Source: Parvularia atlantis (taxonomy: Eukaryota; Opisthokonta; Rotosphaerida). Taken from it: a stretch of 35,855 nt of DNA. Position 1 is the stretch's first letter. Each line of letters opens with the position of its first letter. A program made the translations under genes and the position numbers. The DNA lies in contig CALSCO010000311.1 in the NCBI GenBank assembly GCA_943704415.1, forward strand, positions 1 to 35,855. Direction: 5' to 3'. Shown one piece after another: positions 1-35,855 of the stretch. Below the pieces are notes generated by a model. The model saw only the letters and a program-made list of their open reading frames with translations, was not told the origin of the DNA and did not search any database.

Positions 1-80
1 CCGTCTTTGACGAGGCCATCCGCGCCGTGCTCAGCCCCGCCGCGCGCCCGAAGACCAAGAAGGGCTGCGTACTGCTCTGA
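1..80 (+). CDS. Rac/Cdc42-family small GTPase, C-terminal end only (partial)
   Basis: The reading frame from base 3 to the TGA at 78-80 gives a 25-residue tail that begins VFDEAIRAVL, runs through a short basic stretch (PKTKK) and ends GCVLL. This is the last helix, polybasic region and CAAX box of Rac/Cdc42-type Rho GTPases. The terminal leucine predicts geranylgeranylation, so the protein should be anchored on membranes, where such GTPases control actin and polarity. Only the last exon fragment is inside the window; the GTP-binding motifs lie to the left. VFDEAIRAVL looks more like Rac, while CVLL is the usual Cdc42 ending, so I do not choose between them. The 254 bp between this stop and the next start codon show nothing I can name beyond a GC-rich promoter and UTR. 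Confidence 0.85.
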   Translation, partial: VFDEAIRAVLSPAARPKTKKGCVLL

Positions 81-334
81 GAGCGGCGTCCCTGCGTCCC
101 TCTGCAAACCCCGCACACATGCCACCACCCACCGCCCACTTGCTTGCTTGGTTCCGCGCCCCCGCTGTCCCTCCTGTGTGTCACGAGCGCCTGTGGCGCG
201 AACATGTCGGTTGACGGACAACTGTGGCGTACATCAAGACGCCGACCTTGCTCTTCGCGCGCGCGCTCTTTGCGCGGGCCGCTGACACGTCGCGCCGCGC
301 CGCCCTTGCGCGCCGCAGTGCAGCGTCGTGCAGC

Positions 335-3300
335 ATGGCGAGCAAAGCAGCGGCAGGGGCAGCAGCTGGGGCAGCAGTCGGCGCACGGGCGCCCACAGCA
401 CAGAACGAGAGCGGCGGCGGCAGCAGCAGCGGCAGCGGGGGCAAGGGCGCGCTCGAGCTGCCCGTCGGCTTCGCGCCGCCCGCGCCCGCGCAGGGCTCGG
501 GGCTGAGCAAGAACGCTAAGAAGCGGCAGGCCAAGAAGAAGGCGCGCGCGCGGCGCGGTCGGGGCGCACCAGGGGCTTATCGCCGTCGCCGCGCCAGGCT
601 GACGGGTCCGTCCTGGCCAGCGAGGTGCACCACGAGGCCGGCAAGGCGGACGAGTTTCTCGTCGTGCAGTTTACGGAGCTCGGCTTCCAGCCGCAGGCTG
701 CGCGGTGCGTCGGCTCTGTGCGACGTGCGTCCGGGCGTCTGACGCACACCTGCAGCAACACCCTTATCGCCTGCAACAACGACTTTGACCAGACCCTGCA
801 GATGCTCCAGGCCGCCGGCGTGGCCGTGCTGTCGCAGGTGTGCGGCCGGCAGGGCACAACCGGGGCGCACTGCTCACGCTCACGAGTGAACGCAGCCGTC
901 GCTGCAGGACAAGCGCCCCGAGGGCACGCGCAACGACGAGGGCGTGGCCAAGCTGATGGAGATGGGCTTCTCGACCGCCGACAGCCGCCAGGTGCGGCGC
1001 GCTGGCACGGCAGCCACTTGTGCAGGCGTGTGACGCCCCGACCGCATTGCGCTAGGTGCTAATCGAGACCGGCGGCGACGTCACGCGCGCGATCGATCTG
1101 CTCGTGCAGCGACGCACCCCGGCGGCCGCGCCCAACGGCAGCGCCCCCCTGGCGGCAAAGTGCGATGCGCGTGCGTGCACACACGCCGCTGCTGACGCGC
1201 CGTTGGCACACAGGGCATCGCCGGGCGCCGCGAGCGCCAAGCAGCCCGTGCAGCGCGCATCGGCCGCACCGCAGCAGCAGAGGGCGACGCCGCAGACGCT
1301 GCAGCAGACGGGCGCGTCGTGGGCGGGTCCGCTAGCGGCTAAGCCTGCGCCGGTGGCGGCCCCGGCTCCGGTGCCAGCCCCGAGCAAGCCGGCCACGGCC
1401 GCGGCCGCACCGCCGTCGGCGGGCGGATGGCGCGTGGACGACGAGTGCGAGGCGCTGTACACGGCCGACAACACGTGGTACAAGGCGCGCATTGAGAGCA
1501 TCTCGCCCGACGGGAAGGCGTTCAGCGTCTACTACGTCGAGTACGGAAACCGCGAGACGCTCGGCGCGTCGTCGCTGCGCCATGCGACCTCGGCTGCGGC
1601 GGCCACGCCGCCCAGGCCCGCGCCATACAAGCTGGGCGACGAGTGTGAGGGCTGCTTCACCGAGGACAACGTCTGGTATCGCGCACGCGTCGACCGCGTC
1701 TCGCCCGACGGCCAGACCATCTCGGTGACCTACACCGAGTACAACAACTCAGAGAACCTGCCGCTTTCGCGCGTGCGCCCGCTCAGCTCGGCCGGCAGCC
1801 GCGCCACCGCAGCGCCAGCCCCGGTACCAGCACTAGCTCCAGCACCTGCGCCGGCTCCCGCACCAGTGCTCGCGCCCGCGCCCGCGCCCTCGCCCGTCTT
1901 CAAGCCCGGCGACACGGTCTTGGCGCAGTACACTCTCGACAACGTCTGGTACCCGGCTGTCATCACCGACTCGTCGTCCGACCGCGCCACGTTCACCGTG
2001 CACTACACCGAATACGGCAACACGGAGACGCTGCCGGCCGTGCGCATCCGCCCGCTGGGCGTCAAGCCGATAGCCGCGCCCGCGCCCGCCGTGACGGTCG
2101 CCCCGGTCAGCGTTCCCAAGACCGTTGAGCCTGCTGCTGCAGCGCGGTCGCCGGCCTCGCCGCCGCTCATCCTGCAGCCGGGCCTGGTGGTCGAGGCGTG
2201 CTTCACTGAGGACTCGCAGTGGTACACGGCCACGATCGTCGCCGTCGCGCCCGACCGCCTCACGGTCACGGTCAACTACGTCGAGTACGGCAACAGCGAA
2301 ACTCTGCCGATCGCGCGCATCCGCCGCCCGACCCTGCCGGCCAGCGCGCCCGCCCTGCCGGCCGACGGGCCACCAACCCCTCCTGTTCCGTCGCTCGTCG
2401 CCGCGGCGCTGCAGTCCGGGACGTCCATCGCCGTCGGCCCGCCCGCGGCGGCAGCGCCCGCCAAGGCCGCGCCTGCGCCCGCGCCCGCACCGGCTCAGGC
2501 AGCGGCACCCGCGCCGGCGTCGGCACCGGCCTTTGCCATTGGCCAGGTCGTGCAGGCGCAGTGGACCGAGGACAACGTCTGGTACGAGGCGCGCATCGAC
2601 GCGGTCGCGCCGGGCGCGCAGTACGCCGTCACGTACCTCGAGTACGGCAACGGCGAGACGCTGCCGGCCAGCCGCATCAAGGCCAAGGTGCCCGTCGCAC
2701 CCGTGGCCGCGCCGCAGCCCGTCGCCGCCCAGCAGCCCGTCGTCGCTCAGCAGCCCGCGCCCGCGCGCGTGCCGGCCACCGTGTCGCGCGCCCCGGCCAT
2801 CGAGGCCAAGTACAGCGTCGACGGCCAGTGGTACCGCGCCGAGATCCGCAAGCAAGATCCGCAGACGCGCCGTGTGCTCGTCGTCTTCCCTGAGTACGGC
2901 AACGAGGAGGAGGTCGGTTTGGAGGACATCCGCACCGTGTCTGCGCCGGGCCTGCAGCCGCAGCCGCAGCTCCTGCCGCAGCCCCCGCAGCAGCCGCAGC
3001 AGCCGCAGCAGCCGCAGCAGCCGCAGCAGCCCCGTCTGGTGCAGCCGGTGGCGAGCGTCGCTGCGCCGGCCGCTGCCTGGGCCGTCGGACAGCGCTGCGA
3101 GGCACAGTACGCGGCCGACCTGCAGTGGTACCCGGCCATCATCCGCGAGGTCAAGCAGGGTTCCGTGCGCGTGATCTACCCCGAGTACGGCAACGAGGAG
3201 GAGGTCCCGTTCGAGCGCCTGCGCGCACCCGCGGCCCAGGGCGCGCCAGGCCTTGGCGTCAGCTTCCAGCCGATGGTCAGCGGCGTCGTGCCGCCCGGCC

Positions 3301-3488
3301 GCGCCGTGCCCGGCCCATACCAGGCGTTTGCGCCGCTCCCCGCCGCGCCGATACTGGTGCCCGCGGCCGGCGCCGCGTGGGGCCTACCCGGCCAAGTGGC
3401 CGCCGTGCCGCCGCGCACGCAGCAGCCGGGCGCCGCGTTTGGCCTTGGCAGCAAGTCGGCCTGGGGTGCGCCCGGTGGCACGCGGTGA
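335..3488 (+). CDS. Protein with two UBA-like segments and seven Tudor domains
   Basis: Five exons: 335-541, 598-704, 756-837, 908-991 and 1056-3488. The N-terminus is low complexity and ends in a basic SKNAKKRQAKKK stretch. Exons 2-3 join into a UBA-like segment (FTELGFQPQAAR, then NTLIACNNDFDQTL), and exons 4-5 into a second one (LMEMGFSTADSR, then VLIETGGDVTRAIDLL). The long last exon carries seven SMN/SPF30-type Tudor domains. Each has a D-x-x-WY strand and a Y-x-x-YGN type strand holding the aromatic-cage residues (the second has YNN), and they are separated by Pro/Ala-rich linkers. Near 2955-3035 there is a Gln/Pro repeat linker. Tudor domains of this class bind symmetric dimethyl-arginine and UBA domains bind ubiquitin, so a role in RNA-granule or splicing-factor assembly with ubiquitin recognition is inferred. 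The first intron appears to use a GC donor (542-597), because no GT donor keeps phase. Start ATG 335 is the first one in frame with the basic segment. Confidence 0.85.
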
Positions 3489-3696
3489 TGCGGTCCCGCC
3501 GCCCCAGGCGCGCTCATCGAAAAAAAAGTCGCGCGTCCCGCTTGCGTGTCGCTCTCTGCGCCGGTGCTCTTTGAGGCTCTATGTGTGCCCGTGTGTGCGT
3601 GTGGGGCTTCAAGTGGATAGACGGTGGTTGGCAGCGGCGGCAAACGAAAACAAGCAATCGTCAAATGCGTGTGTGAGTGCATGACTGCGTGGGTGC

Positions 3697-5168
3697 TCAC
3701 GGCTCGTCGCCGTCGATGAGCTGTTTGTACAGCTTGCGGCGCGACGGGTCCTGCCGCGCGCGCACAGAAGTGCCGTTCAGCCACACGTGCGCGCCACACC
3801 GCCGCGCGCACCTTCCGACGCCGCCGCTTCTGCGACACCCACCGCCCGAGCCGCGGCGCGAGATTCTGCTCCCAGGCGACGGCGACGAGCAAGTGTGCAA
3901 GTGCAAAGCCAAAGATGGCCACGCGCCACAGCAGCGGCACCTGGCGCAGCGCAGCGTCAAGCGCACGCGCAGACAGGCGCATACGGGTCGCACTTCGACG
4001 AGCACAAAAAAGTCGCTCGTGAGGCTGTCAGGCACGAAGAGCATGTAGAGCGTAAAGAGCGTGAGCACGGCCAGGGTCATCATGAGCCACACTGGCGTGC
4101 GGCGTCAGGTGTGAGCGGTGTGTGCGCGGCAGCGACCCCGCACCGTTCGAGAAGATCGACTTGCGGTAGGCGCGGCCCGTGCTGAAAACGACGCTGCCCG
4201 AGATGTACAGGAAGCACGAGAACAGGAACAGCGTCGTGTTCTCGGCGCACTCGTACTGCGTGCTGCCGACCGACGGGCCGCCGGCCACCGGCGCGAGCGG
4301 CGTGTACCTGCAAGCACCGCTGGCGTCAGCCGCGCACGCAGCGAGAGCGCTGCACACGCGCTGCGCACCAAGCCTGCGTCTTCAGCATGAGGTAGACGAG
4401 GATCTGGAAGAGCATCTGGATGCCGATCTGGCCAAAGAGCGAGATCATGATCGACGGCGAGAGGAGGCTGCCCGTGGGGGACTTGCGCGCGAGCTGCTCG
4501 CTAGCGGTCGTGAGCGCCATGCTGAGCGAGAGCGGGAGGATGACGACGAGGTCGATGAAGAGGAACTGGACGTCGCCCAGGTTCGAGTCGATGCCGTACA
4601 GGATCGAGACAGTGATGGTCTGGATCATGGCGTAGAACGACATGTACTTGAAGCAGCTGAACGACGTCACCAGCGCCGCGCGCCCCTCTCGGATCAGCTG
4701 CAACACCGAGCCGATGTGCATGTCCAGGCTCGAGAACGGCGCGGCCACCGACGCCTCCACCGTCGACAGCGACAGGCCCACGTCGGCCGCACGCAGGGCC
4801 CCGCAGTCGTTCGCACCGTCGCCGACCATCGCGCAGGTGAAGCCGAGCGTCTGGAAGTCCTCGAGCAGGGCCTGTTTAAGGTGCGGGAGCATACGCGCGT
4901 AGACGTGGCACCGCAGCAGCAGCTTGTGGAAGAGCACGGGATTGAGTGCGCGCTTGAGCCGCTCATAGTCGTCGCCCGTGATCGACACCTCGGCAAACAC
5001 CACTTCGCCGTCGCCGTCGCCGCCCTCCTGCTCGGCTGCCTCCTCCTCTTCCTCGTCGTCGTTGTCGTTGTCGTCGTCATCAGCGTTCTCCGGCGCCGCT
5101 GCCACGGCAGGCGTGGCCGGCTGCGATGGCGCAGTGAGCGCCTCGTCATCGTTGTACACCACCGACAG

Positions 5169-5201
<33 letters not shown>

Positions 5202-8200
5202 AGCTTTGCTAAGTGAGTCCATCTGAATGGCGACGTGGTCGCTGCCATTGCGCGCCTGCGCGGGCGTCTTGCCCTCGACGGCGCTTGCGCTTGCGCGCTT
5301 GTACGGCAGCCGGTACGCCTGCACCCGACTCGTGAGCTGCTCGGTGGTGAGGCCGCGCGGTGGGTGCGTGGCGCCCGTGGCCGCGTTGTCGCTCGCGTCC
5401 AGCCGGACCCAGCGCACGCGGTTGCTGGCGGGGCCGTCGCTAAAAACGGGGCGATAGACGGGGCAGTTCTGGCGCTGAATGCCGCACTGGCGCGCGACGC
5501 TGCTGGCCGTGAGCACGTTGTCGCCCGTGACCATGAACGTGCGGATGCGCGCGTGGGCCAGCAGCGCCAGGGTCGGGATGGTCTGCTCCTTGAGCGCGTT
5601 CTCCATCACAAGCAGGCCTGCAAACACGACGTCGCTCTCGGTGGCCTGCCTGCGCCCGCGGCCGCGTCAGAGAGAGGGCGCACGCCCCGCACGCCCCGTA
5701 CGCGTCACGCGCACCTCGCCAGCGCGGCGACGTCCTGCATCGTACGCACGCCCGGCAGCAGCTTGTAGGCCAGGCCGAGCACGCGGTAGCCGCGGTGGGT
5801 GTAGTGTTCGAGCTGCCGGTCAAAGTTGGCCGGGACGCTGTCGGGGCGGGCGAGGCGGCGGACGACCTCGGGCGCACCCTTGATGTGCGCCTGGAAGCGC
5901 TGGTGCATCGTGTCAAACACGACGACGCTCATGCGCTGCACGGCCGAGTCGAAGTCGAAGCAGCGCGCGATCCACAGCTCGTACAGCTCGTCCGGGCTGC
6001 GCACTATGCCGCGCACCGAGCGGGCCAGGGCCGGGTCGGCGGCGCGCATGCGGAGCTCGCGCGCGTCGCCGAGCTGCGGCGCCGGGCCGAAGGTCCACTG
6101 CGAGAACTCGAGCATGCGCACGTCGACCGGGTCGCCCACGACGGCGCCGTTGAGCAGGAGAAGCGAGTGCGTGCTCGCGAGCAGGTGCCGGAGCGTGACC
6201 GCGCCCGCGCCGTCGGCCGTCTCGGCCGCTTCGGCCTCGGACAGGTTGCGCACGAGCGCGCCCAGCTGGCGGTCTTGCGCCCCCTGGCCAATCACGCCGA
6301 CCACCTGCAGGTCGTCCTCGGTCAGCGTGCCGGTCTTGTCGAACGCGACGCAGTTGAGCCGCCCGGCAACGTTGACGCGCGGCGGCGAGATGCAGAAGAT
6401 GCGCTTGCTCTTGAGCCGGCTGAGCGCGAACGACGTCCCGATCGTCATCGCCACGGGCAGCGCGGGCGGGACCGAGACCGTGATGAGGTCCGCGAAGCGA
6501 AGCAGGATCTTCTGCCACGAGGCCTGCGGCGGGCGTGGTGCGGGTGAGCGCGCGGCCACTTGCGGCGCGCCGACCACGCACGTGCAGGCTGATGTACGTG
6601 TACAGGCTGTAGGCGAAGCCGAGGGCGGCTGTGCGCGACGCCCGTCAGGTGTCAAACGCGTGGCCGAGGGACCGGCACGCACCGACAATGCCCATGATGC
6701 CGATGAAGCGGAACGAGTCGCGCACAAACGTGAACCGGCTCGGCCGTGGGAAGAGGATCGAGCGGATGAGCTGGCCCTTGGCCGTCTCGAAGCCCGTGCG
6801 GACCACGAACGCCACGACGCGCCCCGCGCCCGCGTGCGACGCCGCGGTGGTAGGCCGCACGGCCAGCGGCTGCTGCTCAAGCGTCTGAATGACGCTGGTG
6901 CCGGCGAAGAGCATGTGGCGCTTGGACGTGCGCGCCTCGGGCACGATCATGTGCGGCGGGCCGGTCTGGAGCAGACCGCGGCTGAGCGACTCGCTGGCGG
7001 AGAGCACGGGCGCGGGCGACTTGGTGACGGGGATGGACTCGCCCGTGAGCATCGACTCGTTCGCGATGCACGAGCCGACGACCATGAGCGCGTCGCACGG
7101 CACCACAAAGCCGTTGGCAGTAGACGGAATCTCGATTAGGTCGCCGGGCACAAGCGCGGACGACGGCATCTCGGTCCCTGCGAAGCCGTCAGTCACGCGC
7201 TCACTCACGGCGAGATACTACTACTAACGCACAGCCCGTGGTCAGGAGCACGTTGACTACGCCGTCGTAGCGCGCCATGCTCTGGAGCTTGCGGATGTTC
7301 TGGCGCGCGAGCGGTCAAGCGACGGCGCCGTACGCGCACCCCGCACGCGCGCACCTCGCGCAGCTCACGCAGTGACATCACCACCGACACGGCTGAGACG
7401 ATGAAGATGGTCGTGGCGTAGTAGTAGTACTCCTCGATGAACCACACGGCGATGCTCAGCAGTTGGAAGACGTAGAACGGGTGGATGACCTCGTCCAGCA
7501 GCAGGCGCGGGATCGACTTCATCGCGACCTCGACCGCGTTGCTGCCAAACACCGCGCGCCGGTGCGCCCGCTGCGCTTCGGGCTGCGGCGCGTTGCCGAA
7601 GCCGCTCGCGTCGGCCGGCACGCCGCGCTCAAAGATGTCGCAGCACGCGCTGCGCCGGCGCGTCAGACGGTGCGTGCTGCGCGCACGCGACCGCCGGCAC
7701 GTGCCTCGGCGCTTCAAAGTAGCCCGACGTGGGCGATAGCACGTAGCGCGCGTAGCGGTAGCGGAGCACGCGCAGCAGCGTCTGCAGTGCTTGGTGAGTC
7801 ACGACGCGTTCAGCCCGGAGCCGCGCGCGCACCGTCCCGGAGGCCGCGACCAGCTCCACCGGGTGCACCGTGACCTCGCCCGCGCTCGTCTGTGCGCGCG
7901 CGCGCGCGCGCAAGGGGCGTGAGTGCGCATGAGGGGCATGACGGCGGCGCACGGCACCGTCGCCTTCACCCAGTGCGCGTCGGCGAGGGGCGCGCGGCGG
8001 CAGGCCAGCAGCAAGAACAGCTGCGGGTACACGTCGCTGACGACGTAGACGAGCCCGAGCGACGCCACGCTCGCGAGCCAGAACAGGACCTTGCCCGCGG
8101 GCCACGCGGCGTACCCCTCACACACGGCCTGCGCACACGCGCGCACACGCCGTCAGGGTTTTGCATGCGCCGCCCGCGCCGCGCCCCGCCGCACCGTCTG

Positions 8201-8335
8201 GTCGTCCTCCAGCACGACCGTCTGCGCCCAGGGCGCGCTGCCGCCTGCCGCCCGTGCCCCCGCGGCGTCCGGCGGCTGCGGATCCGGCCCGTCCGCCTCG
8301 TCAACAAGGCGCGCGTGCGCACCGCTCGCCGCCAT
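3697..8335 (-). CDS. ATP13A: P5B-type transport ATPase (ATP13A2/Ypk9-like)
   Basis: Thirteen exons join in frame to about 1311 residues: 8195-8335, 7958-8128, 7705-7889, 7355-7649, 7233-7299, 6683-7177, 6582-6628, 5715-6523, 4369-5649, 4144-4307, 3994-4091, 3812-3940 and 3697-3750. The A-domain has TGES (about residues 331-334). The fourth membrane segment carries PPALP (about 486-490), the P5B signature as opposed to PPELP of P5A. The phosphorylation motif [10 protein letters not shown] has its Asp near residue 529. KGAPE, MVTGDN and VGDGANDCG follow, then several C-terminal membrane helices. P5B pumps of known function export polyamines from late endosomes, lysosomes or vacuoles. Before GDGAND lies an insert rich in DGDG and in Asp/Glu (about 5050-5200), which is lineage-specific low complexity. 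Intron 3 (7650-7704) reads as GC-AG. Every exon phase closes, so I am confident of the model except for the first exon, which is short and weakly conserved. Confidence 0.93.
7898..7910. repeat. Alternating CG dinucleotide run in an ATPase intron
   Basis: An uninterrupted alternating CG run lies just inside the acceptor side of the second ATPase intron. A similar run sits at about 32848-32863 in the last intron of the alpha-actinin gene. Both are purine-pyrimidine alternating tracts able to adopt Z-DNA. I see no coding or transposon relationship. Boundaries are read by eye and are accurate to a few bases. Confidence 0.6.
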
Positions 8336-8370
8336 GTTCGGTCTTTTTCGACCCGAGACGAGCCGCGAAC
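8336..8370. promoter_or_regulatory. 35-bp divergent interval between ATP13A and RPS23 start codons
   Basis: The ATPase ATG (complement of 8333-8335) and the RPS23 ATG (8371-8373) are separated by only 35 bp. The interval holds a pyrimidine tract (TCTTTTTCG) and is flanked by GTTCG at one end and CGAAC at the other. Core promoter elements for both genes must either lie in this space or extend into the first exons or introns of the opposite gene. The long first intron of RPS23 is an obvious place for extra regulatory sequence. If the true ATPase start is further downstream, the interval is larger. Confidence 0.6.
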
Positions 8371-9258
8371 ATGGGTGCGTGGCCAGGCGCGAGGGGGGAG
8401 GGCATCGGCGGGCCGCGGCGGGCAGCGGGCGGGGCGCGCGCAGACGAGCCGCGGCCGCGACCAGGGGGCGTGGATGGGTGCGGATGGCGCGCGGATGCCG
8501 ACCGGATGGCGCGCGGATGGGTGCCGAACGTGCGCTCATCTCGCCGCGGCCTAATTCTCGTACGTGCGTGCGCGCGCGCCCACAGGCAAGGGCAAGCCCT
8601 CGGGCATGAACACGGCGCGCAAGCTGCGCAGCAAGCGCCGCGACGAGCGCTGGGCCGACAAGAAGTGGAAGAAGGAGGCGCTCGGCACGCGCTACAAGCA
8701 CCAGCCGTTCCAGGGCGCGTCGCACGCCAAGGGCATCTGCCTCGAGAAAGTGTGCGTGCGCCAGCGGGGACAGCGCGTGCCCTGGGCGCCGTTGCGGGAC
8801 CTGCTCACGCCGCCCGGGTGCGCGCGCACCGCAGCGGTGTCGAGTCCAAGCAGCCCAACTCTGCCATCCGCAAGTGCATCCGTGTGCAGCTGATCAAGAA
8901 CGCCAAGAAGGTCACGGCCTTTGTGCCCTGGGACGGCTGCCTCAACTTCATCGAGGAGAACGTGCGTGGGCAGCGCGGGCAGGGCGCGGGCGCGGGCGCG
9001 GGCGCGGGGCGGCTGACGCGCGCGATCGGCGACCGCAGGACGAGGTGCTCCTCGCCGGCTTTGGTCGCAAGGGCAAGGCCGTGCGTGGCTCTCTGTCGCG
9101 CGCGTGGGCGCAATGCCGTGCATGCCGTGCTCACGGCCACCGGCGCCCGCGCCTCGCAGAAAGGTGATATCCCCGGTGTGCGGTTCAAGGTTGTCAAGGT
9201 CTCGGGCGTGGCCCTGCTCGCGCTGTTCTACGGCAAAAAGGAGAAGCCGCGCTCGTAG
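8371..9258 (+). CDS. RPS23: 40S ribosomal protein S23 (uS12)
   Basis: Five exons (8371-8374, 8586-8751, 8835-8961, 9039-9080, 9160-9258) give 145 residues against 143 in human. Recognised blocks, in order, are [93 protein letters not shown] and the KKEKPRS end. uS12 sits at the decoding centre of the small subunit, and the proline in KQPNSAIRK is the conserved residue that is hydroxylated in other eukaryotes. The first exon is only ATG plus one G, followed by an intron of about 211 nt, three to four times longer than its neighbours. This resembles the start-proximal introns of many fungal ribosomal protein genes. One oddity is a Trp in VPWDGC, where Asn or Gly is usual. All phases close. RPS23 is divergent from the ATPase and lies 119 bp upstream of the importin gene. 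Confidence 0.97.
8481..8519 (+). repeat. 17-bp direct repeat inside RPS23 intron 1
   Basis: A perfect 17-base unit (CGGATGGCGCGCGGATG) occurs at 8481-8497 and again at 8503-8519, with further partial GGATG copies just before and after. It lies in the unusually long first intron of RPS23. I find no box C/D snoRNA motifs in this intron. It could be an intronic regulatory element or simple slippage. Confidence 0.85.
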
Positions 9259-9377
9259 ACGACGCGTGCCGCCCCCTCCTCCCCCGCCCCCCTCCGTGTG
9301 TGGCCGCGCGCATGTGCCTGCTGTCGCGCCGCCGCGAAGGACACACAAGTTTGGTGACAGTTGCCACGTGGCTTGCG

Positions 9378-12300
9378 ATGGACGTTGCGGTGCTGCTGGG
9401 CGCGCTCGAGGCGACGCTGGACGCGCAGCCCGAGCGCCGGCGCGAGGCCGAGGGCGTGCTGACCGAGCTGAGCCGGCGCGGTGGGTGCAGCACGACCCTG
9501 CTGCAGGCGATCGCGACGGGCGAGCTGCAGCCGGGCGTGCGCCAGGCCGCGGCCATCTTCTTCAAGAACCTCGTCGCGCGCAGCTGGAGCGTGCCCGAGC
9601 CCTTTGCCGGCGAGGAGCGCCGTTTCGAGCTCGCCGCGGACGACAAGGCCGTCGTGCGCGCGAACCTCCTCGACGCCGTGGCCACCGCGCCGCCGCGGCT
9701 GCGGTGCGCGCCTGCATGCCGCGCAAGCGTCGGCTGACGGCGCGGCGTGGCGAGCAGGCTGCAACTCGTGCGCGCCGTCACCAAAGTCGTCGAGTGCGAC
9801 TACCCGGAGCACTGGCCCGACCTGCTGCCCAAGGTGCGCGTCCCGTCGCCGTGCGCGGCACACAAGCGAACGACCGCCGCACGCGCGCGATGTAGATCTG
9901 CGCGTACCTGGCCTCGGGCGACCCGACCGCCGTCTTCGCGGCGCTGCAGTGCCTGCTCGAGATCGTGCGCAAATACGAGTGCGTTTGTGCACAGCATGTG
10001 TGCCGTGCTCTGCAGCGGCCGCCCTGCGCGCGTGCACAGGATGAAGAGCATGAAGGACCTGGGCCCGCTTGAGCCCGTCATCTCCAGCTCGTACCCGCTC
10101 CTGCTGCAGCTGCTCGGGCAGTGCGTGTCCAACCCGACGCCGGCTGGCGGCGACGCCGCGCGGTTCATCTGCAAGATCGTGCACGCGACCATCGCAGTAT
10201 GCGCGTGCGGCACAGCTCGACCGATGGCGCTCACGCTCGCATCGCGCCGCCAGTTCAACCTGCCCAAGCCGCTGCGCGTGCCCGCGACGCTGCAGCCGTG
10301 GATCAGCGCGCTGCTGCACATCGTGTCGCTGCCCGTGCTGGTCGACCCGCAGCAGCGGCACGTCTCAGAGCGGCACAAGTTCTCGTGGTGGAACGCGAAG
10401 AAGTGGGCCTGCCGCGTGCTCAACGGCCTGTTTGAGCGCTACGGCAACGAGAACGTGGCCGAGCACGTCATCAGCAAGAAGGAAAAAAAGCAGCTGAAGG
10501 AGTTTGGCCGGGTGCGTCCCGCCGCGGGCGCTGGCGCGGTCGTGCTGACGCTCACGTTCGCTCGGGCGCGCGGCAGGCGTTCTACCACCAGGTCGTGCCG
10601 ACGATCTTGCAGACGTACCTGAAGGAGCTGGACTTTGTGCGCCAGGGCCAGTACCTGTCGCCGCGCGTGCTGCACGCCATCCTGTCGTTCCTGTCGGACA
10701 GGTACGAGTGCGCGAGCGCGGCGCGTCGCCGCGCTGAAGGCCCGCGCGACCGGCAGTGTGCAATTTGGCGAAGCGTGGAAGATGATCAAGCCGTTCATGA
10801 TGGCGATCGTGCGCGAGGTCGGCCGGGCGCGCAGAGTGTGCGAGGCGGTGCGGCGTTGATGCCGCTGTGTGCGCGCAGGTCGTCTTCCCGCTGCTGTGCT
10901 TCTCGGACGCCGACATGGAGAAGTGGGAGGAAGACCCGACCGACTACGTGCGCAGCCAGCTGAGCATCGGTGCGCGCGTGCAGCCCTGCGGCGGTCGGCG
11001 ATGCTCAGCGTCGCGCGCACAGACGAGGACATGCGCTCGCCCGCGATCGCGGGCAAGACGATGTTGTACAAGCTCGTGCAGGCGCGCAAGGACAACGCGC
11101 TCATCCCGATCCTGCAGCTGTGCCAGGAGGTGCTCGGGCGGTACCTGGCGTCGCCGCCGGCCGCACGCAACCACCGCGAGAAGGATGGGGCATTACACAT
11201 GATCAAGTCGCTCGCGAGCATCCTCGCCGACGTGCGGCCGCCCCAACCGCGTGCCGGCTGCGTGCTAACCGACGACGGCCGCGCCAGCGTGAGGACTTTG
11301 CGCCGCAGCTGGAGCAGCTTATGCTCGTGCACGTCCTGCCCGAGGTCGACTCGCCCATGCCGTTCTTGCGGCTGCGCGCGATCGACCTCGTGGGCGCGCT
11401 GTCTGACACGCACTTCCCGTCTGAGACGGTGCGCCGCGATGGGCGCGCTCGCTGTGCGCTGACAGTGTCCTGTGCAGACGATTGTCAAGATGCTCCAGGT
11501 CGTCCTGCCGCACCTGACGGACCCGGAGCTGCCCGTGCTGGTGCAGACCGCGCTGACGATCGGCTCGCTGATCGACCGCGAAGAGCGTGCGTGGCGCGTC
11601 TGCACGGGGTAAGAAACGCGCCCTCACGCATGCGCGCACAGTCACGGCGACGGTGCGGTCGATGGTGGGCGACATCATGCATGGTGCGCAACTGGGCTTG
11701 GCCATGTGCGAGGCGTTGTCTGAGCTGCGCGCGCCCGCAGTGCTGCTGCGGCTCAACAGCGAGTACGAGCTCGAGGAGGCGTCGTACGTGATGGACAAGC
11801 TGATCGAGGCGTTCACGGACGAGATGATCCCGTTTGCGCAGCCGATCTGCGCGGCGCTGGTGCGTGCGTGCGTAGGCAGTGCCGGACGTGACGACGGCCG
11901 GGTCGCAGTGCGACAGCTTCTTGCGCATGATCGGCGACGAGGGCGAGGAGCAGGCGGGCGGGGGCGACGACGAGGACGGGATATCTACGCGCGGCGTCAC
12001 GGCGATGGTCACGCTGCGCAGCATCCTTGTGCTCGTGCGGGCGATGGACGACACGCCCGAGGTGCTTGTGGCGCTCGAGAGCACGCTCATGCCGCTCATC
12101 GACGCGATCCTGCGCCCCGTCTACCTGGGTGCGTTGGCTCGCCGTGGCCGCTCGCCGCCGCGGCCGCCAACGCGCGGGCCCACGCAGACTACTTTGACGA
12201 GGTGTGCGAGATCGCGGCGGCGCTGACCTACACGGATCAGAAGCTGTCGCCGAGCCTGTGGCACGTGTACGAGCTCCTATACCACGCGTTCAAGAGCGGC

Positions 12301-13613
12301 GCGGTGGACTACTTCAAGGGTGCGCGTGCTGCTGCATGCGTGCGTGCGCTGAGACGGCCGCGCGCGCAGAGATGATGCCGGCGCTGGACAACTTTGTGAC
12401 GCAGGGCGAGGACTTCCTGGCCGTGCCGGCGCGCATGGCGGCGATGATCGACATGATTACAACGGTGATGACGAGCGAGCACCTGGGCGAGGAGGACCGG
12501 GCGACGGGCTGCGAAATGATGGAGGTCATGCTGCTGGCGCTGCGGGGCCACATCGACACGGTGCGTGCGTGCGCGTGCGGGGCGACGGCCGGTGCCGCTC
12601 ACGCCGGCCGGGTGCAGCTCGTGCCGCAGTTCATCACGAGCGCCATGGCCGCGTACGAGGAGGCCGACTACCGCCACCTGATCGTATCGTCGCTCAAGGT
12701 CGTGCTGAACGCGATCTACTACAACGCCGCCCTGGCCGTGGACGCGCTGCACAAGAGCGGGCTGCTGGCGCGCTTTTTCCAGGCGTGGCTCGAGCGCGTC
12801 AAGCTGTTCAACCGCGTGAGCGACAAGAAGCTCGGCATCCTCGCGCTCTGCGCGCTCTACACGCTCCCGTTCGACTCGCTGCCGCCGGCGGTGCAGGGCG
12901 GTTACGCGCTCACGGTGGGCCTGATAGTTGAGCTGTTCAAGACGCTGCCGCAGGCGTACGAGGGTACGTGCGCGCGTTGACGGGGACTGCTGGTGCGGCG
13001 CTCACGCACTGCGCAGTGCGGCGCGCGTACGAGGACTACATGACGAACGGTCTCGAGAGCAGCGACGAGGAAGACGAGGGCGGCGATGGCCAGGACGGTG
13101 AGGGCGGCGAGGGCGAGGGCGAGGACGCGGCGCAGCCGCAGGACCCGGACGGCGACGCCTTCGACAAGGAAGACGACAAGTACATGCGCTACCTAGCGCG
13201 CAAGGTGCCGCGCACGAGGCGGGCCAGCGGGTGCCGGCCGAACTGACGGCGCCGCGCAGCTCAAGCGTCTGTCGCCGCTGAAGAAGCTGCGCGTGCCTGG
13301 GAGCCAAGGCATGGACGACGAGGACGGCGAGGACAGCGAGGACGAGGAGGGCGCGGACGAGGAGGACGAGTACGACGTGAACGAGGAGGACGACGAGGAC
13401 GCGCTGGATGAGGACCTGGCGATGCGCACGCCGCTGGACCTGGTCGACGAGTACGTCGTGTTTGCACAGACGTTCCGCGGCCTGGCGCAGAGCAACCCGC
13501 GCGCGTGGGCCGTGCTGTCGGCGGGCGTGTCGGCCGAGCACAACGCGGTGCTGACGGAGGCGCTGGCGACGGCGGACCAGCACGTGGCGGAGGCGAGCGC
13601 GGCAGCGGGGTGA
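9378..13613 (+). CDS. IPO7: Importin-7/8-type karyopherin beta (Nmd5/Sxm1-like)
   Basis: Starting at ATG 9378 (MDVAVLLGALEATL), about 18 exons separated by introns of about 50-62 nt join to roughly 1,090 residues. Family landmarks appear in order: the importin N-terminal repeat (RQAAAIFFKNLV), DYPEHWPDLL, a WWNAKKWACRVL block with FERYG, FPLLCFSDADMEKWEEDP, REKDGALHMIKSLASIL, the DYFDEVCEIAAALTY segment, KLGILALCALYTLPF, an acidic loop of Glu/Asp repeats (about 13050-13180 and 13311-13420) and the closing VDEYVVFAQTF and NPRAW. These match importin-7/8, which carries ribosomal proteins, histone H1 and other cargo into the nucleus through RanGTP exchange. One short intron (11860-11908) hides a frame change and restores PICAAL to CDSFLRM. 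The gene is collinear with RPS23 and convergent with the U3/OGDH side. Family assignment is firm; individual splice sites are by eye. Confidence 0.93.
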
Positions 13614-13726
13614 GTGCTGCTGCTGTTGTGTGTTCCAGGTGTGAACGTGAGCCTCAGGGAGGTGAGAGGTGCTGCCGCGACGCCAGCTCAACATCGATCA
13701 AATTTCCAGTTGATTGGTTGATAAGA

Positions 13727-13954
13727 CCCCCGTCAGCCAGCCCCCCGAGCATGCCGCGGGCCGGAATGAGGCCCGGGCGCAATCATCAATGCACGCGGCG
13801 ACCCCCGACCGAGGCCGGAAGGGCCGAGCCGTGGCAGGCTTCATGCTCTGCTCGGGTGGCGTCGTGTCTTCCACCGGGGTGAGTGAAAGTGTCAGTTTTG
13901 GAAAACTTGACAACAGATATCTCCTATGCATCGATCCAATTGAGCACAGTCGAT
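13727..13954 (-). ncRNA. U3: U3 small nucleolar RNA gene (box C/D type)
   Basis: Read on the minus strand, this AT-richer island matches the order of U3 elements. The 5' end, near TCGACTGTGCTC, is followed by a box A-like GGATCGATGCATAG (13924-13937; human GGATCATTTCTATAG). A 5'-domain hairpin follows (13890-13912). Box B is GAGCATGAAGCC (13837-13848; human GAGCGTGAAGCC), box C is CATTGATGATTG (around 13783-13788; human CATTGATGATCG), and box D is CTGA (13733-13736). A stem pairing 13744-13749 with 13851-13856, continued by CATG/CATG, separates the D end from the B/C motif, as in the known U3 fold. The length of about 228 nt compares with about 217 in human. U3 guides the early cleavages of the 18S precursor in the nucleolus. 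I could not place box C' with confidence, and both ends are uncertain by a few bases. The surrounding 13614-14162 gap holds no protein gene. Confidence 0.8.
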
Positions 13955-14027
13955 TACTCGCGTAAACTGGCGTGTGCGCGCAGGATGGCGCGCCGTGCGC
14001 CGCGCGCCACGAGTTGTGGGACCGCGT

Positions 14028-14063
14028 CACGTGTCTGCGCCACGTGGCTCCACAGTGACGTCA
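14028..14063. promoter_or_regulatory. Two CACGTG boxes and a TGACGTCA element upstream of U3
   Basis: CACGTG occurs at 14028-14033 and 14041-14046, and a perfect CRE-like palindrome TGACGTCA at 14056-14063, all within 36 bp. They lie about 75-110 bp upstream of the inferred U3 5' end, in DNA that otherwise separates two 3' ends (importin and OGDH). Protein-gene promoters are not expected there, so the cluster most simply serves the U3 gene. Binding by bHLH (CACGTG) and bZIP (CRE) factors is known for these motifs; their use here is inferred. The interval is also part of the OGDH 3' untranslated side. Confidence 0.5.
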
Positions 14064-14162
14064 CGGCTGTGAACCGTGACAAGCATTCGTGGTTGCGCAG
14101 CCGCTGAACCGCAAAAGCGATCGGAGATGCGCACACTGCGGCCGCGGTGGGCAAAAAACAAA

Positions 14163-17100
14163 TCATGAGGGGATCGCGGCCTGCATCAGCGCCGCGACCT
14201 CGCGCGTGTGCTCCTTCGAGATGCCCGTCGCGGGCGCGGCCGAGGGCGCGCGGCCGACGTATTCGACGCCGACGTTGGTCAGGCTGCGCAGGCGCGGCTG
14301 CGGTGCGTGTGAGCGTGCGCCAGAGAGAGATGCAGGGTGCGGTCGAAGCGTACGTACCTCGACGTACGACCACGCGCCCATGTTCTGCGGCTCCTCCTGA
14401 ACCCAGCGCACGCTCATCGCGCCCGGGTAGCGCGCCAGCTCGTCCGCGACCTCCTGGAACGGGAAAGGCGAGAGCTCCTCGACGCGGATGATGGCGACGT
14501 GGCCCGCCTTCTTCTCGCGCCGCAGCTTGTGCAGGTCGTAGTAGAGCTTGCCCGAGCAGAACAGGATCTCGCGCACGTCGGCCGCGTCGGCCGCCGTGTC
14601 AGGCAGGACCGGCTGGAAGCGCGTGCCGTCGGCTGCGGGGCGCGGGGAGCGGGCGTGTGAGCGCGGGCGCGACGGTGCGCAGCAATGAAGCGCGCACCCA
14701 TCTCGTCGAGCGACGACACGGCCGCGGGCAGGCGCAAGAGCGTCTTAGGCGCGACGACGACGAGCGGCTTGCGGTACGGCCGGAGCAGCTGGCGGCGCAG
14801 GACGTGGAAGTACTGCGCGCAAAGGCGGCGTGAGACGGGCGAGCGCTTGTGCCGCACGCGCGCGCGCGCAAGAGACGCACCTGGGCGGGCGTGGTGCAGT
14901 TGACGAGCGCAAACGCGGGCTGGTGCTGCGCGTCCGGGCTGTCGGGCGAGAACGGCTCGTCGGTCTGCTGCAAGAAGCGCTCAATGCGGCAGGACGAGTG
15001 CTCCGGGCCGGCGCCGTCGTAGCCGTGCGGCAGGAGCATGACCAGGCCCGACTGGCGCAGCCACTTGGGCTCGCCCGAGAGCACAAACGTGTCGATCGTG
15101 ACCTGGGCGCCGTTGAAAAAGTCGCCAAACTGGGCCTCCCAGATGATCAGGTCGTTCGGGTTCTCGACCGACATGCCGTACTCGAACGCGAGCACGGCGA
15201 GCTCGCTCAGCGAGCTGTTGGCAATCTCCATCTTGCCCTGCTTGGGCGCGAGGTTGTTGAGCGGGACGGTGATGGCCTCTGTGTTTTGGTCGACGAGCAT
15301 GACGTGCCGGTGCGAGAACGTGCCGCGGCCAACGTCCTGGCCCGAGATGCTGTTGTGCGGCGTGCGCGTCACAACGCGACCTCGAGCGCGCGCACATGCA
15401 TGCACACACGCACCGAACGCCGTGGCCCTCGAGCATGAGCGAGCCGAACGCGAGCGCCTCGGCCGTGGCCCAGTCGAGCGCCTTGCCGTTGTCGATCGCG
15501 GCGAGGCGCTCCTTGACGTGGCTGCGTCCAGCACGTCGCGCCGTCAGTCGACCACGCGCGCCCGCACGCCGGCACTTTGTACCTCTTCTCCAGGCGCGGG
15601 TGCACGGCAAAGCCCTCGGGCACGCGCACGGAGCTGCGGCCGACCAGGCGCAGACGCTCGACGTCGACGCCCGTGCGCACGTCGTCGTGGCGCGGCTGCT
15701 GGTCGGTGAGGTGCCGCCACTTGCCCTGGAGGTGCGTCGCGCGAGGCTTGTACGCCTCCGAGGCCTTGTGGTGCGCGTCCAGCTCGGCAAAGTACTCGGC
15801 GCGCACGCGCTCGGCCTCGTCCGCGCCCTTGAGCACGCCCTCGCGCGCCAGCTTGTCCTCGTACATGCGCGGGACCGACTTGCGCTCGCGGATGTTCTTG
15901 TACATGGTCGGCTGGGTGAACGCGGGCTCGTCAAGCTCGTTGTGGCCCCAGCGGCGGTAGGTGATAAGGTCGAGGATGACGTCGCGGCGGAAGAGCTTGC
16001 GGTAGGCGGTGGCGATGCGCGCGGCCTTGACGACGGCCTCAGGGTCGTCGCCGTTGACGTGGATCACCGGCGCCGAGACCATCTTGCCCACGTCCGAGGT
16101 GTAGATGCCCGAGCGCGCGTTCGTGGCCGGGGTGGTGAAGCCAATCTGGTTGTTGACGATCAGGTGCACCGAGCCGCCGGAGGTGAAGTGCGGCAGGTCC
16201 GACAGACCCAGAGTCTCGGTCACGACGCCCTGGCCGGTGAAGGCGGCGTCGCCGTGGATCTGCAGGCACAGCACGCGGTCGCCGATGTAGCAGTCCATCG
16301 TATTGGGGTCGACCTGCTTGAGCATCTCCTCGTAGAGGTACATCTGCTTGCCGCGGGCCTTGCCCATGGCCACGGGGTTGATCGCCTCGAGGTGCGAGGG
16401 GTTGTGCAGAAGCGACACGTGTAGCGCACCGCTGCCGTAGGGCAGGTCGACCGACTGGGCCAGGTGCGAGATCACGTCGCCCGTGCCGCGCACGCCCTCG
16501 GGCAGCTCCGAGTGGCCCTTGACCTTGTGGAAGAGCGCGGTCGGGTCGAAGCGGAGGACGTCGGTCAGGAGGTTGAGTCGGCCGCGGTGCGGCATGCCCA
16601 GGACGACCTCGCGCACGCCGTCGGCGTGGGCTGCGCGCAGCAGCGTCTCGACCGCGGGCATCATCGCCTCGGCGCCCTCGAGGCCGTAGCGCTTGACCTG
16701 GGGGAAGCGCTTGGCCATGAAGTTGTCGAACACCTCGGAGCGGGCCATCATGCGGAAGATGCGCAGCTTGTCGTCCGCGGGCAGGTCCTCGGCCAGCGCG
16801 AGCAACTCGATGTGGCGCGCGAACCAGCGGCGCTCGCTCGCGTCCTGTGTGCACGTGCGTGTGCGTGAGCGGTCGTGCAAAGGCATCTGTCGTGCAAGTG
16901 CGCGCACGCACGGGGATGTGGTTGTACTCGAAGCCGAGGCGGCCGCAGTAGGTCGCGCGGAGGTGGCGCAGGACGTCGGCCAAGGCCATCATGCCGCCCT
17001 GGGGCAGGATCCCCGTGACGTCGACGGTGGTCGAGCGCGCGGCGGCCTCGTCGAAGCCGTACGTGGCCGGGTCGAGCTCGTCAAGCGTGAGGCGGCGCTC

Positions 17101-17352
17101 CTGCATCCCGAGCGGGTCGAGCTCGGCCTGGAGGTGGCCGTAGGTGCGGAAGGCCTCGACCATGCGCAGGAGGCCGGCGTTGGCGACGCGGTTGCGCTGC
17201 TCCTCGGGCGAGAACGCGGCGAGGGCGAACTTGCGCGGGCGCCGGTACCCGTACACGTTCTCGCCCTCGTGGTACGCGCGCCGCGCCGCGCCGAGCGGGC
17301 CGCGCGCCGCGACGGCGACGATGGCGCGGGAGCGTGAGAACGTCGCCCACAT
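14163..17352 (-). CDS. OGDH: 2-oxoglutarate dehydrogenase E1 component, mitochondrial
   Basis: Seven exons join to roughly 940 residues, close to the usual E1o length. The N-terminus ([14 protein letters not shown], then AARRAYHEG) has the Arg/Ser-rich, acid-free character of a mitochondrial targeting peptide. Recognised blocks are [25 protein letters not shown], the thiamine diphosphate region [21 protein letters not shown] with [21 protein letters not shown], then [60 protein letters not shown] and the C-terminal [13 protein letters not shown]. The enzyme decarboxylates 2-oxoglutarate in the TCA cycle, with E2 (succinyltransferase) and E3 partners encoded elsewhere. Introns lie at about 16920-16855, 15590-15535, 15418-15362, 14880-14816, 14702-14640 and 14361-14300. 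Start ATG at 17352 is the first in frame and yields the targeting peptide. The 3' end faces the U3 gene on the same strand. Confidence 0.96.
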
Positions 17353-17434
17353 GGCCGCGTGATGCGTTCAGAGTACGTATGTGCGTCACGCTGCCAGTGC
17401 ACTGGACAGTTTGAGAGGACACCCGGGTGTACCC
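17353..17434. promoter_or_regulatory. 82-bp divergent promoter between OGDH and POM152
   Basis: The interval separates the two start codons and contains a perfect 12-bp palindrome, CCAGTGCACTGG (17394-17405). The core CCAGTGCACTG occurs once more in the window at 24004-24014, in a 3'-3' gap. No TATA-like sequence is visible. The palindrome could bind a dimeric factor serving either gene. Confidence 0.45.
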
Positions 17435-20400
17435 ATGACCGTCGACGGCGTGGCGCGGCGCCAACTGGCTGCGGCCGTCTTTGTCGCGCTGCAGGCCGCC
17501 AAGGCCGCGGCGTGGTGGCAGCGCGACGGCGCGGGCGTGCTCGGCGACCCGGCGCTGTGGACCGCGCTCGACATCGCCTTTGTCGTCGGCCTCGCCTACG
17601 CGCGCGTCCCGCGCATGACCGTGGGGCCGGCCCGCGCCGTCGTCTTTGTCATGCTCCTGGCCCTGCTCAACCTGCGCATGTTTGCGGCCGCGCCCGCCGC
17701 CGGCCTCGCCACGTCGGCCGCGGGCGCCGTGCAGAAGCAGCAGCAGCAGCTCCTGCAGCAGCCCCAGCAGCAGCAGCAGCAGCAGCAGCAGCTCACCACA
17801 CCGACCACGACCGCCCTCCCGCACGTCGGCGACCGCACCGGCCTCAGCCTCGTCTCGCCTGCGTCGCCCTTCGACCTGTCGGCCGAGTTTGTCGAGGTTG
17901 CACCGGGCGGCTTCGGGTACGGTGGCGACACTGCCGGACGCGAGGGGGCCGCGGCGGCGGCGCGGCGCGTGCTGCACACGGACCTGCCCTTCCCTGGGCT
18001 GGTGTCGCTGCACCTCGTCCTGCGCCCGCGCGCGCGCTTCCGCCCACCCGGCAACCCCGTCAGCGTCGGGGCGCTGATCCCGCTGCAGATCGAGTGCAAC
18101 CCGCCGTGCGTGCTCCAGTACCGCGTCGCCCCGCTCGACCCCGCCGCCCTCGCTCCGGCCGCCGTCATTACCACCCGCAGCATCAGCGACACGCGCAACC
18201 AGAGCGTCCTCGCCGACGCGACCGGGCGCTACACCCTCGTCAGCATCCGCGACGTGCGCGACCAGCTCGGCGTGGTCGGCAACGACACCGTCGTCGTCGT
18301 CATCGGCCCCGTCGTCTTCCCGCCCCGGCCCGAGCGCCCACCCACAGCGCGCTTTGTGCCGCGGCAGCGCGGGCCCGACGCGCTGCCCGTGCACGCCTGT
18401 GCGGGCTCGCCGCTGCTGGCGCGCGTGCGCCTGACCGGGCGGGCGCCGTTCACGCTCACGGTCGACCAGCGCGTACGTCAAAGCGGGCCGGTCACGCGCA
18501 CGTCGCTCGTCGTGCTGGAGGAGCACCGCATCCGCGGGCGTGCCGACCGCTACCGCCTCGCGCTGGGCACGCTCGAGACCGAGGGCCCCGTCGTGTGGCA
18601 GATCTCGGCCGTGACGGACGCGCGCAACCTGACGCGGACGTACGCGCCGGACGCATTTGGTGCGGCGGGCGCGGCGCGCGGCGCCGACCGGGTGCCGCGC
18701 CTGAGCGTGCTGGTGCACGGCCTGCCGACGGTGTCGTTCGGGGCGGAGCACGTGACGTTTGTGCTGGCGCAGCAGCGCGTGCGCGCGGTGCCGCTGGACG
18801 TGCGCGGGGTCAAGCACTGGCCGCTGCGCGTCAAGGTGTGGGACGGCGTCGCAGCGCCGTTCGTGGCCGAGGTGGCCAATGTGACGGGCGCGCACGTCAA
18901 CGTGACCGCGACGGGGACGTACACGCTCGTGGCCGTGCGCGACGCCTACTGCCGTGGCGTGGTCGTGGCGCCGGCGACGGTGCAGGTGGTGCAGCCGCCG
19001 GCGCCGACGCTCGCGCTGGACAACGTGCCGGCGCACGTGTGCGAGGGCAGCGCGATGGTGGCGGTGCGCGTGCGCGTCAACGGCACGGGCCCGTGGCTGG
19101 CGACGTACCGCGAGACGCGCGGCGGCGGCGGCGGCGGCGGGAACCAAGCGCCGACGATGCACCAGCTGCGCATCGGCGTGGCCGACTACGAGTGGAAGCT
19201 GCTGCCGCACGGTGCGGGCCGCGTGCGGTACGAGTTCCTGTCGCTATCAGACTTTTACTACGAGCACGTGCCGCTGTACGACACGGCGCTCGACCTGGAC
19301 GTGCTCCTGCCGCCGTCGGCCCACTACGTCGACCCTGCGCCGGCGCTGCACCTGTGCTCGCCGCAGGCGCGCGCGTCGGTCGCCGTGGCCCTGGGGGGCG
19401 CGGCACCGCCGTTTGTGCTGCAATACTCGCTGCATCTTGGTGCGGAGCGGCAGTCGTTCCAGCTCGAGGGCCTGCGCGAGGCCGAGGTGGCGCTGCCACT
19501 GGACGCGTTTGGCACGCGCGGGCGGTACCGGCTGGTGCTCGACCGCGTGCGCGACGGCTCGGGCTGCGAGACGGTGCTGCTGCGCGAGAAGGCGGTGGTG
19601 GTGGAGCTCGTGGCGGCGGAGCTAGAGTGCAACGAGGACGAGGCCGTGGTGCACGCGAGTGGGGGCGTCGAGCCGTACACGGTCGAGTACCGCGCGCCGG
19701 ACCAGAGCGTGGCGACGGTGATGGGCGCGGCCGGGTCGGCTGTGCCGCTGCCGGTGCGCGGCTCGGGCGTGTACCAGCTGCTGAGCGTGCGCGATGGGCA
19801 CTGCGCGGGGACGGTCGTGCCGGAGCGGAGCCAGTGCATGCTGCGCATCGTCGAGCGGCCGACAGTGACGCTGCGGCCGGCGGGGCGCACGTTCTGCCTC
19901 GCACCAAAGCTGCGCGTCGCGGCGCTCGACTTCACGGGCTCGTCGCCGCCGTGGCGCGTGCAGTACACGGTGCGGGGCGCGGACGAGAAGGTGACGGACG
20001 CGCTGACCGGGGGCGGGGCGGACGCGGCGGTGCCGCCGCTCGTACTCGAGGCTGCGCAGCCGCTCAACCAGCCGCTCGTGTTCAGCCCCGGGCGCGCGGG
20101 CAAGTACCACGTGCGGCTGACGCGGCTGTCGGACGCGCACTACCGCACGGGGCTGGCGTTAGACCTGGCGCTCGACTTTGATGTGGTCGTGGCCGCGTCG
20201 CTCGCGCTCGAGCCGGCGGCGCTGGGGCCTCACGCGCTGTGCGTGGGCCAGACGCTGCGGCTGCCCGTGCGCGTGGAGGGCGGCGCGGTGCGGGTGCGCT
20301 ATGCGATCGTGTCGTCGGCTGGCGGGCGCGAGGAGCGCGAGGTGGCGTCGGTGACGGTGGGGACGCGCCGCGCGCCGGCGACGCTCGAGGTGGGCCCGTT

Positions 20401-21125
20401 TGCGGCCGAGGGCACGTTCACGGTCGAGGTGGTGTCGGTGACCGACGTGCAGCGCGGGTGCGAGACGCGCGTGGCGCTGCGGAGCGGCGTGATCGTGGTC
20501 GGCGCGGTGCCGACGCTGCAGTGGTCGCTGGCGGCTGCGGGCGAGCTCGAGCTGTGCGTGGGCGAGCGCGTGCAGTTTGACCTGGGCGACGCCGCCGCGG
20601 GCCCGTGGACGCTGCGCTACACGTTTGACGGGGAGGAGCGGTCGCACGTGGTCACGCACAGCCCGTTTGCACTGCAGACGCGGACCGAGGGCCAGCTGCG
20701 CGTGCACACGGTCGCCAACCGGTTTTGCAGCGCGAGCGTGGCGCTCGAGCGGCGCGTGCGCGCGCGACCGACGGCGAGCCTGGACCGGGGCCAAATTGTT
20801 GAGGAGGACCTGGCCGAGGGCGAGCGCCGGACGCTGCTCGTGTCGCTGATCGGCGCCGCGCCGTGTGCGTTTGCGTGGCGCGCGCCGCGCGCTCTCTCGT
20901 GCGTGCGTCTGACCGACCTGTCGCGGCGCAGTCAACGTGACAATCCAGCGCACGTCGTTCTTCGACGACGACCCGCAGATGCTCGAGCTGCACGGCCTGG
21001 CTGGCCCGGACTACCGCTTCGAGGTGGACAGGGAGGGCCAGTACAAGATCGTCTTTGTCGCGGACCGGTACTGCCACAACGACGGCATCCACCGGCGGCT
21101 GCGAGACGGGACGGTCGCTGTGTGA
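17435..21125 (+). CDS. POM152: POM152-like nuclear pore membrane nucleoporin
   Basis: Two exons (17435-20864 and 20932-21125; the intron is needed to reach the conserved last repeat) give about 1207 residues, near the 1,200-1,350 usual for Pom152. Residues about 12-100 form three hydrophobic segments (FVALQAAK, TALDIAFVVGLAY, VVFVMLLALLNL), as at the N-terminus of fungal Pom152. A poly-Gln linker follows. Most of the protein is then a string of Ig-like lumenal repeats, each ending in a GxYxLvsvrDxxCxG type signature (for example TYTLVAVRDAYCRG, YQLLSVRDGHCAG). The last exon supplies FNVTIQRTSFFDDDP and a final YKIVFVADRYC. Pom152 forms the perinuclear lumenal ring of the pore. The family is described mainly from fungi, so this is a useful lineage marker. 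The start is the first in-frame ATG; upstream codons in the frame start only with GTG. A gp210-like protein is the main alternative, but the membrane topology disfavours it. Confidence 0.82.
17765..17791 (+). repeat. (CAG)9 microsatellite coding poly-Gln in POM152
   Basis: Nine uninterrupted CAG codons follow a shorter Gln/Leu/Pro stretch just after the third membrane segment of the POM152-like protein. The tract encodes a flexible linker between the membrane region and the Ig-like repeats. A pure codon run in a GC-rich gene is likely to vary in length between strains. Confidence 0.9.
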
Positions 21126-21207
21126 CCGGCGGCTTGGATTGGTTGCACTTGAGGTGTTGTGTCTGGTCACTGTACCGGTATGTACATGCACCAGGCTACA
21201 TGAACTA

Positions 21208-22855
21208 TCAAAAGTCGGGCGGCACGGCAACCGAGCGCGCGAGCGCGGCCTTGAACGCGTCGGTGTCAAACGAGCCGTCGTCGTTGTCAAAGGGGATCCA
21301 CGGCCGGACGGCGGTCGACAGCAGGAAGCCGCGCGCGAACATGGTGAGGCGCTCGGGGTTGCGCAGGCGCGCGCACATGCCCGAGAAGCCGCTGCGCGAG
21401 GCGACGAGCACGTCGGCGATGATCTGATGGTGGATTGTGAGCACGAGCGACTCGTTTAGGTGGAACAAGACGCCCTCGAGCGGCATGAGCTCGGCAAAGT
21501 TCGTCTCGGCGTCGCCCTGCGAGTAGATGTGGAAGCGCACGGGCACGCCGGAGATCTCGGCGATCGCCGCGCGCATGGCGTTGATCAGCCTGACGTAGAC
21601 GGCATTGCTGGTGAAGCGCGACGGATTCTTGGACTCCTGGTTGCGCGCAGCACGCGCGTGTGAGGGGCCGGTAAGGGCGGGAGCGCAGCGCGCACCGAGA
21701 CGTCGCCGCGGCGGATATGGATCGCGACGTTGATAAAGGCCTCGTCAAAGCGCGACTTGATCGGCATCTGGCGCGGCGGCGTCAGCATGTGCACGAGAGC
21801 TCACTCACACGACGCACCAACGAGCGCGCCCAGGCGTACTTGTGCCGGAAACGCTCCTCGACGGCGGCCTGCTGCACGCCGACGCCGCGCGGGATGTGGG
21901 TGAGGTCGGTGTAGACGATGTTGCACTTGTCACGGTCGGCGTCGAGGTCGCGCATGAACATGTCGATGTTGCTTGTTTGGAGCGACTCGATCGGCTTGAT
22001 GGTGAGGCAGGGCAGGAAGCGCTCGCACGGCAACGGGACGGCGCCCTCGATGCACGCCTCGCGGTAGCGGAAGGGCTCGTCGATGCCGTAGCCGAAGATG
22101 CCGTCGAAGAGGTAGCGGTCGTTCTGGTTGGGCACGACCGGGTGATAAAGCAGGGTTAGGTTGAGGTGGTGTGCGGCGTGGAACAGGAGCTCGGTGTGGA
22201 AGATGTAGTGGCCGACGCGCGAGCCGCGGTCGGGCACGTGCGCGAGGTAGCGCCGGCACGCGCCGCAGTACTTGTCGGTCATGCGCTGGCGCTGCTCGGG
22301 CAGGGTGCGGCGCGCGAGCGGGTTGAAGCCCATCGCGGTCTCGTTGGTGATGGTCGCGCGCACGCCGTCGCTCTCGCGCAGGTACAGGTCGCGTGTGCTC
22401 TCGGTCTCGATCCCGACCGGGTACAGCGGCTCGGGCCAGACGGCGGCGTGGATCGCGCTGCGGTCGCGACTGGGCACGGCGCCGCGCGGCTTGTCGGCGG
22501 CGGCGGGTCGTTCCTGCTCGGGCGCTGGCGCAGGATCTCCCGATGCGGTCGCCTCGACGACGACGGCGGCGGCGCCGGGCGCGGTCGGCTCGGCGGCGAC
22601 GGGCTCGTCGGCAGCGGGATCCGCCGGCGGCTCGTGGTGGTGCGCGTGGCCGCCTCTTTGGTATGACGCGGGTGCCGCGGGTGCCGGCCGGCGCGGGGCG
22701 ACGTCGAGCGGCCGTCGCGGCGCGAGCAGCGTCGACGCGAGCAGCAGGACGGCGACAACGGCCAGCACCAGCGCCGTGCAGCGCGTGCGCCCGTGCGTGA
22801 GCGCCGCGCGCCAGCCGGGCTGCGTGGTTGAGCCTCCTCCCCTCCGCCGCGACAT
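21208..22855 (-). CDS. Type II membrane glycosyltransferase, HRRGD fucosyltransferase class
   Basis: Three exons (21818-22855, 21696-21767, 21208-21636) give 512 residues. A short basic cytosolic end (MSRRRGGG) is followed by one membrane anchor (TALVLAVVAVLLLASTLL) and a Pro/Ala-rich stem, the layout of Golgi glycosyltransferases. The middle has IFHTELLFHAAHHLNLTLLY, and exon 2 carries INVAIHIRRGDVS. H-x-R-R-G-D is the GDP-fucose-binding motif shared by alpha-1,2 and alpha-1,6 fucosyltransferases, NodZ and protein O-fucosyltransferases. Exon 3 continues with AVYVRLINAM, FHIYSQGD and a conserved HHQIIADVLVASRSGFSG block. A fucosyltransferase-superfamily role in the Golgi is inferred; acceptor and linkage cannot be told. 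It shares its promoter with the next gene and is convergent with POM152, with 82 bp between the stops. Start 22855 is chosen because it places the basic end directly before the anchor. Confidence 0.75.
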
Positions 22856-22941
22856 CCCGCTGCCAAACAGAAGGCTCCAGATCGCGGCGTTTGGCGCCAA
22901 AAGGTTCAAATATTCGCGCGCCAAACCGGTCGAGCAGCGAG
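22856..22941. promoter_or_regulatory. Divergent promoter with two E2F-type sites and a CHR-like box
   Basis: TTTGGCGCCAAA (22890-22901) is a perfect palindromic E2F/DP consensus. GCGCCAAA (22918-22925) is a second full E2F octamer. TTCAAA (22905-22910), which is TTTGAA on the other strand, lies between them and matches the cell-cycle homology region (CHR) core. All sit within 36 bp in an 86-bp gap between two start codons. E2F sites direct G1/S transcription in animals, plants and many non-Dikarya fungi. Use of the CHR here is speculative. Confidence 0.65.
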
Positions 22942-23987
22942 ATGAGCGCGCCGCCGGCCACCAGCAGCCCGCAGCAGCGCCTGCCACGCGCCGTGCTGCA
23001 GCTGGTGCCGCGCACGCCACAGTTGCGCGAGCTGATGGAGCGGCACGGGCACAACCCCAAGATCCAGTGTGTGGTCCGCGAGTTCAGCGCGACAGAGTGC
23101 TCACCGCGCGCGCCGCGCGCGCCAGGATGGCCGTGTCGCCGTACAAGCGCGTGGACCGCGTGATCAGCCACGTGCGCGAGCGCTGGACGCACAGCACAAC
23201 GCGGCAGCCGCTCGCCCGCACGACCCTGTGCCTGTGGCCGCGCAGCCAGTCGCCCTTCTTGCCCGAGGCCGCGCCGGTCTGCCTCGGCAGCACGACACGC
23301 CTGGGTCAGCCCGTGACCGTGCTGGACCTGTTCAGCGACGTGGCCGCGCTCACCCTGCCGATGGTGGTCGACTACGACTGGCATATGGTCGACGAGGACG
23401 AGCCGCTGGGGCCGTTTGAGCTCGTCTCGGCCTCGCCCGTGTCGCCGCCGCAGCCGGCCGGCGCGCTCTTCCCCGTGGACGAGGAGAGCCGCACGTTCCA
23501 GGAGCTGCACGCGCTCCTGCTGGGCAGCGTCGAGCCGCGCCGCGACTTTGCCCGCACGCTCTCGGCCCCGCCCACGGGGCGACGTGCCGCGGGGCGCGCG
23601 CCGCTCGAGGCGCTCGATCTCAACGTCAAGCGCGGGCCGGTCTCGCCGCCGACGTCGCCCGCCAAGCGTGCGCGGCCGCACGTGGGCGCGGGTGGCGAGG
23701 CCGATCTGGGCAAAACTGCGCCGGCCGACGCGCTGTGGACGAGCGGGGACAAGACCACGACCCCATCGCCGTGGAGCGCAGGCAAGACCACGCAGGCCGA
23801 CGCGCCGTGGACGGCCAGCGAGCTCGCACGCGCGCCGATGTCGTCGTCGACATCTTCGTCGACCTCGGCCGGCCCGTCGTCCGACTACGACCCGCCCACG
23901 AGCCCCCTGATCACCTGTGTGCAGAGCCCCCTGCCCCTGCCGGCATCGAGCGAGGACCTTCAGCTTGTGATGTCGTGGTTCTCATGA
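22942..23987 (+). CDS. Cramped/TSL-kinase-interacting-protein-like nuclear protein (tentative)
   Basis: Two exons (22942-23066 and 23126-23987) give 328 residues with closed phase. The N-terminal third (AVLQLVPRTPQLRELM, GHNPKIQ, then KRVDRVISHVRERW, LCLWP and TVLDLFSDV) recalls the region of Cramped (CRAMP1) and plant TKI1 proteins with the pattern 'L-L-P, NP-L-L, K-V-HL--KW, L-L-P'. This was recognised from memory and not aligned, and the SANT domain of Cramped is not seen. The rest is low complexity, rich in Ser/Thr-Pro sites (ASPVSPP, SPPTSPAKRARP, PPTSPL). The second of these joins a CDK-type phosphosite to a likely nuclear localisation signal. A chromatin or transcription role in the nucleus, controlled in the cell cycle, fits the E2F promoter it shares with the glycosyltransferase. 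If the Cramped likeness is wrong, this is an unknown nuclear protein. Confidence 0.6.
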
Positions 23988-24052
23988 TGATGCAGCATTG
24001 ATCCCAGTGCACTGCTGACAGAAACAACCAAGGCCGGTTGCACGGCCGCCTA

Positions 24053-25123
24053 TCATTTCGGCATGAAGAACTCGAGCACGCCCTGGACGTGCTCAGACGT
24101 CATCTCGTGTACGGCGTAGCACGCGTTGAGGTACTCAGCGACCTGTCGCTCGCGCCCGTGCAGCGTTCCTCCGACTGCCGTGACTGCCGCCGCGACCACG
24201 TCCTGCGCCTCACGCGGGTCGCGCACGACTTCGCCGCCGTCCGCGCCGCGCGACGACAGCAGCCCAGCCGTGCGCAGCTCGTCCACCAGTCGCGCGGCGT
24301 CGCCCGGCGGCACGTTGAGGCGCGCCGAGGCGTCGGCGACGGTCACCGGGCGCGGCAGGACGACTATCATGAGCACGCGCGCCGTCCCACCCGCCCGCAG
24401 CCGCGCCGCGGCCTCGGCGACCTCGTCCGGCGTGGCCCACCGCTCGTCGCGGGCCATGTGTACAAAGACCGTCGGCGGGAAGGCGCCGCGCGCGGCCATC
24501 GCGACGCTGCTCCCCGGCGAGACGTACACAGCCACGCCGGCGGGCGGCGTCGGCAGCGCGCGCGCCAGGATCGTCGCAAAGGTGCCGCCGCTCGACACGC
24601 CGAGGAGGAAGACGGGCCGTCCGTTGATGCGGGCGGCGTGGGCGCGCGCAAACTCGTCCATCGCCGCGCGCACGCGCTGGACGTCGACGTTGGCCGAGGC
24701 CGTGGGGATGTTGAGCCAGCAGCCGGAGCCGGCGGCGTCACGCGATGAGACGGCGAGGACGGCGAGGCCGCGGGCGAGGAGGGCGCGGGTCACGCGCTCG
24801 TGCTCGGGCAGCTGCAGCCACGCCCAGGCCGTGTTGCCACAGCCGTGCAACACGACGACCCAGCCGGCCCACGCGGCCTCGTCGTCGCGCGGCAGCACCC
24901 AGAGCGCGCCACCCTCGCTGGCCTCGTACGCGAGCGCCGGGCGCGGCTCCCAGTCGTCGCCGCCGTTGACGTCTGCTGCGCTGTCGGCCGCCGCCGCGAC
25001 GTCGTAGCTGTCGCCCGCGGCGAGTGGCGGCCCGCGCAGGCGCGCGAGGCCCCAGCGGAGCGACACGAGCAGCGCCGCCGCGACGAGCACGCCCAGGACG
25101 GCGTTGACCGCGTGGGCGCGCAT
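24053..25123 (-). CDS. Membrane-anchored alpha/beta hydrolase
   Basis: A single exon of 356 residues. The N-terminus (MRAHAVNAVLGVLVAAALLVSLRW) is a signal anchor, so the catalytic part is probably lumenal or extracellular. VVLHGCGNTAWAW holds the oxyanion-hole HG motif. GVSSGG matches the G-x-S-x-G nucleophile elbow. VFVHMARDERWATPDEV supplies the likely acid (ARD), and a C-terminal CYAVHEMTSEHVQG the likely His. A hydrolytic role, esterase- or peptidase-like, is inferred; no substrate can be named. The frame runs upstream without a stop, but the first Met giving a proper anchor is at 25123, and the sequence above it overlaps the tRNA-like B box. It is the only sizeable gene in the window without an evident intron. 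The 3' end is 65 bp from the Cramped-like gene's stop. Confidence 0.82.
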   Translation of the reverse strand: MRAHAVNAVLGVLVAAALLVSLRWGLARLRGPPLAAGDSYDVAAAADSAADVNGGDDWEPRPALAYEASEGGALWVLPRDDEAAWAGWVVVLHGCGNTAWAWLQLPEHERVTRALLARGLAVLAVSSRDAAGSGCWLNIPTASANVDVQRVRAAMDEFARAHAARINGRPVFLLGVSSGGTFATILARALPTPPAGVAVYVSPGSSVAMAARGAFPPTVFVHMARDERWATPDEVAEAAARLRAGGTARVLMIVVLPRPVTVADASARLNVPPGDAARLVDELRTAGLLSSRGADGGEVVRDPREAQDVVAAAVTAVGGTLHGRERQVAEYLNACYAVHEMTSEHVQGVLEFFMPK

Positions 25124-25186
25124 CGGCCGGCGGACACAAAGGAAAAGAAAATGAACGACGAGAGCGCGGGTCAGTGACCACCAGCC

Positions 25187-25198
25187 GGGACTCGAACA
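25187..25198 (-). promoter_or_regulatory. Solitary B-box (TFIIIC site) or tRNA T-arm relic
   Basis: On the minus strand TGTTCGAGTCCC closely matches the pol III B box (GGTTCGANTCC). The T-stem around it does not pair properly, and a complete tRNA ending here would have to overlap the intact tRNA-Ala. It is therefore either the remnant of a second tRNA 3' half or a TFIIIC-only site. It lies about 65 bp upstream of the hydrolase start codon and downstream of the tRNA-Ala terminator. Confidence 0.55.
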
Positions 25199-25224
25199 CA
25201 CGACCTGCCCAGCGTACAAGAAGG

Positions 25225-25233
25225 AAAAAAAAA
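25225..25233 (-). terminator. Pol III terminator of tRNA-Ala (T9)
   Basis: Nine Ts on the minus strand begin five bases past the tRNA 3' end. This is a strong RNA polymerase III termination signal and supports the tRNA-Ala being transcribed as its own unit. Confidence 0.9.
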
Positions 25234-25238
25234 GGCAG

Positions 25239-25311
25239 TGGAGCCTAAGGGAATCGAACCCTTGGCCTCATCGATGCGAACGATGCGCTCTACCAGCTGA
25301 GCTAAGACCCC
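25239..25311 (-). tRNA. trnA-CGC: tRNA-Ala (anticodon CGC)
   Basis: The 73-nt sequence folds as a full cloverleaf: acceptor stem GGGGTCT/AGGCTCC, D arm GCTCAGCTGGTAGAGC, anticodon arm CATCG-TTCGCAT-CGATG with anticodon CGC, and T arm AAGGG-TTCGATT-CCCTT, with A73. The third acceptor pair is G3-U70, the classic identity signal for alanyl-tRNA synthetase, which agrees with the anticodon. No intron is present and CCA is not encoded, as usual in eukaryotes. It reads GCG, a codon used heavily by the Ala-rich, GC-biased proteins here. Internal A and B boxes lie within the D and T arms. Confidence 0.97.
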
Positions 25312-25374
25312 TCGGAACACTCCTCTAGCGTTACGTGGCGAGGTCGGAGAAACGCCCAAGAGTATCCCCTTGCG

Positions 25375-25446
25375 ATGGGCGGGCTGTCGTACCGCGCGTT
25401 CGCGGCGCTGCTTGTGGGCGCGGCGGCGCTGCTGATGTTCCTGGCC

Positions 25447-25496
<50 letters not shown>

Positions 25497-27383
25497 GAAC
25501 GCGGTGGCGGGCACGACGGCGTCAGAGACGACGCACGCCGACGCAACGCGCGCGACGCACAGCGAGGACCCGCACGCGCGCCACGCGCACCACGGCAGCA
25601 AGCACGGGCGCCTCGCGGCGGGGCTCTCGGCGCACGAGCAGCTGCTGCACGGGCTGCTCGACAAGCACGAGGCCGTGCTGGCGGCGGCGGGCACGGCCGC
25701 GACGCCGACCGCACCCGACCAGCTCACGTACATCTACGACGGGCCCCTGCCCGACCCGGCCGAGCTCTCGCTGCGCACGGGCCTGCGCGAGGGCTCGACC
25801 GTGGAGGTGCACGGGCGGCTGTACGGCGCGCTCATCATCGAGATCGTCAGCACGACGCAGGACGTGCTCGTGCACGTCAACGTGCGCCCATACCAGGACC
25901 GCGTCGTCGTCAACGAGCAGACCGGCGGCGTCTGGGGCACCGAGCTCGCGCTGCAGATGTTTGCGCGCGACGGTGCCGACGCCGTCCTCGCGCTCGACGT
26001 CAAGAAGGACGCCTACAAAATCTCGGTCGACGGGCGCGCCGTGGCCCAGTACGAGCATGTCAATGACCCAAATACCGCCCTCACGCTCTCCATCCGCACC
26101 GAGGCCGACCGCCCCAGCCCGAGCCTCGTGGTCAACCGTGTTGTCGTCTTCAACGCCCCGCCCAAGCGCGTCGCCGCCCGCGAGCTGCTCAAGGGCGTTG
26201 AGGACCGCGCCAACGTGCAGCCCCCGCTCTCGCGCGACCGCCCCGTGCGCCTCTTCATCGGCGTCATGAGCCGCCCGAGCAACATCATCAACCGCTTCGC
26301 CGTGCGCAACGCGTGGATGCTCCACCCGGAGGTCAAGAGCGGCAACGTTGCCGTGCGCTTCTTCGTCGGGCGCGACCCGGACAACGCCGACACGACGGCG
26401 GTGCGCGGGGCGCGCGCACGCATGCACACTTCGCACGCGTCTGACCGTGCGGCCGCAGCTCGAGGCAGAGATCAAGCAGTACAACGACGTCGTCATCTCG
26501 CCATACCACGAGGGCTACTACGAGATCGCCAACAAGTCGCGCCATATCCTTGAGGCACGCCGTGTGCCGCCACCAGCCCCGAACGCGCTGACACGCGCGC
26601 GCGCCCTGCCAGGTCGCGTCGACCGTGGTCAGGGCCGACTTTGTGATGAAGTGCGACGACGACACGTTTGTGCGCATCGACCGCATGCTCGAGGTGCCGG
26701 GCTACTGCCCCCCGATGTGCCATGCCTGACGTGCGCACTTCGCACGCGGGCAGAGCCTCAAGAGCATGCCGCCGGACAACCTCGTCTTCGCGACCATCTC
26801 TATGGGCGGCTCGCCCATCCGCGACCGCACGAGCAAATGGTGCACCACCGCGCGCACCGCCGCTGAGCACCGCTCACATTCCGCGCAGGTACATGCCCGA
26901 GTCGGAGTTCCCCGAGCGCAGCTACGCGCCGTTCCCGCACGGTAGCGTGCAGCACGCACCCCGCATCCCTCTCACGCGCGCGCTTGCAGGGCCTGGCTAC
27001 GTGCTCTCAGCCAACCTCGCGCGCGAGATCACCACGGCCTTCAAGGCGCACGTGCGACGCTGCGCGCCGCCTACACGCGCGCCGCGCACTCACGCAGCGG
27101 CGCCGCCAGGAGCTTAAAGCCCTGCGCCTGGAGGACGTCAGCGTGGGCATGTGGATTGACCGCGTGCGGAGAAAACTCGGTACGTGCACGGGGCCAAGGG
27201 TGTGCGCAGGAGATTGACGCACAATCGCGCACAGACCTCGCGATCAACTTTCGCAACGACCGCCGCTTCAACATCGGCAGCTGCAACAGCGGTGACCTGA
27301 TCGGGCACTATATCAACCCACAGCGCATGGTCTGCATGTGGCGCAAGGTCGAGAGCGACGACGCCAACTGGTGCTGCGGGTGA
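25375..27383 (+). CDS. Beta-1,3-galactosyltransferase (GT31) with a galectin-like domain
   Basis: Eight exons (25375-26400, 26459-26554, 26613-26693, 26754-26839, 26889-26941, 26990-27051, 27110-27179, 27235-27383) give 540 residues. A type II anchor (FAALLVGAAALLMFLA) is followed by 15 consecutive Thr (about residues 26-40). A galectin-like beta-sandwich comes next (about residues 120-255): EGSTVEVHGRL, VHVNVRP, the VVVNEQTGGVWG motif and YKISVDGRAVAQYEH. The GT31 domain has LFIGVMSRPSNIINRFAVRNAWM, the DxD motif in MKCDDDTFVRID, GPGYVLSANL and the EDVSVGMWI motif. Galectin plus GT31 is the layout of plant galactosyltransferases such as the hydroxyproline GALTs and of a few other lineages. 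A Golgi role adding beta-1,3-galactose to glycoproteins is inferred. Intron 2 (26555-26612) reads as a GC-AG intron. The start lies 63 bp from the divergent tRNA-Ala. Confidence 0.9.
25450..25494 (+). repeat. (ACG)15 microsatellite coding poly-Thr
   Basis: Fifteen perfect ACG codons encode a run of threonines directly after the membrane anchor of the GT31 protein. The tract would be a dense O-glycosylation stem in the Golgi lumen. Its purity suggests recent expansion and length polymorphism. Confidence 0.95.
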
Positions 27384-27429
27384 TGCGCGCTGCGGCCGCA
27401 AATGTGCAATGTTTCAGCGTTCACGCATG

Positions 27430-27462
27430 CGACCGTGAGCAGCGTAGGGTCCTACGGTCGCA
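27430..27462. other. Inverted repeat with A/T run between two convergent 3' ends
   Basis: GCGACC (27430-27435) pairs with GGTCGC (27457-27462), and inside it GTAG (27445-27448) pairs with CTAC (27453-27456) around a GGTC loop. A run of seven A follows at 27464-27470. It sits in the 116-bp gap between the stops of the GT31 and Chk2 genes, so it could act in 3'-end formation for either strand. Confidence 0.5.
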
Positions 27463-27499
27463 GAAAAAAAGCACGCCAAAGGAGAACACGCTTCGCCTC

Positions 27500-29762
27500 T
27501 CACTTGCGCCGCTTGCGCGACGGGCCCTCGGCCGCCTCGCCGGACCCTGCGCGCTTCGTCGCCGGCGTGGCGTCCATCGTCGACGCGGTCGCTCGGCGTG
27601 TCGAGCGGCGCGGCGCGGCGTTGTCCAAGTCCATGCCGCTCGCATCCGCCGCGGAGATGGACGCCTGCTTTCGCCCGCGTCCGCGCGACGCCGATGACGG
27701 CGCAGGCGAGGCCGTGGGCGCCGCTGATGCCGTGGACGCCGCGGGTTTGGGCTTCTCGGGCGAGGCCCCCGGACGCAGCACCGAGATCGCCGGGAGCACG
27801 ACCGGGCGCGGCTCACCGTTCTCCGCGGGCGCGGGCGCGGTCGAGAGGGCCTGCGACAGCGTGACCGACCCGAGCTGGCACGCGGCGTCAGGTGCGCAGC
27901 TGCGCGCACAGCACGCGCGCAGAGTGCGCACCTGCATCCACGGGTGCTCCAGCGCCTGCTGCACCGTGAGACGCTTAGCCGGGTCGACGACGATCAGGTT
28001 CTTGATCAAGTCCTTCGCTGCCGCACACCCGGGCTGTTGTGTTAGCACATGCACACGGCAACGCGAGGGCGCACGGCAACGCGAGGGCGCACGCGCACCC
28101 AGCGGGCAGATCGCGTCCCACCACGGTGAGGGAAAGTCAAAGTTGGCCGTCGAGATCTGCTCCATCAGGCTCAGCTTGCGCTCGTCCGAGAACGGCGGGA
28201 AGCCGCAGAGGCTGCAGGCGCCGCCGCGCACTCAGGCGGCACAGCGACAGGACGGGCCTCCGCGCGCGCACATGATGTACAGGATGACGCCGAGCGACCA
28301 CATGTCCACGGCCTTGCTGTAGCCGCCCGTGCCAAACACATCCGGGGCTGTGGCGGCACGCGAGCGCGCGCGTGAGCGACCCGTCCCGCGCATGCACCCG
28401 CGCACGGCCGCACCGAGGTAGTTGGGCGTGCCGCAGACTGTCTTCATGAACGAATGCTCGCCCACGACGCGCGCCAAACCAAAGTCGCTGATCTTGAGCG
28501 GCAGGTTGTCGCTCTTGTCCGCGAGCAGCAGATTCTCCGGCTGCGCACGTCCGGCGCTGAGACGCGCTATGCACGCGCGACGTCGAGACGCACCTTGAGG
28601 TCGCGGTGGACGATGCCACGGTCGTGTAGGTACTGCCGTTGCGCCGGTCAGTCGGCCCCACCGCCGCCCAGCCCACCGCCCCCGCGCACCTTGACGCCGA
28701 GCAGCATCTGGCGGAATAGGCGCCGGCTCTGCTCGTCGTTGAACGAGCCCTTGTCGATGATGCGGTCAAACAGCTCGCCGCCGGCCATCCTGCGCCGCGC
28801 GCGCGGCACGTCAGCGTCGGCGCGCAGGTCGCTGCATGGGCCGCGGCGCGCACAGCTCCAGCACCAGGAACAGCTGCGCCTCCTCGTCAAAGTAGTCGAT
28901 GATGCGCACGAGGTTTGGCTGCGCTCGCTCGCGCGTCAGGGCAGGCTGCAGGCAGGAGCGCACAGCCGCCCGCACGTGTTGCACTTCCATCATGATCCCA
29001 ATCTCGCGCTCGATGCTCTCGAAGAACTTGGGATTGGTCCAGAACTTGGTCTTGTCGATCACTTTGACCGCGACCTTGGCGCCCGTGCGCAGGTCCACGC
29101 CGAGCATGACCTTGGCAAAGTTGCCGCTGCGTTCGGCCCGCATCGGATGCGGTAAGCACCTGCACCCGAACAGCGCGCGCCGCGCACCTGCCCAGCTCCT
29201 TCGTGAGCGCGTAGTGGTCCGCGACCTTCTGCTCGCATCGGCCGCCGCGTCAGCTCCGCGTCTTGTCGCGGCCGCGCCCGCGCGCACCCGCTTGGTCACG
29301 ACGGCCATGTCGCTCCCGCCGAGTTCGCTGCCGTCCTTGCGCTCGTGCCGCGGGTCGTGGAAGACGAAGACTGTTTGCGCGACGACGCGCGGTCAGCCAG
29401 GCGCAAGCAGCAGCAGCCTGGCCGCGCGCACCGACGTCGAGCGCCGCGTCGTCCGCGTCCAGCGGTGCCGTGCCGAGCGCAAACTGGATCTGGTCCAGGT
29501 CATGCAGCGGCACGCGCGCGCCCGCGGCTACGCGCCGCCCGTTGACGTACGTGCCGTGGGTGCTGCCGCTGTCCTCGAGCAGGACGGCGTCGGGCGGGGC
29601 GCAGACGAGGCGGCAGTGCCGGTTGCTGATGCGCTTGCCCTGGATCTTGACGTCGCAGTCGCGGTGCCGCCCGACCACGTACACGTCCTTCACCAGCTCG
29701 ACCGGGCCGTAGCGCGCATTGGACGGCACGAGCCGGCCCCAGGGCGCGGCGGAGGAAGACAT
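27500..29762 (-). CDS. CHK2: Chk2/Rad53-type checkpoint kinase (FHA + Ser/Thr kinase)
   Basis: About twelve small exons. The first encodes an FHA domain, starting at residue 1 (ATG at 29762), with VVGRHRDCDV, ISNRHCRLV and SGSTHGTYVNGRRV, the phosphothreonine-binding core. The kinase domain follows: ELGSGNFAKVMLG (Gly loop), VAVKVIDK (ATP Lys), FFESIEREI (alphaC Glu), LHDRGIVHRDLKPENLLL (catalytic loop), ISDFGLARVVG, CGTPNYLAPDVF, SLGVILYI joined to LCGFPPFSDE, and LIKNLIVVDPAKRLT with ALEHPWMQ. The C-terminal tail of about 110 residues is disordered and ends in a basic SRKRRK nuclear signal, as in Chk2. The protein has a single N-terminal FHA and no obvious SQ/TQ cluster in front of it. This kinase family acts downstream of ATM/ATR in DNA-damage checkpoints. 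Splice joins are by eye; the intron near 28100 is the least certain. Confidence 0.9.
28054..28089 (-). repeat. 18-bp perfect tandem duplication in a Chk2 intron
   Basis: The unit CACGGCAACGCGAGGGCG is present twice head to tail (28054-28071, 28072-28089) inside the intron that interrupts the last kinase subdomains. The duplication lengthens the intron without touching the inferred splice sites. It looks like recent slippage and has no evident function. Confidence 0.85.
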
Positions 29763-29821
29763 CGCGGCCAGATAGCAGGAGTGATTGAACTCAACATACT
29801 GACTACGCCTGCGGATGCGTC

Positions 29822-31109
29822 TCACAACTTGGGCCGCGGCGCCTCGACGGCCGGGCGCGGCGCCTCGACGGCGGACCGCGGCGCGGCGACGGTCGGCGCG
29901 GTCACGCTCACGGTCACAGGCAGGGGGAACGACGAGATCGTCGGCGCGGGCGGCAGCGCCCCCGGCTGCGCGCTCGCGTCGGGCGCAAAATGGCCCATGC
30001 GGTAGATGGGGTGCAGCTGCTGCGCGCTCGACACGTCCTGTTTGCACGCGCGCAGCACCAGCACGATCAGCCTGCCTGCATGCACGCGAAGCAGCAGCGG
30101 CGTCACCTTGGCGTCCGCGAGCTCGCGCAGCAGGCCGTCCGAGATCGAGTAAATCCAGCCGTGCACGCTCAGCGGCTGCCCGCGCTCCCACGCGCCCTGC
30201 ACGATCGTCGTCGACACGACGTTCTGCACCTGCACCGGCCGCCGGCACCTCAGCACAACATACGCGCGGGCAACCCCCGCAGACGCCGCGCCGCACCGAC
30301 TGCATCACATTGAGCTCGCACAGGCGGTTGATGCACGCGTCCTCGTCGTTGATGTTGGCAAACTCGTGCTCGTAGCTGGCGGCCGCGCAGGGTCAGCCTC
30401 CCTCGCCGGGCACGTGCTGCGCGTGGCCACGTGCGCGCACCGCGTGAACGCGTCCTTGATGTGCCGCAGCCAGTTGTCGATCAGGCCAAACTTGGTGTGG
30501 CCAAAGGCGGCCTGCGCGCACGCCGTAAGCGCCGCGCAGCCCCGCGCGCGCCCCGGACGCGCCGCCGCACCCGCACGCCGCCGCAGCCGTAGTGGCCGCA
30601 GACGATGATATGCTCGACCTTGAGCACCTCGACCGCAAACTGCAGCACCGAGAGGCAGTTGAGGTCGCTGTGCACGACCACGTTGGCGATGTTGCGGTGC
30701 ACAAACACCTCGCCAGGCGCGAGGCCCATGAGCACGTTGGCCTGGGGGCGGGCAGCCGCGACACGTCAGCCCGCGTTCCCACGCGCGCACACTGGCCGCG
30801 CACCGGCACGCGGCTGTCGGAGCAGCCGACCCAAAGGTACTTGGGGCTCTGCTGGCGCGAGAGCAGCTCAAAGTAGCTCGGGTTGATCTTCTTGATCGAG
30901 TCGGCCCAGAAGCGGTTCTGCGAGAAGAGCTGCTCGCGGACCTTGACGCTGCGCGCGCTCGGCGCGACCGTGTTGTTGAACGAGACGTGCTTCTGCTGGC
31001 CCTGCTGCTCCTTCTGCTCCTTCTGCGCGCGCGCGCGTCCCCCCGTTGGGCCGCGCACGGACGGCCGTCGCGCACGCACCTCCTTCGCGGCCTTATCGCG
31101 CTGCGCCAT
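29822..31109 (-). CDS. Beta-class carbonic anhydrase
   Basis: About seven exons. The first (31080-31109) encodes [10 protein letters not shown] and is followed by a 57-nt intron (31023-31079). The core has [17 protein letters not shown], the zinc motif CSDSRVP (Cys and the Asp-Arg dyad), [32 protein letters not shown] (zinc His and Cys), [23 protein letters not shown] and the closing [26 protein letters not shown]. It interconverts CO2 and bicarbonate. No targeting peptide is evident, so it is probably cytosolic. A stretch after LLRELADAK (69 nt, no stop, multiple of three) has intron-like ends and may be spliced out or retained. A Pro/Ala tail with a duplicated VEAPRP follows. Chk2 lies downstream on the same strand with only 59 bp between this stop and its ATG. 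Confidence 0.93.
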
Positions 31110-31382
31110 CGCGTCTGCTGCTCACGTGCTTGGGGTAGCTGCGCCGCGACCGTGAGACGGGGCGAGCGGGGGCCCGGCGCGCGCGTTCCCGCCCACAGCA
31201 GCACCACCACCACCCCGCGCCCCCGCGCCGCCACCACGTGCCGCCACCACGCGCCAACGGAGCCGCCTCCCCCCCCCCCAGTCCGGGCCACGCGAACGTC
31301 AATCGTGCCGAAAGCGGCAAAACAGGTTTTCAGTTCGCCTCTGGTGCACAACAGGATTGATGATTGGCCCAGCATCATACAC
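31110..31382. promoter_or_regulatory. Divergent promoter between carbonic anhydrase and SERHL-like genes
   Basis: This is the longest clear promoter interval here (273 bp). It contains two CACGTG boxes (31123-31128 and 31235-31240), an inverted CCAAT box (ATTGG at 31363-31367) about 20 bp before the hydrolase ATG, and polyC and CACC-rich tracts. The CACGTG boxes are nearer the carbonic anhydrase, the CCAAT box nearer the hydrolase. Use of each motif is inferred. Confidence 0.5.
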
Positions 31383-32528
31383 ATGCTGCCCGTGCGACGA
31401 TTCGCGGCGGCGGGCGTAGTCGGGCGCGAGATCGGGTGGTACGTGTGCGGCGGCCGTGAACTAGCGCAGCGGCTGACGGCCCCCTCGACGCGCACAGGAC
31501 GCTCGCCGAGCCGCGGCACCGCGTGCTCGCCGTGCACGGATGGATGGACAACTGCGGCACCTGGGACCGGCTCGTGCCGCTGCTCCCGCGCAACAACCAC
31601 TACGTGCTGATCGACCTGCCAGGCCACGGGCACTCGGCGCACCTGCCGGCGTACCTCTTCCACGACTACGTGCGCGCCATGCACGACGTCGTCCGCGTGC
31701 TCGGCTGGTCGCGCCTGTCACTCATGGGCCACTCGATGGGCGCCGGCGTCGTGTGCGTGCTGCCGGCCGCGCGCCCTGCCGCCTGCTCACGGCGTGCGTG
31801 CTCGCGCACTGCCAGGTCCATGTACGCCGGCACGCTGCCGCACACGATCGACAAGCTCATCCTCATCGAGGGTGGCTCGGCCATCTGCGCGCCCGCCGAC
31901 AAGACCGCCGAGCTCTTCCAGCAGTTCCTTGAGACGCGCCAGGAGCTCCAGGGCAAGCCCGACAAGACCTACATCTCGCGCGACGTCATGCTGGCCAAGC
32001 TGCTCGAGCGGCCGTTCTCGCGGTGCACTTGCGTGCGCGTGTGGTAGTGAGTGCGAGTCGGTGCGCTCACATCGCATCGTTCAGCGAGGCCGCCGAGTGC
32101 CTGCTCGACGCGGGCGTCACGCAGGATGCGAGCGGCGCGCTCATGTTCAGCCACGACCGGCTGCTGCGGTGCCGTCTCGCGCGCCCACGCACACGCACCC
32201 GCGCACTGACCTGCGCCGCACCAGCGCGCCCGGGCCCCTGCGCATGACCGAGGAGCAGACGCTGTCGTTCCACCGGCGCATCGTCTGCCCGACGCTGCTC
32301 ATCACCGCCGAGCACGGCTGGCCGTTCCCAACCGGGTGGTTCGACCGTTGGAAGTCGGCGCTGCGCGGGCCGCTCACACACCACCACGTCCAAGGCGCGT
32401 CCATCGCTCGACCGACGCGCACGCGTGTGAGCACTGAGCACGCGGACGCAGGGCGGCACCATGTCCACCTGGACGCGCCGGACACGATCGCGCCGCTCAT
32501 AAACGCGTTCTTTGCTCAGTCCTCGTAA
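31383..32528 (+). CDS. SERHL-like alpha/beta hydrolase
   Basis: About six exons from ATG 31383 (MLPVRRFAAAGVVGREIGW) to TAA 32526-32528. The second exon restores TLAEPRHRVLAVHGWMDNCGTWDRLVPLLP (oxyanion-hole HGW), DLPGHGHSAHLP and the nucleophile elbow GHSMGAG. After an intron come SMYAGTLPHTIDKLILIEGG, then FSR joined to EAAECLLDAGV, TLLITAEHGWPFP and the final V-x-G-x-HHVHLDAP with the catalytic His. Order and spacing match the serine hydrolase-like proteins SERHL/SERHL2, which are often peroxisomal or vesicular. The C-terminus FAQSS carries no PTS1 signal. Substrate unknown. The last intron (32395-32451, 57 nt) starts with GC. It keeps the frame open if retained, but splicing gives the conserved VQG-RHHVH. 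It is divergent from the carbonic anhydrase and convergent with alpha-actinin (84 bp between stops). Confidence 0.85.
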
Positions 32529-32612
32529 AAAGAACCACACCGCACCCACACCGGCGCAGCTCCGCGCACACAACACACGACAGACGCTCCACGTCCACGC
32601 GCGCGCGTGTCC

Positions 32613-33829
32613 TCAGTGGAACGACTCGGACACGAACTTGGAGAAGTCGACCGAGCCGTCGGCCTTCTTGGGCGCGTTGGCCAGGAGCCACTGGATCTTC
32701 TCGCCCTGGACGTAGGGCAGGAGATCGGCCTCGGTGATCGCGTCCTTGTCCTTGGCCAGCAGCTTGAACGCGGCCGCGACCTGGTCGGGCGTGTCCTTGT
32801 CCTGCCGCGGGCGCCGCGCCGTGTCACGCACGCCACGTCACGTCATCGCGCGCGCGCGCGCGCGAGGACACACCTGCGTGCGCTCGACCAGGAACGAGAC
32901 GTACTCGTCAAACGTCACCGCCGGCTCGCCCTTCTCGTCCACGCTGAACGACTGCATCAGCAGCGCCAGCTCCTGCTCCGACAGGCGCAGGCCGATCGAC
33001 TGCAGCGCCGCCTGGAACTCCTTGCTCTGGAGCCGGCCCGACTTGTCCTTGTCAAACTGGATGAACGAGGTCTTGTACTCCTCCAGCTGTGAGTCGGGGA
33101 TGCGCTGCATCTCGATGATCGAGATCTGCCCGTCGAGGAAGGCCAGCTTGCGCTTGGCGTTGAGCACGAGCTCGTTGTACGTGCTGTTGAGCTCCTCGTA
33201 CGTCAGCGGCGTGTACTCGTTGACCTCGATGCCCGCGTTGTTAATCGCGTCGCTCGTCTGCTGCAGCTCGGACAGGCCAGCCGTGCCCTGCGCCCCGACG
33301 CGTCAGCCGCGCCACCGGGAGGCACCGCCGGCACGCACCTGCTCCAGCGCCGTGATCACGTCCGCCACCGTCGCACGCTGCGCGCGCAGGTCGCCGTTCA
33401 GCGTGTGCATCGTGTTCTTGTAACCGTCCAGCCAGTCTGGCGCGAAGCGCATCAGACACGAACCCGCGCACGCGCTGCACGGCGCAGAACGCACTGTTCA
33501 AGTCGCTGCTCTGCGCCGCAAACTTGCGCTTGAGCTCGTCGTTGGCGGCGAAGACCTGCTCCATTGCCGCCTTGTTGCGCGCCTTCTCCGCGCGGCGCGC
33601 GATCTGGTTGTTGACCAGGATCAGCTTGTTGGCGGCGCTGCGCGACACGCCGCCGGTCAGGCGGGGACGCGCGCCACTCGATCGGCCACACCTGCTCTTC
33701 AGCTCCGAGAAGACCAGCTCGAGCTCGCCCAGAGTGTAGTCCGTGTGCTTGTTGTCGTGCACGTTGTACTCGCGCAGCTTGCGGTCGATCTGCGCCGCGG
33801 CACAACGCCGTCTCAGGCACACACGCGAT

Positions 33830-33864
<35 letters not shown>

Positions 33865-35855
33865 CAAAACGCCACCTCCGCAATCTCGACCAGGCGCGCA
33901 TCGCCCTCGGCCGCCTCGGCCTGCACCGCCGTCACCTGGCGGACCTGGTCCTCCAGGTCGCCCTTCGTGTCCAGGCGGTCGCGCAGGCTCTTGGCCCACG
34001 GCACAAAGCTATTGGCGTGCTGCGCAAACTCGACGCGCAGCGCCTCCTTCTTGCGCTCAAGCTCGGCCAGCTCGGCAGCGAGGCTGCGCGGCGCACCGGG
34101 GCCGCTCAGACTTCGTCACACGCGCGTGGATGACGGGGCGCCGGCCCGCACCGCTCCTTCTCGCGCTTGCGCGCCAGCAGGTTGTCGACCAGCTGGCGCT
34201 TGTTGGCCAGCACGGCGAGGGCCTCGTCAAACAGCAGCGAGAGCTCCTCGATCGTGAACTCAGTGTAGGGGTTGTCGTGGATGCCGGCCTCGATCAGGCG
34301 CGTGTTGGCCTCGCCAAGCTCGCCGAGCTTGGCCGGGCCGGTGCTGGTGAGCTCGGCCTGGGTCGCGTGGCGCGGCAGTGAACACGCGTGCACGGGCGCC
34401 CCACCGGGCGACGCACCTGGCACGCGTCCAGCTGCGTGATCTGGTCCTCGAGCTCGCCCGAGACCATGTTGATCGCGGCCACGTGCTGCGACACCCACTG
34501 CTCGAACGCGTTGGCCAGGCCCGCGAACCAGCGGCGCAGGTTCTCCTTGACGTTCTTGAGGTTGTCGCGCAGCGCGTCGAGGCTGCAACCGTGCGCATCA
34601 GCAGCCCGCCCGCCCGCCCGCCCGCAAAAGGCGCACTACGCACCGGCCCTGCTCGCTCGCGATCAGGCGCAGCCACAGGTCGTTCAGGTCGTTCGGGCTC
34701 AGGCCCGCCGGCGGAACGTAGGGCGGGCGCTGGAAGGCGATAAGCTTGGTCTGCAGGTTGGAGAAGATGCTCTCCGCCTGGACCTTGCACGCCGAGTACT
34801 CGGGCTTCTCGCTCGACTTGTACGAGTAGAAGCCGGCGAGGAGTGCGCGGGCGTTGGCGTAGTCGAGGTCGTTCTCGTCCACCGGCGGGCGGCTCTCGAG
34901 CTCGCCGGCCTTGCCCGTGGCCCACGTGGCCAGCTTCTGCGCCTCGGCCAGGTACTGCGCGATCATCTCGTCGCGCTGCTGCGAGAACGCGAGGAAGTTG
35001 GTCACGCGGCGGCCGGCCGTCTCCTGCTCCGACTGCGCCGCGAAGCGGTGGAAGTACTCGGACACGTACGTCATCACACTCTGCGCGCGGCCGTCGATGT
35101 GAGGCCAGGTCATGCCGCGGCGGGGTCAGGCGCGCACGCGCGCCTGCGCACCTTCTCGTCCGGGCGCTCGACTACGACGTCCTCCACGTCCAGCAGCGCG
35201 GGGATGCCCAGGTCGCGCTCGGCGATCGTGAACGCCGTGCGCAGGACCTCCTCGGCTGACTTGCTCTGCAGGTCGTCGTAGTTGATCAGGTCCGGGCGGT
35301 GCGCGTGGATGAGTGCAGCAAAGGCCAGGCCCGAGCGCCACGACGTTGAAAAGTTCTGCACTTCCACGCCCTTGTAGCCCTTGGTCTTGCGCTGGCACCA
35401 CAGCAGCAGGCCCTCCTTGGCGCTGTGGTCCTCGATGTTGATGCCGCGGATCTGGAAGTCGTGGATGATCGTCCAGATCATGCCTGCGACAACCTGGCTC
35501 AGCGTGCCGGCGGGCGCCACACGCGCCGGCGCGCACCCAGCGTCAGCTTGAGGTTCTTGTCGAGGATGCTGATGGGCTTGACAAAGTGCAGCTTGACGCC
35601 GGCCTGGTCGACCATGTTGACGGCCAGGTTGACGTTGTCCAGCTGGTGCGCGCGCATCTTGGCGTTCTTGTTGAAGCGCGGGATCGGCACCTCGTACAGG
35701 ACGTTGATGAGGATCATCAGGTTGAGGCCGTCCGCGAAGCCGTCCTCCACGTCGGCCATCTCCGCGCCCTTCTTCCTGCGCAGGACGCAGTGGCCACGTG
35801 CGCGCACGCGCGTGTGCGCACCTCTCCATCAGCGACTGCATCTGGTTGCGGAACT
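32613..35855 (-). CDS. ACTN: Alpha-actinin (two CH domains, four spectrin-like repeats, EF hands), 5' partial
   Basis: The gene runs off the right edge; the visible N-terminal part begins FRNQMQSLMER. CH1 has VEDGFADGLNLMILINVLYE and HFVKPISILDKNLKLTLG, CH2 has MIWTIIHDFQI, FSTSWRSGLAFAALIHAHRPDLI and ERDLGIPALLDVEDVV, together forming an actin-binding domain. Four rod segments follow, ending near NDLNDLWLRL, YTEFTIEELSLLF, HTDYTLGELELVF and YTPLTYEELNSTY. The C-terminal calmodulin-like region has one canonical EF hand (DKDKSGRLQSKE), a degenerate second, and the EF3/4 block DKDTPDQVAAAFKLLAKD to VDFSKFVSESFH. Alpha-actinin cross-links actin filaments as an antiparallel dimer. Four rod repeats resemble animal proteins, whereas many fungal ones have fewer. 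One intron in the rod (33437-33485) fits only with a GC donor. Exons are many (about a dozen) and joined by eye. Confidence 0.92.
33832..33861. repeat. (CAG)10 microsatellite in an alpha-actinin intron
   Basis: Ten perfect CAG units (CTG on the gene strand) lie inside the intron between the EIAE and IDRKLREYN exons. The surrounding intron has a normal donor and acceptor, so the repeat is non-coding. A neighbouring GCCC repeat lies in another intron of this gene at about 34605-34623. Confidence 0.9.

Follow-up and report, generated by a model that had tools for sequence, protein, structure and literature searches.

A putative TDRD3-like protein with two UBA-like segments and seven canonical Tudor domains

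Among the described proteins that combine Tudor domains with a ubiquitin-associated (UBA) domain, TDRD3 carries a single UBA and a single Tudor domain after an N-terminal OB-fold (PMC10212539), and Table 1 of PMC12147562 lists it as a single canonical Tudor plus UBA. Its Tudor domain reads methyl-arginine (PMC10212539; PMC3281842), with a preference for asymmetric dimethyl-arginine according to PMC10212539, which gives the symmetric form for SMN and SPF30; PMC12147562 credits TDRD3 with binding of symmetric dimethyl-arginine. For the UBA of TDRD3, binding of Lys48 tetra-ubiquitin has been reported (PMC10657456). SMN and SPF30 (SMNDC1) bind symmetrically dimethylated arginine, in the case of SMN that of Sm proteins (PMC10212539; PMC3281842), and are entered in Table 1 of PMC12147562 with one Tudor domain and no UBA.

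In Table 1 of PMC12147562, whose survey covers holozoans and not fungi, 'multiple' Tudors are listed only for the extended type, chromatin readers appear as double or tandem, no multi-Tudor protein with a UBA is included, and most multi-extended-Tudor proteins are assigned to the piRNA pathway; the same paper adds 12 new groups and leaves 279 Tudor proteins ungrouped. TDRD6 has seven Tudor domains (PMC7072634). The sequence-only reading of the DNA discussed here had held that animal multi-Tudor proteins normally use extended Tudors without UBA, and this agrees with that table. Nevertheless, TDRD3 is not alone in joining a UBA to a Tudor: in a protein of the choanoflagellate A. spectabilis, the nearest precedent from outside animals, a UBA at the N-terminus is combined with an extended Tudor and a DCD domain (PMC7641849).

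The window, i.e. the whole stretch of 35,855 nucleotides that was analysed, contains a gene whose six predicted exons (Table), when joined, give 956 residues with no internal stop. Its ATG at 335 and the last base of its stop codon at 3488 coincide with the span that the sequence-only reading had assigned to one protein, and the Pfam search proposed there, made as two scans that between them span the protein, found UBA twice and TUDOR seven times. The order UBA then Tudor is that of TDRD3, and the two proteins have in common the UBA (here in two copies, the first of them weak) and a methyl-arginine-type Tudor (here in seven copies) in which the TDRD3 cage aromatics and Asn are kept. In contrast to TDRD3, no OB-fold was found: with E up to 1, Pfam matched neither an OB-fold nor an RMI1-type family in residues 1-272, the hit of a DEPS-1 OB model on Tudor repeat 2 (E 0.15) is far below its cut-off, and 254 bases lie between the stop of the upstream gene and the ATG at 335. 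As no OB-fold was found, the TOP3B-binding part of TDRD3 appears to be missing. Judged by its predicted domains, the protein is best called TDRD3-like, an amplified variant and not TDRD3 itself.

Table. Features of the Tudor/UBA gene and of its surroundings (positions in the window)
Feature	Position	Strand	Remarks
Rac/Cdc42-type GTPase C-terminus	3-80	+	CVLL prenylation-type end; best PDB match Rac1, E 0.0057
Exon 1 (provisional)	335-541	+	ATG, Ala/Gly/Ser-rich stretch, then basic motif LSKNAKKRQAKKK at 503-541
Intron 1	542-597	+	56 nt; GC donor, AAG/GCGCGC (slash = exon end); no usable in-frame GT
Exon 2	598-704	+	UBA1 first half, starting at 646
Intron between exons 2 and 3		+	51 nt; GTGCGT..CTGCAG
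Exon 3	756-837	+	UBA1 second half, ending at 822
Intron between exons 3 and 4		+	58 nt; GTGTGC..ACGCAG
Exon 4	896-991	+	UBA2 first part, starting at 929; includes MGF loop
Intron between exons 4 and 5		+	64 nt; GTGCGG..GCTAG
Exon 5	1056-1159	+	UBA2 last helix, ending at 1115; open frame common to Tudor exon
Putative fifth intron	1160-1213	+	54 nt, in frame, without stop; removal uncertain
Exon 6	1214-3488	+	Linker, seven Tudor domains, Pro/Ala/Gly-rich tail, stop
Tudor repeat 1	1416-1592	+	Best PDB match TDRD3, 1.7e-8
Tudor repeat 2	1614-1790	+	YNN replaces YGN; modelled with AlphaFold2
Tudor repeat 3	1887-2063	+	Repeat profile, cage alignment
Tudor repeat 4	2160-2336	+	Repeat profile, cage alignment
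Tudor repeat 5	2520-2693	+	Repeat profile, cage alignment
Tudor repeat 6	2769-2945	+	Longest tree branch
Tudor repeat 7	3066-3236	+	Repeat profile, cage alignment
C-terminal tail	3237-3485	+	Basic, Pro/Ala/Gly-rich; AAWG and SAWG motifs
P-type cation-transporting ATPase gene	3697-7798	-	Short introns; convergent with Tudor gene
U3 snoRNA	13728-13953	-	Rfam, 63.3 bits
POM152-type nucleoporin	17363-21427	+	One long open frame; Pfam
tRNA-Ala, CGC anticodon	25238-25311	-	Overlaps first bases of galectin frame
Galectin-domain frame, stop to stop	25306-26553	+	

That the UBA and Tudor parts form one gene is upheld for UBA2 and the Tudors by a common open frame of 810 codons (1056-3488), which runs from the last helix of UBA2 through all seven Tudor domains. 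The sole Met of this frame is codon 740 (base 3273), and a gene consisting of the Tudor exon alone would therefore lack an ATG start there, so that this exon must be spliced to exons further upstream. UBA2 and the seven Tudors are thus predicted to be encoded by a single gene. One intron interrupts each of the UBAs, which thus lie on exons 2-5, and exons 2-6 appear to be held together by the two intron-split UBA folds and the open frame. One may object that the UBA exons and the Tudor exon are different genes, or that the array is an artefact of assembly, and the non-canonical GC donor of one intron would be in line with this. However, four of the five introns are GT-AG introns of 51-64 nt with GTGCG or GTGTG donors, the end of UBA2 lies in one open frame with the complete Tudor array, and the repeats are too divergent (25-53% identity) to result from misassembly of one unit, which leaves this objection highly improbable.

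Intron 1 needs its GC donor, as use of the GT at 558 would not keep the frame, and for this reason exon 1 is the weakest part of the model, likely but provisional. If the intron is real, its splicing is non-canonical; otherwise, there may be a different first exon or a local sequence error. The neighbouring P-type ATPase gene on the opposite strand likewise has candidate introns of 52, 61 and 76 nt, among others, with GTGCG donors, an agreement between the two genes that is partly built in because only GT-R-N-G donors were listed for the ATPase gene, where one of the five joins tried showed no convincing intron.

Within residues 1-272 of the joined protein, Pfam UBA matches two stretches (E 2.1e-10), in accordance with the earlier claim of two UBA-like segments spread over four exons. 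Taken alone, UBA2 reaches 31.5 bits and UBA1 16.6 bits, against a cut-off of 22.4, so the first segment falls under it. Four UBA-type models match UBA1 at E 0.0025-0.0072, each below its own cut-off, UBAP-1_UBA2, UBA_7 and UBA_8 being among the matches of this rank, and an unrelated NYN model touches the segment as well (E 0.028). Sequence matches in the PDB are weak for both: the TDRD3 UBA (1wji, E 0.016), ubiquilin-3 (E 0.061) and ubiquilin-1 (E 0.077) for UBA2, and UBAP1 (E 0.067) and USP13 (E 0.091) for UBA1. UBA2 has an MGF and, in the last helix, a di-leucine, which are marks of ubiquitin binding in UBA domains; the putative UBAs need not bind ubiquitin.

These two residue motifs, together with the occurrence of two UBAs in series, would suit an adaptor of the ubiquitin pathway or a degradation receptor, in which the UBAs would deliver arginine-methylated clients to the proteasome or to autophagy and the Tudors would only select the clients. 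Yet the shuttles of this kind that possess UBAs, such as Rad23 and ubiquilin, have a ubiquitin-like domain, and Pfam searches of the whole protein at E up to 1 found no ubiquitin-like, PB1 or other docking domain. Moreover, the Tudor array with its linkers makes up most of the protein, and we consider a degradation receptor quite improbable.

The seven tandem Tudor domains that had been recognised from the sequence alone are recovered by Pfam TUDOR in seven stretches (E 2.2e-62), and a search with a profile of the repeats found the same seven in one frame and no eighth among 554 six-frame pieces of at least 30 residues from the whole window. SMN_Tudor matches six stretches (E 1.7e-40). Agenet (E 1.1e-20, two stretches) and DUF4537 (E 3.2e-07) exceed their own cut-offs too, which is expected because these are barrel families of the Royal superfamily. 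In the alignment of the repeats 9 of the 59 columns are invariant. The D-x-x-W-Y motif ascribed to each repeat is present in all seven, and the Y-G-N motif holds for six but fails for repeat 2, which has Y-N-N. At the positions aligned with SMN 102, 109, 127 and 130, which we take to be its cage positions, all 28 cells are aromatic (Phe, Tyr or Trp); the first position is occupied by Tyr in four of the repeats, by Phe in two and by Trp in the remaining one. With SMN N132 as reference for the cage Asn (PMC3281842), this residue is kept in all seven repeats, so that the cages are complete, as expected for the SMN-type Tudors that had been proposed.

The predicted fold of repeat 2 is likewise that of a Tudor domain. 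When this repeat was modelled with AlphaFold2 on an alignment of all seven, the model had five strands and a mean pLDDT of 89.5 (a single-sequence model of repeats 1 and 2 together reached 51.4 and was set aside), and its top Foldseek match in the PDB is the human TDRD3 Tudor (E 6.3e-6, TM 0.86/0.91, rmsd 0.8). Ranks 1-6 are all occupied by TDRD3 Tudor chains (rmsd 0.7-0.9), SPF30 follows at rank 7 and SMN from rank 14, with further TDRD3 chains in between.

Extended Tudor domains, which comprise about 180 residues, were considered and ruled out: the W-to-W spacing between the Tudors is 66-120 residues and the linkers have 10-64 residues, which leaves no room for domains of that size, Pfam TUDOR is confined in its best stretch to the core (profile 44-105 of 121), and Pfam scans over the protein at E up to 1 gave no SNase match. 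The SN-like extension around each Tudor core is thus absent, and the repeats are classed by their sequence as canonical (SMN/TDRD3-type) Tudors. This separates them from TDRD1, TDRD6 and their kin, presumed multivalent scaffolds that resemble the present protein in having several Tudors per chain, but whose Tudors are extended (T3) and for which Table 1 of PMC12147562 lists no UBA. The A. spectabilis protein of PMC7641849 shares the N-terminal UBA with a Tudor outside animals, and differs in its extended Tudor (with a second one in some relatives) and its DCD domain, neither of which was seen here with Pfam. Tudor-SN (SND1) has the string Y-G-N-x-E-T-L-P in common with several repeats, but consists of SNase domains and an extended Tudor.

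With regard to sequence, the affinity of the repeats is divided. Tudor-SN is the best sequence match of the repeat profile (1.1e-15), followed by TDRD3 (5.1e-14), SPF30 (5.9e-13) and SMN (9.8e-13), and it is slightly ahead of TDRD3 for the whole frame (2.6e-8 and 5.1e-8). Repeat 1 alone places TDRD3 first (Table), before Tudor-SN (2.5e-6), SMN (7e-6) and SPF30 (1.2e-5), and for repeats 2 and 3 the highest identity among the rows of our tree is to Tudor-SN (48% and 50%). This tree, the phylogeny of the repeats that had been called for, was inferred from eleven rows (the seven repeats, SMN, SPF30, TDRD3 and Tudor-SN) over 59 columns with 200 bootstrap trees. None of its eight inner branches is strongly supported, and it settles neither a TDRD3 versus a Tudor-SN ancestry nor the common origin of the seven; a branch sets them apart from the other rows in 9% of the bootstrap trees, and a constraint keeping them together is not rejected (p-AU 0.227), which permits a common origin. 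The modelled fold would thus favour TDRD3, and the sequence seems to lean slightly to Tudor-SN.

The affinity to SMN and SPF30 deserves separate mention, as the Tudor of both is canonical and agrees with the repeats in its cage and Asn. The protein could be a splicing or snRNP-assembly factor, the array binding symmetrically dimethylated Sm proteins and the UBAs serving the quality control of unassembled Sm proteins; the SMN_Tudor matches, the fold ranks of SPF30 and SMN and the ligands of these two proteins named above would all be consistent with it. Against it, TDRD3 outscores SMN and SPF30 for repeat 1, for the repeat profile and for the fold, there is no SMN-family Pfam match beyond the Tudor, and one listed Tudor without UBA stands opposite seven Tudors and two UBAs. 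An snRNP role therefore seems unlikely, if less so than the degradation receptor.

A recent amplification of the repeats, with near-identical linkers, had been suggested, and neither part of this suggestion survives. The 21 pairs of repeats are only 25-53% identical, which implies an old amplification, and the DNA of the domains is alike only in stretches of up to 65 nt at 60-83% (the search itself required about 60% identity). The six linkers have 10, 35, 35, 64, 27 and 43 residues and are of low complexity, with 66-96% Pro, Ala, Gln or Val. When the 15 linker pairs were compared with 200 shuffles each, linkers 2 and 4, both Ala-Pro-rich, were the only pair clearly above the shuffles (1 of 200), and the next-best pair, 2 and 5, gave 16 of 200.

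The reading we prefer, and consider slightly more probable than not, is that of a TDRD3-like adaptor without the OB-fold, in which one Tudor has been multiplied to seven, the array binds arginine-methylated RG proteins and the UBAs bind ubiquitin, so that ribonucleoproteins are clustered. A single Tudor would be a weak binder of dimethyl-arginine in an RG-rich tail, whereas a chain of seven, connected by presumably flexible linkers, would provide avidity for proteins that carry many methylated RG repeats; the acidity of each Tudor domain (pI 4.7-5.0) and their number per chain would suit such avidity for basic, arginine-methylated RG tails. Candidate ligands are Sm proteins, RNA-binding proteins, histones and the Pol II tail. 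The UBAs would bind ubiquitin on the same or on neighbouring proteins, and methylated ribonucleoproteins may in this way be gathered into clusters or granules and coupled to ubiquitin-dependent control. The protein would probably act in ribonucleoprotein granules, and the putative scaffold role for RNA granules that had been called plausible seems reasonable. Methyl-arginine reading by Tudor domains, including that of SMN, is reported to regulate condensates (PMC10212539).

A bolder interpretation, which is possible but doubtful, is that a non-animal lineage has independently built a granule organiser from canonical Tudors fused to a ubiquitin-reading module, TDRD3-like by descent and convergent with the germ-granule scaffolds of the TDRD6 type, that links arginine methylation and ubiquitin in RNA granules. 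In what may be a fungus-like organism, an array of canonical Tudors would mean that a multivalent methyl-arginine scaffold had been reached in a separate way, and it would show in a natural setting how condensate formation depends on the number of weak Tudors. Through the UBA pair, arginine methylation and ubiquitin would be physically and directly linked within a single chain, a link that TDRD3 has with one domain of each kind.

The statement that no described family has this architecture agrees with our literature search, in which open-access titles and abstracts yielded, among the matches listed, no family with a UBA and seven canonical Tudors. Pattern searches for relatives gave 600 and 50 matches in viral contigs and 594 in genome contigs, none of them confirmed; as these collections hold viruses and prokaryotes, the result says little about eukaryotes, and unannotated eukaryotic homologues may well exist.

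The window itself is eukaryotic in content, with spliced genes, a U3 snoRNA and nucleoporin and importin genes, among which only the POM152-type nucleoporin hints at a fungus or a near relative of fungi, and its G+C amounts to 67-74% in steps of 2 kb; a scan of 3400-3800 for bacterial-type promoters and terminators found nothing. Upstream of UBA1, the basic motif LSKNAKKRQAKKK, for which a PDB search up to E 10 gave no match, presumably resembles the ribosome-binding tails of eIF2A and PYM. Trp residues 235, 921 and 949 lie in low-complexity segments (SWAG, AWGL and AWGA), which are reminiscent, in their sequence, of WG-type short motifs.
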